A DNA stretch of 64,000 nucleotides. It comes from Caballeronia concitans (GTDB lineage: Bacteria > Pseudomonadota > Gammaproteobacteria > Burkholderiales > Burkholderiaceae). This document shows positions 1 to 64,000 of the stretch, piece by piece (positions within the stretch are counted from its first letter, which is position 1; each line of letters opens with the position of its first letter). The DNA is taken from NCBI RefSeq assembly GCF_001544615.1, contig NZ_FCNV02000006.1, positions 186,001 to 250,000 of the forward strand. Direction: 5' to 3'. Both the position numbers and the translations under genes were made by a program. The notes beneath the pieces were generated by a model. It had not been told where the DNA came from. It saw only the letters and a program-made list of their open reading frames with translations, and searched no databases.

Positions 1-541
1 TCAGCACGGCGACGCAAATGGCGCCGAGGACCGTGAGTATCGTGTTGACGCGCGTTTGCCAGCGCGAGAACAGGATGAGCAAGAGCGGCAGGAACAGATA
101 GAAATGTTCCTCGACCGCAAGACTCCATGTCTGCGCCACCGACGAGCCGAAGTAGTTCTGCATGTGCGTGAGGTTCTGCACGAGGAACGTATCGGTCGGA
201 TGACGCCCCACGATCACATGAAACAGAATGAGCGCGTAGTACGCCGGCCATATCTTGAAGATACGGCGCACGATAAAGCGCCCGGCATCGATACGCCCTT
301 CCTGCGCGTATTGCCTGAGCAGCAAGCCGCCGACAAGAAAGCCGCTTAGCGTGAAGAACAGATTCACGCCTTCGTGGCCGAAGTTCTTGAGCGGATACTC
401 GATGGCGGCAATGAAGGCGCTGCCGGTCGGATACGAATGGAAGTGAAACCCCATCACTGCGATGATGGCAAGTCCCCGGATGAAATCGAGCTCAATCGAT
501 CGATTGGGTCCTGGCATGCGTGTCACGCCGAAAAGGCTCAT
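1..541 (-). CDS. acyltransferase 3 family protein (partial, cut by window edge)
   Basis: The minus strand is open from an ATG at 541 to the window edge, giving 180 residues of the N-terminal part. It begins MSLFGVTRMPGPNRSIELDF and then reads IRGLAIIAVMGFHFHS, the first membrane helix with the family's conserved catalytic-type His. GVNLFFTLSGFLVGG follows, the classic second signature of the OafA/NodX/YrhL acyltransferase 3 family, then RRIFKIWPAYY and QTWSLAVEEHFYLFLP. Members are polytopic inner-membrane proteins that O-acylate sugars of surface polysaccharides or lipids. Being divergent from the Wzy-like gene at 996, it is a good candidate for decorating the EPS (inference). No stop or frameshift is visible; the C-terminal half lies outside the window. 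Confidence 0.9.
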   Translation of the reverse strand, partial: MSLFGVTRMPGPNRSIELDFIRGLAIIAVMGFHFHSYPTGSAFIAAIEYPLKNFGHEGVNLFFTLSGFLVGGLLLRQYAQEGRIDAGRFIVRRIFKIWPAYYALILFHVIVGRHPTDTFLVQNLTHMQNYFGSSVAQTWSLAVEEHFYLFLPLLLILFSRWQTRVNTILTVLGAICVAVL

Positions 542-995
542 GGCCTTCCCCCTGTCTGCGAAGGTCTTGTTTATGTTGGATGCCTCGCCGCCCGGGTTCC
601 TCATATCGGCGCACGCACGCGCATCGCTATTTGTCGTGGTCTCACGCCGGTTCTCCGGCAGTCCAATGTTCGTTGCAGACGGCTGTCGCGGTCCGCCAGA
701 ATCACGCGCCTAAACGACACCGCAACACGCGCTGTGCGGCCTTGGCAACACATGCGCGAACCGTTCGATGCGAGCGTGGTGAGGCGCACATGGCCATCCG
801 TCGATTCGCGCCGAAGGCTAGTCGCTAAACGCCGCCGCTTTCGCGAGCGCTTTTGGCCGCTGATATATTCGACTCACAAATACGGGGTACCCGGGGACCA
901 TCGCACGAGCTTCAGCCGAAGCTCACGACACGCGAATCCAGGCTTCCAGGGCACGCAGCGGCATCACACCGCGACGCCATCTAAAAGAGAACGCC
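542..995. other. divergent intergenic region, 454 bp
   Basis: This gap separates the minus-strand acyltransferase from the plus-strand polymerase, so it should hold promoters for both. Open frames across it are short or have no recognisable product. The plus-strand gene has a usable ribosome-binding site (AAGAGAACGCC-ATG) just before 996. No repeat or RNA gene was recognised. Confidence 0.5.
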
Positions 996-2459
996 ATGCG
1001 CAACAAGTTCGCCGTCGTCTGGATCTGGCTTTTTCTGCTTCCGCTCGCATTCGACTTCAAGGCCGCGGAAACCGCCAGCAAGGCCATTCAGATTCTGCTC
1101 ACCGTGCCCGCCATGGGCGCGGCCGTCGCGCTATTGATGATCGCGCCGCGCTTTGCGCATCGCTCGCGCTTGCGCACGCTCGTCACATCGCTCCTTCTCA
1201 TCACGATACTCGGCAGTGCCGCGACGCAAGTGCTGCAAGGAAACGACTCGGGCAACTACATGCGCGTGATCCTGCCGTTCATGCTGATGCTGCTCGGCTA
1301 TTTCGTGGCTTGCCGTCCGTGGGATTCGCAGCGGCTCGAACAGATCGAACGCGCGATGTTCTGGTCGATGGTCGCATCGCTCGTATTCAGCTTCGCCTAT
1401 GGCATGGCGACCGGCGGCGGCCTCGAGAACGTGCGCTTTCGCATCGTGTCGGTCACGTTCCTCTGTCTGCAAGGGCTGCTGCTGCATGAGTTCGTCGTCG
1501 CGAAACGCATCACCAAGTTCACCGTGCTGCTCTTTCTTGCGACGGTCGTGATCGAGCTGCTCAGCGTCACGCGCAGTCTGCTCGTCGGCTCGCTGCTGTT
1601 GTTCGTGTTCGCGACGTGGCTCGCCGCGCCATCGCCGAAGCATCTCTTCAAGGCGGGCTTGCGCGCACTCCTGATCGCCTCGCTGCTCGGCGCGATGGTC
1701 GCCGCATCCGCTGCGTTCTTCCCGGCCGTCGCGGAACACTGGTCGCAGCGCATGTCGTTCGCGAAGGCCACGGAATCCGGCCGCGATCCGACCACCATCA
1801 CGCGTCTTGCAGAAATGAAGGACCAGTACGACCAGACGATGTCGGACACGCTCTCGGTCTTCGTCGGCAAGGGCTACGGTCACGACTATCGCTATTCGCC
1901 CGATTACCTGCCGGACCTCGCAGGCCAGTTCACGCCGAAGGACTTCTACGCGATCAAGGAATGGGCGGCGGGCCATAACTTCTGGATCTATCAGTTCTTC
2001 GCGGGCGGACTGCTGTTCGGCGTTGCGTTGCCCATTGCCTTGCTGTGGGCGCTGTATCGCGGCTCGATGGCGTATCGCTCATGGCGGCGCCGCTCGCCCG
2101 ACGCGATGTATCTGCCGGTGCTTGGCCGCGCGCTGCTCGTGGTGGCTGCGCTGCCCGCGACGTCCGTCGGCGGCAATCCGCTCGGCAATCGCTTCTCCGG
2201 CATCGTGTTCGGCGTCGCGCTCGGCCTTCTCGTCGCGGCGTTCGGACGTATCGCACACAACATGCGGATGCGCGCGGAGCATGCATCGCAACTGGCATCG
2301 TTCAAAAGGCGATATTCCGGCATGCGCCCGGACATGTATGCGCATGACGAGCCGCTGTCGGATCTGCTGCCCGCGCATGCAGCGCAAGCGCCGGGCATCG
2401 CATACGAACGTCACAATGAGCCGCCGTCGGGCGCGAGTTCGCTCGCACCGTCCGCGTGA
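996..2459 (+). CDS. O-antigen ligase/Wzy-type polysaccharide polymerase
   Basis: The 487-aa protein is almost entirely hydrophobic, with about 10-12 predicted membrane helices beginning at VVWIWLFLLPLAFDF. A large hydrophilic periplasmic loop (about residues 240-325) contains ESGRDPTTITRLAEMKDQ and GKGYGHDYRY, and GHNFWIYQFFAGG follows. Many helices, one big C-terminal-half periplasmic loop and a conserved H before an aromatic patch are typical of the Wzy_C/O-antigen ligase superfamily. In a Wzx/Wzy-dependent EPS locus such a protein polymerises lipid-linked repeat units at the periplasmic face. The cytoplasmic C-terminal tail (about 90 aa) is hydrophilic and probably disordered. The start has a good Shine-Dalgarno. 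The following glycosyltransferase begins at or just after the stop, so the two are probably co-transcribed. Ligase and polymerase cannot be separated from sequence alone. Confidence 0.85.
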   Translation: MRNKFAVVWIWLFLLPLAFDFKAAETASKAIQILLTVPAMGAAVALLMIAPRFAHRSRLRTLVTSLLLITILGSAATQVLQGNDSGNYMRVILPFMLMLLGYFVACRPWDSQRLEQIERAMFWSMVASLVFSFAYGMATGGGLENVRFRIVSVTFLCLQGLLLHEFVVAKRITKFTVLLFLATVVIELLSVTRSLLVGSLLLFVFATWLAAPSPKHLFKAGLRALLIASLLGAMVAASAAFFPAVAEHWSQRMSFAKATESGRDPTTITRLAEMKDQYDQTMSDTLSVFVGKGYGHDYRYSPDYLPDLAGQFTPKDFYAIKEWAAGHNFWIYQFFAGGLLFGVALPIALLWALYRGSMAYRSWRRRSPDAMYLPVLGRALLVVAALPATSVGGNPLGNRFSGIVFGVALGLLVAAFGRIAHNMRMRAEHASQLASFKRRYSGMRPDMYAHDEPLSDLLPAHAAQAPGIAYERHNEPPSGASSLAPSA

Positions 2460-2485
2460 AGCCAGCGAGAACGGAACGTCGCGTC

Positions 2486-3691
2486 ATGAGAATTCTGCAT
2501 CTGCTATCCACCGTCGATCCGCGTGCGGGCGGTCCCACCGAAGGCGTGCTGCAAAGCGGCCTCAGCATGCAGGCGATGGGCCATGAAATCGAAGTCGTAT
2601 CGCTCGATGCGCCGGACGCGCCCTATCTCCGCGCGTTCGGCTTGCGCCTGCATGCGCTCGGTCCGTCGCGCGGCTTCTACGGGCTATGCCCGCGCCTCGT
2701 GCCTTGGCTGCAAGAACATGCACCACGCTTCGACGCGATCATCGTCAACGGGCTGTGGCAATACCATAGCTTCGGCGCATGGAAGGCGCTGCGCGGCAGC
2801 AAGGTGCCGTATTACGTGTTTCCGCACGGCATGCTCGATCCGTGGTTCAAGCGCACGTATCCGCTCAAGCACTTGAAGAAGTGCGTGTATTGGCCGTGGG
2901 CCGAATATCGCGTGCTGCGCGATGCGAGGCGCGTGCTCTTCACGACAGAGGAAGAGCGCCTGCTCGCGCGCGAGTCGTTCAGGCTTTATCGTGCGAATGA
3001 AGAAGTGGTGTCGTTCGGCACGCGTCAGCCGCCCGCCGATTCGCCTGCGTTGCGCGATGCCTTTCTCGCGAAGTTTCCGCAGCTCCGGGCCAAGCGCGCG
3101 ATTCTCTTCCTCGGCCGCATTCACGAAAAGAAAGGATGCGACCTGCTCTTGAAAGCATTCGCCGCCGTCCGCGATATCGATCCGCGCGCGCATCTGGTCA
3201 TGGCCGGCCCCGACGATAGCGACTGGGCCGCGCAATTGCGCACGCTCGCGAAGGATCTCGGCATAGAAGACCGCACGACATGGACCGGCATGCTCACGGG
3301 CGATCTCAAGTGGGGCGCGTTCCGCACGAGCGACGTGTTCGCGTTGCCGTCGCATCAGGAGAACTTCGGCATTGCGGTCGCGGAAGCGCTGGGATCGAAG
3401 CTGCCGGTGCTCATCTCCGACAAGGTCAACATCTGGCGCGAAGTGAAGGAAGACGGCGCGGGCATCGTTGCAACCGATACGCTCGACGGCACCATCGACG
3501 CGCTATCGACCTGGCTGCGCATGGACGCACGCGCTGCCTCGGTCATGCGCGAACAAGCGCTCGATACGTTCATGCGGCGCTTTCACGTCGATGCGATGTC
3601 GAAGGACCTCGTCCGCGTGCTGCGCGATACGGCGAACACGCGCGACGACGGCATTACACGCGGCGCATTGTCCGCGTCATTCGAACGCTAA
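2486..3691 (+). CDS. GT4 family glycosyltransferase
   Basis: A GT-B glycosyltransferase of 401 aa, starting MRILHLLSTVDPRAGGPTEG, the normal N-terminal nucleotide-fold strand with a GGP loop for sugar-transferring enzymes of this kind. The C-terminal domain has FLGRIHEKKGCDLLLKAF (donor-binding strand) and the E-x7-E region SHQENFGIAVAEALGSKLPV. It would act on the cytoplasmic face to add one sugar to the undecaprenyl-linked EPS repeat unit. I prefer ATG 2486 because it is the conserved family start; an in-frame GTG at 2456 overlaps the polymerase stop (GTGA) and is the alternative. The gene abuts the convergent lipoprotein gene with no bases between the stop codons. Confidence 0.88.
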   Translation: MRILHLLSTVDPRAGGPTEGVLQSGLSMQAMGHEIEVVSLDAPDAPYLRAFGLRLHALGPSRGFYGLCPRLVPWLQEHAPRFDAIIVNGLWQYHSFGAWKALRGSKVPYYVFPHGMLDPWFKRTYPLKHLKKCVYWPWAEYRVLRDARRVLFTTEEERLLARESFRLYRANEEVVSFGTRQPPADSPALRDAFLAKFPQLRAKRAILFLGRIHEKKGCDLLLKAFAAVRDIDPRAHLVMAGPDDSDWAAQLRTLAKDLGIEDRTTWTGMLTGDLKWGAFRTSDVFALPSHQENFGIAVAEALGSKLPVLISDKVNIWREVKEDGAGIVATDTLDGTIDALSTWLRMDARAASVMREQALDTFMRRFHVDAMSKDLVRVLRDTANTRDDGITRGALSASFER

Positions 3692-4150
3692 TCAGCGGCC
3701 GGATTGAAGGAAGTTCGCGAAGCGGTTCTGCACTGCGATGATCTTGCTCGCGCAATCGTCGAAGTCGGAACCCTTCGCGCTTTCGGGGCCGTACATGCCG
3801 CGGCATTGCGCATAGAGCGAGATCGTCGCGCCATCGCCTTTCGCCACGCGCGTGGCCGAATACACGGGCTTGCCGGAGCGCGAAGGCACGTCGCTTTCGA
3901 TCGCGACGGCATCCGCGCGAATCACCGGCTGATTCGAGTTCTGCTCGATATAACGCTTCGTCAGATCCCACATCGCATTGCATTGCGCGGCATCGCGGCA
4001 CTGGACGCTCGCGCTGCGTTGCGCCGCCTCGAGCGATTGCTGCGAGCGCGCGAAACCCTGCGCTTGCTGCGCTTCCTTCTCGGCTGAAGAACAGGCCGCG
4101 AACATGAGCGGCAGGAGCGATGCAAGTGCGATGACTGTAAGCTTGTTCAC
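3692..4150 (-). CDS. hypothetical lipoprotein-like protein
   Basis: The reading frame from GTG 4150 gives 152 aa, starting with a short positive n-region, a hydrophobic stretch (IALASLLPLMFAAC) and a Cys, as in a lipoprotein signal peptide; the lipobox is imperfect (F at -3). The mature part is hydrophilic with regularly placed Cys (SVQCRDAAQCNAMWD, ISLYAQCRGMYGPES, DFDDCASKI), suggesting disulphides in the periplasm. I do not recognise a named family. It lies beyond the terminator that ends the EPS operon, so it is probably expressed separately. The upstream in-frame ATG at 4198 would place extra residues in front of the signal sequence and is less likely. Confidence 0.7.
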   Translation of the reverse strand: MNKLTVIALASLLPLMFAACSSAEKEAQQAQGFARSQQSLEAAQRSASVQCRDAAQCNAMWDLTKRYIEQNSNQPVIRADAVAIESDVPSRSGKPVYSATRVAKGDGATISLYAQCRGMYGPESAKGSDFDDCASKIIAVQNRFANFLQSGR

Positions 4151-4193
4151 GTGCGGACATTCCGAAGCAAAAGGACGGATGCCGATTATAGCC

Positions 4194-4231
4194 AGCAAAG
4201 AAAACGCCGCCGGTCTTCCGAACCGGCGGCG
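4194..4231 (-). terminator. rho-independent terminator after the EPS operon
   Basis: On the minus strand a perfect 10-bp stem (CGCCGCCGGT / ACCGGCGGCG, positions 4205-4214 and 4222-4231) with a 7-nt loop is followed directly by TTTTCTTT. It lies 25 bp after the stop of the GMC oxidoreductase gene, so it most likely ends the long minus-strand EPS transcript. Confidence 0.85.
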
Positions 4232-4255
4232 CCCCCTTCCCCAACTGCCAGGCTG

Positions 4256-5980
4256 CTACGCCAGGTCTCCTCGCATATGCATTGCAGACGCCGCCATCGG
4301 CAGCGCTTCGGCTTCTTTCTCATGACGCATCGGCTTGCCCGATGACGTGACGATGGTCGGCGCGGTATCGTCGCTCTTGATGACGCGTTGCAGATGAGCC
4401 GCCAGCCGCAAGGTCAACGCCGCGATGGTGATCGTCGGGAAATTCGCGCCGACGGTCGGGAACACCGAGCTGCCCGCCACATAGAGGTTGCTCATGCCGT
4501 GGATCTTGAGGTTGCGGTCCACCACGCCGTTCTTCGGCGAATCGTGCATGCGCGTCGTGCCCATGTGATGCCACGTGCCTTCGAGTTGCGCGGGCCACGG
4601 CTTGCCTTGCAGCGGTTCGTCGAGCGTGACGTCCGCCACGCCGCCGCGCCGCAATTCAGCCGCGAGATGCGCGACCGTGCGATCGAACGTGCGCTTGACC
4701 AGTTCGGTCACCTGCCAGTCCACCTTCACGCGATTCATGCCGAGCGCGTCTTTCTGCCCCGACAGCGTCACGCGGCTGTCGCGATTCGGCTCGGCCTCGA
4801 CGATCGTTTGAATCTTCACGTCGGTGATGAGCGGACGCGGCTGCAACAGGCGCGCAAGACCGAAGCAGGCGGTATCCACGGGGTTCGTCATCATCGTGAC
4901 GAGATCCGCCGCCATGCTGTAGCCGGGCTGATCCTTCTTGAGCATGGCCTGCTTCGCGCGAATCAGCGCTTCCGATCCCTTCGTGTTCTCGCCGCGGAAC
5001 ACCGAGTAGAACCACGAGCGCGCGTTGAGCAGCTTCTCGCGTTTCAGCACCTTTTGCGTGAGCGCGAACTGCGACGAGATGAACGTGCCGTTCGCGGAGA
5101 CCGCCTTGTTCTGATAGTGATACTTGATGTCGTAGAGCTTGTTGCGCGCCCATTCCTTCTTGAAGTGCACGCTCGCCGACATGATGCGCGGATGGTCCAT
5201 GAAATAGCGGCCGACGAGGTCGTTGCCGTTGCCGAGACCGGCCGCCTGCACCTTGTTCGACGAAAGCAGGAGCCGCGCATTCTCGATGCCGCCCGTCGCG
5301 AGCACGAACACCTTCGCGCGAATCGCGAAGCGGCGGCCCGTCAGCGTGCCGACGTCGATCTTCGTGACCGAGCGCGCGTCGCTGTCGGTGTCGATGTTCA
5401 TCGCGTTCGCATGCAGGAACACGCGCACGTTCTTCGCCGCCAGCAAGTCCTTGCGATACACCTTGCCGAAGCGCACCGGCGGGCTGAACTGCGAGATCGT
5501 GTCGCGCACGTTGCCGCTCGGGAACGGGTGACGGCGCACGTCGGACCGGTTGATCGCCGTTTCCCAATGCGCGGGATCGAAATTGTTTTCGCCCAGTTGC
5601 AGCAGCGCATGCGTGCGCTCGTAGTACGGGCGCAGTTCTTCGAGGCCGAAGGGCCAGCCGCTATCGGTCACCCAATCGCGCTTTTCGAAGTCCCACGGAT
5701 CGAGCGGACGGCACCATCCGCCCCAGCAGTTGCTGCTGCCGCCGAGAAAGCGGCTGCGGCAACCGTCCGCGAATTCGTAAGGAACCCCAACGTTTTCCCC
5801 GCGATACAGGTCGCGCGTTTCGTTGTCGGCGCGGTATCCGCCGCTTTCGAGCAGACATGCGCCGATGCCCTGCTTTTCAAGCTCCAGCGCCAGCGTGATG
5901 CCGGCGACACCCGCGCCGATAATGCAAACCGTGGTCTCGATGACTGCGCCTTCTTCAACGTTCCGGCTGTCGATGAACAT
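4256..5980 (-). CDS. GMC family oxidoreductase
   Basis: The 574-aa protein has the FAD-binding dinucleotide motif IIGAGVAGITLALELE (about residues 20-35) with an acidic strand end (LLESGG), the GMC signature GGSSNCWGGWCRPLD near residue 80, FVLATGGIENARLLLSS in the middle and the C-terminal catalytic region with GTWHHMGTTRM and GANFPTITIAALTLRLA. GMC enzymes oxidise alcohol groups of sugars or other polyols with FAD. No signal peptide is seen, so it should act in the cytoplasm. AAGGAG precedes the ATG by about 9 nt. It is the last gene of the EPS operon, immediately before a strong terminator. Oxidoreductases of this class are not standard members of EPS operons, so its substrate (nucleotide sugar, lipid-linked sugar or unrelated) is open. 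Confidence 0.92.
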   Translation of the reverse strand: MFIDSRNVEEGAVIETTVCIIGAGVAGITLALELEKQGIGACLLESGGYRADNETRDLYRGENVGVPYEFADGCRSRFLGGSSNCWGGWCRPLDPWDFEKRDWVTDSGWPFGLEELRPYYERTHALLQLGENNFDPAHWETAINRSDVRRHPFPSGNVRDTISQFSPPVRFGKVYRKDLLAAKNVRVFLHANAMNIDTDSDARSVTKIDVGTLTGRRFAIRAKVFVLATGGIENARLLLSSNKVQAAGLGNGNDLVGRYFMDHPRIMSASVHFKKEWARNKLYDIKYHYQNKAVSANGTFISSQFALTQKVLKREKLLNARSWFYSVFRGENTKGSEALIRAKQAMLKKDQPGYSMAADLVTMMTNPVDTACFGLARLLQPRPLITDVKIQTIVEAEPNRDSRVTLSGQKDALGMNRVKVDWQVTELVKRTFDRTVAHLAAELRRGGVADVTLDEPLQGKPWPAQLEGTWHHMGTTRMHDSPKNGVVDRNLKIHGMSNLYVAGSSVFPTVGANFPTITIAALTLRLAAHLQRVIKSDDTAPTIVTSSGKPMRHEKEAEALPMAASAMHMRGDLA

Positions 5981-6079
5981 TGCCCCGTGCTCCTTCTTGT
6001 TATGCCTTTAGCGATGCCGCCCTGCCGCTCGCGATGCATCGCGCTCGTGCTGCGTTGCCCATGCGTCGGGCGTCGTATG

Positions 6080-6712
6080 TCATGCGGGAAAGCGCTTCCT
6101 TAAGAACCGCACCGGATTGCCGCCGTACACGCCTTCCGCTTCCAGCGAGCGGTGCACCACCGAAAGCGGCGTGACGAGTGCCGAACGTCCGATGGTGACA
6201 CCCATCTGCACGACGCATTTGGATGTGATCCACACGCCGTCCTCGATCACGATCGGCGCGACCTGCAAATCCATGTTGCCCGCCGCATCGTGCGATCCCG
6301 TCGTCAGAAACGTGCCTTGCGAAATGCACACGTTCGAGCCGATGCGAATGTCCGCCTGGTTATAGATCCACGCATTGACGCCGAACCAGCAGTTGTCGCC
6401 GACTTCGAGATTCCACGGCGCTTTCACGCGAATGGGATGCGGCATGCGACAGTTCCTGCCGATGCGAGCGCCGAACGCCCGCAACAGCGCTACACGCACG
6501 AACGAAACCGGTATCAGCTTGTTATTGATGAAGCATGCTTCCACGAAGAACCACAGAAGCTCCATGACGAAGCCGCGCTTCGCCACGAAATTGCCCGGCC
6601 CCGCGAGCGAGAGATCGATTACACCGCCGCGCCTGACGCGCGCATCGGGCATGTGGTTGCCGCGCTCATCGCTGGCCGCGCCGATGCATCGCTCGTCGAT
6701 CGCTCTGTCCAT
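6080..6712 (-). CDS. wcaF: WcaF-like hexapeptide-repeat acetyltransferase
   Basis: A left-handed beta-helix acyltransferase of 210 aa. After a membrane-proximal helix (FVMELLWFFVEACFI) come ARIGRNCRMPHPIRVKAPWN, VGDNCWFGVNAWIYN, IGSNVCISQGTFLTTGSHD and IEDGVWITSKCVVQMGVTIG: hexapeptide turns with the catalytic-type His in the GSHD segment. This order is that of colanic-acid WcaF and related O-acetyltransferases, which use acetyl-CoA to acetylate a sugar of the lipid-linked repeat. The ATG at 6712 has a GGGGA five bases upstream; the internal ATG at 6652 is a weaker alternative. It lies between the GMC oxidoreductase and WcaI-like genes on the same strand. Confidence 0.88.
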   Translation of the reverse strand: MDRAIDERCIGAASDERGNHMPDARVRRGGVIDLSLAGPGNFVAKRGFVMELLWFFVEACFINNKLIPVSFVRVALLRAFGARIGRNCRMPHPIRVKAPWNLEVGDNCWFGVNAWIYNQADIRIGSNVCISQGTFLTTGSHDAAGNMDLQVAPIVIEDGVWITSKCVVQMGVTIGRSALVTPLSVVHRSLEAEGVYGGNPVRFLRKRFPA

Positions 6713-6727
6713 GAAATCCCCGCTCGC

Positions 6728-6782
6728 GTTGCTTATCGCTTATCGCTTGTTGCTGGTCGCTTATTGCTTATCGCTTGTTGTT
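6728..6782. repeat. short imperfect tandem repeat upstream of wcaF-like gene
   Basis: The segment reads as two imperfect copies of a unit of about 25 bp made of GCTTATC/GCTTGTTG heptamer-like words (GCTTATCGCTTATCGCTTG, then CGCTTATTGCTTATCGCTTG). It begins about 16 bp upstream of the acetyltransferase start, in its 5' leader or promoter. Confidence 0.6.
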
Positions 6783-7059
6783 CTGCGCATCGCCGGCGTT
6801 CATTGCGCCTGACCCGATACGGTGAACCGATTATCAGCGAACGCCAAAAAGCGCCATGTGCGCCATGACACGCATGGCTGCATCGGCAAGACTTTTGGCG
6901 GTCGCGGTCGGAGCCCTGCCTTAAGCTTCTTTCGTGCGCATGCAATTCATCATGCCGCGTGAAGTAGCGTACCGATGCATCCACACCGCGTCTGTATAAA
7001 GCTCAACGAAACATTAGAGAATGCATGCCGTTCACTTGCAACAAGCCACGGAGAATCCA

Positions 7060-7512
7060 ATGAAACACGAGCTGCGCGCGGCGATCATGCCGCTTGTATT
7101 GGCTGCGCTGGTCGCATCGCCCTTGGCGCATGCAGGCAATTTCTCCGATGCAGCGCTCGTCCAACAAGCGGGACCGGGCGTGCCATCGGAAATGGATCTG
7201 CTTGGCAGCCCCGACCGATACGCCGATCCCTACGGCGCGCCGGTCAACGGCAAAGGCGGCAAGCGCGGACCGATCACCAATGCGCAGACGGCGCAAGGCA
7301 TTTCGCCCACCGACAAGCTGCTCGCGAAACAGAATGGCTATGTGGATGACGCGGGCGCGGGCCCGCAAGTGCGGCGTGCCGGACGCAATGCCGACGCGAA
7401 GGCGATGATGATGCCCCAGGGCGCGGCGGCCACGCTTTATCGCACGCCGAATGGAATGAAGCCGCCGGCGGGCGCCATGCGGCAGAGGGAGATTTACAAG
7501 TCGCCGTATTGA
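7060..7512 (+). CDS. small secreted protein of unknown function
   Basis: The 150-aa product has a clear Sec signal peptide (MKHELRAAIMPLVLAALVAS then PLAHA, cleavage expected after AHA before GNFSD). The mature part of about 125 residues is polar, rich in Ala, Gly, Pro and Arg, without Cys or membrane helices, and looks largely unstructured (segments such as YGAPVNGKGGKRGP). I recognise no domain. A TATAAA box at 6995-7000 lies about 60 bp upstream. It is the only plus-strand gene inside the minus-strand EPS series, between wcaF-like and wcaI-like genes, so a role with the EPS (matrix or envelope) is plausible but only from context. Confidence 0.75.
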   Translation: MKHELRAAIMPLVLAALVASPLAHAGNFSDAALVQQAGPGVPSEMDLLGSPDRYADPYGAPVNGKGGKRGPITNAQTAQGISPTDKLLAKQNGYVDDAGAGPQVRRAGRNADAKAMMMPQGAAATLYRTPNGMKPPAGAMRQREIYKSPY

Positions 7513-7565
7513 TGCAGCATCGGCCGTTCAGCGCGCTTCGGCGCACCGAACGGCCGGCGCATCGT

Positions 7566-8882
7566 TCACTCGATCTTCTCGACTTGCGGCAGGATGGGCC
7601 CGCGTTCCTTCATGCGGACGATGGGCATCTCGACGACATCGCTTGCACGCGTGACGGCTGCATCGCCGACGAGAGACTTCAGGCGCTCTTCGAGGCGCGC
7701 GAACACCGCCTGCGGCGAGAGCCGTTCCTGTGCAAAGAGTCGCCCTTCTTCGCCATAACGCGCACGCAATGCGGGATTGCGAACGAGCATGGTGATCGCG
7801 TCGGTCAATGCTTCGACGCTTTCCGGTTCGATCACCACGCCGCGCCCCGACACCGCTTCATACAGCTCGGTGCCCGGATGCGCCATCGCCACCACCGCGC
7901 GCGCGCTCGCGAACATGCCGGTGAGCTTCGAAGGCATCACGAGATCCGCGACATCGCCGCGTTGCGGCAGCACGTGAATGTCCGCGAGGTTCAGCAGTTC
8001 GTTGAGACGCTCGACCGGCTGAAGCGACAGAAAGCGCGTGTTCGGCAGATCGGCACAACGCTTCTGCAATTCGGCCTTCGTCGCGCCGTTGCCGCAGAAC
8101 ACGAACACGACGTCATCGCGTGCAGCGAGCGCGGCGGCGGCTGAAGCCAATACTTCGAGGCCCTGCTTCGCGCCCATGTTGCCCGAATAGAGCACGACCT
8201 TCGCATGTTCGCCGATGCCGAGTTCGCGCCGGAAGGCACTCGGGCGGTCGATCGGATAGATGGCGGTCGTATCGACCCAGTTGGGCAGATGGAAGGCATC
8301 GGCAGGCGCCACGCCCTTCTTCACCGCGCGCTCGACCATTTTGTCCGAGATCGACGACACCACGTCGAAGCGCCGCATGAGCCAGCGTTCGAACGCAAGC
8401 GCGCCACGCGCCGCGCGTGCGTTCTTGAGCAGACCGAGATCGAACGCTGCGTCTACTTCGAAGTCCTGAATATGCAGCCAGGACCGCGCGCCCGTCAGAC
8501 GCGCGAGCGCGAGCGCGCCCGGTGCATTGGCCAGGCTCGGCGCAATGGTCATCACGACATGCGGACGCCAGAGTCCGTGCATGAGCACCGCCGGCAGCGA
8601 GCTGAGCGCGAACGAGCACAGATGCAGCATGCGCTTCGCTCCGCTCGGTTTCTTCGGCACCCACAACGGCGCGCGCCAGAGACGCACGCCCTTGCGCGTC
8701 TCGAAGCGATGCCGCCAGCTCGCATAGCCATCGCCGACTTTCCATTCCGGATAGTACGGCGGTGCGCAGACGACGCGCACGTCATGGCCGCTTTGAGCCA
8801 GCGCTTCCGCCATTTCCGCCGTGTATTTGCCGGTTCCCGTCAGTTCGGGCGCGTAATTCAGCCCGTAGATCAGTATTTTCAT
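7566..8882 (-). CDS. wcaI: WcaI-like GT4 glycosyltransferase
   Basis: This 438-aa GT-B enzyme starts MKILIYGLNYAPELTGTGKY, the highly characteristic N-terminus of the colanic-acid WcaI family, with TAEMAEALAQSGHDVRVV and APPYYPEWKV next. The C-terminal donor domain contains VLYSGNMGAKQGLEVLASAA and PSKLTGMFASARAVVAMA. The family transfers a sugar (fucose in colanic acid) to the lipid-linked repeat on the cytoplasmic side. ATG 8882 was chosen because the conserved family start is there; residues upstream in the same frame have no similarity and an unusual composition. It follows the next GT by about 130 bp, in line with one operon. Confidence 0.9.
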   Translation of the reverse strand: MKILIYGLNYAPELTGTGKYTAEMAEALAQSGHDVRVVCAPPYYPEWKVGDGYASWRHRFETRKGVRLWRAPLWVPKKPSGAKRMLHLCSFALSSLPAVLMHGLWRPHVVMTIAPSLANAPGALALARLTGARSWLHIQDFEVDAAFDLGLLKNARAARGALAFERWLMRRFDVVSSISDKMVERAVKKGVAPADAFHLPNWVDTTAIYPIDRPSAFRRELGIGEHAKVVLYSGNMGAKQGLEVLASAAAALAARDDVVFVFCGNGATKAELQKRCADLPNTRFLSLQPVERLNELLNLADIHVLPQRGDVADLVMPSKLTGMFASARAVVAMAHPGTELYEAVSGRGVVIEPESVEALTDAITMLVRNPALRARYGEEGRLFAQERLSPQAVFARLEERLKSLVGDAAVTRASDVVEMPIVRMKERGPILPQVEKIE

Positions 8883-9009
8883 GTGGTCCCTCGCCCGACA
8901 ATCGCGCTTCGAGTCCCGGGCGTGTCCTCGTCGCCCGGCAAAGCGCCAGCCCTCGATCCCCGCGTGTGTGCCGTCCTCCTTCGTCCGTGCATACCGACTC
9001 ATCGAGTCA

Positions 9010-10152
9010 TCAGTTCGTCAGCAGCAGCGCACAGCCCCGCGCAATGCTCGCTGCAGCCGACGGCGGATCGAAGCGCTGAATGACATCGGTGCAGCGCCTC
9101 GCGACGCCCGCCGTATCGGCGAACGCTTCGATCGACTTGAGCATGGTTCGATGCAGGCTGCCGACATCGCCCGCCGGGAACGCGTACCCCGATACGCCTT
9201 CCACCACGAGTTCCGGCACGCAACCGCAACTCTCGCTCACGATGACCGGACAGCCATGATTCAACGCTTCGTTCGTCACGAGCCCCCACGGTTCGCGCTT
9301 GCTCGGCAACACCATGCACGTCGCGCCGAAATACTCCCGCGAGAGCGGCGCGTCCTGCAGGCTGCCGAGAAAATGCACCGCGTCTTGCAGGCCCGCATCC
9401 GCGACCTGCTTCTTCAGCTCATCGCCGAGCGGCCCCGTCCCGACGATGCGTAACTCCGCTTCCGGCACGCTCCGCTTCAACAGCTTGAACGCATCGACGA
9501 GCGTATCGATACCCTTCTCCGCCGACAAGCGCCCGACGAACAGAAACACCGGCTTGTTGCCCTGCCGATGCGCAAGCCTGTCCGGCACGACCTTCTCCGG
9601 CGAGAACGAGCGCGGCAATGCCGCGGCCTGGCACGGAATGAAGATGTTTTCCTGCTTCGCACCGAGCGACATCAGATACTCGCGGCTGCGCGTGCCGAAG
9701 GCGAAGTACCCATCGCATAGCGAAAAGAACACGCGCTTCGGAATGGACGTCAGCATGCGGCGTGGATTGTCGCGCGCGGTCGAGTCGCAGAACACGGCGC
9801 GGCGCTTGCCCGTCACGATGCATGCGGCCATCATCGCCCAATACTCGGGACGGTGATAACCCGGCAAAACCACGAGATCGGACTTGGCCTTCAGCACTTC
9901 CCAGACGAGGCGCAGGGTCATGCGCCATGTGGGCACGTCTTCATAGCATCCGCTGTAGAGCTTCTTCATCGGGTAGCGATGAAACGAGTAATCGACATCC
10001 GAAAAGCCGATGCGATCGTGCTCCGTATCCGCGATCTGCACCATCGAGTACTGGATGGGACCGGACCCCGAGATGTTGTGCAGCGCGGACAACACTTCCC
10101 CTTTGTGCCGCGACCACACCACGTTATGAAAGATGGTCACTGAAGCTGACAT
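9010..10152 (-). CDS. GT4 family glycosyltransferase
   Basis: This 380-aa GT-B enzyme has an acceptor domain starting SVTIFHNVVWSRHKGEVLSA and a typical C-terminal group-1 domain: VFLFVGRLSAEKGIDTLVDA, then KREPWGLVTNEALNHGCPVI with the E-x7-E pattern, and SESCGCVPELV. It should transfer one sugar from a nucleotide donor to the EPS repeat in the cytoplasm. The gene sits 35 bp downstream of fcl and upstream of wcaI, between the GDP-fucose genes and the assembly genes. No signal peptide or membrane segment is seen. The donor and linkage cannot be read from the sequence. Confidence 0.88.
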   Translation of the reverse strand: MSASVTIFHNVVWSRHKGEVLSALHNISGSGPIQYSMVQIADTEHDRIGFSDVDYSFHRYPMKKLYSGCYEDVPTWRMTLRLVWEVLKAKSDLVVLPGYHRPEYWAMMAACIVTGKRRAVFCDSTARDNPRRMLTSIPKRVFFSLCDGYFAFGTRSREYLMSLGAKQENIFIPCQAAALPRSFSPEKVVPDRLAHRQGNKPVFLFVGRLSAEKGIDTLVDAFKLLKRSVPEAELRIVGTGPLGDELKKQVADAGLQDAVHFLGSLQDAPLSREYFGATCMVLPSKREPWGLVTNEALNHGCPVIVSESCGCVPELVVEGVSGYAFPAGDVGSLHRTMLKSIEAFADTAGVARRCTDVIQRFDPPSAAASIARGCALLLTN

Positions 10153-10187
10153 TATTCTTTTATCCCCGCGAAAGGATGCGGCGCGAC

Positions 10188-11144
10188 TCAGGCAGTCACC
10201 AGTGTCCGCGGCATCGAAGCATAGCGTTCAAGGAAGTCCCCGTACGTCGCGCGTATGCCTTCCTCGAGCGCGATCGACGCCTTCCACCCCATGCTTTCCA
10301 GTTTCGATACATCGAGCAGCTTGCGCGGCGTGCCATCGGGCTTGCTCGCATCGAACACGAGTTCGCCTTCGAAGCCCACGACGCGGCAGACCGTCTGCGC
10401 CAGCTCGCGAATGGTCAGGTCATCGCCGACGCCGACGTTGAACACGCCTTCGTTCACGTCGCTTTCCATGAGGAACGCGGCGGCATCGGCGAGATCGTCC
10501 ACATGCAGAAACTCGCGGCGCGGCGAGCCGGTGCCCCAGACGGGCAGCGTCGCATCGCCACGCAGCTTCGCTTCGTGCGCCTTGCGCATCAGCGCGGGCA
10601 ACACGTGGCTGCTCTTCAGATCGTAGTTGTCGTTCGGGCCGTAGAGATTCGTCGGCATGAGCGAAACGAAGTGCGTGCCGTATTGACGGTTGTACGCCTC
10701 GCACATCTTGAGGCCCGCGATCTTCGCAATGGCATACGCTTCGTTGGTCGGCTCCAGTTCCGATTGCAGGAGATACTCCTCCTTGATCGGCTGCGGGCAC
10801 GCCTTCGGATAGATGCACGACGACCCGAAGAACACGAGCTTCGACACGTTCCAGCGGCACGCCGCATGGATCACGTTCGTTTCGATCGCGAGGTTCTCGT
10901 AGATGAACGAGGCGGGCATCGTCGAATTCGCGAGGATGCCGCCCACGCGCGCCGCCGCGAGAAACACCACGTCGATCTGATTCTCTTCAAAGAAGAGATT
11001 CACGCCGCCCTGATCGGTGAGGTCGAGATGCGCCTTCGTGCGCGTCACGATGTTCTCATAGCCGGCCGCTTTCAGACGCCGCACCAGGGCCGATCCCACC
11101 ATGCCCCGATGCCCCGCCACGAAGATTCGTGCTTGCTTGTCCAT
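10188..11144 (-). CDS. fcl: GDP-L-fucose synthase
   Basis: The 318-aa extended SDR enzyme starts RIFVAGHRGMVGSALVRRL (NADPH-binding GxxGxxG) and has VFFGSSCIYPKACPQPIKEE, the family-specific block with the catalytic Ser and nearby Cys, followed by YAIAKIAGLKMCEAYNRQYG with the catalytic Tyr-x3-Lys. It epimerises and reduces GDP-4-keto-6-deoxy-D-mannose to GDP-L-fucose. Length matches the E. coli WcaG/Fcl family (about 320 aa). It follows gmd with only 6 bp between them, so the two GDP-fucose steps are coupled in one transcript. Confidence 0.97.
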   Translation of the reverse strand: MDKQARIFVAGHRGMVGSALVRRLKAAGYENIVTRTKAHLDLTDQGGVNLFFEENQIDVVFLAAARVGGILANSTMPASFIYENLAIETNVIHAACRWNVSKLVFFGSSCIYPKACPQPIKEEYLLQSELEPTNEAYAIAKIAGLKMCEAYNRQYGTHFVSLMPTNLYGPNDNYDLKSSHVLPALMRKAHEAKLRGDATLPVWGTGSPRREFLHVDDLADAAAFLMESDVNEGVFNVGVGDDLTIRELAQTVCRVVGFEGELVFDASKPDGTPRKLLDVSKLESMGWKASIALEEGIRATYGDFLERYASMPRTLVTA

Positions 11145-11150
11145 GGCGTC

Positions 11151-12269
11151 TTACTCGTGATGTTCGAGAGCCTTGAAGCCGGCGAGCGTGACGAGCGCGT
11201 CGCGTCGTGCGATCTGATAGTCCGCGCGCACCATTTCCTTCACGAGCGACTGGAAGGACGTGGCCGGACGCCAGCCGAGCTTTTCGTGCGCCTTGGTCGG
11301 ATCGCCGAGCAGCGTTTCGACTTCGGTCGGGCGGAAGTAGCGCGGATCGACGCGCACGATCACCTGTCCCGGACGCAGCTTCGTTTCGCGGCCTTCCACG
11401 CGATCGACGATACCGATCTCGTTCACGCCCTCGCCTTCGAAGCGCACATGCACGCCGAGCTCGGCCGCGGCCTGCTGCACAAACTCGCGCACGCTGTATT
11501 GCACGCCCGTTGCAATGACGAAGTCTTCCGGCTGCTCCTGCTGCAGCATCATCCACTGCATCTCGACGTAATCGCGCGCATGGCCCCAGTCGCGCATCGC
11601 GGAGAGATTGCCGAGGAAGAGGTCGTCCTGCAGTCCCGCTGCGATACGCGCGATCGCACGCGTGATCTTGCGCGTGACGAACGTCTCGCCGCGCACCGGC
11701 GATTCGTGATTGAACAGAATGCCGTTGCACGCGTACATGCCATACGCTTCGCGATAGTTCACCGTGATCCAGTAGGCATAGAGCTTCGCCACCGCATACG
11801 GGCTGCGCGGATAGAACGGCGTGGTTTCGCGCTGCGGAATCTCCTGCACGAGGCCGTACAGTTCCGAGGTCGATGCCTGATAAAAGCGCGTCTTCTTTTC
11901 GAGGCCGAGAATGCGGATGGCTTCGAGGATGCGCAATGCACCGAGGCCGTCGGCATTGGCCGTGTATTCGGGTTCTTCGAACGAGACCGCCACATGGCTT
12001 TGTGCAGCCAGGTTGTAGATCTCGTCGGGCATCACGCGCTGGATGATTCGCACGAGGCTCGTGGAATCGGTCAGGTCGCCGTGGTGCAAAAAGAGTCGCT
12101 GGTCCGGATCGTGCGGATCGCGATAAAGATGGTCGATGCGGTCGGTATTGAACAGTGAACTACGGCGCTTGATGCCGTGTACCTCGTAACCCTTGTTGAG
12201 CAACAGTTCGGCCAGATAAGAGCCATCCTGCCCCGTGATGCCCGTGATCAAAGCAACTTTGCGGTCCAT
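11151..12269 (-). CDS. gmd: GDP-mannose 4,6-dehydratase
   Basis: This protein of 372 aa starts [20 protein letters not shown] and continues with [18 protein letters not shown], the NADP-binding RR-S segment specific for Gmd. [20 protein letters not shown] and [17 protein letters not shown] carry the catalytic Thr/Ser, Glu and Tyr-x3-Lys. It converts GDP-D-mannose to GDP-4-keto-6-deoxy-D-mannose, the precursor that the next gene (fcl) turns into GDP-L-fucose. With manC in the same operon the route from mannose phosphate to GDP-fucose is complete apart from phosphomannomutase, which is usually encoded elsewhere. A hairpin lies in the 84-bp gap to wzc. Confidence 0.97.
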
Positions 12270-12304
12270 GCATAACCTCTCGTTCTCGTTCTGCGGTCTG
12301 AATT

Positions 12305-12337
12305 GCGGCGCGTGACCACGCGCCGCTTATTTTTCTT
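12305..12337 (+). terminator. hairpin with T-tract between wzc and gmd (plus-strand orientation)
   Basis: A perfect palindromic stem (GCGGCGCGTG / CACGCGCCGC, 12305-12326) is followed on the plus strand by TTATTTTTC. As a terminator it points against the surrounding minus-strand operon; on the minus strand no T-tract follows the stem. It could stop antisense transcription or act as an RNA-stability or attenuation element between wzc and gmd. Confidence 0.5.
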
Positions 12338-12353
12338 GCGGCCTTGCTTGTTT

Positions 12354-14582
12354 TTATTCGGCGATGCTTTCGTAGCCGTAATAGCCTGCGTATGTGCTGC
12401 CCATCAGGATCTTCGACTGGGGCACATCGGTCAGCAGAACACCCTTCATGTTCACGCCGCCGTGATGCAGGCGCTTCATCGTCTCGCCGATTTCCTGCAC
12501 CTGATTCTTGCCATGCCGCACGACGAGCAGGCTCGTGCCGGCATGCTTCCCGATCACCGTCGCGTCGGTCACAGCGAGTACCGGCGGCGTATCGACGATC
12601 ACGAGGTCATAAAGCTGCTTCAGTTGCTCGAGCACTTCGCCCAGACGATCGCTTGCGAGCAGTTCCGACGGATGCGAAGGCAGCGAGCCCTTCGTGATGA
12701 GGTCCACGCCCGGCAGCACGTCATGCAGGATCGCGCTTGTGACATCGGCGCCCATCAGCACATCCGACAGACCCGGCGAATGACGCACGCCGAAGTGCGA
12801 GTGGATATCGCCGCGGCGCATGTCGCCGTCGATCAGGAGAACGCGCTTTCTCGTCGATGCAACCAGCGTCGCGAGATTCGCCGACAGGAACGACTTGCCG
12901 GCTTCGGGACGCGAACCCGTGAGCATCACCACGTTGTTGTGCGCATCGGCCATCTGCAGTTGCAGCGACGTGCGAAGACCGCGAATGCCTTCCACCGCTG
13001 CATCTTCCGGCGCCTGTGCGGCGAGCACGTGCAGCCCTTCGCGGCGCATGCCGACCTTGCGTTGCAGACGCAGTTGCTCCGTGCTGCGCGGCACGATGGC
13101 GAACACACGCACGCCGAGTTGCTTCTCGATCTCTTCCGGACGCTCCACGCCGCCGTACAGCGACTTGCGGACGAACGCGAACAGGATGCCGAGCACGAGG
13201 CCCACGCCAGCCGAGATCAGGATGACGATGAGACGCTTCGGACGCACGGGATCGTCGGCGGCCTGTGCGTAGTCCACGACGCGCACGTTGCCGATCTGCC
13301 CCGCCTTCGCAATGCGCAGTTGCTGCGCGCTGTTCAGCAGGTTCGTGTACAGCTCCGTATTCACGCGGACGTCACGCAGATAGCGCAGCGCGGTCTGCTC
13401 GGTATCGGGCAGCGTCGACACGCTCTTGCCAAGACGCGTTTGCGCACCGGACAAGGCACCGATCTGCGCGTCGAGCGCCTGCACCGAAGGATGATTCGGC
13501 GTGAAGCGTTGCGACAGTTCCGCGCGCTGCTGTTGCAGGTCCGAGAGCTTGGTCTTGTTATCGACGATCTGCTGCAGCAGCAGGCGGCTTTCCTCGCTCA
13601 AGTCCACCGTGCCCTGGCGATTACGGAACGTGTTGTAGCGCTGCTCCGCATCGTCGAGCTGCTTCTTCAGAACCGGCAGTTGCTGGTCGAGGAACGCGAG
13701 CGTGTGCTCCGCTTCCGCCGAACGCTTATCCGCATCTTGCTGCACGAAGCGGTTCGCGATGTTGTTGACGATCTGCGCGGTCTCCTTCGGGTTGCGCCCT
13801 TCGAGACTCACGCTGATGATGCCCGACTGCAGCGCGGTTTCTGCAACGGTCAGACGCTGCTGCAGGTTGTCGATGGTCGTGAGCGTCGAGAAGCGCTGCA
13901 CGTCGAAGTGCACGCCCGGCGCGCCGACGAGCTTCTCGATCTTGAGCTTCACCGGACCATAGGCCGTCATGCCCGATGCTTCCTGGCCGACCTTGCCCGT
14001 GAGGATGGCGACGCCGTCCGGATCGTTCAACACGTATGAGCCGTTCTCGCCCGCGACGACGGTGAACTTCTTCTCGTACAGTTCCTTCGGCGTGTCGAAG
14101 AGCGGCACGTCGATCTGCTCGTTGCCCCATGCGAACTGCGACAGGTAACCCGCCGGCATCTGCATGTTGAGCATCGAGACCGCGCTTGCGATGGCGCCGC
14201 CGATCACCGGCACGGTATGCGGCACCGCGCTGATGTCGAGATGAAGGCGGCGCACCGTGTCGTCGACGACGAGGCGCGAGCGCAGCAATTCGATCTGCGC
14301 AGCCGTGGTCGATTTCGCATCGAACATCTGCGACACGGCTTGCACCGCGTTGACGTTCGCGTTCGCGTTGTTGTTCGCGTTGGTTTCTTCGGTCTGAATC
14401 AGCGCGTCGGCCCGGTAGGTCGGCGGCGCGATGAATGCGTACGCGGTCCCCAATGCGACCACCGCGAGCATTACGACCGTTACCAGCTTCCAGTTGCCGA
14501 AAACGGCCGCCAGATAGTCGGACAATCGCAACTCGTCGCCGGTCGAGACGTCCGAGTAGCGTGCATCAAAGTTTATGGCCAT
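12354..14582 (-). CDS. wzc: Wzc-type tyrosine autokinase / chain-length co-polymerase
   Basis: The 742-aa protein joins a Wzz/PCP domain (two membrane helices around residues 35-55 and about 440-460, long periplasmic coiled-coil part between) to a cytoplasmic BY-kinase. Kinase motifs are MLTGSRPEAGKSFLSANLA (Walker A, Lys about 563), VLLIDGDMRRG (Walker A') and LVIVDTPPVLAVTD (Walker B). The C-terminus ends STYAGYYGYESIAE, a Tyr cluster (731, 734, 735, 737) that is autophosphorylated in this family. It controls EPS chain length and export together with Wza and Wzy. Its usual partner, a low-molecular-weight tyrosine phosphatase, is not found in this window. It corresponds to BceF in Burkholderia cepacian clusters. 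Confidence 0.96.
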   Translation of the reverse strand: MAINFDARYSDVSTGDELRLSDYLAAVFGNWKLVTVVMLAVVALGTAYAFIAPPTYRADALIQTEETNANNNANANVNAVQAVSQMFDAKSTTAAQIELLRSRLVVDDTVRRLHLDISAVPHTVPVIGGAIASAVSMLNMQMPAGYLSQFAWGNEQIDVPLFDTPKELYEKKFTVVAGENGSYVLNDPDGVAILTGKVGQEASGMTAYGPVKLKIEKLVGAPGVHFDVQRFSTLTTIDNLQQRLTVAETALQSGIISVSLEGRNPKETAQIVNNIANRFVQQDADKRSAEAEHTLAFLDQQLPVLKKQLDDAEQRYNTFRNRQGTVDLSEESRLLLQQIVDNKTKLSDLQQQRAELSQRFTPNHPSVQALDAQIGALSGAQTRLGKSVSTLPDTEQTALRYLRDVRVNTELYTNLLNSAQQLRIAKAGQIGNVRVVDYAQAADDPVRPKRLIVILISAGVGLVLGILFAFVRKSLYGGVERPEEIEKQLGVRVFAIVPRSTEQLRLQRKVGMRREGLHVLAAQAPEDAAVEGIRGLRTSLQLQMADAHNNVVMLTGSRPEAGKSFLSANLATLVASTRKRVLLIDGDMRRGDIHSHFGVRHSPGLSDVLMGADVTSAILHDVLPGVDLITKGSLPSHPSELLASDRLGEVLEQLKQLYDLVIVDTPPVLAVTDATVIGKHAGTSLLVVRHGKNQVQEIGETMKRLHHGGVNMKGVLLTDVPQSKILMGSTYAGYYGYESIAE

Positions 14583-14666
14583 GGTCTCGCTCGCTTATTT
14601 CTTTGAAAAGTCGCACAGGAACTACGGCGCGCCCCGCGCGCGCCGCTTGAAGCCAGAAACGAAGTC

Positions 14667-15854
14667 TTACTTGGTGATCACCGCCGCCGTCAGACCCGCG
14701 TTGATGGCCGGCAACAACAGGTTCAGCACGCGGCTGAAGCGAACCAGACCGTTGTTGTCCACGTAGACGACGTCCTTCGGCTGCAGCTCGAAGCTGTTCG
14801 CGAGCAGCATGGACACAGGCGAACGCGCATCGAGTTTGTAGACCTCGGGGTTGTCCGTCTGGCCGTTGCGAATCACGTACAGCTCCTTCGGATCCGACGT
14901 CTCGGCGTTGAAGCTGCCGGCCTGCGAGATCGCATCCGAGAGCGTCAGCTTGCCGTTGCGCATCGGGATCACCGTTGCAGGCTTCGTCACTTCACCCATC
15001 ACGTACACGCCGTTGTCTTCGCGCGAATCGATGCGCAGTGCATCGCCCGGCTTGAGCATGATGTCCGAAGGACTACGACCCTTCGCCGTCATGCCTGCCA
15101 TGTTGATGTGATAGGTCACGCCGTCACGGATAAGCGTGACACGGCTTTGATCCGCCGTCGGTGCGAAACCGCCCGCACGGCCGATGGCTTCGGTGAGCGT
15201 CATCGGAATGTCGTTGATCTGCTGCGAGCCGGGCGTGCGCACTTCGCCGTCGATATAGACCTGCGATGCACGGAACGATGCGACGCGCACCGTCAGTTGC
15301 GGCTTCACGAAGACCTTCGACAGCTCCGAGTACAGCTCGCGCTGAACCTGCGATTCCGTCTTGCCCGCGACATGCAGCGCGCGGTTGACATACGGGAACT
15401 GCAGATTGCCGTCCGCATCGACGACGAAGCCGGGCGCGGCATCGGAGGTACGCGTCTGCGTTGCCGGCTGGCCGAGCGCAGCCACGAGTTCGGGGTGATC
15501 CCAGACCGTGATCTGCAGCACGTCGCCCGGTCCGAGCACGTAGGCCTTCGGCTTGCCATAGAGGCCCGCGTTCGGATCGACGGACTGCGAAGGCTGCGCG
15601 GCCTTCAGCTTGCGCACGAGCGAGAGGTCGATCGGCGTGATCGGAATGTTCACGGCCGTGGCCGTATCGCCCTGGTCGTTCGACGTTTCGGCGAGCGCGG
15701 CGGGCTTTTCCATGTGCATGCCCGGCGCGAGCGCGCAGCCCGCGAAGATCACACAGAGCGAAGCAGCAGCCGCCAGGCTCGAGAGCCGGAAGACGCCCGA
15801 CACGTTGGTATTGGCGGCCATGGATGTGGTGCCCGGTTGTTGTTGGTTGTGCAT
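14667..15854 (-). CDS. wza: Wza-type outer-membrane polysaccharide export lipoprotein
   Basis: A polysaccharide export (OPX) lipoprotein of about 395 aa. The N-terminus has a signal peptide with lipobox (AAAASLCVIFAGC). Then come the poly-export domain (YVLGPGDVLQITVWDHPELV, FPYVNRALHVAGKTESQVQ) and SLBB repeats (VYIDGEVRTPGSQQINDIPM with LTEAIGRAGGF; VYVMGEVTKPATVIPM with LSDAISQAGSF). The C-terminus should form the outer-membrane helix (RVLNLLLPAINAGLTAAVI). It forms the outer-membrane exit channel for the EPS. I chose ATG 15854, which has AGGGGA about 8 nt upstream; an in-frame ATG at 15872 overlaps the wcaJ stop as TGATG and is equally possible. It lies directly after wcaJ and before wzc. 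Confidence 0.94.
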   Translation of the reverse strand: MHNQQQPGTTSMAANTNVSGVFRLSSLAAAASLCVIFAGCALAPGMHMEKPAALAETSNDQGDTATAVNIPITPIDLSLVRKLKAAQPSQSVDPNAGLYGKPKAYVLGPGDVLQITVWDHPELVAALGQPATQTRTSDAAPGFVVDADGNLQFPYVNRALHVAGKTESQVQRELYSELSKVFVKPQLTVRVASFRASQVYIDGEVRTPGSQQINDIPMTLTEAIGRAGGFAPTADQSRVTLIRDGVTYHINMAGMTAKGRSPSDIMLKPGDALRIDSREDNGVYVMGEVTKPATVIPMRNGKLTLSDAISQAGSFNAETSDPKELYVIRNGQTDNPEVYKLDARSPVSMLLANSFELQPKDVVYVDNNGLVRFSRVLNLLLPAINAGLTAAVITK

Positions 15855-15871
15855 GATGGTCGTCCCCTGCA

Positions 15872-17251
15872 TCAATAAGCGTTGGTGTGGCGTAGTCCCT
15901 TGAAGATCGTCGCGGCGATGATTTTCATATCGAGGCCGAACGACCAATTACCCAGGTAGTACAAATCGTGAGCGACGCGTCCTTCCATTTTTTCGATGAG
16001 ATCGGTTTCTCCGCGAAAGCCGTTGACCTGGGCCCAGCCGGTGATGCCCGGCTTGATCCGGTAACGATGGATGTACCCCGACACGACCTTCTGATAAAGG
16101 TCGTCATGCTCCAGTGCGTGGGGACGCGGGCCCACGACCGACATGTCGCCGAGCAGAACGTTGAAGAACTGCGGCAGCTCATCGAGGCTGGTACGGCGCA
16201 GGAAGGCTCCGACACGGGTCACGCGCGGGTCGTTGCGCGTGGCCTGGCGAACCACCCCGGCCTGTTCCGTATGCAGGCGCATGGAACGGAACTTGTAGAT
16301 ACGGAAGACGCGTCCATCCGCGCCCTTGCGGCGCTGCCTGAAGAACACCGGACCACGCGACGTCAGCTTGATCGCGATGGCGATGCCCAAGAGCAGCGGC
16401 GATACGGCGATGATCGCGGCGAGCGCGAACACGCGGTCGAAGATTTCCTTTTGCAGCAGCGCGCTTTGCGAGATCGGCGATGCAACGAGGTTGATCGCGG
16501 TTTCGCCGATCAGGTCCGTCGTGCCGGCTTCGAAAAGCGCGAGGCTGCGCACGTCGGGCATGAAGCGCACGTTCACGAGCTCGTCGCGGAACTCGTTCAC
16601 GAAGCGATGAATGGTGCGTTCCTCCGACAGCGGCAACGCGAGCCACACTTCATGCACGTTGTGCGTGCGAACGTAGTTCACGAAGGCATCGTGATCTTCG
16701 AACACGGGCACGCGCGTGTTGAGCCGGCCCGATTCGGGCGACACGTTGAACGCGGCGCTCGCACGGAAGCCCGAATTCTTCGCGCGTTCCAGCTTCCTGA
16801 CGATGGAATTGCAATGCTTGCCGCATCCGACGATCGCGACCTGATGCAGGTTCATCCCTGCATTGCGCATGCGTGCGAGCACGACATGCGTGAGCAGCCT
16901 GCCGCCGATCATGAGTCCGCCGGACATTGCGGTCCAGTAGGCGAACCACAGGCGCGACACGTAGTCGATCCTGTGCAGCGAAAACATCAGTGCAAGCGCA
17001 CAGCCTTGCACCACGAGCCAGCCAAGCGACACCTGGCAGGCCAGCATGACCTTGCTACGGCCGCGCCATGATTGATAGACGCCGAAGCCCGGAAACAGGG
17101 CAAGCGAGAACGCTGCCGCAAAAGCGACGAACACCACCGAATAGGCGGGCGCCGTTATGTCCTCGAACCTGATCTGCGACGCCACCGCCGCGCCGCCCAC
17201 GATCATGGCGACGTCGAACAGGCGCGCGAGCAATCCTTGTAAATCGCGCAT
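15872..17251 (-). CDS. wcaJ: undecaprenyl-phosphate glucose phosphotransferase (WcaJ/BceB-like)
   Basis: A polyisoprenyl-phosphate hexose-1-phosphate transferase of 459 aa. The N-terminal half has about four membrane helices and a Rossmann-like CoA-binding-type domain ([18 protein letters not shown]). After a further membrane segment ([20 protein letters not shown]) comes the catalytic sugar-transferase domain: [57 protein letters not shown] and [15 protein letters not shown]. It starts the EPS repeat unit by transferring glucose-1-P (or galactose-1-P) from UDP-sugar to undecaprenyl phosphate at the inner membrane. It is followed immediately by wza (TGATG overlap or 17-bp spacing, depending on the wza start). 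Confidence 0.95.
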
Positions 17252-17371
17252 CTTTTCTCCCCGAACGAAATCGATCCCGCCCAGCTACCGTTATGTCTCC
17301 TCCCTCGCATCCGGTCTTGTGTGCTGCACGCCGTTTGCGAGGCCCCGTCCCTCATCCGCTAGCCGATGCGA

Positions 17372-18901
17372 TCAGCTGCGGCCATACGTGTCGTCGAAAC
17401 GAACGATGTCGTCCTCGCCGAGATAACTGCCCGACTGCACCTCGATCATTTCGAGCGGTACCTTGCCCGGATTCTCGAGACGATGGCGGACGCCCAGCGG
17501 AATGAACGTCGATTCGTTCTCCGAAAGAAGGAACTGTTCTTCGCCGCGCGTGACGAGCGCCGTGCCGCACACGACGATCCAGTGCTCCGCGCGATGGTGA
17601 TGCATCTGCAGCGACAGCTGCGCGCCCGGCGCCACCACGATGCGCTTCACCTGGAAGCGTTCGCCATGCTCGATCGAGTCATAGAAGCCCCACGGACGGC
17701 GCACCTTGCGATGCGTGTCCGCTTCGGGCGCATGCTGCTCGCGGATGCGCGCGACGAGGCCCTTGATGTCCTGCACGCGCGAACGGTCCGCGACGAGCAC
17801 CGCATCGTCCGTTTCGACGACGATGATGTTGGTCGTGCCCACGCATGCGACGAGGCGTCCGCCTTCGGAGCGCGCATAGCTCGAGGTCGCGCCTTCGAAC
17901 ACCACGCGGCCGCTCGCGACGTTGCCCGAGTCGTCCTTGTCCATCGCGTCCCACACGGCGTCCCACGAGCCGAGATCCGACCAGCCCGCGACGAGCGGAA
18001 CGACAACGCCTTCGCACGGCGCGTTCGGCGTGCCGATGTGCTCCATCACCGCGTAGTCGATCGAATCGGACGGCGCGCTGCCGAACTGGGCTGCATTCGG
18101 ACGGAAGAACTTGCCGTCGTCCTTGCCTTCGCCGAGCGCCGCGCAGCAGGCTGCGTGCATGTCGGGATTGAGCTTCTGCAGCGCGGCGAGCCACACACTT
18201 GCGCGCACGACGAAGATGCCGCTGTTCCACCAGTACGTGCCCGCTGCGACGTATTGCGCGGCGAGTTCGGCGGCGGGCTTCTCGACGAAGCGGTCGATCT
18301 GGTGCGCGCCGTCGTTCAGCGCGCCGCCCAGGCGGATATAGCCGAAGCCGGTGTCGGGGCGCGTCGGCGGAATGCCGAGCGTCGCGATGGCGCCGCGTTC
18401 CGCGTGTTCGGCGGCGATCGCGATCGCGCGATGCAGCGCCGGGATGTCCGCGATCGAATGATCGGCGGGCATCGCGACCATGATCGCGTCGCGGCCGTCC
18501 TTGCATGCGGCGAGCGCGGCGAGCGTCAGCGCGGGCGCCGTGTCGCGGCGTGCCGGCTCGACGATGATCTTCGCGGTGACGCCGCTTTCGCGCGTCTGTT
18601 CTTCGGTCGTGAAGCGATGTTCTTCGCCGCAGACGATGATCGGCTCGCCCGCGACATCGAAGTCGCCGGTGAAGCCTTTCATGCGCGATACGGTCGCCTG
18701 AAGAAGCGAGTCGCGGCCGACCACGCCGATCAACTGCTTCGGGAACTGCTCACGGGACATCGGCCACAGGCGCGTGCCCGAGCCGCCGGCCAGAATGACG
18801 GAAACCAGCCGGCGGCAAGGCGTGGCCGTCGTGGCCAAACTCGTCTGTGCATCGCTGCTGCTTACCATCACTCCGCCTTCCGTGCGTGTCTCATTGCTCA
18901 T
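17372..18901 (-). CDS. manC: bifunctional mannose-1-phosphate guanylyltransferase / mannose-6-phosphate isomerase
   Basis: The 509-aa type II PMI-GMP enzyme has the nucleotidyltransferase signature [20 protein letters not shown] at about residue 38. The phosphomannose isomerase cupin follows at the C-terminus (RPWGFYDSIEHGERFQVKRI, LSLQMHHHRAEHWIVVCGTA, FIPLGVRHRLENPG). It makes GDP-D-mannose, feeding both mannose and, via gmd/fcl, fucose into the EPS. ATG 18901 has CAGGAGT seven bases upstream. It is the first gene of the minus-strand EPS operon and corresponds to bceA in cepacian loci. An internal ATG twelve codons later is possible but has no better ribosome-binding site. Confidence 0.96.
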   Translation of the reverse strand: MSNETRTEGGVMVSSSDAQTSLATTATPCRRLVSVILAGGSGTRLWPMSREQFPKQLIGVVGRDSLLQATVSRMKGFTGDFDVAGEPIIVCGEEHRFTTEEQTRESGVTAKIIVEPARRDTAPALTLAALAACKDGRDAIMVAMPADHSIADIPALHRAIAIAAEHAERGAIATLGIPPTRPDTGFGYIRLGGALNDGAHQIDRFVEKPAAELAAQYVAAGTYWWNSGIFVVRASVWLAALQKLNPDMHAACCAALGEGKDDGKFFRPNAAQFGSAPSDSIDYAVMEHIGTPNAPCEGVVVPLVAGWSDLGSWDAVWDAMDKDDSGNVASGRVVFEGATSSYARSEGGRLVACVGTTNIIVVETDDAVLVADRSRVQDIKGLVARIREQHAPEADTHRKVRRPWGFYDSIEHGERFQVKRIVVAPGAQLSLQMHHHRAEHWIVVCGTALVTRGEEQFLLSENESTFIPLGVRHRLENPGKVPLEMIEVQSGSYLGEDDIVRFDDTYGRS

Positions 18902-19094
18902 CGTAGGACTCCTGCCTGCATGTTCGTGCGCGGTTCACGTGCAATCCGTGCCGCCCGAGAATGATTGGGCCCCGGACCAAGATGGTCCGGCCAAATGTTC
19001 GACGCTAAACGCCACCCCTGTCCGCTACCCCACACAGAGGGACGCATGGTGCTAAGGCCTTGCTGTCTCCTGGCCCTTCTGACGCGTCCGGCTT
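18902..19094 (-). promoter_or_regulatory. probable promoter region of the EPS operon with a palindrome
   Basis: This 193-bp gap between the GlxA-type regulator stop and manC is the natural place for the EPS operon promoter. It contains a 7-bp inverted repeat (CCGGACC-AAGAT-GGTCCGG, 18972-18990) without a T-tract, which fits an operator better than a terminator. The nearest sigma-54-like GG..GC pair has the wrong spacing. The regulator that binds is unknown. Confidence 0.4.
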
Positions 19095-20096
19095 TCAGCC
19101 GTTTGCCTCACGCCGGCTTTGCATCCGGTATTCGGTCGGCGAAATCAGAAGGCGCTTGCGGAAAATCTTGGCGAGCCGGTCGCCATTGCCCATGCCGCTG
19201 CGGCGCGCGATCTTGTCCACCGGCAACTCGGAGTCGGTGAGCAGCGCGCACGTCACGGCAAGGCGTGCCTGCAGCAGATAATCGGATGGCGTGATGCCCA
19301 TCTCGATCTTGAAGCGGCGCAGGAAGTTGCGCTCGCTCATCGCGGCCACCTGCGCCGCATCCACGACGGAAATCGGCCGCTCGCAGTTGTCCTGGAGCCA
19401 CCGCGCCGCCGCGCGAATCTTGTCGCCCGCCGATGCCGCGCCGCTGTCGCCCAGGATCGACACGAGCTTCGCGGCGGAGCCGGGCATGAGCCGCTCGGCC
19501 ACGCTGCGCGATACGTCGAGGCCCAGGTCGCGCTTGACGAGCATGAGCGCGCCCTTCATCGACTCGTAGCGGTCGCCAGCGTCGCCCTGCTGATCCTCGC
19601 GCACGAGCTGGATCATCGCGTTGCCGTAGCGCGCCTGCGCATCGTGTGCGTGACCGATGCCCGCGGCTTCGAGCACCTTGCGGCCTTCGGAGATGGACTT
19701 CATCACCGTGGTCTTCGCGTTCACGCGGCGCAGCCATTCGACGATGCGTTCGTCCTTCGCGGCTTCTTCCGCGCCGCGGCCGCCGGCCACGAAGAGCGCG
19801 TCGAAGCCGCCGTAGTGACGCGCGTCGAGGCCGTCCGTCCATACGCGGACCGACGACGAGCAGGCGACGTTGCCGCCTTCGACGGACAGAAAGCGCACGT
19901 CGTACGTGCAGTCCGCCTTGGCCTTCACCGACGACAGTTCATTTGCCATGTGAAAGACTTCAGCGACGATTCCCGCGCCCAGTAGCGAGAATCCGTCGAA
20001 CAGCAAAATCGCAATGCGTTTCACCTCGGCCTGCGACGGTCTCGTCGAGGGAGGCATCCAACCCATCACTGCGGGTTCGAGAGTGGCGTAAGGCAT
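19095..20096 (-). CDS. GlxA-type AraC family transcriptional regulator (degenerate DJ-1/PfpI domain)
   Basis: This regulator of about 333 aa has an N-terminal DJ-1/PfpI-like domain (RIAILLFDGFSLLGAGIVAE, DALFVAGGRGAEEA). The position that holds the nucleophile Cys in active members reads SISEG here, so catalysis is not expected. The C-terminal AraC-type double helix-turn-helix follows (ISVVDAAQVAAMSERNFLRR, ARRSGMGNGDRLAKIFRKRL, ISPTEYRMQ). ATG 20096 is preferred because AGAGG lies 6 nt upstream; ATG 20102 would have no space for one. It lies directly upstream of the EPS operon on the same strand and has a paralogue at 25870, so control of the EPS locus is a reasonable inference. Confidence 0.9.
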   Translation of the reverse strand: MPYATLEPAVMGWMPPSTRPSQAEVKRIAILLFDGFSLLGAGIVAEVFHMANELSSVKAKADCTYDVRFLSVEGGNVACSSSVRVWTDGLDARHYGGFDALFVAGGRGAEEAAKDERIVEWLRRVNAKTTVMKSISEGRKVLEAAGIGHAHDAQARYGNAMIQLVREDQQGDAGDRYESMKGALMLVKRDLGLDVSRSVAERLMPGSAAKLVSILGDSGAASAGDKIRAAARWLQDNCERPISVVDAAQVAAMSERNFLRRFKIEMGITPSDYLLQARLAVTCALLTDSELPVDKIARRSGMGNGDRLAKIFRKRLLISPTEYRMQSRREANG

Positions 20097-21208
20097 GGTC
20101 ATCCTCTGCAGCTTTGTTTCCAGGGTGCGGAAGAGTTACTCGGCCATTGCGTTGCATCAAGGCGTATCCCGAACTGCGCCGGGTTGCCGTGACCGATGGG
20201 AACGAGAGGTTGGCGGAATCGGCTCCGCTGGTGTGAATAATAAGCAGACAAAGATTTCCGTGGGCCGTATTTTCGCGCTTAAACCACAAAATCTGTTCTG
20301 ATATGAGGGTGACCGCACATTGATAACCCTCTCGCTCAATCGGATTGAACTTCTTTCAATGCCGGACATCGCGAATTCATTAAATCTTCATACGAACGAA
20401 CGTTTCATTCATCGGAAACGGCTGGCTTCTTTTGCATATACGCTGCCGACCGAATGCCTGGAAGCCTTGTCACGCGCGGCTGTGCGGCTTATCGCACGTT
20501 GCGGCGCCCCGCACGCGGCATTCAAAATTGATTCATCGATGAAACATCGGCGCGGATAACGCGTCCTCTTCGCGCCATGTGAATCGGAAATTTTTGGTTT
20601 ATGAACGGCCAAATTGCAACAAGCGATTTACGCATTCTATGCAAGGTATTTAATCCGTCATTCTACTTTTTATTAATCGAAGTGCATTTTCGATTTACCG
20701 CAGCAAAACTGAATAGACGCGCTTTTAAATTGCTTTGCGAGTATTTATTCACCGACATAATCGGGTATTTTGATATGAATTAAGATGCTGCGGCGCGCAA
20801 GGGTCGAACGCCCGCGAGCCGCCCTGTTCAAAGGGGTCGCGGACCGGACGTTTCCGCCAAAACCTAGTTCATTTGCGGCGGCGCACCGATTTGGGTAATT
20901 ACGAACGAGCGGATGTTAAGCGGTTCAATCGTCCGGGGAATAGCGGAAAACCAGAACGAAAAAATTGCGGTCCGCGGACGCTTTCAATCACAACACGCAA
21001 TCGTCTGATGCATCGGTCAACTTTGCCGGTTCCGTCGGCCGCAGCAACAATTTGGCGCACGGGGGCGTGTGTTTCACATCTGAAAAGTAGGCCGCCGCTG
21101 GAATGACGCATTCATCGGACGAAGGACAGGCGCACGTGCGCGCGCGCACGGTTCGCCTTGCGCGCGGCAGTCATCGTGGGCGCTTCCGCACGGCTCGAGT
21201 TTCGCACG
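20097..21208. other. long AT-rich intergenic region, about 1.1 kb
   Basis: Between the divergent regulator and GH39-like genes there is no convincing gene; open frames are at most about 80 codons and lack ribosome-binding sites and known motifs. From about 20220 to 20790 the DNA is clearly richer in A+T than the rest of region 1, with runs such as TTTTTATTAATCG and AAACTGAATAGACGCG. It probably carries promoters and possibly binding sites for silencing proteins; no repeat was recognised. Confidence 0.5.
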
Positions 21209-23149
21209 ATGATTCCATTCCCTTCCGCCCGCCGCGTGACGGCAGCCATCGCCCTGCTGCTGACGATGACCGCCTGCGACAACGCCACGTCCGACGAAGC
21301 CGCCACGCACGCTATCGCCAACACGCGCGCCACGTTCGATACACCGCCGCTACGCTGCGACGCGCCCGCTTCGCCCGAAGCTGCGGGACGCGACGGTCCC
21401 GCGATCGAAGCCGATACGCCCGGCAGCGACGGCACGCGCATGTTCGCGCTGAACGCGCCGCTGCGCATTGCGATCACGACGCGCGCAAGCTCCGCCGATG
21501 CGGTCAGCTGGGAGATCCGCGACGCGTGGAACGTCGTGAAGGCGAGCGGCCGCTTCGCCGTCGATGCGAAGCCCGGCACGTACACGCTCGCGTGTTCATC
21601 GCGGGCGGCGGGGTATTTCGCGGTGAGCGCATCGCTCGAATCGGAGAAGAGCGCGTTGCCCCAGCGCGGCACGCGGCCCGCCGGCATCGCGACGTTCGGC
21701 GTGCTGCCCGATGTATCGGCGGCGCTGCCGGCCGTGACGTATGCGCATCCGGATCAGCATCGCTTCGGCGGACAGGGCGCGGCGTATCTCAAGCCGGGCG
21801 AAGGATGCTGCTCGGGCGACGGTTATCGCCCGCTCTATCCGGATCTCGGTCTCACGTGGGTCAACGACAATCGCAACTGGTACATGACCGAGGAGAAAGG
21901 TCCGCACGCGTTCTCCGCGACCGCGGACAATCTCGCGCCCTTCTTCAAACCCGGCGATCTGCTGCGCCTCATTCAGCTCGACGGCATTCCCGCATGGGCG
22001 AGTCCGACCAAAGAGACGACGCACAGCTACGCGCCTGCATCGGCATTTTTCGATGCCTACCGCGACTACATGAAGCGCGTAGGCGAGGAATCGAGCACGG
22101 TGCGCAAGCGCTGGTTCCCGCAACAGGCGCACAACTACTACCAGGTCACGTGGGAGCCGGATTACGAAGGCGGCCTGCCCTGGCGCGATTCGGATGCGAA
22201 CCTCGTCGCGATGTACAAGGCCACGCACGAGGCCATTCATGCGGGCGATCCGAACGCGGTCGTGATGGGGCTGACGCTATCGAATCTCGCTTCGAACACG
22301 ACGTGGCTCGAGCGTCTCGCGCCGCTTGGCATCGGCAAGTATCTGGATGGCGTGAGCGTGCACGGCTACTACGACGTGGGCACGTCGCCGTCGCATCCGC
22401 CGGAACGTTTCGATGCGGATGCCTCCACGTCCGCCAAGGCGATGCCCGCCGCGATGCGCGCATTGCGTCGCGCGATGACGAACATCGTGAAGCCGGGCGC
22501 GAAGCTCTTCGTGACGGAGACGGGCGTGAGTTATGACATCGGCAGCAAGTACGGCGCGCATACGCCCGACTGGAACGTGCTCTATGCACAGGGCGCGGTG
22601 GTCGCGCGCGCGCATCTGATCCTGCTCGGCGAAGGCGCGGACGTGAGCTTCGTGTTCTATAGCGCGGATCCGCCCGAAGTGGGTTATGGCGTGTTCTTCG
22701 ATCTCGTGAATGCGGCGGGCGGTTATGGTCAGAAGCAGATCAGCCCGAAGCCTGCCGCGATGGCGGTGGCCGCGATGACGCGCATCATCGACGGCACGAC
22801 GACGCTCGGTTATATCGACGGCACGCCCAGGGGCGTCTATGCGTATGCGTTCCAGCGCCTGAATGGCGGCAAGGTGGTGACGGCGTTGTGGACGCATCGC
22901 AATGCAACGTGGCCGGGGCCTGATGGCTTCGATGCGACGCATGCCGTGAATTACGCGCTCGCCGTCGATGCGCCGGGCACGTCGGGCACGGTGACGCTCA
23001 TCGACATGATGGGCAATGCATCGTCGAAGCGATACAGCGATGGACGCGTGACGCTCACGTTGAGCGAAGCGCCGGTGTATGTGGTCTCCGATAACGCCGC
23101 CGCGATGCGTGCGCACGTGACGAAGCCTGCGGGTTATGTCGGGCAATGA
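21209..23149 (+). CDS. GH39-like (clan GH-A) glycoside hydrolase lipoprotein
   Basis: The 646-aa protein starts with a lipoprotein signal (ARRVTAAIALLLTMTAC) and, after an N-terminal accessory domain, has a (beta/alpha)8 hydrolase. FRGGQGAAYLK-type loops are followed by LGLTWVNDNRNW, IQLDGIPAWASP and the acid/base motif NYYQVTWEPDYEGG (Glu about 316). SVHGYYDVG and the nucleophile motif LFVTETGVSYD (Glu about 437) come next, then a C-terminal beta domain. Two Glu about 120 residues apart at strand ends 4 and 7 fit clan GH-A; PslG of Pseudomonas is a GH39 enzyme that acts on its own EPS. ATG 21209 was chosen because the signal peptide begins there. It could trim or release the EPS at the outer membrane or in the periplasm (inference). 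Confidence 0.85.
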   Translation: MIPFPSARRVTAAIALLLTMTACDNATSDEAATHAIANTRATFDTPPLRCDAPASPEAAGRDGPAIEADTPGSDGTRMFALNAPLRIAITTRASSADAVSWEIRDAWNVVKASGRFAVDAKPGTYTLACSSRAAGYFAVSASLESEKSALPQRGTRPAGIATFGVLPDVSAALPAVTYAHPDQHRFGGQGAAYLKPGEGCCSGDGYRPLYPDLGLTWVNDNRNWYMTEEKGPHAFSATADNLAPFFKPGDLLRLIQLDGIPAWASPTKETTHSYAPASAFFDAYRDYMKRVGEESSTVRKRWFPQQAHNYYQVTWEPDYEGGLPWRDSDANLVAMYKATHEAIHAGDPNAVVMGLTLSNLASNTTWLERLAPLGIGKYLDGVSVHGYYDVGTSPSHPPERFDADASTSAKAMPAAMRALRRAMTNIVKPGAKLFVTETGVSYDIGSKYGAHTPDWNVLYAQGAVVARAHLILLGEGADVSFVFYSADPPEVGYGVFFDLVNAAGGYGQKQISPKPAAMAVAAMTRIIDGTTTLGYIDGTPRGVYAYAFQRLNGGKVVTALWTHRNATWPGPDGFDATHAVNYALAVDAPGTSGTVTLIDMMGNASSKRYSDGRVTLTLSEAPVYVVSDNAAAMRAHVTKPAGYVGQ

Positions 23150-23318
23150 CGCGCCAGTGAGGGACGTTCGGCCGATGGCATGCGCTAGCGATCTTTAGTC
23201 GGTTATGACCAGTGCTGCGGCTGACTGCCGCATGCACGCGCGCGCTACACTGAATTTGCGCTGAGTCTGATGAAAAAACGGGGACCGGCATCCATCATCC
23301 ATAACGATCAAAACAAAA

Positions 23319-23789
23319 ATGACCAACGCAACGGCGCTGCTGAGCGAAGCGGACTTCATGACGGTGGTGCGGCTGACTCCGCTCGTGTCGATCGATCTCA
23401 TTGTTACCGATGGCAATCGGCGGGTGCTTGTGGGGCGGCGTCGGAACCGGCCTGCACAGGGGACGTGGTTCGTGCCGGGCGGGCGCATTGCGAAGGACGA
23501 ATCGCTCGACGCGGCGTTCAGGCGCATTGTGCACAATGAGCTTGGCGTCGCCAGTGTGGAGCGGTCATCGTCGCGATTCTTTGGGGTGTTCGAACACTGC
23601 TATGACGATAATTTTTCTGGTGCTCAAGGGTTTGGTACGCACTATATCGTGCTCGCTTATGCGATGAGTCTATCGGGCGCCGTCCCTATCGGACGGTTCG
23701 ATCAGCACAGTGAGTATCAATGGTTGCACCTTGAGGATCTGCTCGCGCAGAACGACGTGCATGAGAATACTAAGGCTTATTTTCGTTAA
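23319..23789 (+). CDS. gmm: GDP-mannose mannosyl hydrolase (Nudix family)
   Basis: The 156-aa Nudix hydrolase carries LLSEADFMTVVRLTPLVSID, the family-typical N-terminus, NRPAQGTWFVPGGRI and the modified Nudix box GGRIAKDESLDAAFRRIVHN, followed by ELG. As in E. coli Gmm/WcaH the box lacks the usual R-E-x-x-E-E residues, the hallmark of enzymes that hydrolyse GDP-mannose or GDP-glucose at the sugar carbon to give GDP and free sugar. FFGVFEHCYDDNFSG and THYIVLAYAM agree with the family. It would regulate the GDP-mannose/GDP-fucose supply for the EPS. It is convergent with galU across the long palindrome. Confidence 0.93.
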   Translation: MTNATALLSEADFMTVVRLTPLVSIDLIVTDGNRRVLVGRRRNRPAQGTWFVPGGRIAKDESLDAAFRRIVHNELGVASVERSSSRFFGVFEHCYDDNFSGAQGFGTHYIVLAYAMSLSGAVPIGRFDQHSEYQWLHLEDLLAQNDVHENTKAYFR

Positions 23790-23852
23790 TTTGCTTCTTT
23801 CTCTCGTGCAAGGGTTTTTGATTAGGTTGCCGAATTATTTTTGGTGAACTTG

Positions 23853-24500
23853 TTTTCGCGTCGGTCTATTGGCTCGCCCCTCCCCGGGGCGGGGGTCACT
23901 TTCTTTGCTGCTGCAAAGAAAGTAACCAAAGAAAGCAGCTTTCTTGGCCCAAAGCACTACCGGCGTGACCACTCCGTAGTGCCACGTTGGCACTCAGTTT
24001 GAATCAACCTTGAATCACCCTCCACGCCCACTGTGCGCCACCCCATGCGAGCCCCCAGGCTCGATAAAACCATCGCGCACATCGCACCACGCACAGCACA
24101 AACTCACAGAAACCTACTGATCATCGCCATCAATGCATGCGCCCTTGCTTGGTGTGCGTGGGTTGCCGGGCTTAGGCTGCCGGGCTTGGTCTGCCGGGCG
24201 TGACTTGGCGAGCTTGGTTAGCGATTGGAGATTTGCTGCGTGGATTCGTTTTTATCTTGCGTGAGCGGTGGTCTTCGATGGGTGTTGTCGAGCCGGGGGG
24301 CTCGCGTGGGGTGGCGCTCAGCGGGCGTGGAAGGTGATTCAAGGTTGATTCAAGCTGAGTGCCAATCTGGTTCTACGGAGTGATCACGCAGTCAGTGCTT
24401 CGGGCCAGAAAAGCTGCTTTCTTTGGTTACTTTCTTTGCAGCAGCAAAGAAAGTGACCCCCGCCCCGGGGAGGGGCGTGCTAATAGACCGACGCGAAAAT
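23853..24500. repeat. long imperfect palindrome (about 215-bp inverted arms)
   Basis: The left arm (23853 to about 24064) is the reverse complement of the right arm (about 24290 to 24500) with roughly 90% identity by eye. Both arms carry GGGGCGGGGGTCACTTTCTT and an inner perfect hairpin CTTTCTTTGC/GCAAAGAAAG (23899-23922 on the left). Both also contain CAACCTTGAATCACC near the inner ends. The central 225 bp hold a 14-bp unit (CTGCCGGGCTTGG-like) in three tandem copies at about 24163-24204. It lies between the convergent gmm and galU genes and has no coding capacity. I recall very similar sequence between genes in Paraburkholderia/Caballeronia genomes, which suggests a dispersed element. Confidence 0.9.
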
Positions 24501-24569
24501 AAGTAGAGCAAATCCCACTGGCCCGAGAGGCCACCCCCCCCCGGGGCAGGAAGCACAAAAGCAAAAAGC

Positions 24570-25514
24570 TCAAGCCTCAGCAACAGGCAAAGGCACGACA
24601 TCAGAAACGCTCTCGGCATCGAGAACATCCTCAACAACCGCCGGAGGCAAGAACTGACCTTTCAGATATTCTTCGAACTCGGTTCGAACCTCAGGATGTC
24701 GGAGTGCAAACTCCACAGTAGCCTTGAGATAACCCAGCTTGCTGCCGCAATCGAACCGCTTCCCGCGATACCGATACGCCAGCACCTGCTCCTGCGAAAG
24801 GAGCGTCTGAATCCCGTCGGTCAACTGAATCTCGCCGCCCGCGCCGGGCTTCTGGTTCCGCAGGAATTCGAAGATCCGCGGCATCAGCACATATCGCCCG
24901 ACCACGCCGAAATTCGAAGGCGCCACCGCCGGCTCAGGCTTCTCCACCACACGCGACAGCTTGAAGAGTCCATCGTCCCAAGGCTTGCCTTCGATCACGC
25001 CATACGAACGCGAATCCTTCCGATCGATCTCCTCGACCCCAATCACCGACGAATGATAGTGATCGAATACATCGACCATCTGCGCCAGCACAGGCGGCTG
25101 GCCATCCAGCAAATCGTCCGCGAGCACGACAGCAAACGGCTCATCGCCGACGAGCTTCTCCGCGCACAACACCGCATGCCCGAGGCCGAGCGCCTCGGCC
25201 TGCCGCACGTACATGCACGTCACATGGCTCGGCAAAATACCGCGCACGAGTTCGAGCAGCTTCGCCTTGCCGCGTGCTTCGAGCTCGGCCTCGATCTCAT
25301 ACGACTTGTCGAAGTGATCCTCGATCGCGCGCTTGCTGCGGCCCGTCACGAAGATCATCTCCGTGATGCCCGCGGCCATCGCCTCTTCGACCGCATACTG
25401 AATCAGCGGCTTGTCCACCACCGGCAACATTTCCTTCGGGCTCGCCTTCGTTGCGGGAAGAAATCGCGTACCGAGTCCCGCCACCGGAAATACCGCTTTG
25501 CGCACTTTTAGCAT
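24570..25514 (-). CDS. galU: UTP-glucose-1-phosphate uridylyltransferase
   Basis: The 314-aa protein begins [20 protein letters not shown] followed by [20 protein letters not shown], the nucleotide-binding signature of GalU/UgpG enzymes, with [12 protein letters not shown] and [13 protein letters not shown] further on. It makes UDP-glucose from UTP and glucose-1-phosphate in the cytoplasm. UDP-glucose feeds the WcaJ-type initiating transferase and many glycosyltransferases. Length matches the family (about 300 aa). It is transcribed toward the palindrome at 23853-24500. Confidence 0.97.
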
Positions 25515-25869
25515 CGGCTCACCTTGTTCGTTGAATGTGCAAAGCGACCGCGACGCTTGATCGAGCGTTCGCAGCCGCCTCTTGTTGGGTTGTCGCCGTC
25601 GCCGAATTCGTCAGACGACACGAGTAGCGTCAGCTTATTCGCCCGATATCGAAATCATCTGCCAACACTTCGTCATTTTCAGACTGGCGACGCGACGGCT
25701 GTTCGGTGCCGCGTATAGTGCGACGCATGTGAGCTTAGTTTTCCCGCTTCGACGTTCCTGCCCGGAACAAGGGGGATGAAAGCAACCGTCTTGCATGAGA
25801 CCTACGCGGCACGCCGGTGACACGCTCGTGACATCCGCTGCGCCCGCCACGGTCGACAGGAGAAAGTCG

Positions 25870-26955
25870 ATGGTATATGCCAATGGTATGGGCCGGCTGC
25901 AAGTCGTGCGCCCGCCCGAGCCCGGCGCGCGGTCCGCCGACATGGCAAAGCGGATCGGCATTCTGGTCTTCGAGGACTTCTCTCTCGTCGAAGTCAGTTC
26001 GATCTCCGAGGTCTTCTCGCTTGCCAATGAGTTGTGCCCCGCGCCGGACGATTCGCGCGGCCAACGTGAGCAACCGCACGCTTCTTCAACATCGTTTGCA
26101 GAAACGCCGAACTATTCGCTGCAGTTCGTGTCCAGCGAAGGAGGCAGCGTCGCGAGCAGTTGTTCCATGCGCGTCTGGACCGAAAGCCTCGACGCGCGAT
26201 GGATGAACGAGTGCGACGCGCTCTTCATCGCGGGCGGCCCCGGCGCACGGCGCGCGCGCCACGATGCGCTGCTGAAGAAGCAGCTCGGCCGCATCGCGCC
26301 GAAGGTTCCGTTCATCAAGGCAATCGGCGAAGGCGCCCACCTTCTCGCGGCATCGAATCTGACGCTGCAGAACCGCTCGCTCGATTTCGCCGATGAACCG
26401 GCGGCGGAAGCCATGTCGCCGGCATTGTCGAATGCGCTCTTGATCGCCGAGCAGACGCTCTCGCTCGACGACCCGAAAGGGCCGATCGCCGCGGCGCTGT
26501 CCATGGTCAAGCGCGATTACGGCGCGGCGGTCGCGCGCGAAGTATCGGAACGATCGATACCCGGCGCGTGGCAAAAGCTCGCCATGGTGCTCGACGACAC
26601 CGACGGCGGCGGCGTGCGTCAGAAGATCGACGCGGCCGCGCGCTGGATCCGCGAGAATTACGTGCGGCCGATTTCGATCACCGATGCCGCACGCGTCGCC
26701 GCGATGAGCGAACGCAACTTTCTGCGTCGCTTCAAGGCGCAAATCGGCCTGACGCCGTCGGAATACTTGCTGCGCGCGCGGCTCGATGCGAGCTGCATGC
26801 TGCTCGCCGCCACCGATCTGCCCGTGGACAAGATCGCGCGGCGTTGCGGCGCGGGCAGCGGCGACGGCCTCGCGAAAATTTTTCGCAAACGGCTCTCGAT
26901 CTCACCGACCGAATATCGCATGGCGGGACGCCGCAAACAGGCGGACAGCTCGTAG
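25870..26955 (+). CDS. second GlxA-type AraC family transcriptional regulator
   Basis: This 361-aa protein is a paralogue of the regulator at 19095. It has a DJ-1/PfpI-like domain (RIGILVFEDFSLVEVSSISE, DALFIAGGPGARRA) and a C-terminal AraC-type HTH (ISITDAARVAAMSERNFLRR, ARRCGAGSGDGLAKIFRKRL, ISPTEYRMAG). The nucleophile-elbow position reads AIGEG, again without Cys. ATG 25870 follows AGGAGA with a 6-nt spacer; an upstream in-frame ATG at 25795 lacks this. It is divergent from galU (about 355 bp upstream region) and followed closely by a PAP2-like gene. A role in EPS control is inferred from its position and its paralogue. Confidence 0.9.
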   Translation: MVYANGMGRLQVVRPPEPGARSADMAKRIGILVFEDFSLVEVSSISEVFSLANELCPAPDDSRGQREQPHASSTSFAETPNYSLQFVSSEGGSVASSCSMRVWTESLDARWMNECDALFIAGGPGARRARHDALLKKQLGRIAPKVPFIKAIGEGAHLLAASNLTLQNRSLDFADEPAAEAMSPALSNALLIAEQTLSLDDPKGPIAAALSMVKRDYGAAVAREVSERSIPGAWQKLAMVLDDTDGGGVRQKIDAAARWIRENYVRPISITDAARVAAMSERNFLRRFKAQIGLTPSEYLLRARLDASCMLLAATDLPVDKIARRCGAGSGDGLAKIFRKRLSISPTEYRMAGRRKQADSS

Positions 26956-26990
26956 CCGTTTCAACACTGCGATACCTAAAACGGACACGT

Positions 26991-27581
26991 ATGGAAACAA
27001 AGGTACTCTGGATTTGTTCGAACCTCGGGGATGCGGCGCTGACATTGCCGCTCGCGCTCGTCTGCGCGTTGTGGCTCCGCACGGTGGATTTTCGGCTCGC
27101 GCTGCGCTGGGCCGCGCTGCTCGGCGCAGGCATGGGGCTCGTCGGCCTGTCGAAGATTCTCTATGCAGGCTGCGGGCTCGAAGTCTCCGCCCTCAACTTC
27201 CGGATGATCAGCGGGCACACGATGCTCGCCGCATCCATCTACACGGTCGCGGGCGCGCTGCTGTTCGGCAGCCTCGGCGGCGCGTGGTATCGGCTGGGCG
27301 CGGCGGGCGGCCTCGCGCTCGCGGCCATGATCGGCGCGAGCCGCATCATTCAGGATGCGCATACGCCGAGCGAAGTCGTCGCCGGCTGGATACTCGGCGC
27401 CGCCATCGCCGCGATGCTGCTCGTGCGCGTGTTCGAGCAGCCGCGCAAGATGCCGCGCGCGGCGGTCGCGGGCGTCGGGCTGCTCGCGGTGTCGTCGATT
27501 GCGTATGGGCATCACGCGCCGTTTCAGGCGCTCATCGAACATTACTCGTGGTGGCTCTGCCGGGGCCTCGGCCTCTCCTGA
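26991..27581 (+). CDS. PAP2-family membrane phosphatase-like protein
   Basis: This membrane protein of 196 aa has about five to six helices and PAP2 superfamily motifs: MISGHTMLAASIY (the S-G-H motif, with Met-Ile in place of Pro-Ser) and SRIIQDAHTPSEVVAGW, matching S-R-x5-H-x3-D/E. Such proteins dephosphorylate phosphatidic acid or undecaprenyl pyrophosphate at the periplasmic face, which would recycle the lipid carrier for the polysaccharide systems here (inference). The expected first motif K-x6-RP is not obvious; KILYAGCGLEVSALNFR is the corresponding place. ATG 26991 was chosen; sequence upstream in this frame is the out-of-frame 3' part of the regulator gene. Confidence 0.85.
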   Translation: METKVLWICSNLGDAALTLPLALVCALWLRTVDFRLALRWAALLGAGMGLVGLSKILYAGCGLEVSALNFRMISGHTMLAASIYTVAGALLFGSLGGAWYRLGAAGGLALAAMIGASRIIQDAHTPSEVVAGWILGAAIAAMLLVRVFEQPRKMPRAAVAGVGLLAVSSIAYGHHAPFQALIEHYSWWLCRGLGLS

Positions 27582-27691
27582 GCAAAGCGGCGAGGTCGTG
27601 AGTATGATGCCCGCTTGATTCGCAGGCTCATACACGCCGCGCGCCCGATGACGGTTCGTCACGCGCGCGGCCAAGACTTCGGACATCGAGC

Positions 27692-28615
27692 ATGGACCGC
27701 TTCCTCGCAATGAAAGTGTTCGCGCGCGTCGTCGAATCGGGCAGTTTCTCGAAAGCCGCCGACGCGCTTCGCCTTCCGCCCGCGAGCGTGTCGCGCACGC
27801 TGCAGGCGCTCGAAGCGCATCTCGGCGCGCGGCTCCTGAACCGCACGACGCGCAGCATCAGCATCACCGAAGACGGCGAAGCCTATTACGAGCGATGCGT
27901 GCGCGTGCTCGGCGAAGTCGACGACATGGAAGCGTCGCTGTCGCATTCGAAGCTGAGTCCCAAGGGCAACGTGAAGGTCAGCCTGCCGCAAGTGATGGCG
28001 AAGAGCACCATCATTCCCGCGCTGCCTGAGTTCTTCGCGGCGTATCCGGATATCGGCGTCGAATTGCTGTTGACCGACCGCCAGGTGGATCTCGTCGAAG
28101 ATGCGGTCGATTGCGTCGTGCGCGTCGGCGCGATCGGCGATGTCGGGCTGGTGGCGAAACGCATCGGCGCCTATACGCAGATCACGTGCGCATCGCCGGG
28201 ATACATCGAACGATATGGCGAGCCGCACACGCTCGACGATCTCGACCGGCATCTCGCCGTCGGCTACGTGCTCAACAAGTCGGGGCGCGTGCGGAACTGG
28301 GAATTCGTCGTCGATGGCGAAGCGCGCAGCATCGCGCTCAAGCACAAGATCGCCGTCAACGATGGCGATTCATACATCGCATGCGGCCTCGCGGGACTCG
28401 GGCTGATCCAGAGTTCGAGCTACACGCTCGCGCCTTACCTGCAAAGCGGCGCGCTGCGGCGCGTGCTGACGGACTATCCGGCGCATCCGCGCGTGGTGTC
28501 GGTACTGTATGCGGCGAACCGGCATCAGCCGCGCCGCGTGCGCGTGTTCATCGACTGGGTCGCGGAGTTGTATGCGCGGTTGCCGGCGTTTCAGCAAGAC
28601 GCGAAGGCGCAGTGA
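27692..28615 (+). CDS. LysR family transcriptional regulator
   Basis: The 307-aa protein has the winged HTH of LysR regulators at the N-terminus (VFARVVESGSFSKAADALRL, PPASVSRTLQALEAHLGARL, LNRTTRSISITEDGEAYYER) and a substrate-binding effector domain with VKVSLPQVMAKSTIIPALPE and CGLAGLGLIQSSSYTLAP. It belongs to the subgroup that often controls oxidoreductase or efflux genes. Its stop is 4 bp from that of the convergent WbpM-like gene. There is no nearby divergent target gene, so the regulon is unknown. Confidence 0.94.
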   Translation: MDRFLAMKVFARVVESGSFSKAADALRLPPASVSRTLQALEAHLGARLLNRTTRSISITEDGEAYYERCVRVLGEVDDMEASLSHSKLSPKGNVKVSLPQVMAKSTIIPALPEFFAAYPDIGVELLLTDRQVDLVEDAVDCVVRVGAIGDVGLVAKRIGAYTQITCASPGYIERYGEPHTLDDLDRHLAVGYVLNKSGRVRNWEFVVDGEARSIALKHKIAVNDGDSYIACGLAGLGLIQSSSYTLAPYLQSGALRRVLTDYPAHPRVVSVLYAANRHQPRRVRVFIDWVAELYARLPAFQQDAKAQ

Positions 28616-28619
28616 TACT

Positions 28620-30527
28620 TCAGCCCGCCGCCTCGCGTCCGGTCGCTGCGTTCGCTGCCTTGGCGACCTGCACGCTCTGCAATACAGGCGCGACAGCGGT
28701 CTGATATTCGGGCACCCAGCGGCGCAGATCGCGGCGCACTTCGTCGTCCGACAACACGCGATGCTGCATCAGCCAGGGCAATAGCTCGTCGATGAACGCA
28801 TCCGGCACGCCCCGCGCCTGCGCGATCCGCAGCTTCGGATGCGGCGTGCGCGTGGTGGTTTCGTCGTCGGCAAGGAGTTCTTCGTAGAGCTTTTCGCCGG
28901 GACGCAAGCCCGTGAACACGATGCGAATCTGCTCTTCGCTATAGCCGTAGAGCCGAATCAGGTCGCGCGCCAGATCGACGATCTTCACCGGCTGCCCCAT
29001 GTCGAGAATGAAAATCTCGCCGCCCCGCCCCATGCTCGATGCCTGCAGCACGAGTTGCGCGGCCTCGGGAATGGTCATGAAGAAACGCGTAATTTCGGGA
29101 TGCGTGACCGTGACAGGACCGCCCTTCGCGATCTGCTGCTGGAACTTCGGGATCACGCTGCCCGCGCTGCCGAGCACGTTGCCGAAGCGCACGGTCTCGA
29201 ACTGCGTGCGCGGCGCGGTCTGCTGCAGCGCCTGACACGCCATTTCCGCGAGACGCTTGCTCGCGCCCATCACGTTGGTCGGGTTGACGGCCTTGTCGGT
29301 GGAAATGAGCACGAAATGGCGGACGTCGTGACGAATGGCCGCACGCGCGACGCGCAGCGTGCCGAGCACGTTGTTGCGCACGGCCTGCCACGCGTTCTGC
29401 TCCTCCATCAGCGGCACGTGCTTGTAGGCGGCGGCGTGGAAGACGATATGCGGCGTGAAGCGCGCCATGGTCTGATCGAGCAGCAGCGAATCCTTCGCGT
29501 CGCCGACGACCGGCACCACCGACAACTCCGGAAACCTCTCGTGCAGCTCTTCGATCAGGCGATACATCGCGTATTCGCTGAGATCGTAGGCAATGAGTTG
29601 CGCCGGCGAAAAGCGCAGGATCTGGCGGCACAGCTCGGAGCCGATCGACCCGCCCGCGCCCGTCACCATGACGACGCGACCGTGCAGCAATTGCTCGACG
29701 TGCGGCATGTCGATCTTGACAGGCTCGCGGCCCAGCAGGTCTTCGAGGTCGATCTGCCGCACGCGCGACAGGAAACCGCCCTCGCCCTGCGTCAACTGAT
29801 TGAGCGCGGGCAGCACCATCACCTTGACGCCCGCGCGCACGCACAATGTGGCGACGCGGCGCTGTTCATCGACGGAAGCGGACGGAATTGCGATGATCGC
29901 GTAATCGGTCTTGTACTGCTCCGCGATCTTCGCCAAATCGCCGAACGAGCCGAGCACTTTGTGGCCGAGCACTTCGCGGCCTTGCTTGGAGGAATCGTCA
30001 TCGAGCAGGCCGACGAGACGCCATTCCGACGAACGCGCCAGTTCGCGCGCGAGCATCGCGCCGGCCGTGCCCGCGCCGAGCACGATCACGGGCTTGCCCT
30101 GCCCGACCAGACCGCCATACAGATAAAACTCCTTCCCCGCGCGATACAGCGCACGCGCGCCGCCCATCGCGAGAAAGAGGAACAGCGGCTCGACGATCAG
30201 CACGGACCGCGGGATGACAGGAATCGGCTGCAGCAGCACCGCGCCGATCATCACGACGAGCGCGCCGACCACGACCGACTTCGAGATGCGCATCAGGTCC
30301 GGCAGGCTCGCGAACACCCACATGCCGCGATACAGCCCGAACACGCGGAACATCACGCCGTAGACGGGCAGCACCCAGATGAGCGCGACGAGCGCGCCGT
30401 GCTCGAACTCCGGCGGCACCGAACCGTTGAAGCGGATCAGGTAGGCGACGAGCCACGTCGCCGCCACCGAGAGAAGGTCGAAGGTGAAGGCGCCTGCGGA
30501 AAGCCACGAAGCCTTGAATCGAATCAT
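28620..30527 (-). CDS. WbpM/CapD-type nucleotide-sugar 4,6-dehydratase
   Basis: The 635-aa protein has four N-terminal membrane helices (starting SWLSAGAFTFDLLSVAATWL), a first Rossmann domain (VLGAGTAGAMLARELARSSE) and a second SDR domain (MVTGAGGSIGSELCRQILRF). The catalytic stretch STDKAVNPTNVMGASKRLAE has Met in place of Tyr, the M-x3-K form known for WbpM. FMTIPEAAQLVLQAS and GEIFILDMGQPVKI follow. WbpM makes UDP-4-keto-6-deoxy-GlcNAc for FucNAc/QuiNAc in O-antigens; the Burkholderia counterpart is WbiI. ATG 30527 overlaps the upstream stop (ATGA), which fixes the start; frames reaching further upstream overlap that gene. It is the last gene of the cluster's left arm. Confidence 0.94.
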   Translation of the reverse strand: MIRFKASWLSAGAFTFDLLSVAATWLVAYLIRFNGSVPPEFEHGALVALIWVLPVYGVMFRVFGLYRGMWVFASLPDLMRISKSVVVGALVVMIGAVLLQPIPVIPRSVLIVEPLFLFLAMGGARALYRAGKEFYLYGGLVGQGKPVIVLGAGTAGAMLARELARSSEWRLVGLLDDDSSKQGREVLGHKVLGSFGDLAKIAEQYKTDYAIIAIPSASVDEQRRVATLCVRAGVKVMVLPALNQLTQGEGGFLSRVRQIDLEDLLGREPVKIDMPHVEQLLHGRVVMVTGAGGSIGSELCRQILRFSPAQLIAYDLSEYAMYRLIEELHERFPELSVVPVVGDAKDSLLLDQTMARFTPHIVFHAAAYKHVPLMEEQNAWQAVRNNVLGTLRVARAAIRHDVRHFVLISTDKAVNPTNVMGASKRLAEMACQALQQTAPRTQFETVRFGNVLGSAGSVIPKFQQQIAKGGPVTVTHPEITRFFMTIPEAAQLVLQASSMGRGGEIFILDMGQPVKIVDLARDLIRLYGYSEEQIRIVFTGLRPGEKLYEELLADDETTTRTPHPKLRIAQARGVPDAFIDELLPWLMQHRVLSDDEVRRDLRRWVPEYQTAVAPVLQSVQVAKAANAATGREAAG

Positions 30528-31573
30528 CCGCGTACACCTCGAGATTGTTCGGATAGATGCGCCCGATGGCGCCGCCAGCTTGCATCGACGACGAGACCCG
30601 CCGCCACGAGCACGATGACCCACGTCGCGACCGCCGCCCACTGCCCCGCCGGCGACCACGCGAGCGCTCCGTTGGCGAGCGCGACGCCCGCGAGCATCAG
30701 CGCGTACCACGCGAGCGCGGTCCGCGCGTGGCCGGCGCCCATCTGCACCATGCGTTGATAATAGTGCTCGCGATGCGCCTGCCAGAACTTCTCGCCGCGC
30801 GCGAGCCGCCGCAGCAGCGTGACGGACGCATCCGCGATGAACGGCGCAAACACGAGCGCCGGGAACCACACCGGCCACGTACCTTTCAGCCAGCCCCAGT
30901 AACCGAATGCTCCTGCAAGGAATCCTAGGGGAATCGACCCCGAATCGCCTAGGAAAATCCGTGCCGGATGGAAATTGAAGAGCAGAAAGCCTGCCGCCGC
31001 CCCGGCGATCGCCGCGCTGGCGATGCCCAGATCGATTTGCGGCACCGGTCCCGAGAGCGCGGCGACGGCGTAACCGCCGAATCCGAACAGCGCCATGCCG
31101 CCCGCGAGGCCGTCGGAACCGTCCATGAAGTTGTAGAGATTGACGAGCCAGACCATCAGGAAGCCGACGGCCACGAGCGCCCACCACGGCGCCGGCGCGG
31201 GATTCAGCGCAATCAACAGCGCGACCGCGACGACGTGCGCGCCGAAGCGCACGCGCGCGGGCAAGCCGCGACGGTCATCGATCTGCGATACGGCGGCGAG
31301 CGCGGCGGCGAGGAGCGCGGCGAGCCACATCGAGCGCGTGAGCATCAACATGGCGATGACGCCGACCGGCACGATGCCCCATCCGCCGACGCGCGGCGTG
31401 GGACGCGTGTGCAGAGAACGATCGTTCGGAATGTCCGTGGCGAGCCGCCAGGCAAGCCCGGTGCGCAGCAGCAGGAACAGGATCAGCGCGCACGCCGCCA
31501 GCGATGCCGCCGCGACGCACAGTGCGGCGATCCAAGGCGAATCGACGACGAAGGGGGACAGCGGGGCACTCAT
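30524..31573 (-). CDS. WecA/WbiH-like undecaprenyl-phosphate sugar-1-phosphate transferase
   Basis: The 349-aa GT4-type polyprenyl transferase (MraY/WecA family) has about ten membrane helices. Signature loops are IPNDRSLHTRPTPRVGGWGI (N-terminal HxxPxPRxGG), SQIDDRRGLP (DDxxxL), NLYNFMDGSDGLAGGMALFG (NxxNxxDGxDGLA) and PARIFLGDSGSIPLGFLAGA (FxGDSGS). It transfers a HexNAc-1-phosphate to undecaprenyl phosphate and so starts O-antigen synthesis in loci with a WbpM partner (WbpL/WbiH type). It overlaps the dehydratase gene by 4 bp. It is distinct from the WcaJ-type initiating enzyme of the EPS locus, so the two polymers have separate initiating steps. Confidence 0.94.
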   Translation of the reverse strand: MSAPLSPFVVDSPWIAALCVAAASLAACALILFLLLRTGLAWRLATDIPNDRSLHTRPTPRVGGWGIVPVGVIAMLMLTRSMWLAALLAAALAAVSQIDDRRGLPARVRFGAHVVAVALLIALNPAPAPWWALVAVGFLMVWLVNLYNFMDGSDGLAGGMALFGFGGYAVAALSGPVPQIDLGIASAAIAGAAAGFLLFNFHPARIFLGDSGSIPLGFLAGAFGYWGWLKGTWPVWFPALVFAPFIADASVTLLRRLARGEKFWQAHREHYYQRMVQMGAGHARTALAWYALMLAGVALANGALAWSPAGQWAAVATWVIVLVAAGLVVDASWRRHRAHLSEQSRGVRG

Positions 31574-31673
31574 TTCCCGGAATTGCCTACGTTTATGTTC
31601 TTTTGACTAGGCGAATCATGCCGGTTTCCGGCCGATCCGCGTGTTACTGCCGCCTTTCGGGTGTTACGGGACG

Positions 31674-32627
31674 TTAGCCTTTTTCCGAACGCTCCCGGTT
31701 CCTCAGAAACCACGCGGCGGTGGCAGCCAATCCCGCGTCGAGCGAGAACGGAGGGCGCCAGCCTAGCACATCCCGGATATGGGACGAATCCACGCACAAG
31801 CTGCCCGTAAGACGCTCGATCTGCGCCGTTTTGCCCGTCAGCCGCCCCGCCGCTTTCAGGATGCCGACTGGCACCGGAACCAGGCGCGCCGGCCGGTTCA
31901 GATGATGCCCGAGCCGGCGCGCGAGTTCGGCGACGCCGGGATCTTCGCCATCGGTGACGTGGAAGAGCTGGTTCGCGGCGCGCGGATGTGTCGCGCATTC
32001 GACGATCGCGCTCGCGAGGTTGTCGACGTAGACGAGGCTTCGTTGCGCCGTGACCGCGCCGATTGGCAGCGGGATGCCTTTCGCGATGGCGCGCATCAGC
32101 GCCAGAAAGTTCGCGCGCACTTCGGGGCCGTAGACGAGCGGCGGGCGCACGATCACGATCTCCAGCCCCGTGCGCGCGCCGAATTCCTGCAGCATGACTT
32201 CGGCTTCGGCTTTGGATACACCGTAGGGATCGGGCGGACGGCGTTCGTCGGTTTCGGTCAGCGGTCGGCCGTCGTCGAGTTCCGCGAGCGCCTTGATGCT
32301 GCTCACGAAGACGAAGCGCGTGGCGCCGGCGCTGTGCGCGGCGTCGGCGGTTTTGAGCGCGCCGTCGACGTTGACGGCGCGGAAAGCGGCGAGCGGATCG
32401 GCGGCGGCGTCGTTCATCACGTGGACGCGCGCGGCCAGATGGATCACGGATGCGCAGCCTTCGAAGACGGCGGGCGTGATGGCGTCGAGCGAGTTTATTC
32501 GGACGGAATGCGGGCCCGCGCTCTGACGAACGATGCCGAGCGGTTCCCTGCCCCCATCGAGCAAAGCGCGCGTGACCGCACGTCCGACGAAACCGTTCGC
32601 CCCCGTGATGCCGATGCGTTCGCTCAT
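31674..32627 (-). CDS. NAD-dependent epimerase/dehydratase (WbiG/WbpV-like)
   Basis: An extended SDR enzyme of 317 aa: RIGITGANGFVGRAVTRALL (NAD-binding), VIHLAARVHVMNDAAADPLA, FVFVSSIKALAE with the catalytic Ser, and PDPYGVSKAEAEVMLQEF with Tyr-x3-Lys. The HLAARVHVM segment and the overall form resemble WbpV/WbiG, which reduce or epimerise the 4-keto sugar made by WbpM/WbiI. The start at 32627 is fixed by a 4-bp ATGA overlap with the upstream GT2 gene; an ATG four codons earlier is also in frame. With the next two genes it forms the usual dehydratase-reductase-initiator set. Confidence 0.9.
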   Translation of the reverse strand: MSERIGITGANGFVGRAVTRALLDGGREPLGIVRQSAGPHSVRINSLDAITPAVFEGCASVIHLAARVHVMNDAAADPLAAFRAVNVDGALKTADAAHSAGATRFVFVSSIKALAELDDGRPLTETDERRPPDPYGVSKAEAEVMLQEFGARTGLEIVIVRPPLVYGPEVRANFLALMRAIAKGIPLPIGAVTAQRSLVYVDNLASAIVECATHPRAANQLFHVTDGEDPGVAELARRLGHHLNRPARLVPVPVGILKAAGRLTGKTAQIERLTGSLCVDSSHIRDVLGWRPPFSLDAGLAATAAWFLRNRERSEKG

Positions 32628-33472
32628 AGCCACTTCCATCCGAACCGGTTGAAGAACTTGTACGCCGACGCGATGAAGAGCTTGATGTGCGTCCAGCCCT
32701 TGCCCGCCGCGTCGCCGCCATGATGCAGCACGCGCACGGAAGGCACGTAGGCCACGCGCGCGACATCGTGTGCGCGCAGGCTCAGGTCGTAGTCTTCGAA
32801 GTAGAGGAAATAACGCGGGTCGAAACCGTTGAGCTGTTTCAGCACTTCGGTGCGGAACAGCATGAAACAGCCGCTGACGATGGGCGGTTCCCAGACGATG
32901 TTTCTATCGCCGATGACGTCGCGCATTTCGTATCTTGCCAGTCGCGCTTTGAATGGCTTTCTCAGGCTTCGCGGGAGGAAGCCGCGGATGAAGAGGTCGA
33001 AGACGGTCGGGTAGCGGCGGCAGAGGAACTGCTGGCTGCCGTCGTCTTCCAGGATGAACGGGGAAAGCAGGCCGACTTCCGGGTGCGCATCCATGAAGGC
33101 GATTGCCTGCACGAGCGCGTCGCTTTCCAGTTCGATGTCGGGGTTCAGGATCAGGTGGTAGCGGCTCGATGTGCGTTCGATGGCGAGGTTGTGGCCTCGG
33201 CCATAGCCGACGTTGCCCTGGCCTTCGATGACGTGCGTCTTAAGCGCCGTGTCGCCGGCAACCTCGGACAGGCTGAACCCTTCGTCCGTTCCGTTGTTGA
33301 TCAGATACAGCGGCGCAGAGACGCTGAGATCCGCGGGAAACACACAATGCAACGCGTTATCGAGCGTTATCAGCGTGCGTTCAAGAAGCTGCCGATGCGG
33401 CCGGTACACAACGAGGGATACGCTTATCAATTGAGCTGAGCTTGCGCTGGCGTATTGGGAGTTCAACTGCAT
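32624..33472 (-). CDS. GT2 family glycosyltransferase (WbbL/rhamnosyltransferase-like)
   Basis: The 282-aa GT-A enzyme has VSLVVYRPHRQLLERTLITL at the start, NVGYGRGHNLAIERTSSRYH and the metal-binding region HLILNPDIELESDALVQAIA. Further on come VSGCFMLFRTEVLKQLNGFD and RYFLYFEDYDLSLRAHDVAR, the ED-Y acceptor/base segment typical of WbbL-like rhamnosyl and mannosyl transferases. It acts in the cytoplasm on the lipid-linked O-antigen unit. It overlaps the epimerase gene by 4 bp and is the first gene of this block. The sequence upstream (33473 onward) belongs to the low-density island, so the cluster may have been interrupted here. Confidence 0.92.
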   Translation of the reverse strand: MQLNSQYASASSAQLISVSLVVYRPHRQLLERTLITLDNALHCVFPADLSVSAPLYLINNGTDEGFSLSEVAGDTALKTHVIEGQGNVGYGRGHNLAIERTSSRYHLILNPDIELESDALVQAIAFMDAHPEVGLLSPFILEDDGSQQFLCRRYPTVFDLFIRGFLPRSLRKPFKARLARYEMRDVIGDRNIVWEPPIVSGCFMLFRTEVLKQLNGFDPRYFLYFEDYDLSLRAHDVARVAYVPSVRVLHHGGDAAGKGWTHIKLFIASAYKFFNRFGWKWL

Positions 33473-34606
33473 CCTTAGCGACTGAGTTCTGAACGCGCCA
33501 CCCTACTGTCGGACGACGCAGCCGACATTTTCCCTGAAATGAGCCGCGCGTAGGAAATAATCAAACGCGGCTAATGCCGGCGGGATGGATGCGCCGCCCC
33601 TGTCGAAGCCTGCGAACCTCGGTATTTCCCACAAGGTGCTCGTCTCGACGCTCTTCCAAACGTTAGTCAATTTTTCCGCGGGGCAGATGCTTGGGGAGCA
33701 AGCAGCGTATGAAGGTTGTGGCTATGGCAAACGCACGGCCTGCTCTCTCTGATTGGCATAACGCGACTTTCACCGCGTCACCATCACGTTGAAAGAACGA
33801 CGTCTGCCTCGGAGCTCCGATGTAGAGGGACGATTCTGAACAGGTGGACCCAACTGTTCAGATGGCGCCGAAATAGGTTGACGTACCAAGTCCCTCGACG
33901 TACTCGCTGCTTCAACGTCATCTCTTTTTCGGATCCTTTATTGTCGATCACAGCGACCAATACACCTGGCATATTCCGGTCATTCTTTTCGCAATTGGCA
34001 TCTTCCCGGACCAGCAAGATGCCGCAGGTTCTAGCATAAGGTAGCTCCGGTGCGGTGACCGGTACGCATCGCTTCCCCTTTCACGATGAAATTGCACGCA
34101 CAATGACTCCATCACTGGTGCACCACAAAACCTCCTGCAATCAACGACGCGGACATGCGTCGTTGTTATCAGCGTTTAACGCCGCAGCCCGCGCTCTCTC
34201 TTTGCTCTTCTCTAATAGCGTGCAGCGCAAATCCGTTAAATTAATGCGCCTGCGACTTTTGGATGCTGCTTCCGCGAGGGCCTGCGGAGCCTGAGTGCTG
34301 CTGGACACACGCGTGCTATGACTCGCAGTTCCCAACGAAAAGGAGGAGCGACTGAGGATACGTCCGCGCGGACGCCACCGATTAGCTTTGTATTTGTCAC
34401 GACCGATCGCGATCTGTTCAAGCAATTTAGCCGGGGAGGGCTGCTTGCCAGTAAGCCCGCTCATCCGATAGCATGATCCCGACTGCAGTGAGCGACATAC
34501 TGGACAAGTCGATGGCGAGGCATGCGCGGCGCTAAACCCGAAACGATCGTTATTCAATAACACACGTCACGTAAGCAGCAATGCCTAACGGCGACCCAAT
34601 CGCACA
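33473..34606. other. gene-poor island sequence, possible remnants
   Basis: This 1.1-kb stretch has no convincing intact gene. On the minus strand an open frame at 33784-34017 (containing PGVLVAVIDNKGSEKEM) has no usable start; an AGGAGG about 120 bp upstream of it leads only to a GTG that stops after four codons, so a frameshifted gene is possible. Another minus-strand frame at 34141-34563 (140 codons, one C-x2-C) has no ribosome-binding site. Base composition is less GC-rich than the flanks. A 9-bp-stem hairpin is at 34142-34165. Confidence 0.4.
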
Positions 34607-35563
34607 CTACGCAGCCACTCGGGATATCTGAGACTTCACGTGTAGCCAGATTGATAACTGCCGTTCGAGATATTTGCGAAATTTGCTGTCGCCATTGCGT
34701 GCAAAGGTAGTAACTGTATTGGTTGTCGCATGCCGCCAATGGCCGAAAATAAGCACAGTGTCGTTTCGCTTGAGCGAATGCAACCATTCAGCTTGATTGG
34801 TCCATGCCGTGGCGTGCGCGAGTTCTCCTACCATCGGGTCACGAGAATATGAGTGCACTGCAGACGACTTCATATGCAAAACATACAACGACCGACCATG
34901 TCTCTCGATAGTCTCAATATTGGCTACCGTGCCCACAAGCGTGACCGGAAAAGAAGTTGCAGTCTTACCGAGCCAACGATAGGCTGCGAGAAATCGCGCT
35001 TCCTCGTAATAGAAATCCTCCCAATTGACTGACATCCCATCGAAGACGAATTCGAGACGGTCTCTAAGACCGGAATTGCTCGCACACAAACTTCGAAGTT
35101 CTATCACTCGCTTCGCCGCGTTAATGTACGCCGACAGAAAACGGCGGGAGTCGCTTGAAAAGAACGCACTGCCGTCTCCTGCCATATCGGCCTTGCGAGA
35201 TATTTTCGGACGCTTTGAAAGCTTGTCCACGTCGCGTATATCAGCGATTGCGAGCAGACGAAAACGATATTGTCCGCGTTCGATGGCCTGCAAAAGACCG
35301 AACGAACGACGCGCAATGATTTTCAGTTGCTCCTCGACATTGAACATGCACCGCGTGTTATGCGCCACCTTCGGAAACAAGCGGAAATACGCCTTGACCG
35401 TGCAGGCTTTGCCCCGACTCTCGCGTGCGTGCTGCGGAACGTAACTGACGGGCGCGCTGCAATTCACACATCTCAACGGCGGAGGCTCTTGGAGAGAACC
35501 GATCGTCTCGGCGGAGACTTCTTGCCCATCCATTGTTCTAGCCACCCACATTCTTGCAGCCAT
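34607..35563 (-). CDS. hypothetical protein with CoiA-like zinc finger
   Basis: The 318-aa protein starts at ATG 35563 behind AAGGAGG with a 7-nt spacer. Residues about 29-75 form a putative zinc finger: RCVNCSAPVSYVPQHARE, then AYFRLFPKVAHNTRCMFN, a C-x2-C ... H ... C arrangement with an aromatic block like the N-terminus of competence protein CoiA. Then comes EEQLKIIARRSFGLLQAIER, a mixed middle part, and a beta-rich C-terminal region (VTLVGTVANIETIERHGRSL, DTVLIFGHWRHATTNTVTTF) that could be an OB-like fold. I do not recognise the whole family. It stands alone within the island, on the same strand as the NERD-like genes. Nucleic-acid binding is the simplest guess but is not shown. Confidence 0.75.
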   Translation of the reverse strand: MAARMWVARTMDGQEVSAETIGSLQEPPPLRCVNCSAPVSYVPQHARESRGKACTVKAYFRLFPKVAHNTRCMFNVEEQLKIIARRSFGLLQAIERGQYRFRLLAIADIRDVDKLSKRPKISRKADMAGDGSAFFSSDSRRFLSAYINAAKRVIELRSLCASNSGLRDRLEFVFDGMSVNWEDFYYEEARFLAAYRWLGKTATSFPVTLVGTVANIETIERHGRSLYVLHMKSSAVHSYSRDPMVGELAHATAWTNQAEWLHSLKRNDTVLIFGHWRHATTNTVTTFARNGDSKFRKYLERQLSIWLHVKSQISRVAA

Positions 35564-36330
35564 CTTTTTCCCTCCTTGTTCGTTCGCGAAACACGGTGAA
35601 GACCATGCAATGACGCGATGATTTGATGCCACTTCCTTTTCCTTCAGCGCCGGCGAGTCAACCCTGGCGTCTCTGCGTGCACTGACCCCAAGACGGAATC
35701 ACGGGGCGGATACGAAAGTGCGGGCGACGGGTCGCTTGGTGAAGCCTCGGCTGGCACCTTCCGAAAGCGACCGCGCTAGCCCGGCGTCCATCTTTTTCCG
35801 CGCGATGCTGTTTTTGCGGTAGGGTCGCGTCGGTGCTCTTCGGTTGTGGCAGCGGTGACGGTGATGAGCGTCCCGTTGCCGACGGACACCGCTCGTCAAC
35901 AACGACAACTGAATTCGTGGGCACCGGAGGCACCCTCGCCCTTGCACCTCAATGTGCGTCGGTCTTCTAATCCCTGCCCTCGTAGGCCGGGCAAAGCAGA
36001 GCATCCCGGTTTAAGTACGCCGACGACCGAGGCGGGACAACGCCTTAGAGATTGACGTTGAGAAGATTCTTTCGCGGGAGCAACGAAGCGCGCACTGCGG
36101 CGTAGGGCCCGACGGCTATGACGACCGGAATTCTCAGCAAGACGTGAGTGCCCCGATTCATTGGACCCGTAAGTGGCGCGAGCGGAATCGCCAGTCGTTA
36201 ATGAGGCAGACCACGCCAAGCGGCGTGGTCTGCACAAACAACGTCGATCGACTTTGAAATCAACGTCGCGTCGACGAACGGCCGAACCACTGCTACGAAG
36301 AAGCCAATAAGGCAAGCTTCAGCATCATCG
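35564..36330. other. island spacer, no gene recognised
   Basis: About 770 bp without a credible gene: minus-strand frames up to 140 codons lack ribosome-binding sites and have low-complexity Arg/Ser-rich translations. A strong 11-bp-stem hairpin (CAGACCACGCC-AAGC-GGCGTGGTCTG, 36208-36233) lies about 100 bp beyond the stop of the 36331 gene, without a T-tract; it may be a processing or termination signal. Confidence 0.4.
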
Positions 36331-36804
36331 TCACGTCGATTCGTGATCACCCGGAAAGCACATATGTCCGATGATGAACAGAGCCGCGGACGTGACGCAA
36401 AGCAACGCGGTTTCAACGATGACACCTGCGTCCCAGTCCTTGCTTGACTGAACGAGGTAGCACGCGCCGATCAACGAAAAGGCACTCAGCATATGGGCGA
36501 AGCGCCGGTTGAGTCGCCGTTGAGCGCGATTGGGAGTTGCGACACTTTTCAGCGTCGTGACTAGACGCTCACCGAAAGGCAGCTTGGCCCCCACCGCAAA
36601 TTCGCCGTCGGGGGCGCCTGTCACGCGATAGATGACGCCGTCTACCGAAACTCGAATCGACGTGCGGTGCTCTGTCTTTTCGAGCTCGGTAAGCATCGCG
36701 CTCAAGCGCGGCGGCAGCAAAATCCCGGATGACGCCTGAACGACAACGCGGTCGGTCAGGATCAAGCCACCTGCATAGCGGACTTCTAGTACGGCGAGTT
36801 TCAT
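36331..36804 (-). CDS. hypothetical small membrane protein
   Basis: The 157-aa product starts at ATG 36804 behind AAGGAGG with a 4-nt spacer, one of the best ribosome-binding sites in the island. The N-terminal two thirds are soluble and beta-rich (MKLAVLEVRYAGGLILTDRV, SIRVSVDGVIYRVTGAPDGE). Two membrane helices follow near the C-terminus (MLSAFSLIGACYLVQ and VIVETALLCVTSAALFIIGH), ending CFPGDHEST. I do not recognise a family. The gene is isolated, with several hundred bases on both sides, but shares strand and ribosome-binding style with its island neighbours. Confidence 0.65.
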   Translation of the reverse strand: MKLAVLEVRYAGGLILTDRVVVQASSGILLPPRLSAMLTELEKTEHRTSIRVSVDGVIYRVTGAPDGEFAVGAKLPFGERLVTTLKSVATPNRAQRRLNRRFAHMLSAFSLIGACYLVQSSKDWDAGVIVETALLCVTSAALFIIGHMCFPGDHEST

Positions 36805-37492
36805 AAAGCCTCCTTGGCTAAGAAAGTAGCGGCCTTCGGCGGTTTGCCAGGCCAGACTACGGTGGTGAAATAGGACAGCGGTGGATCGTGCGCGACGCAT
36901 AACTGATCGCGCAGCGAACCAGCGTGGCGCGCGAGATGCTGAAAACGGATGACGAGCAACGTCCTGCGACCACGGGTGCGCAGGGGTGGCCGTCGAACAG
37001 ATAACTGTGTTGGTGCGAGACAACGGCTTCGTTCCGGCCGCAAGCGCGCTTGTCTTGCACGGAAACACGAAGGACGACGCGACGGGGGACCAGCGCTCGT
37101 TACAACGATGGGAAACGGTGGCGGGTCGCTCAATGAACTCGCGTGCGAGCCGGGACTGCAATTGCCCCGAGCCGCCAGGTATAAAAGGAGTGGCAAGCGC
37201 GCGTCAGCCGTGCGCTTGGCTAAGGTCGATGCGTGAATACGCGGTGGGTGCAACGAATATAGCGCGCCCATTGGAAGGTTTCCGCTCGAAAGCTTCGTAA
37301 AAACGGCGTCTTTCCAGTCTGATGGCGGATATCGATTTCACGGAGCGGGCAGCTCAGGCGGCGGTTGCCGTTCGAGCGCGATAGAGATCGGTGTGCCCGA
37401 CGCTGCGCCACGGACAACGTTCGAGGGTTGGCTCCGGTTTAACGTGGCGGGCGCGCTGCGATATAACGAAACAGCGATTCCGGGTACCGGTA
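36805..37492. other. island spacer, no gene recognised
   Basis: About 690 bp between two minus-strand genes. Frames on both strands are interrupted or give Arg/Pro-rich translations typical of antisense or noncoding GC-rich DNA. No terminator, repeat or RNA gene was recognised. It probably holds the promoter of the 36331 gene. Confidence 0.4.
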
Positions 37493-38158
37493 TCACGGGC
37501 GCGAGCGCCCGCGAGAGCAAAGCCAGTCGATATGGCAAGCGAGGTTGTCCACATCTAAATAGCGCCGGTGCGTTGCGCGGAAGCGGTTCAACCTCGTGCG
37601 CACGAAGTAGTGCACGTCTGGCAAGGTCAAGACGCCATCCGGCACGGTCGGATGCAGGCTGCCGCCCGCTTCGCCTAGAACGGCGATACTCTCGACCGGA
37701 CAGTCGTGCTGAGACAGCACCGACCGCAAATGCCGCACGGCCGGCTTCGCTCGGCGCAGCGGCGACGTATGAATCGTCACGTCGCCACGGTCATCGACGA
37801 CGGCCAGTTCATCTTCGTTGGTTCCCGGTTTGACCAGGCCTGTCCAGTGGAGGTGGTTCACGACGAACACGCCAAACGGTGTGATCGCGAGGCAATCAAC
37901 CTGCGTTGTTGGATTCTTGGTGCCCGGCGCGTGTTCGAGCTCGATTGCATGGCGCACATGCGCTCGGCCATCGCACGCATGCTGAAAGATCGGCGCAATG
38001 CGCATCAGCAACGCGCGGCTCACGCGTGGACGGTTTTTCGCTGCGTTGGTCGCGTCTTTCCTTGTCCTGCGGGAATGGCTGAAGGTTTCGTCAGCGGCGC
38101 TGGCCGTCTCGTTCGGTAGGTCGTGCGTCGGCATTCGGTCTTGGTCGTGCTTTCTCAT
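37493..38158 (-). CDS. NERD-like protein 1 (degenerate nuclease-related domain)
   Basis: The frame from ATG 38158 gives 221 aa. The N-terminus (about 50 aa) is polar and probably disordered. From about residue 60 the sequence follows the NERD pattern. A hydrophobic core strand with an acidic residue, TTQVDCLAITPFGVFVVNHL, and HWTGLVKPG come first. Then SPLRRAKPAVRHLRSVL (the place of the NP-Q helix) and SIAVLGEAG (penultimate strand) follow. In active NERD nucleases the strand after GVFV carries E-x-K; here it reads NHLHW, so the catalytic pair is missing while the Asp is kept. GAGAG upstream of the ATG is a weak Shine-Dalgarno. Two further relatives lie at 39344 and 40098. Family assignment is by motif reading only. 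Confidence 0.6.
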   Translation of the reverse strand: MRKHDQDRMPTHDLPNETASAADETFSHSRRTRKDATNAAKNRPRVSRALLMRIAPIFQHACDGRAHVRHAIELEHAPGTKNPTTQVDCLAITPFGVFVVNHLHWTGLVKPGTNEDELAVVDDRGDVTIHTSPLRRAKPAVRHLRSVLSQHDCPVESIAVLGEAGGSLHPTVPDGVLTLPDVHYFVRTRLNRFRATHRRYLDVDNLACHIDWLCSRGRSRP

Positions 38159-38360
38159 TTGGTCTCTCGGCTTTCGTTGATGGGGGTGACTTCTAAGGGA
38201 AGTCATCGCATGCCACTGCGATCTCATTTGCAAGTCAGGCCGCCAACCGCGCGGCCACCTCTGGCGGCATAGCTCGACCGAGCATCATTGAGTGAGGCGA
38301 GCGGTAATGGGCGAATAAGAAGGTGGGTAGGTTGCGCTACGAGAACACCGCCAGGCGAAC

Positions 38361-38804
38361 CTACGCGCATTGACACTCGTGCGGCTCGCTCTCCAGCAGC
38401 AAGCTTCGCAATGCCGCGATGCGTTGCTGCTGAGTTGGGATGAGGCAAGTCTTTTGCTTGATGCGCTCGAGCCGTGCGAGCCAATACGACTGAGGCAGGT
38501 AGGCATGTAAAGACGCGCCGTGCGCGCCAGCGACGTGACGAATCACCGCTTCAAGATGTCGGATTTCGGCGTCCGCGCATCGTGCGGGCAGACGCACCGT
38601 TGGGGACGGGATGCTGAGGGCAGACGGACCTGTTGATCGAGGTAGGCCTTGCCGGAGGGGATGCTTGCGCGCTGCGTGCACTGGGGTGCGAGTGCGTTCG
38701 CGTTCGGACGTGTGTTCGATCGAACCGCGAGCATGGGTCGGCGCCGCTCGCTGGGCGGAATGCGCGCGGCAGGAACGTTTTTGTATTGGCATGTCTGCAC
38801 TCAT
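38361..38804 (-). CDS. hypothetical protein, small
   Basis: The 147-codon frame has an Arg/Ser/His-rich N-terminal half and a C-terminal half that looks like real protein, with a helical pattern: CADAEIRHLEAVIRHVAGAH, SLHAYLPQSYWLARLERIKQ, QQQRIAALRSLLLESEPHE. No family is recognised and no strong ribosome-binding site precedes the ATG at 38804, so the true start may be internal. It lies between NERD-like genes 1 and 2 on the same strand. It could also be a chance frame. Confidence 0.4.
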   Translation of the reverse strand: MSADMPIQKRSCRAHSAQRAAPTHARGSIEHTSERERTRTPVHAARKHPLRQGLPRSTGPSALSIPSPTVRLPARCADAEIRHLEAVIRHVAGAHGASLHAYLPQSYWLARLERIKQKTCLIPTQQQRIAALRSLLLESEPHECQCA

Positions 38805-39343
38805 CTCGTTGGGACAAATCCAGCATGCCTGCTAGTTCACGATGTCAAGGCATAGGGACGGCATGGGACCGGATTTCGGTCCCGGGGTTCGCCTCCAATA
38901 CCTTCAGCCTGCGACGGCTCCGCCGCGCTCGGCGGTCGCCCACGTGTATAAGACGTCGCTTTACCACCCGCGCCGGCGCAAGGTTGGTTTGCGCTTGCAT
39001 GGAACTTTAGTTATCAGTCGACGCACCAGCCGTCATTACCATTCGTAATCTAACTAACAAGTCCGCCAAAGCGATGTGTGGCGGCCCGTTCTAGCCATCT
39101 CCGTGATGCGAGTTTCGCCGACTAGCGCTCACGCTCAACACAAGAACAAAGCGTCGGTTGAGTCAAGTCGCCGCTGCGCGACGTTGGGGGTTACAACGCT
39201 ACGGCACACTGGAGCGTCGCACGGAATCGCTCGCGAAACTTCAGGCGGAACCCTGCATTCGCCGCCAAACAGAATGACTTCACCGCTCGTGACGATGGAA
39301 TGCGTCGGCGGAATCGAGTATTCGTTGGCGGGCCGCCACAGCC
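38805..39343. other. island spacer, no clear gene
   Basis: About 540 bp between the small frame at 38361 and NERD-like gene 2. A 72-codon minus-strand frame (39135-39353, containing GLWRPANEYSIPPTHSIVTS) begins with TTG inside the end of the upstream gene; I do not accept it as a gene. No repeats or RNA genes recognised. Confidence 0.35.
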
Positions 39344-39997
39344 CTACTTGCAAGCGCTGAGCAGCAGGTCGGTCATTTCGGTGCGCTCAAAGTTCCAGCC
39401 CTTGCAATATGCTGCGTTCCGACGGATGCGGAAGAAGTGTCCGAGTTCCTTCGTCGTAACAAGCGACGTCGGCAGCCCGCGAACCAATGTGCAGCGCTCG
39501 TCGTCAAAGACGGCGAGCGCCTCAATCGAACCTGGGAAGTCGGCGAAAAGCGCTCGAAGGAAGCCCACCACCGCCATCGTGCATCTTAACGGCGATCGGT
39601 AACGGCGGATGCCGCCGGTTGCGTCTTGCACTATCAGACTATGCTGATCTTCGCCGCGGCTGACGAAACCATCGCACTCCATCCGGCTGATGACAAACAC
39701 ACCAATGCCGGTCACCACCACGAAGTCTGCTTGAGCCACGGGACCAGTCATCCCTTGCGACGTCATGACCGTAAGCTGTTGAACAATGTGGGCATGGTCA
39801 GCACCAAGCGATGACATGACATCGCCCAATTTTCTAGTGAACGTTTCAATCTTTCGTTGTCGTTCCTGTAGCGTTGTATCGCTTGCGTTTCCCTTCGGTT
39901 GGCCGAGCAGGGCCCGCGTGGGGATGAAGGGCGCATCGTGCCAGTAACCACAGGTCGGGCATTGCTCTTGAATACTCGTCTTTCTAGATAGTGACAT
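39344..39997 (-). CDS. NERD-like protein 2 with N-terminal zinc ribbon
   Basis: The 217-aa protein begins MSLSRKTSIQEQCPTCGYWH; C-x2-C followed by a His suggests a short metal-binding knuckle. A helical region (QERQRKIETFTRKLGDVMSS) leads into the NERD-like core: VAQADFVVVTGIGVFVISRM, ECDGFVSRG, SPLRCTMAVVGFLRALF and SIEALAVFDDERCTLV. The Asp of the first strand is kept, but E-x-K after GVFV is replaced by SRM, so nuclease activity of the usual kind is unlikely. The ATG at 39997 has no clear Shine-Dalgarno; the gene follows NERD-like gene 3 by 100 bp and may be translated from the same transcript. Confidence 0.6.
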   Translation of the reverse strand: MSLSRKTSIQEQCPTCGYWHDAPFIPTRALLGQPKGNASDTTLQERQRKIETFTRKLGDVMSSLGADHAHIVQQLTVMTSQGMTGPVAQADFVVVTGIGVFVISRMECDGFVSRGEDQHSLIVQDATGGIRRYRSPLRCTMAVVGFLRALFADFPGSIEALAVFDDERCTLVRGLPTSLVTTKELGHFFRIRRNAAYCKGWNFERTEMTDLLLSACK

Positions 39998-40097
39998 GGG
40001 AGGTACTCGCTGGGTTGCAGAGTCTGTCGGATTCCGCCGTTGAAGCAATGAGGCCTTCTATTACGTGGCGGGCCGAGCTGATATGTGACAGCACGGG

Positions 40098-40742
40098 TCA
40101 ATGCTTACCCTGCATTGGTCTGTTGCAACACGCTCGCAATCGCCGGTATATGCCTTCCGTATCGACTCGCCGATAGAAACCGCGCATCTGCTCTTCCTTA
40201 ACTCTCAAGAAGTGCTGTAGCTCGCACAGCTTCAACATGTTGAGCGGGAGCGTCTTTGCGAGTTGACAGGCGGGGTTGTCAAAGATGGTGACGGCCTCGA
40301 CGGGAAATGCCAAATCTCTGAGGACGAGCTTAAGCGCGCCCGCAACGGGGGTGGGATCTTGGTAGCTGAAAACTTCTCGATTGCCCAGTCCGTGGCTTGC
40401 GCCGAGTTCCCCACGCTGCTCGTCGCTGGTGATGAGTCCGCTGGCGCTGATGCGAGCAATGACGAACAGTCCGAAGGAGGTCACGAGGACGCTATCGGCG
40501 CGCATCACTGGAGTAGCAGACGGCCGACCTACAAACACGCTCAATTCCTCTTCCAGAACAAAGTCGTCTCTTAGGAGACGAAAGAGGATGCCGTTCAGGT
40601 GATGTGCGAAGTCAATGTAGCTGTGCCGTTTCGCAGTCAATTCGTCGAGGTTACCTAGATATCCCCGGTAACCAAGGCGTAAATGTATGGCCTTGGAGAG
40701 TTCGTCGCTTCTTTGGTGATCACAGTGCTCGCACACATGCAT
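40098..40742 (-). CDS. NERD-like protein 3 with N-terminal CxxC
   Basis: The 214-aa protein starts MHVCEHCDHQ (C-x2-C-x-H, a likely metal knuckle) at ATG 40742 behind AAGGAGG. The NERD-like core reads MRADSVLVTSFGLFVIARIS, ASGLITSDE, DPTPVAGALKLVLRDL and VEAVTIFDNPACQLAKTLPL, with ELQHFLRVKEEQ near the end. As in its two neighbours, Asp is kept but E-x-K is absent (ARI). It is the first gene of the NERD-like group; the DNA just upstream is IS21 remnant. The three proteins share the pattern D-x3-VT-x2-G-F-V yet are otherwise very divergent, pointing to old duplication or separate acquisition. Confidence 0.65.
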   Translation of the reverse strand: MHVCEHCDHQRSDELSKAIHLRLGYRGYLGNLDELTAKRHSYIDFAHHLNGILFRLLRDDFVLEEELSVFVGRPSATPVMRADSVLVTSFGLFVIARISASGLITSDEQRGELGASHGLGNREVFSYQDPTPVAGALKLVLRDLAFPVEAVTIFDNPACQLAKTLPLNMLKLCELQHFLRVKEEQMRGFYRRVDTEGIYRRLRACCNRPMQGKH

Positions 40743-40856
40743 TGGTACTACCTCCTTTTTAGTCGTCCGCTACACCCCGTGATGAAACCGGGTGCAGCTC
40801 AGCACTGAAGATAGTAGAGGGCGTCAGTCGAGCGATTACGGACAATGGTGACGAAT
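40743..40856. other. boundary between NERD-like genes and IS21 remnant
   Basis: Short gap holding the AAGGAGG ribosome-binding site of the downstream gene and the decayed 3' side of the IS21 element. Confidence 0.3.
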
Positions 40857-41576
40857 TTAATATCTCTTTCCCTCACGCGACCATAATATCGATCGCAAAA
40901 AGGTGGTTTCCCACGAATGCGGCCTTTCGTCGATTTCGGTCGGTGTGGCCGAGCGACTATCGCCGGGACGCGGAAACCGTCGCCAGAGAGCGTTAAGCAG
41001 CACGGCCGGCATGTTGCGCGTTGTGTCTGTCGCCGGCCTTGCGGCGGTGGTGACATTCGACGTTGAACTCGAAGATCGTCGAGTGATGCACAAGCCGGTC
41101 GTGTTCCCCGACCCCGGCATGACGGTGGCCGCCATCGTCAGAAGACCTTTTCGCTCGTTCCTCTCAGCAATCAGCTCGAACAGAACGCTGGTCTTCAGCT
41201 GATCCTTGCGGGCGTACGAAAGATCGTCGAGGATGATCAAATCAAAGCGATCGAGCTTGGCCAGCGCGGAAGGCAACTGCAGGCTCTGGCGCGCGGCCTG
41301 CAGTTTCTGGACGAGCTCGCTGGTACGCAGGAACAGCGCGCGGTAGCCGACGTCGATTGCGATTCAGTACGTGTCGTTCGATGCGTCGCTTCGCGCTTGG
41401 CGCTTGGCGCGTTCGGCCAGCTCGTGCTCATCCAGTGCGCCGAGCAGGCGTGTGGCCGGCAAGCCTTCCTTATCCGTGCGCTCGGCGAACTCACGCCATA
41501 ACCTGCTGATCGTTGGCAAGCGTAGCTCGTTGAGCATCAGGGCCAGCCGGCCACCATCATGCGGGGGCGCGTTCAT
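40857..41576 (-). pseudogene. istB-like IS21 ATPase, decayed with internal micro-inversion
   Basis: Pieces of an IS21-type IstB are visible in several frames. MLNELRLPTISRLWREFAER and GLPATRLLGALDEHELAERA form the N-terminus (41576 to 41364). GYRALFLRTSELVQKLQAAR follows in another frame, then FDLIILDDLSYARKDQLKTS (Walker B) and VLFELIAERNERKGLL. LVHHSTIFEFNVECHHRRKA comes near the C-terminus. The Walker A stretch has been lost. Between the last two pieces the expected VFPDPGMTVAAI reads on the opposite strand (41101-41136), showing a small inversion. Its ATG overlaps the istA remnant stop (ATGA), as normal for istAB. Not functional. Confidence 0.85.
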
Positions 41577-41950
41577 GGGGCCATCGCCCGGAGCAGTTTC
41601 TCATAGACGGCAACGGGCGGCATCTGAACCTCCACCTCAGGGCACCGGGCCTCACGGGGTGCGTACTGCTCACGAAGCGCTTTGAGATCGGGAAGCTCGC
41701 CGGCTCCGAGCAACGCATCATCCTGCCCGGCTGGTACCGCCTCCACGCCGTGCTGGCCTGTGAGCTCAAGCAGGCCGACCATCGTCTTGCATGCGTCGCG
41801 TTGTGACAGGCGGGCATCGAGTTATTCCCAGCTTCTGCGGTACGCCTCGCGCGGGAACAGCGCGTCGCGAAACGCGAGCTCCTTCAATCCCTGGAGTTTG
41901 CGCTTTAGGGAGTCAATGAAGTGGCGGTAATCAAGCGCGTGGCGGTTGTC
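41573..41950 (-). pseudogene. istA-like IS21 transposase, C-terminal remnant
   Basis: The minus strand reads ALDYRHFIDSLKRKLQGLKE, LAFRDALFPREAYRRSWE, then an in-frame TAA at 41822-41824, then DARLSQRDACKTMVGLLELT, LGAGELPDLKALREQYAP and VEVQMPPVAVYEKLLRAMAP. This is the C-terminal end of an IS21 transposase; the DDE catalytic core and N-terminal DNA-binding part are missing. Truncated at about 41950 and interrupted by a nonsense codon, it is dead. It overlaps the istB remnant as in intact IS21 elements. Confidence 0.8.
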
Positions 41951-42060
41951 GTGCGCACGTGAGCCGCGAGCGGTGCTGTGGACAGAACGCCGGACACGTA
42001 CAGTCGAGGCGATCGCCGTTGCACGCCTCAGCCGGTGGCCCCTCAGGCGCGCCCGCACAC

Positions 42061-42524
42061 CGCAAGTATTGCGGGCCCGACTTTTAGGGCGAGCAACGCT
42101 CTCCGGAGAGCGTCCCACTGCGTTGCCCGGGCAATTCAACCCGTTGATCCGTATAGGAAATCCGCTTGTTACAAAATGCGCCGGATATTCACACCCCCCT
42201 TATTCGGCTCACTTTTCGCCATGCGGAATGGCGGTTGCGCGGCATGGATCCGGCTGTTCATGGCGATTACAACGGCATGACACGCTGGAACAGGCGGCGG
42301 GCCTCGGTACTTTCGCCGCCAAAGGAAGTCGCCGACCGTTCCTCGCTTAACCGAGATCTCACAATGTAAAAAGTGTGCCGGATAAGGGGGATGTAAATAT
42401 TCGGCACGTTTTCTAACGGGCCGATTTCCCATAGGAACCAACGGGTTGCCATTTCCTGCACCGATGGTGGGACGCTCTCCGGAGAGCGTTACTCGACGCT
42501 AAAGTGCGGGCCCGCAGTGTTGCG
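42061..42524. mobile_element. inverted-repeat element (IS end or MITE-like)
   Basis: Two diverged inverted arms (about 42061-42222 and 42363-42524) face each other across about 140 bp. Outer parts share TGCGGGCCCG followed by a perfect 16-bp palindrome CGCTCTCCGGAGAGCG (42097-42112 and 42473-42488) and GTCCCAC. Inner parts share GCCG(G/A)ATATT(C/T)ACA and CCCCCTTATxCGGC. No protein is encoded. The layout suggests two head-to-head ends of related insertion sequences, or a non-autonomous element, next to the istA remnant. Confidence 0.75.
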
Positions 42525-42958
42525 CCGCTATGACAAGATCCAGTTGGCTAGACACGAAACACGTCGTCCGAAGCCGGCGCCGTCGAAGGTCCGGTCTGTC
42601 TTGGCTATGCTAGTCCACCCAAGTTTCTGGGCAGCGGACGTGGATGAGTGTAGTGACGAGGTAGTCGCACAGTTGCATCACCACAGTCGTCGCGGGTCGA
42701 AGAGGTTCGGACCCGCGCGATCGCATGGTCACCCTCGTCCCGGAAAAAGCGTGCACTTTGGCCGGGCAACTCGTGCGACTACCGCGAAAGACGACGAGCG
42801 ACGCGGTGTAGGCTAGCGCACGGCGTCTGCCTCGCTTGCGCAGGGAATTGTTTCGATGACCGTTCATCGAAACAAGCGTCGACCCTCGACTTTCGCCCGA
42901 TATGCGAAATCCGTCGCCACTGATGACGACTGCCATGTCGCCCATGGCGACGGTAACC
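42525..42958. other. noncoding DNA with probable IS-end remnant
   Basis: No gene is credible here. The segment 42840-42960 reads on the minus strand as GGCGACGGATTTCGCATAT followed by CGGGCGAAAGTCGAGG, close to GGCGACGGTTTCCGCGTCC at the distal end of the istB remnant (around 40970). It may be a second IS21-type end. The rest is GC-rich noncoding sequence between this and the recombinase stop. Confidence 0.4.
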
Positions 42959-44239
42959 CTATTCAGCAAGCAGTGAAAGCTGGTCCGGCGTGGCGTTGCT
43001 GATCGTCTGAGCCAACCGTGGCCCTTGGAGGAACTCGTTAGGCGCGGATGTTACCGGTGCTTCGATCTCGCCGGCGTTTGCAGGCGTAACAGTCGGCAAA
43101 GGACCGCCTTTTGCAAGTAACCGATAAAGCGCCTGCCTTGAAATTCTCAGGCGCTTTGCGGCCTCTGATTTGACGCCGTTCGCCGCATCAAGAGCGGCGA
43201 TCGCCTGCTCGAAGCTCACCACAGGTCGCGACAGGCGCTCCGCCGTCGCGAAGGTTGAGATGTAGGCTGTCGCCTTCGATGCCAGGCTATGCCCCGCGGC
43301 TTCGACCAGCTGTTGCATGGCCCTTTGGTGAAGTTCCGGATCGGGCCGATGATCAGGCAGTTTGATCGGTGCCGGCACCCCGGTTATAGCCTCGTACATC
43401 TTCTGGAGGTAAGCGTGGCGCAGTCCGTGAACCGTGACGCCCAAGCCACTACGCGTGATGCCCTCCTTCTGGAGAACGTGGTAGAAATGGCGGTACCACC
43501 GCTTGAGCGACCATGGCTCCGGAATCATTGAACCGGTGCGCGGATTCGCGAGCCTCGCTGCACGGATGAGGACTTCGTATTGCCATTCAGCATCGATCGG
43601 CACGAGCCGGGGCCTGCCGCCCTTCGTACCATCGATGACGTGCAAGTGGCCCGAAACGCGCAGGCATTGCAGTGGACGCAGAAGCATGCTTTCTTGCGCG
43701 CGCAAGCCGAACGTCGCTTGCAGTTCGACTTGAATGGCGACCCACCGATCATGCTCGCAGAGCCGGGAGATCACTTCGTTGACGTCAACGTTAGCCGCCT
43801 CCCAGGATTTATCTTCCTGCGCGACGTAATAGCGGCGATAACCGTCGGGCCGCTTGATGTAGTCATCGACCGTGCCCACGAGCTGGTGCTTTTTCATCCA
43901 GGCGGCGAGCGTGCGCCAGTAGGTCAGTTTGTTTTCGACCGTGCCGGGCGCCTGGTCTTTTTCCGCGACCCAAAGCTTCACGAGAAACGCGATGTGCTTT
44001 TCGGAAAGGTTCCAAGGCGACTGTAGAGCGAAGCCGCCCTTTCGCAGTTCGCGAAAGCCGGCGATCAGATGCCGTACGCGATAGGTCTGCGTCTTGATGG
44101 AGATTGCGTTAGACGTGACGCGCGTCGTGCTGTGGGGTTTCGATAGGTGCCGATTGAAGAGTTCGGCGAGCTCTTTGGTGAGCCGCTGAGGCAGCCCTGC
44201 ATTGTCCAACAGGGGTAAAAAGTTGAATTGGATCTTCAT
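42959..44239 (-). CDS. tyrosine recombinase/integrase with C-terminal Fis-like HTH
   Basis: The 426-aa protein has an N-terminal SAM-like DNA-binding part (YRVRHLIAGFRELRKGGFAL) and a tyrosine-recombinase catalytic domain. Active residues visible are Arg 180 (FGLRAQES), Lys 206 (DGTKGGRPR), HGLRHAY at 271-277 (His and Arg), GHS at 316-318 and the nucleophile Tyr about 326 (TAYIS). After the catalytic Tyr a Fis-type helix-turn-helix follows (SEAAKRLRISRQALYRLLAK, about 358-377), unusual for integrases. It is intact and the only apparently live mobility gene in the island, so it is a good candidate for island mobilisation. No tRNA or clear att repeat is found beside it. Confidence 0.9.
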   Translation of the reverse strand: MKIQFNFLPLLDNAGLPQRLTKELAELFNRHLSKPHSTTRVTSNAISIKTQTYRVRHLIAGFRELRKGGFALQSPWNLSEKHIAFLVKLWVAEKDQAPGTVENKLTYWRTLAAWMKKHQLVGTVDDYIKRPDGYRRYYVAQEDKSWEAANVDVNEVISRLCEHDRWVAIQVELQATFGLRAQESMLLRPLQCLRVSGHLHVIDGTKGGRPRLVPIDAEWQYEVLIRAARLANPRTGSMIPEPWSLKRWYRHFYHVLQKEGITRSGLGVTVHGLRHAYLQKMYEAITGVPAPIKLPDHRPDPELHQRAMQQLVEAAGHSLASKATAYISTFATAERLSRPVVSFEQAIAALDAANGVKSEAAKRLRISRQALYRLLAKGGPLPTVTPANAGEIEAPVTSAPNEFLQGPRLAQTISNATPDQLSLLAE

Positions 44240-45305
44240 GACCGTCGCATCAAAAGCGACGTTCTCACCTATCAGAAGAACGTCCCGGGTTGTTGGAATA
44301 CTGCACGCTTTGCTTTCCGGGATCTTAGAGATCAGATTTTCGATTCACCCGGCGCAGGGAAGCACTGCCGCCTGATGATCCATGCGCCGGACGAACCGAT
44401 GCACGGCTACTTGACCGCAGGCGTAAGCCCGTCGAGCCAAGCAATTCCTTTTGCGCTTTTTGGTATCGGCAGCGCGAGCCGACAAAATGGGATATAGAAA
44501 TCCGCACTCAGGGTGCAAGTGATTTCCCGTCTTGCGAGCTTGTTCATCACGATCGCCTCGATTTGGAACCGCGCGATTCAAGCTTGGCGAGAGTCGCCCT
44601 CGACGAAAGGCATAGGTGACGTTCGCACTGTCCGTGCGAAGTTGTTCTCAGACGATGCGAAACTGCGTTTCGCTTGGAAAGCCAATGCTAGCGCCGTTCT
44701 CGGAGCACTCAGTTTTCGGCACGGCGCACATGGCCAAGATCGCAGGGTCACTGCGCGGGCGAAGAAAGTAGCGTCCGTCGGACGCTGCGAGGACAGAGAC
44801 GTAGTGCATTGCACTAGGGTCGATGCGTTGGAACGCGGATAGGTGAATAAGATGATGCGCCCAATCGCGCTCGAACGTTGGCGGAAAGCTTGCGATTTTG
44901 CTATCTCTTTCAGGCTTTTCCGTCAGACACCGGTCGGTCGAACGTGACCGGTCCGGGCCGATCGGCCGATCGTCATGGATACGTCGCGAAGCGTCCCGAA
45001 CCGGTTCTCAAATGCGACTGCAGACATGACCGTCCACCGGCGATTTGGTAGCAACTAAGTACGTGCGTCTGGGGTTTTGTCTCTACATCAGGGAAGCGGG
45101 CGCAGTGGCGCAGTCGCACTCCGCGTTACTGCGCTGCGTGGAGCCAAATCCGTTTGAGCCAACGGCTCGGTTTGGATCCGTCCCTTCCGGAACCTTTACG
45201 TAATCTCCTCTACGCAACAGTAGTGTGATGCGTGAAATTAAGGCAGACTGTCGCGTCTTTTGCTCGCCTGACTTGATAATACTATCCCGCTGATCACTGC
45301 CCGAA
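44240..45305. other. noncoding right flank of the island, about 1.07 kb
   Basis: This gap between the recombinase start and the acyltransferase holds no convincing gene; frames of 60-109 codons lack ribosome-binding sites and known motifs. It likely contains the recombinase promoter and perhaps an attachment site: a hairpin GTCGC-ATCAAAA-GCGAC lies at about 44244-44260. The last 100 bp are A+T-richer and probably hold the acyltransferase promoter. Confidence 0.4.
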
Positions 45306-46475
45306 ATGACTATTGGATCCACGTCCGCCATCACGACCAAAACGGTCAAACTCGACTTCATTCAGGCTTTGCGTGGAATAGCCGCCCTGGGCGTCGTACT
45401 GTGCCACGCGCGTTTCCGTGTGATGGACACGCCCTGGTGGGACTTCGCGCAACGCTATGTCGTCTGGGGCGCGGGTGGTGTCGACCTGTTTTTCATCATC
45501 AGTGGCTTCATCATGGTGTACACCACTCGCAACTCGGGTGGTTCCGCGCGCGATGTGGTCCGCTTCGCGCTGCGACGATTTGCGAAGGTCTGGCCGCCCT
45601 ACGCCCTCGTATCGATCGTTTCGATTTTCTTGGTATCGAGCGGATGGACCTACGTTAGGCACGAAAGCGGGCACTTATTCCGCAGTCTTCTGTTCCTTCC
45701 GATCAAAGCTGAAGAACCCATGTATCTCGGCGCCGGAATGATGCCCCTGCCAGTGGGTTGGACACTGAATTTCGAGGCGTATTTCTACGTTGTGTTTGGT
45801 ATATCGATGCTATTCCGGCGCATGCGATGGGTGGCGTTTTTCGGTTGGATGCTCCTGACCCTCGTTGCCCTACCCGCGATTCAGGGCCAACTGACATTGA
45901 TCCCGCTCGTACAGATGGGGTTCCGCTCCGCCTATCTATCGATGATCACCAATCCCATCATTTGGGACTTCGTTGCAGGCGTGCTGATTGGTTTGGTGTT
46001 CTTGTCTGGACTTGTCATCACGGCACGTGCCGCTTGGCTACTTTTGGTGACAGGCTTGACGATTGCGCTGTGGGGCTTCGCCGGGAATATCGGCATTGTT
46101 GCCGGAATAGCGCCAGGTCTGCGCGGATGGGGCGGATTTTCGATCCTCATCGTGCTCGCGTACGCGATGCTGGTGAAAGTTCACACGCTGCACGTCCCGC
46201 GATCATTGGTTGCCCTCGGCGACGTGTCGTTCACCTTGTATTTGATTCACGGCCCGGTCTTCGCGCTGATCGACCGCTTCTTTGCTCACGTTCACCATCC
46301 TGAACTATTGCAAACGTGGGCCAACGCCTTTTTGTCCACCGGATTGTCGGTCGTGGCTGCTGCCGCCGTGGGAGGTCTGCTTGAACGGCGACTTCACGAT
46401 GCTACGTTGAGCCGACTGCTTAAGCTGTTCTCATTGCAGAAGACGGTGCGCGCAACGGACGGGATTGCTCGTTGA
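45306..46475 (+). CDS. acyltransferase 3 family protein (OafA-like)
   Basis: The 389-aa polytopic protein begins VKLDFIQALRGIAALGVVLC with HARF (the His signature), then GVDLFFIISGFIMVYTTRNS, RFAKVWPPYALVSI, and PVGWTLNFEAYFYVVFGISM. About ten membrane helices follow, ending with a conserved GDVSFTLYLIHGPVFALID. Family members O-acetylate or otherwise acylate O-antigen sugars at the inner membrane. It is a second member of the family seen at the left window edge, but here it sits at the O-antigen side. It is transcribed toward, and convergent with, the DUF2142 gene. Confidence 0.92.
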   Translation: MTIGSTSAITTKTVKLDFIQALRGIAALGVVLCHARFRVMDTPWWDFAQRYVVWGAGGVDLFFIISGFIMVYTTRNSGGSARDVVRFALRRFAKVWPPYALVSIVSIFLVSSGWTYVRHESGHLFRSLLFLPIKAEEPMYLGAGMMPLPVGWTLNFEAYFYVVFGISMLFRRMRWVAFFGWMLLTLVALPAIQGQLTLIPLVQMGFRSAYLSMITNPIIWDFVAGVLIGLVFLSGLVITARAAWLLLVTGLTIALWGFAGNIGIVAGIAPGLRGWGGFSILIVLAYAMLVKVHTLHVPRSLVALGDVSFTLYLIHGPVFALIDRFFAHVHHPELLQTWANAFLSTGLSVVAAAAVGGLLERRLHDATLSRLLKLFSLQKTVRATDGIAR

Positions 46476-46551
46476 GACGGCATAGTTATCTGGGCAACGG
46501 GCCGAACATGCCGTTGCCCAGATTCGACGTCATTCTTATCTTGCTCAGGCT

Positions 46552-47976
46552 TTAGAGATAGAAACGCTGCAGTACCGCTTTCAACACCTCTACGTACGAG
46601 TAGATCGGAAAAGCCATTAGCAAGGCTATTGCGATCGCCCTGAGTTGGATTCCGTCGCTGGCGTACACGGGCTCCTCCGCCCTCCGCGCTACCGCCATCG
46701 ATGTAGCAAGCGCGAGCAACGGCGCTAGCCCGAGAAAATATCGTCCTTGTACGCCTTCGACGACATCTTTACCCACCGGCGTCCAAAACAGATAGAGCGA
46801 TCCAAAGATCATGCCAAGACAAGCTAGACACGCAAGCACGACGACGCCTGCGTTCAAGAGCGAATGGACTGTGATCCGCCTCAGTTCGAACACCGGAAGA
46901 ATAAGCGCCAGAAGAAAACTGCCAAACGCAACGCGGTAGTACGCTGTGTTCATATGCGTATCCAGCCAGCCAAGAACGCCGACAAAGCTCTCCCAATAAA
47001 AGGCGCCCCACACTTTGAACGTCGCCAGCGCAATGTGCGGAACACTCTGCAGGTGCGAGAGAAGGAAATGTATTTGCCCTGGAATCGAACGCGGAGGTGT
47101 TACGGCGATCCATGCCGTATAGCTGAACAGCTTGGTGACGGCAACGGATAGCAGCCCGGTTCCGACGGCCGCAATCACGCGCCGCAGCGGATGATATGGG
47201 GTTTCTTCGACGCCAAACCGAAGCCCCGGCAAGAACGCCAACAGCAATAACCCGACATAAGGCGGCCGCGCCGTGATACACAGCGTCGCCAGCAATGCCC
47301 CGGCGACGAGGTTGCGTGCAAGCAGCACGCGATTATCATGTTGGAACCGATCCGCATACGCGATCAGCAGGAAGCACGCGGGGATCAATAGTACTTCGTC
47401 GCTGACGGAAGAGAAGAGCATCAACGCACAAGGCAGCAAACCCACGACGAAGATCGCTAAGGCAACGCGCCGCGCCACGAATATTGCCCACGCCGTAAGC
47501 GCAACGCTAACCAGAAGATCGAAGATGCATGCGAGCGTGTAGGTTCGTACCACAGGCTGATTCAGCGCACGGCCAACTCGGAAGGCAAATGCTTGCGGGA
47601 GATAAGCATAAGCGGGATAGATCGCCGAACCGGGAAACTCGGCGTCCACCTTATGGCCGGTCCATTGCAGGCCGATCGTGCGGGCGCGCCATGCCGCGTC
47701 GTACTTCTTATCGGTCCGCGTAGCCATGGGAAACATTATCTTCGCCAGGTCAACCAGGGCCGAATCCACTTCGCCCCCCGATGAATTGCCTATTCGCTTC
47801 GCGATTATCCCGCCGTCCGAGACCTGGAAAGCGCGGTACACATGGAAGATCGCGTCCGGCGTCTGCAGCGGTGGCGTGACCACCGCAAGGTACAGTCCGG
47901 TCGGAACAGCAAAACAGACGTAAAAGACGGCAAGCTGTTGCCGGGCCAGGTTGGCAAATCGTTTAAGGTAGCTCAT
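46552..47976 (-). CDS. DUF2142 membrane protein, probable GT-C-like glycosyltransferase
   Basis: The 474-aa protein has about ten to twelve membrane helices. The first extracytoplasmic loop carries TPPLQTPDAIFHVYRAFQVS with an Asp in the place where GT-C enzymes have their catalytic acid. Further landmarks are GSAIYPAYAYLPQAFAFRVG, YTLACIFDLLVSVALTAWAI and, near the C-terminus, WTPVGKDVVEGVQGRYF. All of these are shared with the paralogue at 52145. DUF2142 has no proven reaction that I know of. It follows the polyprenyl-phosphate GT2 (48424) and flippase-like (48077) genes on the same strand, which fits a terminal glycosyltransferase that takes a sugar from the polyprenyl phosphate in the periplasm. 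Confidence 0.88.
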   Translation of the reverse strand: MSYLKRFANLARQQLAVFYVCFAVPTGLYLAVVTPPLQTPDAIFHVYRAFQVSDGGIIAKRIGNSSGGEVDSALVDLAKIMFPMATRTDKKYDAAWRARTIGLQWTGHKVDAEFPGSAIYPAYAYLPQAFAFRVGRALNQPVVRTYTLACIFDLLVSVALTAWAIFVARRVALAIFVVGLLPCALMLFSSVSDEVLLIPACFLLIAYADRFQHDNRVLLARNLVAGALLATLCITARPPYVGLLLLAFLPGLRFGVEETPYHPLRRVIAAVGTGLLSVAVTKLFSYTAWIAVTPPRSIPGQIHFLLSHLQSVPHIALATFKVWGAFYWESFVGVLGWLDTHMNTAYYRVAFGSFLLALILPVFELRRITVHSLLNAGVVVLACLACLGMIFGSLYLFWTPVGKDVVEGVQGRYFLGLAPLLALATSMAVARRAEEPVYASDGIQLRAIAIALLMAFPIYSYVEVLKAVLQRFYL

Positions 47977-48076
47977 GAATCAGCAGATGCAGTGGCGAGC
48001 CAGGCGCGACCGCCGTCGCGCAAGGGCACGTGTCGGCCAAACGGCGAGGAAGAGATGTGCGTCGACTGAACCAGCA

Positions 48077-48427
48077 TTAGCCAAAGCGGCTGGTTACGAT
48101 CAGTCCGCACATGATCATGATCGTTCCAATCAGGTAACCGCGCGTCAGCGACTCGCCAAACGCAAAATGGCTCGCAATGGGCACGATGACGAAGCAAAGT
48201 GCCATGAAGCTATACGCTCGATTGAGCGAGACGAAACGCAGGAGATTGATCCACAGCAGTGTCGCCACGGCATAAATGACGAGGGCGCAAAAAACCGTGA
48301 CCAGCGCGCGGGGGGACATCCAGGTGCCTGCCGCCTGAATTTCCAGGCCGGCTTTCTTGAACAGTAGCTGGCCACTCGCAATAATTGCGACGCACGCTAA
48401 CGTCCAGATGATCTGCAAAAAGGTCAT
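48077..48427 (-). CDS. SMR/EamA-like small flippase protein
   Basis: A four-helix membrane protein of 116 aa: IIWTLACVAIIASGQLLFKK, ALVTVFCALVIYAVATLLWI, AYSFMALCFVIVPIASHFAF, ESLTRGYLIGTIMIMCGLIV. GQLLFKKAG and the Y-A-F-M pattern are typical of the EamA/SMR group that includes ArnE and ArnF, which flip undecaprenyl phosphate-linked sugars. Its ATG overlaps the stop of the GT2 gene (ATGA), so the two are coupled. It would carry the polyprenyl-phosphate sugar made by that GT2 across the inner membrane for use by the DUF2142 protein downstream. Confidence 0.87.
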   Translation of the reverse strand: MTFLQIIWTLACVAIIASGQLLFKKAGLEIQAAGTWMSPRALVTVFCALVIYAVATLLWINLLRFVSLNRAYSFMALCFVIVPIASHFAFGESLTRGYLIGTIMIMCGLIVTSRFG

Positions 48428-49473
48428 GACGCTTTAGGGTTAGTTGTTGACGTCGGCGTGTCGTTCGCTTCAACTGCGTCCATCACTGCATGTTGTCCGT
48501 CTAGCGTTCGAGGCAGCAAGCGACCGATCGGCCTTGAAGGCGTGTTGGCGACGTCGTAATTCAGGAAGCTAAGGATCAATTGCAGTCCGATGAGGATAGG
48601 AAGCGCGGCAACCATGATCGTGCCGAGCGGCGTAGGGATATGGCTTGAAATGGCGGAGATCCAATGCGAGACGCCAAATGCTAAACCAAAAAGCAGCAAG
48701 AGCCCACCGATAACCAGTTCGAATGTGGCCGCTGTCATGTCGCGGAGAAAATAGTTATAAAAAATCCGCTTGAAAAGATTGCTGGCGTGTTTTCCAGAAA
48801 ACTCGAACAGCACTTTCGATATTTTCAAATTCGATTCTTCGTCCGCGTAATGCGCATCCATGGGAACATCTGCGACGACCGCGCGCAATGTATTCAAGCG
48901 AAACAGCATGTCCGTTTCGAAGAAATAGCGCTGACTGATTTTATCGAGTGGTAAATGACTGGCAACCTGAGCGCTGATTGCAGTATAGCCATTGGTTGGA
49001 TCGAACACATTCCAGTAGCCAGTGGAAATCTTCGTCATGAACGACAAACCCGCATTGCCGATCAGCCGTGCCTTGGGCATCCGGCCAATATGTGTGAGAT
49101 CGTAGAAGCGATTACCCTTGGTGTAGTCCGCCCAGCCTTCAATGATCGGAAGCGCGAAATACGGCAGAAGGGCAGGATCCATTTGCCCGTCGCCATCGAT
49201 TTTGACGATCACGTCTGCGCCATTTTCGATTGCCGCACGGTAACCAGTCATAACCGCACCGCCCACGCCCAGATTTTGCTGGTGATACTCGATCCGCACG
49301 CGCTCATCGTTGCAATTGTCGCGGACGAAGTCTCCGCTCTTTACCGGACAGCAGTCATCGACCACGTAAATCTGCGATACCTCAGGGCCGATTTTCTCGA
49401 TCACGCCCAGAATGTGCTCTTTGACCTTGTAACTGGGAATTACGACAGCGATGATGGTGCGCTTTTTTCGCAC
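48424..49473 (-). CDS. polyprenyl-phosphate GT2 glycosyltransferase (GtrB/DPMS-like)
   Basis: The 349-aa protein has an N-terminal GT-A domain: IAVVIPSYKVKEHILGVIEK, QIYVVDDCCPVKSGDF, GAVMTGYRAAIENGADVIVK and the metal motif KIDGDGQMDP. FDPTNGYTAISAQVASHLPL and YFFETDMLFRLNTLRAVVAD follow. Two C-terminal membrane helices (FELVIGGLLLLFGLAFGVSH and GTIMVAALPILIGLQLILSF) match the layout of polyprenyl-phosphate glycosyltransferases such as GtrB. The start codon is GTG (49473) with only a weak upstream purine stretch. It overlaps the small flippase gene by 4 bp. Sugar unknown. Confidence 0.92.
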   Translation of the reverse strand: MRKKRTIIAVVIPSYKVKEHILGVIEKIGPEVSQIYVVDDCCPVKSGDFVRDNCNDERVRIEYHQQNLGVGGAVMTGYRAAIENGADVIVKIDGDGQMDPALLPYFALPIIEGWADYTKGNRFYDLTHIGRMPKARLIGNAGLSFMTKISTGYWNVFDPTNGYTAISAQVASHLPLDKISQRYFFETDMLFRLNTLRAVVADVPMDAHYADEESNLKISKVLFEFSGKHASNLFKRIFYNYFLRDMTAATFELVIGGLLLLFGLAFGVSHWISAISSHIPTPLGTIMVAALPILIGLQLILSFLNYDVANTPSRPIGRLLPRTLDGQHAVMDAVEANDTPTSTTNPKAS

Positions 49474-50440
49474 GATGAATCCCGTAACGTAAGCGGACCT
49501 ATCCCGCGTTTATTGAGCGAAGCTTGAGCCGTAACAAGCCCGGAAATGTTCGATTTCGAGGACGTCGCGCCTTGCGCATTCCAGCGAGGTCACGTGCAAC
49601 CCAAATCGGGATAACACTTTACCCGTTAGAGTGCGTTCACACAATCGCGCGCCCAAGCGGTCGTTGACTATTTGCGCAACACGTGCTAGCTGATAGCGCC
49701 CGCGATACTTGGCCCGTTCTGTCGGACTTTTTTTGGGTCTTGCCTGAACGGACGGCAACTCACTGTGCCGCGCGAAGGACCTGGCCTTGATGTCTGCGCG
49801 TAAGGTCCTGAGCAACAGACGAACTATCATCCTGCTGCAAGACCGCGAGCAACGCGTCGATTACGCCGATATTGTGACGCTTGATACAGAAGTCCATCAG
49901 GATCAGTAGGTCCGACACCTGAGACAACGACTTGGTTGTCCAGAAAGATTAGGTATCCACGATGGACGGCAGCCATCCGGACAGGTTATGCCGGTGAATA
50001 CGTTGCAAGGCAAGCGGCATATCGATATATTCGCGAGACTGCAACGCATGCGCGAACTCGACCGTCTCAAAGTCGCTTTGCTTCGCACTTCGCAAAAGCG
50101 AGCTCCGAAAGTCGAGGGCAGCCTGAAGTAAGGAGCGCGCCGATCAGCCAAGGCGCGAACGGAACAATGCCGAACTGGGCGCTCGGACCATAGATACAGA
50201 TACGGTGCGCGCGCCAGAAGAGCGGTGCTAACTCCGGGTCCAGTAGTGAATCAATCAGCCGGCAATCGGACAAGTCCGCAGCGAAATGTGGTGTCGCAAG
50301 CTTCATCTGCGTGCGCTCCGACCTGTATTTTAGTGTTGAATTTTGAATGCTTCGAGCATAGATCCGAACTGACCGAACGTCCGATAATCCCAGCGCAGTC
50401 GCACGCCGCGCCGCGAACAGAGCCCCGTCGTCGATTCTGG
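49474..50440. other. decayed sequence between GT2 and wzt
   Basis: Nearly 1 kb with broken frames in an otherwise compact cluster. A 106-codon minus-strand frame (49510-49830; KKSPTERAKYRGRYQLARVA) and parts of other frames (SDLLILMDFCIKRHNIGVID near 49870; ALQSREYIDMPLALQRIHRH near 50000) read like protein but are not joined. A methyltransferase remnant is given separately. Probably the site of a deleted or rearranged O-antigen gene. Confidence 0.5.
50067..50306 (-). pseudogene. methyltransferase N-terminal remnant
   Basis: From ATG 50306 the frame reads MKLATPHFAADLSDCRLIDS, PELAPLFWRAHRICIYG, then PSAQFGIVPFAPWLIGALL, and soon stops. The last part resembles SAWLEHAPFAFWLMSVLRPG at the start of the methyltransferase domain in the 56959-60546 protein, where the glycine motif would follow next; here the sequence diverges (TSGCPRLSELAFAKC) and ends after 79 codons. 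It is a truncated relative. Whether the short product is made is unknown. Confidence 0.6.
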
Positions 50441-51190
50441 CTATTTCACACTGGCTTCGTAGGCGGCAAGCACTTCCTCGGTCGCCCCGAACATCCGCAC
50501 GTTGCCCTGTTCCAGCCACAGCGCCTTTTCGCACGTTTTGCGGATGGTCGCATTGTCGTGCAACGCAAGCACCACAATCTCGGAACGCTCGTGGAGCTCC
50601 GCCAATCGCTGGTTAGCCTTTTCCTTGAAAGCGGCATCGCCAACGCCCATGACTTCATCAAGCAAAAGGATATCAGCGTCCACCGCAGTGGATATGGCAA
50701 AGCCCAGCCTGACACGCATCCCACTCGAATAGGTTCGGATGGGGAGATCGAGAAAGCTGTCCAGTTCCGAGAACGCGGCGATTCCCTCTTCCTTCTCGGC
50801 AATCTCCTCGTCCCTCATGCCAAGAAGAAGACCGCGCAGGCGAATGTTCTGCCGCCCAGTCGAGTTTTCATCCATACCGAGGCTGATATCGAGCAGCGGC
50901 ACCGTCTTGCCTTGCGTCTCGACGACGCCTGATGATGGCGCGTAAATGCCCGCAAGCACACGCAGCAGCGTCGATTTTCCTGCGCCGTTATGCCCGACTA
51001 GTCCGAGTCTGTCTCCGCTTTCGATGCGAAACGAGAGATCGTTCAGTGCTCGCAATACCACCGTGTCGGAACGTTCATTCACGTCCGAATTACGATTGCG
51101 CAACGAAGCGAGCCGCTTTTTGAGCGAGCGACTCTGCACGTCATAAATAGGCAAGTCCAGTGACGCGTTTTTAAGGGCGATGTAAGCCAT
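50441..51190 (-). CDS. wzt: O-antigen ABC transporter ATP-binding protein
   Basis: This ABC ATPase of 249 aa has GLVGHNGAGKSTLLRVLAGI (Walker A, about residues 66-74), TYSSGMRVRLGFAISTAVDA (signature) and ILLLDEVMGVGDAAFKEKAN (Walker B), followed by VVLALHDNATIRKTCEKALW (switch His). It powers export of the finished undecaprenyl-linked O-antigen. It lacks the C-terminal carbohydrate-binding domain of longer Wzt proteins, so chain-length control by cap binding is not expected. It lies 1 bp after wzm. Confidence 0.96.
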   Translation of the reverse strand: MAYIALKNASLDLPIYDVQSRSLKKRLASLRNRNSDVNERSDTVVLRALNDLSFRIESGDRLGLVGHNGAGKSTLLRVLAGIYAPSSGVVETQGKTVPLLDISLGMDENSTGRQNIRLRGLLLGMRDEEIAEKEEGIAAFSELDSFLDLPIRTYSSGMRVRLGFAISTAVDADILLLDEVMGVGDAAFKEKANQRLAELHERSEIVVLALHDNATIRKTCEKALWLEQGNVRMFGATEEVLAAYEASVK

Positions 51191-51191
51191 T

Positions 51192-51971
51192 TCAAATCCA
51201 ATACGGAATGCGCTTCTCGAAACGCCCCGTAAGCACGAGCGCGATTACCCACCCAATCACGGCAACGCCGGCGCACACAGCCCAACTGAGCATGCTCGGA
51301 AAGACACCAACAAGCGGACTGCGCACCAGTTCGATGAAATAGGCGAGCGGATTGAATTCGACGATCCACGAGAATCGGTTGAGCGACGTCGGCTTGTAGA
51401 TAATGGGCGTGACGTAAAACGCGACTTGCAGCAGCGCAGCGATGATCTGCGGCAAGTCCCTGAAGCGCGCGGAAACGAGCGCAGCGAGCATCGCAATCCA
51501 AGTCGCGTTCAGCAGGAAAAGCGCGAAACCGGGAATGATGAGAGGCAGGGCGCGGAAGTCGCGTACTCCAAAAATGAGTAGCAGCGCGACAACTATGATG
51601 AGGTTGTGGCCCAGAATGACCGTATTGCGCCACAAAACCTGCAGAATGAAAACCAGGCGTGGTGTGCGTATCTGGCGTATATACGTGGCGCTATTAATGT
51701 ATGCGAGTGCGCCTTCGCTGACGATGGAGGAGAACATCGTCCAAAACACCAGGCTCACTGCGAGGAACGGCAGGTAGTCGTGCATGTCCTGACCGAATAG
51801 CGTGCCGTATACGAGCCCTATGGATGTCACCATAACGCTGGTGCTGATCGTGAGCCAGAAAGGCCCTATGCGCGAGCGAGCGTAGCGCTGCCGAATCTCG
51901 AGCCAGCCGAGAAGCATCCAGAGACGCCAACGGACAAGGCTTTCGCGCAGATCGCAGATTGCGACGTACAT
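51192..51971 (-). CDS. wzm: O-antigen ABC transporter permease
   Basis: The 259-aa ABC-2 type permease has six membrane helices and the family block LEIRQRYARSRIGPFWLTIS (coupling helix with R-Y-x-R-S-x-x-G-P-F-W) near the N-terminus. RLVFILQVLWRNTVILGHNL and VAFYVTPIIYKPTSLNRFSW follow further on, and EFNPLAYFIELVRSPLVG near the end. It is the membrane channel for lipid-linked O-antigen. With wzt directly downstream, this shows that the O-antigen uses the ABC-transporter pathway, while the EPS locus is of the Wzy type. Confidence 0.96.
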   Translation of the reverse strand: MYVAICDLRESLVRWRLWMLLGWLEIRQRYARSRIGPFWLTISTSVMVTSIGLVYGTLFGQDMHDYLPFLAVSLVFWTMFSSIVSEGALAYINSATYIRQIRTPRLVFILQVLWRNTVILGHNLIIVVALLLIFGVRDFRALPLIIPGFALFLLNATWIAMLAALVSARFRDLPQIIAALLQVAFYVTPIIYKPTSLNRFSWIVEFNPLAYFIELVRSPLVGVFPSMLSWAVCAGVAVIGWVIALVLTGRFEKRIPYWI

Positions 51972-52144
51972 GCTAGTTATTCTCTAAGGGAAGATATGCG
52001 ATGCCGCGACAACCACCCGCGACAAACCCGCATTGTAACTGATGCGTCTCCCGGGGAACGTTGAGCTCGGCAGTCATCAGACCTTCAACGGTGTCCGGTT
52101 CGCACGGAGTGTGCCGACCCGTTGGGTGGAGCGCGTTTTAGCGG

Positions 52145-53563
52145 TCATTGCACATAGAACCGGTCGATGATCGTCGTAACCGCCTGCTGAAAAGCATAAA
52201 ACGGCAGGGCAAGCACGATGAGCGTCAGCACCCGCCTTAGAAGTGCAACACCCTTGCTATCGTTGCGCCAACGCAGGTTCAGCTTGGGCATGGCGAGCGC
52301 CAGCAGCGGGAGGAGCGCCGTGAGATAGCGCCCTTGCACACCCTCCACGACCCACTGCCCCACCGGCGTCCACGTGAGATAAAGCGCAGCGAAGGTCAAT
52401 CCGAAGCAGATGAGCATCGGCAAAACGAGCATCAGCCGCCGCCTGTTGCTTGCCTCATCGAACGAGTTGCGATCAAGCGACGTAGCGATCAACGCGGCGA
52501 CGCATGCCGCGCCGGCCGCCAGGTAGAAGCTTCTGGTGAGCGGCGCATCCAGCCAGCCGAGCACACCGGTGAAACTGGTGAAATAGAACCAGGCGTTGGT
52601 GCGCAGAGTCTCAAGCGCAATCGTGAACACCGCTGCCGGATGATGCTGCAAGAAATTGAGTTGCCCGGACACTGAGCGAGGTGGGCCGGGTGGGAGCCAC
52701 GCTGGCGACTGAAAGACTTTCATCGCTATGAAACTAGCCGCGCCCGTCGCAACCGCGATGGCGATCCGCGTCCAGCAACGATAACCCTCGCCCTTTGCCA
52801 CTCGCAGTCCGGGGTAAAACAGCAGAAGCGCGAGCGCGCCGTACGGCGGACGCGCCGAAGCGCATAAGGCAACCGCGGTGCCGAACACCCATCGCCAACG
52901 ACCTTGCAACACCCATTGCAGCGCGACGAAACGCTCGAAATACGCGATCGTCAAGAAGCATAGTGGAATCATGACGACTTCCTGACTCACGGATGCCGAG
53001 ATCATCATCGTGGTCGGCAACAACGCAAGGAAAAAAATGAAGCGCGACGACGTTCGCGCAACTCGCAGCGCCCAAGCGGTCAGCAGCATGCTTACCAGTA
53101 AGCCCACCAGGCAGGTCAGCCTGTAAGTGCTCCACACGGTCATATGCAATGCACGACCGACCGCCACAGCCAGCGCTTGCGGGACGTATGTGAAGGCCGG
53201 ATAGATTGCCGTATTGGGAAAACCGGTCTCGATGAGTTCGCCAGTCCACCGAAGCTGCCGCACGGACTCGGCCAAGGCGCGGTTCGCCTTGACGTTGGCG
53301 CGCGCTTTAATCGGTTCGTACGTGGTTGCTAATTTGACGGCGTTCGAATCGATTAGCCCGCCCGATGTCCCATCGAAGCGATAGCCCCGCCACTGACCTT
53401 CTGATATCTGAATCGCGCGATAGAAATGGTTGGCGGCATCCGGCGTCTGAAAAGGCGGTGTTGCATATACCAAGAACAACCCGAAAGGCATCGCGAAGAA
53501 AACATAAATCCTCCACAGTGGAAGCCGGTCGATCTCAGCGAGAAACGCTCCAATTGATCGCAT
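52145..53563 (-). CDS. DUF2142 membrane protein, paralogue 2
   Basis: The 472-aa membrane protein is a paralogue of the one at 46552. Shared landmarks are TPPFQTPDAANHFYRAIQIS (first outer loop, conserved Asp), SGGLIDSNAVKLA, NTAIYPAFTYVPQALAVAVG, YRLTCLVGLLVSMLLTAWAL and WTPVGQWVVEGVQGRYLTAL. ATG 53563 is chosen because it gives the same N-terminal length as the paralogue; an in-frame ATG at 53602 is possible. It is divergent from the GT2 plus GtrA pair at 53716-55070, with about 150 bp between the start codons, which suggests a shared promoter region. Probable GT-C-like glycosyltransferase, not proven. Confidence 0.88.
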   Translation of the reverse strand: MRSIGAFLAEIDRLPLWRIYVFFAMPFGLFLVYATPPFQTPDAANHFYRAIQISEGQWRGYRFDGTSGGLIDSNAVKLATTYEPIKARANVKANRALAESVRQLRWTGELIETGFPNTAIYPAFTYVPQALAVAVGRALHMTVWSTYRLTCLVGLLVSMLLTAWALRVARTSSRFIFFLALLPTTMMISASVSQEVVMIPLCFLTIAYFERFVALQWVLQGRWRWVFGTAVALCASARPPYGALALLLFYPGLRVAKGEGYRCWTRIAIAVATGAASFIAMKVFQSPAWLPPGPPRSVSGQLNFLQHHPAAVFTIALETLRTNAWFYFTSFTGVLGWLDAPLTRSFYLAAGAACVAALIATSLDRNSFDEASNRRRLMLVLPMLICFGLTFAALYLTWTPVGQWVVEGVQGRYLTALLPLLALAMPKLNLRWRNDSKGVALLRRVLTLIVLALPFYAFQQAVTTIIDRFYVQ

Positions 53564-53715
53564 GTGTCGGTGTGGCGCGGGCGGGCCGTTGCAGGACGCC
53601 ATCGCCGCAGATTGGGAAAGTCCGGATTGTACCGAAGGGCAGACTGCCTATTCACCACAAGCTTAGCTATACAATACGTCAGTCATCGCGGCCCATGCCG
53701 ATTATCCGGATCATC

Positions 53716-54663
53716 ATGCCCAATCGTTACCCTGACCTGCGAGTGGCCGTCGTCATCCCTTGTTATAACGAAGCGGCCGCCATCGCCTCGGTGATCCGTG
53801 ATTTCAAGACTCACTTACCAGCAGCTTCGATCACGGCTTTTGATAACAATTCGACGGACGGCACTGCGGACATAGCGCGCGGCGCCGGTGCACGAGTCGT
53901 CGCGGTACCGTTCCAGGGGAAGGGAAATGTCGTGCGGCGCATGTTCGCGGACATCGACGCAGACGTCTATGTCATGGCCGACGGTGACGCGACATACGAC
54001 GCAGCCGTCGCCCCTGAGCTCGTCGATACATTGATCCGTAACAAGCTCGACATGGTGGTCGGCTCCCGCCTGAGTGACGAACAGACCGCTTACCGGCTGG
54101 GACACCGGTTCGGCAACGTCATGCTGACGCAATGCGCTGCGACCATCTTCGGGAAAACGTTCAAAGACATGCTTTCGGGGTACCGCGTGTTCTCCCGCCG
54201 TTATGCCAAGACGTTTCCTGCGCATTCGAAGGGCTTCGAGATCGAGACCGAACTCGCGGTACACGCGCTGAGCATGCGCATGCCGGTTGCCGAGGTGGCG
54301 ACCAACTATAAGTCGCGCCCCGAAGGGTCGCACAGCAAGCTGAACACATATCGCGACGGTTTCAGGATTTTGATGACCATCATTCGGCTATTTAAATCCG
54401 AGAAGCCGTTTGCGTTCTTCACAGCCGGTTTCGCCATCTGCGCCGCCCTATCCGTGGCTCTCGCGATTCCGGTCTTTCAGACGTTCATTGAGACCGGTCT
54501 CGTACCGCGCATTCCGACGGTCATCCTGAGCAGCGGTTTGGCGATGGTTGGCGCGATACTGCTGATCTGCGGCATCGTGCTCGACACGGTCACCCACGGC
54601 CGCAATGAGAATAAGCACCTCGCCTATCTTTCGATTCCCGCATGGGACCCGAAGGACGATTGA
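53716..54663 (+). CDS. polyprenyl-phosphate GT2 glycosyltransferase (GtrB-like)
   Basis: This GT2 enzyme of 315 aa has LRVAVVIPCYNEAAAIASVI, AFDNNSTDGTADIARGAGAR, VVAVPFQGKGNVVRRMFADI and the metal motif VYVMADGDATYDA. DMLSGYRVFSRRYAKTFPAH and GFEIETELAVHALSMRMPVA follow. Two C-terminal helices (FAFFTAGFAICAALSVALAI, SSGLAMVGAILLICGIVLDT) match GtrB and dolichyl/polyprenyl-phosphate transferases. It would load a sugar onto undecaprenyl phosphate. The start could also be ATG 53695, seven codons earlier. The GtrA gene follows after 2 bp. Confidence 0.93.
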   Translation: MPNRYPDLRVAVVIPCYNEAAAIASVIRDFKTHLPAASITAFDNNSTDGTADIARGAGARVVAVPFQGKGNVVRRMFADIDADVYVMADGDATYDAAVAPELVDTLIRNKLDMVVGSRLSDEQTAYRLGHRFGNVMLTQCAATIFGKTFKDMLSGYRVFSRRYAKTFPAHSKGFEIETELAVHALSMRMPVAEVATNYKSRPEGSHSKLNTYRDGFRILMTIIRLFKSEKPFAFFTAGFAICAALSVALAIPVFQTFIETGLVPRIPTVILSSGLAMVGAILLICGIVLDTVTHGRNENKHLAYLSIPAWDPKDD

Positions 54664-54665
54664 AC

Positions 54666-55070
54666 ATGAGTTCGCAATTTCTGCGCTTCGCTTTTGCGGG
54701 CGGCGTTGGCTTCCTGGTCGACGCGGGCGTGCTTTATGTGATGCTCCATCTCGGCGTTGGCCCGTATGCCGGGCGGCTGGTCTCTTTCCTTTGCGCTGTC
54801 TTTGTGACGTGGCGGATAAATCGGCGCATCACGTTCGCGGCAACGAATAACCGTTCGATCTGGCGCGAGTTCTATGAGTATCTGCTTGCCATGATCGGCG
54901 GCGGCGCGTGCAACTACGGTGCATACGCGCTCGCGCTAAGACTTTTGGGCGCAGATGTCTGGACGCCGCTAGCGGCTGTGGCTGCGGGCTCCATCGCTGG
55001 CATGGCGGTGAATTTCATGCTCGCGAAGCTTTGGGTGTTCCGCCACAGCCAAGCGGGCGACCAGCGCTAG
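54666..55070 (+). CDS. gtrA: GtrA family flippase protein
   Basis: A four-helix protein of 134 aa with the GtrA family pattern: LRFAFAGGVGFLVDAGVLYV, AGRLVSFLCAVFVTWRINRR with TFAA, EFYEYLLAMIGGGACNYGAY and GSIAGMAVNFMLAKLWVFRH. GtrA proteins flip undecaprenyl phosphate-linked sugar to the periplasm in serotype-converting systems. It starts 2 bp after the GtrB-like gene, so the two are clearly one unit; the third partner is probably the divergent DUF2142 gene. Confidence 0.93.
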   Translation: MSSQFLRFAFAGGVGFLVDAGVLYVMLHLGVGPYAGRLVSFLCAVFVTWRINRRITFAATNNRSIWREFYEYLLAMIGGGACNYGAYALALRLLGADVWTPLAAVAAGSIAGMAVNFMLAKLWVFRHSQAGDQR

Positions 55071-55087
55071 CCGCTCGGGGGTCGCCA

Positions 55088-56941
55088 TTACTCGAAGCGG
55101 CCGATTCGCGGCGGAAAGGCGAGGCCAAACGTTGCGCCCGAGGCTGGGCCGCCAAGAGCGAGATTCGGGTTGTAGCCGCGGTCATTTGCAAGTTCCGCAG
55201 GCGAACGTTCAAATGCCGGACCGTGCCCGCGCGCGGCAAGGTGCGCGTGAATCGTCACGCCGGCCCTCGGCACAAAAACATTGCGCAAACCGCGTTGTGC
55301 AACGCGCCGGCACAGCGATACATCGCGGGAAAAGTTTTCGTTGCTCGTCCGATCGAAGCCGCCCGCCGCGATAAAGTCGGACCGACTTATCACCGCGCAG
55401 GACAGAGACACAGCCGATACAGTCTGAGTGAGCATGGCGCGGCCGAAGTACCCCGCGCCGCGTCGCGTGATGCCCGCGTGAATCGGCACGCCGCCATCCT
55501 GTGACACCAACACTAGCCCGCCTGCGTAAAGATTTTCATCCGGCTGCCACAACGATGCACCCACGACGCCGACATTTTCGCGGCACGCGAGCTTCATCAG
55601 CTCATGGAGCCATGACGGGTCCGTCACTTCGACACGTTCATCAACGAAGCAAATGTAGGCATCGTCGACACGATTGACAATATCGTCGATTGACTCGACG
55701 ATCGACGCGCATTTCAACGACGCGACCAGCTGCGTCAGCGCTTCCTGTGTGTCCGCATTTAACCCGCAGGCAACACCGGCAACGATCGACAGGCGCCGGT
55801 TCGCATACCGGGTACGCGAGACGATGCTTGTCACGCAGCGACGCAAGGCGTCCATGTCTCCCCCGTGCGCTATCAAGATGTGAACGGTTGGCGGGACGGC
55901 AGGCAAGCCGTAGTCGATCCGGACAAACGGAAATTCGGCTTGCGGCGCGACAACTGTGGCGTTGGTATCCGTCTCGCGCAGATGATCGGAGATCGCCCGC
56001 ACGGTTGCCATGACGGCGTACGGCTTCTCTTCCACGCTAACCGCCGTGCTGCCTTCGATCGTCCTCCAGTGATACAAGACGTGCGGAATATGCACAACGG
56101 CGGCATCGCCGGCCAGTCGCACGCAACGCAGCAACAAATCATGGTCCTGGCTGCCTTCTAAACCTTGGCGGAAACCGCCGACATCGCGCATGAGTTGCGT
56201 CTCATACACGCCTAAATGAGAGAACGCGTTGTGTTGAAGAATCAGCTCTGGGTCCCAGTCCGGCTTGAAATGCGGCGTGTGCCGGTGCCCTTCCTCGGAA
56301 AGCTTGTCTTCATCACTGTAGAACAGTCGTGCCGCGGGATGCGCATGGATATATTTGGCGACGACGCCCAACGCGTGGGGCGGCAGGACGTCGTCATGGT
56401 CAAGCAACGCCACGAACGGTCCACGTGCGAGTTCCAGCGCGCTGTTGCTTGCTTCAGAAATATGACCGTTCACCGCGCGATAGATTATGCGGATGCGTGC
56501 GTCGCGTAGCGCGTATTCGCAGAGTACGGCGCGCACGTGAGGGGCCGTGGAGGCATCGTCCGCTATACAGAGCTCCCAATGCGGATACGCCTGGCGCAAC
56601 ACCGACTCGATCATTTCCCGCAAATAGCGCTCTGGCGTGTTGAACACTGGCACAACGACCGAGATGAGCGTATCGATGCCGCCCTCCTCGAGTTGCCGTC
56701 GAAACGTTGAAAGCGCAGCGTCGTCGGGACTATCGTATGCGCCGATCCACTTCGGGTATCGGCCTGCCTCCTGCGACACTCCCCCGATGCGCCGCGCCGC
56801 GCCGCGCAATCCTTCGCGCCGGATCAGACGGACGGTCGCCCGTGCCGCAGACATCATGCCGCCGGCATCGCGCATCTTAGTTAGCGCACCGTGGAAGCGC
56901 TGCCCGGCCTGCGCAAGGCGGCTTTCTGCCTTCTTACTCAT
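55088..56941 (-). CDS. two-domain GT2 family glycosyltransferase
   Basis: The 617-aa protein has a 90-aa N-terminal helical part, then a complete GT2 domain: ISVVVPVFNTPERYLREMIE, LCIADDASTAPHVRAVLCEY, FVALLDHDDVLPPHALGVVA (metal motif), RLFYSDEDKLSEEGHRHTPH and VGGFRQGLEGSQDHDLLLRC. From about residue 350 a second GT2-like domain follows (VHILIAHGGDMDALRRCVTS, DAYICFVDERVEVTDPSWLH, ARAVISRS-type acceptor loop SLSCAVISRSDFIAAGGFDR), less typical and possibly specialised or inactive. Such proteins build O-antigen backbones. It follows the fusion gene by 17 bp on the same strand. Confidence 0.92.
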   Translation of the reverse strand: MSKKAESRLAQAGQRFHGALTKMRDAGGMMSAARATVRLIRREGLRGAARRIGGVSQEAGRYPKWIGAYDSPDDAALSTFRRQLEEGGIDTLISVVVPVFNTPERYLREMIESVLRQAYPHWELCIADDASTAPHVRAVLCEYALRDARIRIIYRAVNGHISEASNSALELARGPFVALLDHDDVLPPHALGVVAKYIHAHPAARLFYSDEDKLSEEGHRHTPHFKPDWDPELILQHNAFSHLGVYETQLMRDVGGFRQGLEGSQDHDLLLRCVRLAGDAAVVHIPHVLYHWRTIEGSTAVSVEEKPYAVMATVRAISDHLRETDTNATVVAPQAEFPFVRIDYGLPAVPPTVHILIAHGGDMDALRRCVTSIVSRTRYANRRLSIVAGVACGLNADTQEALTQLVASLKCASIVESIDDIVNRVDDAYICFVDERVEVTDPSWLHELMKLACRENVGVVGASLWQPDENLYAGGLVLVSQDGGVPIHAGITRRGAGYFGRAMLTQTVSAVSLSCAVISRSDFIAAGGFDRTSNENFSRDVSLCRRVAQRGLRNVFVPRAGVTIHAHLAARGHGPAFERSPAELANDRGYNPNLALGGPASGATFGLAFPPRIGRFE

Positions 56942-56958
56942 GAGAATCCGGTGACACG

Positions 56959-59900
56959 TCAGAACGACATGGTCGCGGCCGCAGGCTGTGCGGCACTCGC
57001 GGCTGCTTCCTTCAGTAATGCGTGCAGTTCGACGGCTTGTTCGTCGAACAGGCGGATGCGGTCCTTATACGGATTGCGATAGCCATCAAGCCTTCGCGGA
57101 TCGTCAAGCAAAGCGGAGATAGCCGCCGTAAGCTCTGCGGGGTCTTCTGTCAGTGCGATCACCTGTCCATTTTCGCCCTCCACGATGTCTTCCACGGCGC
57201 CCCCCGCGTCGGTCGAGATGACCCACACGTCACGAACCAGCGCCTCACGCACCGTCATGCCGAAGCTTTCCTTGCACTGCGTTGGGAAGAGCAGTACGTC
57301 GATCCCGGCGAAGAATTGGTCAATATCGTCCTGAGTGTAGGCCGGCACCACATGCAGCTTGCCCTTAACCTTCCAGGTGTGCGTCTCGATGGTGTGCATG
57401 CCCAAATTTCGCGCGTTATCCACGACGAACAGTTCATAATTCGAGCGCGGCAGTCGCCTGAACGCATCCTTGATGAGTTGAGCGCCCTTAATGGGCGTTT
57501 CACCGCCGACGTAGCCGAAGCGCAGTGAGCGGCCGGACAGCGGCGGACGCTCGATGTGCTTCGCGGGCGCCATAATGCCGTTCTTGTTGAGCAAGATCTT
57601 CGCGGGATCGAAGCCGTTATCCGCGTAAAGGCCACGGAAGAACTCGCTTGGAGCGAGCAGCATGGCCGCCGACTTGAGGATGTCGTGCAACCGGAACTGC
57701 CGATACGTGTTGAGACCGGCATCATCGACGCACTTGGAGCAAATGTTCAGGTCGATCTTGCGCTGGAAGCAATAGCGATGCTCGCCGGTGATCATGAATT
57801 GCCGGCCGCATATCCACCAGGCATCGTGCAATGTGGCGACGTAGGGAATTTTTTCTTCCTGACATACTTCGGCAATGCTTGCGCCGATGCCTTGAATGCT
57901 GTGCAAGTGGACCACGTCAGGGCGAACTGCACGCACGGCTTCGCGGAACGCTTTCACCGACTTCGGATTCTCAAAACCGTATGCCGGATCGGCCTCCTGC
58001 GGCAGTCCCATACCAAACACGCCTCCTGCGCGCGCCTCATAGCGCTGAAGAGCGTACGCGTGCACCTCGTTTGCAGGCAGCGACGTGAACATGACGTATT
58101 CCATGTCCTGCGTGTCGTTGATACGCTTCGCCATCGCTTCAGCGATGATCGTGGCGCCCCCGAAACTGCGCGGCTCGAAGTAGACGTTGACGCCGAGAAC
58201 GCGCAACTTCTTCCGCTCCGTTTTGTATGGCGCGAGAACCGGCGCCACCTGGCGCTCGGAGATGGATTGCGGTGAATAGTCGGCCAGAACGTGGTCGTAA
58301 GCGCGGGCAGCCATGTCATGCCGAAGTTCGGCATCTTCGATTAGTGCGAGCAATGCGTCGCTCCAACCTGCTGGCGTTTCAGCCAGGAAACCCGTATCGC
58401 CGTGGCGAATCGCTGTCTTGAACGCGGCTGCGGGCGAGCAGACGGATGGCAGCTTGACGATAGAGGCCTCGAGATATTTGATGTTCGACTTCGCATCGTT
58501 GAAGATGCTGTTCTCGAGCGGCGCTATGCTGATGTCGCACTCGGCCAGCCGGGCCAGATAATTCGGATAACTTGAAGACGGCAGCCGCTCGATTTGCGAG
58601 GCGACGTCCGCATAATCGTCCGGCAGCCCGAGTTCGCCGATGATGCGCAACTTGACATCGGGCCGCTGCCGCAAGACCATCTTGATGCCCGCTGCCGCGA
58701 CACGAAAGTCTGCATCGTGCGTCTTGGTCCCCGAGCCATAGACGATGCGCACGAACTTGTCCTTCCTACGCCTGCTTGACGCGTTGATCGTACTAGCCGT
58801 GCGCACCGTTTCCTCATCGAGCGCATTCTCGATCACGAACGTCTTCTTGACGCCTGCATCGATCATGGCCTCCGACAAGCCTTGTGTCGATGCGATGCTG
58901 TAATCACATGCGAGCATGGCCGCGCGGTATAGTGGAACACCCGCGAGCACTCCACGCTTGGCCTCTAGTCCAACGTCCCGTAAGTTCGAGTTGAGAATGT
59001 ACTTCTCAGCATCAAAAATCAGGTCGTCGACTTCCCAGAACGTCACGAGACCCAATGCTTTGGCGCGCTCGATCATTGCCATAGGGCCCGGAAAGCCGGG
59101 CACGCGGTAAAAAATGACCATCGAGTGCGTCTGCAGCAAGCTCATGCACGACTGCGTGTCGGTCCAGCTCGCCACCGAGCAATCGACGCCGAGGCTCTCG
59201 ATCATGCGCTGTTTCTGTGTGACGCGATATTTCAGGCACTGAGGAATGCTCGTCTCAGCAATGATCAGCACGCGCAACGCGAGGCGCTCCATCGCGGGCA
59301 GAATGGGCAATACCGATTCGAAAGCGGGCGCCATCAACACGCCGCCAGCGCCGCCCTCGCGCAGCAACCCGGAAATGCCGCGCCGTCGCGACGTTTCAAC
59401 GATCTTGCGCAGCGTCGCGTTCCAGCCATGCTGATTTATGGAGTTTCGAACGATGGCTGAGAAGTGGCGCATCCGCGACAGCGCTGTTCGGGGACGACGC
59501 ATCGAAATCGAGGCAGCGCGGACTGGCGCCGTCAGCCGCCATGACGTGGACGTGCGCAACGCAACCACTTCTTCGTTGGCGCGGGCCAGCGTCTCGTGCG
59601 CAAGCTTTCGAGCGTCCTGCTCCATGGCGAGTTCGCTCGCCAGATCTTCGGAGCGCAATGTCTCGTGCTCCAGTTCGAGCTCCAGGCGCCGATGCTCATC
59701 CTTGAGATCGGCGAGTTCGGCCATGTAGCGGTCACGGTCCTCAGTCGCGCGGTCGAGCAAACTATGCGTCGCCTCCAGTTCACTGATGCGTTCGCCGAGC
59801 GTGGTGCGCGTCTCATTTTGCGCCTGTTGCAGAGCAATTGCGCGGCCGAGTCGCGCATAGATCTCGCGCGTTCCATTGCCTGCATCGTCCGTCGCATCGA

Positions 59901-60546
59901 ACAGCGAGCGCAATGCTTGGGGAATCTCGGTGCCGACAGCCAGGACGCCAAGACCATAGCCATGGAGAAATTCGAAACAAGGGTAGCGATGACTCAGTTC
60001 CGACCACAAGCGCCAAACACCGAAGTTTCGTTCACGGACGTTTGTGTCGTGTAGAAGGACGATCCCGCGGACAGACATTTTCCTGAGCCAGCTTTCGAAG
60101 TCGTGCCGCGCACTTTCGTAGTCATGCTGGCCGTCGATATGCAGCAGGTCAATGGAGCCGTCAGGAAAGTGTGCGAGCGCATTATCGAAACTGGAACGGA
60201 TCAGGCTCGAGAATCTAGAATATGTGTCGTTGTTGTATTGGGATAGATCGAGAAACACCGACTCGTCATAACGTCCGGCGTGGTCATCACCGAGCCATGT
60301 ATCGACGGCATAACAGCGCGTCGAAAGCTCCAGCCGTTCGACAGCCTGACACCAGACTCCGTATGAAAACCCGTTATGGGTGCCGAGTTCAACGATCGTT
60401 CCTGGACGCAGCACGCTCATCAGCCAGAACGCGAACGGAGCATGCTCCAGCCACGCCGAGCGTACGATGCGCGCTGGCCACCAGAACGACTCCGGTTTTA
60501 CCAAGTCAATGCTCCTCGATTCTGACCGACTTTCCATTTCCGCCAT
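56959..60546 (-). CDS. methyltransferase - coiled coil - double GT4 glycosyltransferase fusion
   Basis: The 1195-aa protein combines at least four parts. Residues about 25-220 form a class I methyltransferase (IVELGTHNGFSYGVW as the SAM motif, IDLLHIDGQHDYESARHDFE, IVLLHDTNVRERNFGVWRLW). Residues about 240-330 form a coiled coil (ISELEATHSLLDRATEDRDR) ending in RTSTSWRLTAPVR, a linker often seen before polysaccharide GTs. Residues about 430-770 form a first GT4-type domain (FVRIVYGSGTKTHDADFRVA, DISIAPLENSIFNDAKSNIK). Residues about 780-1180 form a second GT4 domain (LGVNVYFEPRSFGGATIIAE, PTQCKESFGMTVREALV, VISTDAGGAVEDIVEGENGQ). It could methylate, terminate or extend the O-antigen, with the coiled coil as spacer. 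Substrates are unknown. Confidence 0.92.
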   Translation of the reverse strand: MAEMESRSESRSIDLVKPESFWWPARIVRSAWLEHAPFAFWLMSVLRPGTIVELGTHNGFSYGVWCQAVERLELSTRCYAVDTWLGDDHAGRYDESVFLDLSQYNNDTYSRFSSLIRSSFDNALAHFPDGSIDLLHIDGQHDYESARHDFESWLRKMSVRGIVLLHDTNVRERNFGVWRLWSELSHRYPCFEFLHGYGLGVLAVGTEIPQALRSLFDATDDAGNGTREIYARLGRAIALQQAQNETRTTLGERISELEATHSLLDRATEDRDRYMAELADLKDEHRRLELELEHETLRSEDLASELAMEQDARKLAHETLARANEEVVALRTSTSWRLTAPVRAASISMRRPRTALSRMRHFSAIVRNSINQHGWNATLRKIVETSRRRGISGLLREGGAGGVLMAPAFESVLPILPAMERLALRVLIIAETSIPQCLKYRVTQKQRMIESLGVDCSVASWTDTQSCMSLLQTHSMVIFYRVPGFPGPMAMIERAKALGLVTFWEVDDLIFDAEKYILNSNLRDVGLEAKRGVLAGVPLYRAAMLACDYSIASTQGLSEAMIDAGVKKTFVIENALDEETVRTASTINASSRRRKDKFVRIVYGSGTKTHDADFRVAAAGIKMVLRQRPDVKLRIIGELGLPDDYADVASQIERLPSSSYPNYLARLAECDISIAPLENSIFNDAKSNIKYLEASIVKLPSVCSPAAAFKTAIRHGDTGFLAETPAGWSDALLALIEDAELRHDMAARAYDHVLADYSPQSISERQVAPVLAPYKTERKKLRVLGVNVYFEPRSFGGATIIAEAMAKRINDTQDMEYVMFTSLPANEVHAYALQRYEARAGGVFGMGLPQEADPAYGFENPKSVKAFREAVRAVRPDVVHLHSIQGIGASIAEVCQEEKIPYVATLHDAWWICGRQFMITGEHRYCFQRKIDLNICSKCVDDAGLNTYRQFRLHDILKSAAMLLAPSEFFRGLYADNGFDPAKILLNKNGIMAPAKHIERPPLSGRSLRFGYVGGETPIKGAQLIKDAFRRLPRSNYELFVVDNARNLGMHTIETHTWKVKGKLHVVPAYTQDDIDQFFAGIDVLLFPTQCKESFGMTVREALVRDVWVISTDAGGAVEDIVEGENGQVIALTEDPAELTAAISALLDDPRRLDGYRNPYKDRIRLFDEQAVELHALLKEAAASAAQPAAATMSF

Positions 60547-60636
60547 TCCCGATGTCCAAGAGATTTTGTTCCGGCCGAATCGCTTTCGGCTACAAAAAAG
60601 TTATAACAAACGGCACGCGCAGGCGCCGCTTGACGG

Positions 60637-61584
60637 CTAGCGTAGTTTCAGTGGACCGAGCCTGCCGCGCAGACCGTCCGCTATACCGTTGCATGCCATT
60701 GTTAAATGGCGCCACCGAGGTTGGAGAAACAGGGCGTAGATCACGAGCCGAACAGGCAACTTCACCAGTTCGCTCGATTTCCACGACCAGGGAATGTCGC
60801 GCCTGAGGATGAGCGAAACCGCGTTCCTGAAAAGATAGTAATGGCGCGTGGGGCTATGCGACGGATATGCGCGGCCGAAGACGCGCACAGGTTCGCCACC
60901 GAGCGAATGGCGCATGTGAACCCATGGGATGCCATATAGACTGAAGCCCTTCCTCTTTGCCCGGATACACCACTCGAGATCAACGAAATCGATGAACAGG
61001 TCATCCTGCATCGGTCCTATGCGGCTCCACAAGCGCAGGTTCACACACGATCCCGAGCTGATGAGAAAGTCTGTGTGGACGGGCGTCGAACCGAGCGCCG
61101 GAATGCGCAGCAGGCGGCCGTGCGCGAAACGCACAAAGGGCGTTGGAGTTCTACCGCCCAGGCGATCGTCGACATATGCGGGGCCGACAAGCGCCGTCTG
61201 AGGATCGGCCCGCAAGAGATTCGACATGGCGCGCGGCAACTCGATCAGCAGATGCTCGTCCGGTGCACTGTCCTGATCGAATAGCAGCGCCACGTCACAA
61301 CCGATTTCAAGCAGACGCGCCACGCCCCGATTCAAGGCGGTGGCAATACCTTCATTGATGCCGCTGGGAAGATAGTCCACCCTCTGATCCAGGTTGCCAT
61401 TGCAGCCCGGCGCGCTGCCTTCCGTGTTGTCGATCACCACGCAGCGTACACGCTTCGCCAGTTCGTTCGCGTTGCGATAGCACGCCGCGTCGGGGTGATA
61501 AAACACGACGACGGCCCCGACGCGCAAATTGATCCCCGCGTGTCCGTCCGCGCGAAGACCATCGTCAGGTTGCGCTGTCCTCAT
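60637..61584 (-). CDS. GT2 rhamnosyltransferase-like glycosyltransferase
   Basis: The 315-aa enzyme matches the RfbF/WbbL-type rhamnosyltransferase layout: RVGAVVVFYHPDAACYRNAN, CVVIDNTEGSAPG, LPSGINEGIATALNRGVARL, VALLFDQDSAPDEHLLIELP (metal motif FDQDS), FLISSGSCVNLRLWSRIG and LFIDFVDLEWCIRAKRKGFS (catalytic D-x-E-W segment). HYYLFRNAVSLILRRDIPWS near the end is also family-typical. It would transfer rhamnose from the dTDP-L-rhamnose made by the rml genes directly upstream (21-bp gap to rmlD). The ATG at 61584 has a short-spaced GGAG. Confidence 0.92.
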   Translation of the reverse strand: MRTAQPDDGLRADGHAGINLRVGAVVVFYHPDAACYRNANELAKRVRCVVIDNTEGSAPGCNGNLDQRVDYLPSGINEGIATALNRGVARLLEIGCDVALLFDQDSAPDEHLLIELPRAMSNLLRADPQTALVGPAYVDDRLGGRTPTPFVRFAHGRLLRIPALGSTPVHTDFLISSGSCVNLRLWSRIGPMQDDLFIDFVDLEWCIRAKRKGFSLYGIPWVHMRHSLGGEPVRVFGRAYPSHSPTRHYYLFRNAVSLILRRDIPWSWKSSELVKLPVRLVIYALFLQPRWRHLTMACNGIADGLRGRLGPLKLR

Positions 61585-61605
61585 CTCCGCATCCCGAATA
61601 CAGCG

Positions 61606-62484
61606 TTAGCGGGCGAGACATAGTGAAAGCGCGTCGCGCCAGTCCGGCGCTTCGAGACCAAAGACCTCGCGCAGTCTCGCGCCGGACATTCTCGAATTAG
61701 CGGGCCGGATGGCAGGCGTCGGATAAGCCGACGCCGGAATAGGCTTTACTTCCGGCCTTTTCTCCAACGCCGACAATTCGAAAATCGCCTGCGCAAACCC
61801 ATGCCACGAAGTCGATCCACCCGCCGTCAGGTGATACACGCCCGACTTCTCCGCCCACCAGCCGTCACCTGCCGCAACGCTTTGCGCCAGCACATTCGCC
61901 GTCAACGCCGCGATGGTCACCGACCACGTCGGCGCGCCGATCTGATCCGCGACGACGCTGAGTTCATCGCGTTCCGCGCCGAGCCGCAGCATCGTCAGCA
62001 GAAAGTTCTTGCCGCGCGTGCCGTACACCCAGCTCGTGCGAAAAATCAGATGGTCGCAGCCCGAAGCAGCGATGGCCTGTTCCCCGGCGAGCTTGCTCTT
62101 GCCATAGACGTTCTGCGGATTGACGGCATCTTCTTCGACGTACGCACCTTCTTTCGTGCCGTCGAACACGTAGTCGGTCGAATAATGCACGAGCGCCGCG
62201 CCCACGCGCTTCGCCTCTTCTGCGAGCACGCCGGGCGCTTCGCCATTGGCGCGCATCGCGGCGTCGACATCGGTTTCCGCCTTGTCCACCGCCGTATATG
62301 CGGCGGGATTGACGATCAACGACGGCTTCAATTCGCGCACCACGCGACGAACCTGATCGAGATCGCCGAGATCGAGCCGGCTACGATCGACCGCGACCAC
62401 GCGACCCAAGCCCTGCAGCGTCCGCGCCAACTCAAACCCGACCTGACCATTGACGCCGGTCAACAGAATCGTGCGTTCGCTCAT
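61606..62484 (-). CDS. rmlD: dTDP-4-dehydrorhamnose reductase
   Basis: This SDR-type reductase of 292 aa reads ILLTGVNGQVGFELARTLQG (NADPH site), VNPAAYTAVDKAETDVDAAM, VHYSTDYVFDGTKEGAYVEE (catalytic Thr/Ser region) and NPQNVYGKSKLAGEQAIAAS (Tyr-x3-Lys). It makes dTDP-L-rhamnose in the last step of the rml pathway. The start overlaps the rmlC stop (ATGA). Length equals the family standard (about 295-300 aa). Confidence 0.97.
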   Translation of the reverse strand: MSERTILLTGVNGQVGFELARTLQGLGRVVAVDRSRLDLGDLDQVRRVVRELKPSLIVNPAAYTAVDKAETDVDAAMRANGEAPGVLAEEAKRVGAALVHYSTDYVFDGTKEGAYVEEDAVNPQNVYGKSKLAGEQAIAASGCDHLIFRTSWVYGTRGKNFLLTMLRLGAERDELSVVADQIGAPTWSVTIAALTANVLAQSVAAGDGWWAEKSGVYHLTAGGSTSWHGFAQAIFELSALEKRPEVKPIPASAYPTPAIRPANSRMSGARLREVFGLEAPDWRDALSLCLAR

Positions 62485-63032
62485 GCGAACACCTCAGCTT
62501 CGCCCAGCCGCTTCCCCGCCGCATCCTTCGCCGCGAGCATCGGTTCGAAGTCGATCGGCCATTCGATGCCGATCTCCGGATCGTTCCAAACGATGCTTCG
62601 CTCGTGCGCCTGATACCAGTAATCCGTCGTCTTGTAGAGAAACTGCGCCGTCTCCGACAGCACGACGAACCCGTGCGCGAACCCCGGCGGCACCCACAAC
62701 TGCCGATGATTCTCTTCCGACAGATTCACGCCCACCCACTTGCCGAAGTTCGGCGAGCTTTTGCGGATATCGACGGCGACATCGAACACTTCGCCCTCGA
62801 CCACGCGCACGAGCTTTCCCTGCGCATGCTGAATCTGATAGTGCAGCCCGCGCAGCACGCCTTTCGCCGAACGGGAATGGTTGTCCTGAACGAACTCGAC
62901 GCCCGCTTCCACCTGCTCGGCGAACTCACGCGCATTGAAGCTCTCGTAAAAGAAGCCGCGGGCATCGCCGAACACCTTCGGCTCGATGATCTTGACTTCT
63001 GGCAACGCCGTTGCCGTTACCTGGATGGCCAT
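62481..63032 (-). CDS. rmlC: dTDP-4-dehydrorhamnose 3,5-epimerase
   Basis: The 183-aa cupin enzyme has [40 protein letters not shown] (catalytic His), [20 protein letters not shown] and [40 protein letters not shown] with the catalytic Tyr follows. It epimerises C3 and C5 of the keto-sugar. ATG 63032 is the conserved start and overlaps the end of rmlA by 16 bp; the frame continues upstream into rmlA but that is not translated as rmlC. Length matches the family (about 180 aa). Confidence 0.97.
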
Positions 63033-63910
63033 GCGACTTGGTCCTTCGGAAGATTGAGCAAATATTGACCGTAGCCATTCTTCGCGAGCGGCTTGGCGAG
63101 CGCGAGCAGTTGTTCGTCGCCGATCCACTGCTTGCGGTAAGCGATCTCTTCAGGACACGCGACCACGAGCCCTTGGCGCTTCTGCAGCGTCGCGATGAAG
63201 GTCGCCGCTTCGATCAGCGAATCGTGCGTGCCCGTGTCGAGCCACGCATATCCACGGCCCATGATCTCGACATCCAGCTTTTGCTGTTCGAGATAGCGCG
63301 AATTGACATCGGTGATTTCGAGCTCGCCGCGCGGCGACGGCTTGATGTCCGAGGCGATGTCGCAGACGTTGTTGTCGTAGAAATAGAGCCCCGTCACCGC
63401 GTAATTCGAGCGCGGCTTCGCAGGCTTTTCCTCGATGGAGAGCGCGCGGAACTTGTCGTCGAACTCGACCACGCCATAGCGCTCCGGATCGTGCACGTGG
63501 TACGCGAACACCGTCGCGCCGTTCGTGCGGGCGTCGGCGCTTTCGAGCTGCTTCGCGAGATCGTGCCCGTAGAAAATGTTGTCGCCGAGAATGAGCGCCG
63601 AAGGATCGTTGCCGACGAACTCCTTGCCGATGATGAACGCCTGCGCCAGCCCGTCCGGCGACGGCTGCACCGCATACTGGATGTTCATGCCCCACTGGCT
63701 GCCGTCGCCGAGCATCGCCTCGAAGCGCGGCGTGTCCTGCGGCGTCGAGATCACCAGCACGTCACGGATGCCCGCGATCATCAGCGTCGACAGCGGATAG
63801 TAGATCATCGGCTTGTCGTACACGGGCAGCAGCTGCTTCGATACTGCATGTGTGATCGGATAAAGCCGCGTGCCGGACCCGCCGGCGAGAATGATGCCTT
63901 TGCGCGCCAT
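63017..63910 (-). CDS. rmlA: glucose-1-phosphate thymidylyltransferase
   Basis: The 297-aa nucleotidyltransferase starts [20 protein letters not shown] and continues [20 protein letters not shown], with [20 protein letters not shown] (Mg-binding Asp) and [20 protein letters not shown] further on, all typical of RmlA/RfbA. It makes dTDP-glucose from dTTP and glucose-1-phosphate and is the feedback-regulated first step. AAGGAGC lies 6 nt before the ATG. It sits 10 bp after the rmlB stop. Confidence 0.98.
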
Positions 63911-63920
63911 GTCGTGCTCC

Positions 63921-64000
63921 TTATGCGCGCTGCGCGTAGTTCGTTTCGACCCACTTCCGGTATTCGCCGGAAGCGACTTCGTCCGCCCACGCCTGATTGT
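63921..64000 (-). CDS. rmlB: dTDP-glucose 4,6-dehydratase, C-terminal end (partial)
   Basis: The last 25 or so codons are visible, reading [20 protein letters not shown] followed by YAQRA and a TAA at 63921-63923. This fits the end of RmlB, where the family has a W-x-x-V-x-x-G-x-Y-R block, and its place directly before rmlA is the standard rmlBACD order. The remainder lies outside the window, so the call rests on this tail and the context. Confidence 0.8.

What the first reader, a model, noticed from the sequence alone, without database searches (positions are those of the whole stretch)
46552..55070. Two parallel Gtr-like three-component glycosylation modules with DUF2142 as the probable terminal transferase
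Module A: GT2 with two C-terminal helices (48424-49473), a four-helix EamA/SMR protein overlapping it by 4 bp (48077-48427), and a DUF2142 protein (46552-47976). Module B: a GtrB-like GT2 (53716-54663), GtrA 2 bp later (54666-55070), and a divergent DUF2142 paralogue (52145-53563). In known GtrABC systems GtrB loads a sugar on undecaprenyl phosphate, GtrA flips it, and a strain-specific polytopic protein moves it to O-antigen. Here the third slot is filled twice by DUF2142, whose first outer loop has a conserved QTPDA-x2-H-x-YRA with an Asp where GT-C enzymes are catalytic, plus a conserved WTPVG-x3-VEGVQGRY near the C-terminus. The two modules differ in flippase class (SMR-like against GtrA) yet flank the Wzm/Wzt exporter. 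This predicts a function for DUF2142.
Basis: partly seen in the sequence, partly recalled or inferred. Interest (0 to 1): 0.78.

Follow-up and report, generated by a model that had tools for sequence, protein, structure and literature searches.

The report
Two sugar-decorating modules sharing one enzyme family
Two neighbouring gene modules in this surface-polysaccharide cluster each appear to load a sugar on a lipid, flip it across the membrane and attach it outside the cell with a protein of a family so far called only "unknown function", which sequence evidence places among known membrane sugar-transfer enzymes.

Summary
In detail: two modules flank Wzm/Wzt, each with a GT2 carrying two C-terminal helices, a small flippase-like protein (SMR/ArnF-like in A, GtrA in B) and a DUF2142 protein; these are the genome's only two DUF2142 genes. 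A profile of 80 DUF2142 proteins matches PMT_2/ArnT-type GT-C enzymes (71-87%; full-profile controls at most 2.6%). Four ligand-binding positions described for the GT-C/PMT clan are filled in 80/80 (the EL5 Arg partly by selection). No cytoplasmic-loop position is conserved. Such a GT2 is the immediate neighbour of DUF2142 in 19 of 78 loci (3.5 expected). P. mimosarum carries module A and P. unamae module B after the same two glycosyltransferase genes. GT2 and flippase are conserved (65-78%), DUF2142 is not (42-47%), as in Gtr systems. Where a flippase is near, class A GT2 has SMR (9/9) and class B has GtrA (4/4), yet donor class changed at least 5-6 times on the DUF2142 tree. DUF2142 as a GT-C transferase is already implied in print for lactococcal WpsJ/WpsI; the Gram-negative donor-swapping arrangement was not found in print. 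Activity, sugar and acceptor are untested.

The parts
46552..47976 (-). DUF2142 protein A (474 aa): predicted GT-C-type terminal transferase of module A
   Evidence: Pfam PF09913 160.9 bits; D, H, R of the EL1 motif, acid at 195, K/R at 238 and GVQGRY present in alignment A2
48077..48427 (-). EamA/SMR-type small membrane protein (116 aa): predicted lipid-sugar flippase of module A
   Evidence: Pfam EamA 30.4 bits, cut-off 28.2; NCBIfam ArnF 47.7 bits, below its cut-off of 99; 74% identical to the protein in the same module in P. mimosarum
48424..49473 (-). GT2 with two C-terminal helices (349 aa): predicted polyprenyl-phosphate sugar synthase of module A (class A)
   Evidence: Pfam Glycos_transf_2; PDB dolichol-phosphate mannose synthase 5mlz E 7.7e-9; 78% identical to P. 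mimosarum L024
50441..51190 (-). Wzt, ATPase of the polysaccharide ABC exporter
   Evidence: NCBIfam galactan_ABC_ATP 276.6 bits, below its cut-off of 400
51192..51971 (-). Wzm, permease of the polysaccharide ABC exporter
   Evidence: Pfam ABC2_membrane 57.1 bits; NCBIfam galactan_ABC_perm 240.3 bits, below its cut-off of 380
52145..53563 (-). DUF2142 protein B (472 aa from this start): predicted GT-C-type terminal transferase of module B
   Evidence: Pfam PF09913 174.5 bits; 43% identical to A
53716..54663 (+). GT2 with two C-terminal helices (315 aa): predicted polyprenyl-phosphate sugar synthase of module B (class B, AglJ/GtrB-like)
   Evidence: PHROG GtrB-like 55 bits; NCBIfam AglJ 215 bits, below its cut-off of 325; PDB 5mlz E 3.1e-9; 76% identical to P. 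unamae L023
54666..55070 (+). GtrA-family protein: predicted flippase of module B
   Evidence: Pfam GtrA_DPMS_TM 81.2 bits, scanned from the longer ORF; 65% identical to P. unamae L023
55088..56941 (-). 617-aa GT2 glycosyltransferase; the modules of P. unamae and P. mimosarum lie directly after its relative
   Evidence: Pfam; L023 48.0% and L024 46.7% identical
56959..60546 (-). 1195-aa protein with a methyltransferase domain and group-1 glycosyltransferase domains
   Evidence: Pfam; its relative follows Wzt in L023 and L024
45306..46475 (+). Acyltransferase_3 protein, possible polysaccharide acetylase beside module A
   Evidence: Pfam 87.6 bits

Best explanation
Each module is a three-component extracytoplasmic glycosylation system. 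The GT2 makes a polyprenyl-phosphate sugar at the inner face of the membrane, the small SMR-type or GtrA-type protein brings it to the periplasmic face, and the DUF2142 protein, a GT-C-type transferase of about 11 helices, moves the sugar to the polysaccharide exported by Wzm/Wzt. Inferred active site: Asp42 of EL1 near the acceptor hydroxyl, the EL2 acid at position 195 and Lys/Arg 238 holding acceptor and structure, and the EL5 arginine of VQGRY near TM10 on the donor phosphate. Shown here by sequence: family membership, remote homology to PMT_2/ArnT, residue conservation, gene context and module swapping. Inferred: catalytic activity, flippase activity, sugar identity and the acceptor polymer.
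For: (1) hhalign of 80 DUF2142 against PMT_2: probability 86.8, E 4.3e-6, and 70.9, E 3.8e-5, without the fused protein L103. Full-profile controls: Wzy_C 2.6, MFS 0.2, Wzx 0.1; two reversed and 8 block-shuffled controls at most 0.6. (2) Position 195 falls on Asp142 of the genome's own ArnT, which by the PDB alignment (my counting, with a three-residue numbering offset) is the D158; Lys/Arg 238 falls on the PMT_2 lysine; in one low-confidence stretch PDE falls on the PMT_2 DE. (3) D42 80/80, D/E195 80/80, K/R238 80/80, R412 80/80; 11/11 for each in alignment A1 (9 found without the motif plus the 2 window proteins). (4) Positions at least 70% identical: 35 of 204 in predicted periplasmic segments (26 of 186 without EL5, which holds the search motif), 12 of 196 in helices, 0 of 72 in cytoplasmic segments; K+R per residue 0.074 outside against 0.203 inside. 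(5) GT2+2TM immediately adjacent in 19 of 78 loci, 3.5 expected within the same loci; 4 of 51 other polytopic proteins. (6) Modules in the same place in P. mimosarum (A) and P. unamae (B), with GT2 and flippase 65-78% and DUF2142 42-47% identical. (7) Sub-threshold DUF2142 matches G007:C1:975384 and G022:C1:3480523 are also PMT_2 matches, the second below the PMT_2 cut-off too.
Against: No structure model could be made. The hhalign signal is absent for small subsets: Bacillota/CPR 1.1%, the Burkholderiaceae clade of four 1.3%; GT87 scored 0.1%; one subset scored 22% with Wzy_C. In the alignment led by ArnT the EL1 motif found no partner. Scanned one by one, the 80 DUF2142 proteins show no GT-C family other than DUF2142 among the 25 families listed of 33 matched, and one member matches Wzy_C at E 0.0046; the profile search of PDB sequences found no GT-C chain. 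The four DUF2142 of this lineage have PDA/PDS instead of PDE, and a passage says that replacing either acid abolishes function in the PMT structure 6p25. Most DUF2142 loci have no GtrA/SMR within two genes (67 of 78). VQGRY conservation in the 80 is partly by selection, since loci were found with that pattern.
Confidence: 0.72

Rival explanations
1. DUF2142 is a GT-C enzyme but moves whole oligosaccharides (polymerase or en bloc transferase, as proposed for lactococcal WpsI/WpsJ), not single sugars from the adjacent GT2.
For: Published proposals for lactococci (passages); in four loci of Bacillota and CPR (L062, L066, L095, L097) DUF2142 is next to a GT2 without C-terminal helices and a small three-helix protein, like the WpsA/WpsB arrangement.
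Against: Both window modules have a GT2 with C-terminal helices most like dolichol-phosphate mannose synthase plus a small flippase-type protein, which points to a one-sugar donor; by general knowledge an ABC-exported polysaccharide needs no Wzy-type polymerase. The genome's four Wzy_C (O-antigen ligase-type) matches, two over the cut-off, lie on other contigs.
Confidence: 0.15
2. The window's DUF2142 proteins are inactive or altered relatives, because the PDE glutamate is lost.
For: A/S at position 43 in 4 of 4 members of the Burkholderiaceae clade against E in 75 of 80 overall; replacing the second acid abolishes function in PMT 6p25 according to a passage.
Against: Four diverged members (42-48% identical) keep open frames, Asp42, the EL2 acid, K/R238 and VQGRY, each beside a conserved donor module; the passage names only the first Asp as common to all the GT-C enzymes found there.
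Confidence: 0.06
3. The modules are co-located by chance in a polysaccharide cluster and DUF2142 is not functionally tied to them (for instance it is another transporter).
For: Polysaccharide loci are rich in GT2 and membrane genes; GtrA/SMR within two genes exceeds expectation only about twofold (11 of 78 against 5.2), and with other small membrane proteins counted in, direct adjacency is not significant (7 against 4.2).
Against: The test was made within the same loci, and GT2+2TM adjacency is still 19 against 3.5 expected; 4 of 11 loci not chosen by motif also have GT2+2TM adjacent; close triads in Spiribacter, Microvirga, Achromobacter, Halioglobus and Neisseria; no similarity to MFS or Wzx.
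Confidence: 0.07

Closest known systems
GtrABC serotype-conversion systems (Shigella/Salmonella)
   Same: GT2 with C-terminal helices, GtrA-type flippase and polytopic third protein; conserved donor pair with a variable third protein (that this marks Gtr systems is partly recalled, the serotype-specific third protein is in a passage).
   Different: Third protein is DUF2142; polymer exported by Wzm/Wzt; two modules with different flippase classes. No Gtr third protein was compared with DUF2142 here.
Arn system (ArnC, ArnE/F, ArnT)
   Same: Module A has a GT2, an ArnF-like SMR protein and a GT-C-like transferase whose EL2 acid aligns with ArnT and whose EL3 Lys/Arg aligns with the PMT_2 lysine.
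   Different: Below the ArnE/ArnF cut-offs; the genome's ArnT is a separate gene on another contig; acceptor presumably the polysaccharide, not lipid A.
Lactococcal WpsJ/WpsI (cell-wall polysaccharide synthesis)
   Same: WpsI reported as DUF2142 with 11 helices, WpsJ sought by DUF2142; WpsJ called GT-C.
   Different: There proposed for oligosaccharide or polymer chains flipped by a Wzx-type protein, not single sugars with GtrA/SMR.
Citrobacter youngae ORF12-15 (GT136) three-component system
   Same: Post-polymerisation decoration of a Wzm/Wzt-exported O antigen by a GT-C enzyme.
   Different: Donor enzyme is UbiA-like from PRPP and the flippase is MATE; not tested here whether GT136 and DUF2142 are related.
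Klebsiella gmlABC
   Same: Operon next to the galactan locus that adds a branch sugar (passages); that this galactan is Wzm/Wzt-exported is recalled.
   Different: GmlC was not compared with DUF2142 here.

Membership tests
DUF2142 (PF09913) | Whole-model match above the Pfam cut-off | tested here: met
   160.9 and 174.5 bits over positions 4-395 and 3-395, cut-off 30.1
GT-C fold glycosyltransferases (PMT/ArnT type) | Detectable homology to a GT-C family | tested here: met
   hhalign against PMT_2 71-87%, full-profile controls low; not seen for two of four subsets, not against GT87, not by single-sequence scans in the 25 listed families
GT-C fold glycosyltransferases (PMT/ArnT type) | Aspartate in the first extracytoplasmic loop | tested here: met
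   D42 in 80/80; EL1 periplasmic in a hydropathy/charge topology; aligned with the PMT_2 DE only in a low-confidence stretch and unaligned
GT-C fold glycosyltransferases (PMT/ArnT type) | EL2 acid before TM4, EL3 basic residue after TM5, EL5 arginine before TM10 | tested here: met
   D/E195, K/R238, R412 each 80/80 (R412 partly by selection; 11/11 in A1); features as described in passages of PMC7801869
GT-C fold glycosyltransferases (PMT/ArnT type) | Three-dimensional GT-C fold | not testable with these tools
GT-C fold glycosyltransferases (PMT/ArnT type) | Sugar transfer from a polyprenyl-phosphate donor | not testable with these tools
   needs biochemistry
Gtr-type three-component system | GT2 of polyprenyl-phosphate sugar synthase type | tested here: met
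   5mlz best PDB match for both; PHROG GtrB-like for both, 33.8 and 55 bits
Gtr-type three-component system | GtrA-family flippase | tested here: inconclusive
   met in module B; module A has an EamA/ArnF-like protein instead
Gtr-type three-component system | Conserved donor pair with a variable third protein | tested here: met
   GT2 76-78%, flippase 65-74%, DUF2142 42-47%, Wzm/Wzt 65-68%; DUF2142 lower in 141 of 141 pairs with GT2 at least 50% identical; no other GT-C family used as control
ArnE/ArnF | NCBIfam equivalog cut-off | tested here: not met
   ArnF 47.7 of 99, ArnE 30.3 of 92 bits

The most novel reading that the evidence does not exclude
DUF2142 is a donor-swappable GT-C platform. 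One acceptor-adapted transferase lineage is repeatedly re-paired with two unrelated donor cassettes (class A GT2 with SMR, class B GT2 with GtrA), so surface glycans change their side sugar by cassette exchange while the transferase stays matched to the polymer. The window, holding both cassettes, would build a doubly decorated polysaccharide. An alternative within this reading is that both donor routes make the same lipid-linked sugar by non-orthologous enzymes.
Probability: 0.35. Interest if true: 0.62.

Novelty: new variant of a known kind. Interest (0 to 1): 0.52.

Why it matters
DUF2142 occurs in Bacillota, CPR bacteria, Proteobacteria and archaeal MAGs with little literature (3 papers in the held library). 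The residue mapping turns a domain of unknown function into a set of point-testable predictions (Asp42, acid 195, Lys/Arg 238, Arg412). The cassette swaps offer a natural experiment on how GT-C enzymes choose donors, and a simple genomic guide to side-chain modification in ABC-exported polysaccharides.

Tried and rejected
PDB profile search with the DUF2142 alignment gave one chance TPR match, E 0.65. Single-sequence Pfam scans of the 80 members gave no GT-C family among the 25 shown of 33 matched, and one Wzy_C match at E 0.0046. hhalign against GT87 failed although PMT_2 against GT87 gave 97%; the GT87 alignment held only 5 sequences. One subset gave 22% with Wzy_C over 57 columns; I treat it as noise, but it is the highest control. 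In the ArnT-led alignment the EL1 motif found no partner. I considered DUF2142 as ligase or polymerase and as transporter (see rivals). I considered tight covariation of E43 loss with D195E: it holds in 3 of 4 of the lineage only (L024 has S43 with D195; L052 and L073 have E43 with E195; L102 has T43 with D195) and is not claimed. Literature: 7 searches of one library; of nine papers I saw passages, of PMC11127046 also the outline and abstract; of the others only listings; no supplements. That Pfam groups DUF2142 in its GT-C clan is recalled and comes from no call.

Left out of the 80-row alignment: L025 (broken copy), L055 (two pieces), L030 (copy of L029), L071 (over-long ORF) and a partial second copy in L088; L008 (P0019) was not put into A1. 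Neighbour counts use 78 of 80 loci (two had no called DUF2142 gene or fewer than five genes), 69 after removing near-copies and broken ones, with the same 19. Genes were called by my own ORF rules. The GtrA, SMR and GT2 profiles were grown from window seeds and may miss divergent members. Pair counts use 318 of 406 pairs (both alignments at least 200 residues) and are not independent. TM counts are hydropathy-based and topology boundaries were placed by hand with charges in view. The 11 loci leave out G753 and G794, which repeat L044 and L061.
Full report
Observation. The window lies in a 6.17-Mb genome that holds exactly two DUF2142 matches, both here, and one GtrA match, the one in module B. 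Wzt and Wzm sit between the modules. Further genes of the cluster are a 617-aa GT2, a 1195-aa methyltransferase-glycosyltransferase protein and, on one side, an acyltransferase_3.

The donor side. Both GT2 proteins best match dolichol-phosphate mannose synthase 5mlz among solved structures (E 3.1e-9 for B, 7.7e-9 for A) and the GtrB-like phage family. GtrA of module B has a weak match (E 0.3) to the C-terminal part of the same synthase. The module A flippase candidate is EamA/ArnF-like but below the ArnE/ArnF cut-offs. The two GT2 proteins are only 28% identical over 198 residues, so the modules are not simple copies.

Is DUF2142 a GT-C enzyme? The profile matches PMT_2 with probability 86.8 (E 4.3e-6), or 70.9 (E 3.8e-5) without a natural fusion protein. 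Wzy_C, MFS and Wzx gave 2.6, 0.2 and 0.1; reversed and shuffled controls stayed at or below 0.6. Two of four phylogenetic subsets keep the signal (55 and 51%); the Bacillota/CPR subset and the four-member Burkholderiaceae clade do not (1.1 and 1.3%), and one control, the gamma/beta subset against Wzy_C, reached 22%. GT87 was not matched (0.1%). One by one, the 80 proteins match no other GT-C family among the 25 listed. In an independent sign, two sub-threshold DUF2142 matches in the order survey are also PMT_2 matches, G007 over and G022 under the PMT_2 cut-off; the other eight genomes with only sub-threshold matches were not searched with PMT_2.

Residues. In the profile alignment the second conserved acid of DUF2142 (position 195) falls on Asp142 of the genome's own ArnT, a 557-aa protein that matches ArnT structure 5ezm at E 3.5e-136, and Lys/Arg 238 falls on the conserved lysine of PMT_2. 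The family PDE falls on the PMT_2 DE in the low-confidence part of one alignment and is left unaligned in the other. Passages of PMC7801869 name, for the GT-C/PMT clan, D55/E56 in EL1, D158 in EL2 before TM4, K203 in EL3 after TM5 and an EL5 arginine near TM10. DUF2142 has D42, D/E195, K/R238 and R412, each in 80 of 80. R412 lies in the pattern by which the loci were found, but it is also present in 11 of 11 proteins of alignment A1, of which nine came from a family search without that pattern and two are the window's. A hydropathy and charge topology gives 11 helices with the N-terminus inside; 35 of 204 periplasmic positions (26 of 186 without EL5), 12 of 196 helix positions and 0 of 72 cytoplasmic positions are at least 70% identical. 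Helix boundaries were set by hand, so this is supporting evidence only.

Context elsewhere. DUF2142 is rare: over the cut-off in 8 of 399 genomes of the order and 6 of 398 of the phylum sample, the window's own included in both. In 78 named loci a GT2 with two C-terminal helices is the immediate neighbour in 19, against 3.5 expected if another gene of the same locus is taken as anchor, and within two genes in 27 against 7.3. GtrA or SMR is the neighbour in 7 against 2.5 and within two genes in 11 against 5.2; counting any small three- or four-helix protein, direct adjacency is 7 against 4.2, not significant. Wzm/Wzt show no excess (10 against 11.6 within two genes), and 4 of 51 other polytopic proteins have such a GT2 adjacent. 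Of 11 loci not chosen by motif, 4 have GT2+2TM adjacent, one of them with an SMR gene. From genome-wide positions in 43 genomes, 5 of 50 DUF2142 genes over the cut-off have a GtrA gene within 5 kb, where uniform placement would give about 0.2 (my arithmetic; both families favour polysaccharide loci, so uniform placement is a generous null).

Module identity and exchange. In P. unamae (L023) the order Wzm-Wzt-1228 aa-GT2 is followed by a B-type module arranged as in the window (GT2/GtrA opposite to DUF2142); in P. mimosarum (L024) the same four genes are followed by an A-type module. In the window Wzm/Wzt lie between the modules instead, so what is shared is the 1195-aa gene, the 617-aa GT2 and then the module. 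Each of these two Paraburkholderia genomes has one DUF2142 match. Identities between window and L024/L023: GT2 78/76%, flippase 74/65%, Wzm 68/65%, Wzt 67/68%, but DUF2142 of the same module type 47/42%. The window's two DUF2142 proteins are 44% identical in this local comparison, and L023 and L024, with different donor modules, share 48%: DUF2142 similarity does not follow donor type. Among 318 comparable pairs (of 406), 141 have GT2 identity of 50% or more, and DUF2142 identity is lower in all 141 (medians 55.7 and 30.9). Fast divergence may be general to polytopic transferases; no other GT-C family was used as a control.

Two donor classes. In a quick tree of GT2 proteins within two genes of DUF2142, all 9 class A proteins with a flippase-type gene within two genes have SMR and all 4 class B proteins with one have GtrA (Fisher p 0.0014, treating them as independent, which related pairs are not); four GT2 without C-terminal helices from Bacillota and CPR have a small three-helix protein next to them. 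One of the nine (L074) is a 185-aa fragment. SMR also occurs near three GT2 outside both classes (L054, L066, L097), and in L031 an SMR gene lies four genes from a class B GT2. On the DUF2142 tree the class label needs 6 changes among 25 labelled rows, at least 5 forced by well-supported branches, and is not clearly clustered (shuffled mean 7.6; 54 and 77 of 500 shuffles as low). For example L046 and L061 (A) group with L086 (B), and the window clade of four is half A and half B. L089 has one DUF2142 with a class A and a class B GT2 on its two sides. Donor cassettes therefore seem to be re-paired with DUF2142 repeatedly.

Lineage variant. The four Burkholderiaceae DUF2142 proteins carry PDA or PDS where 75 of 80 have PDE, and three of the four have Glu instead of Asp at 195. 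The first Asp, named as common to the GT-C enzymes found there, is kept in all.

What is known. In the held library DUF2142 appears in 3 papers and PF09913 in 1 (listing only). Passages of PMC12599335 give WpsI as a DUF2142 protein with 11 helices and use DUF2142 to find WpsJ. Passages of PMC10821137 and PMC9746298 call WpsJ a GT-C glycosyltransferase. The Citrobacter system of PMC11127046 (abstract and passages) shows post-polymerisation decoration of a Wzm/Wzt O antigen by a GT-C enzyme with another donor route. The class of machine is thus known; the DUF2142 version in Gram-negative ABC-exported polysaccharides, its two donor classes and their exchange were not found in print in the 7 searches.

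Verdict. The most interesting residue is the exchange of donor cassettes around one transferase family.

Noticed in passing
window 49474-50440: About 970 bp between module A and Wzt hold only short ORFs; the two I scanned (106 and 154 aa) match no Pfam family at E 0.01. It may be the remnant of a decayed gene.
   Followed up: partly
window 42959-44239: An integrase-like protein with a C-terminal Fis-type helix-turn-helix (Integrase_1 49.3 bits, HTH_8 30.4 bits) near the edge of the polysaccharide cluster.
   Followed up: no
L103 (G015:C1:1818176): An 888-aa open frame that, read by eye, starts with a GT2-like part and a GtrA-like membrane part and ends in PMT_2: possibly all three components in one polypeptide.
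   Followed up: no
L089:4726-8909: A single DUF2142 gene with a class B GT2 on one side and a class A GT2 on the other.
   Followed up: partly
L005, L006, L007, L020, L022, L061, L064, L086: DUF2142 proteins of about 595-646 aa with an extra C-terminal region after the membrane part, possibly an accessory binding domain.
   Followed up: no
L025:1-1549: In the record of Candidatus Burkholderia brachyanthoides the DUF2142 gene upstream of Wzm/Wzt is broken into several frames.
   Followed up: no
one or more of the 80 members of alignment A2: TPR families match in one member each (best ANAPC3, E 2.3e-5), probably the same protein; a combination recalling the TMTC proteins discussed.
   Followed up: no
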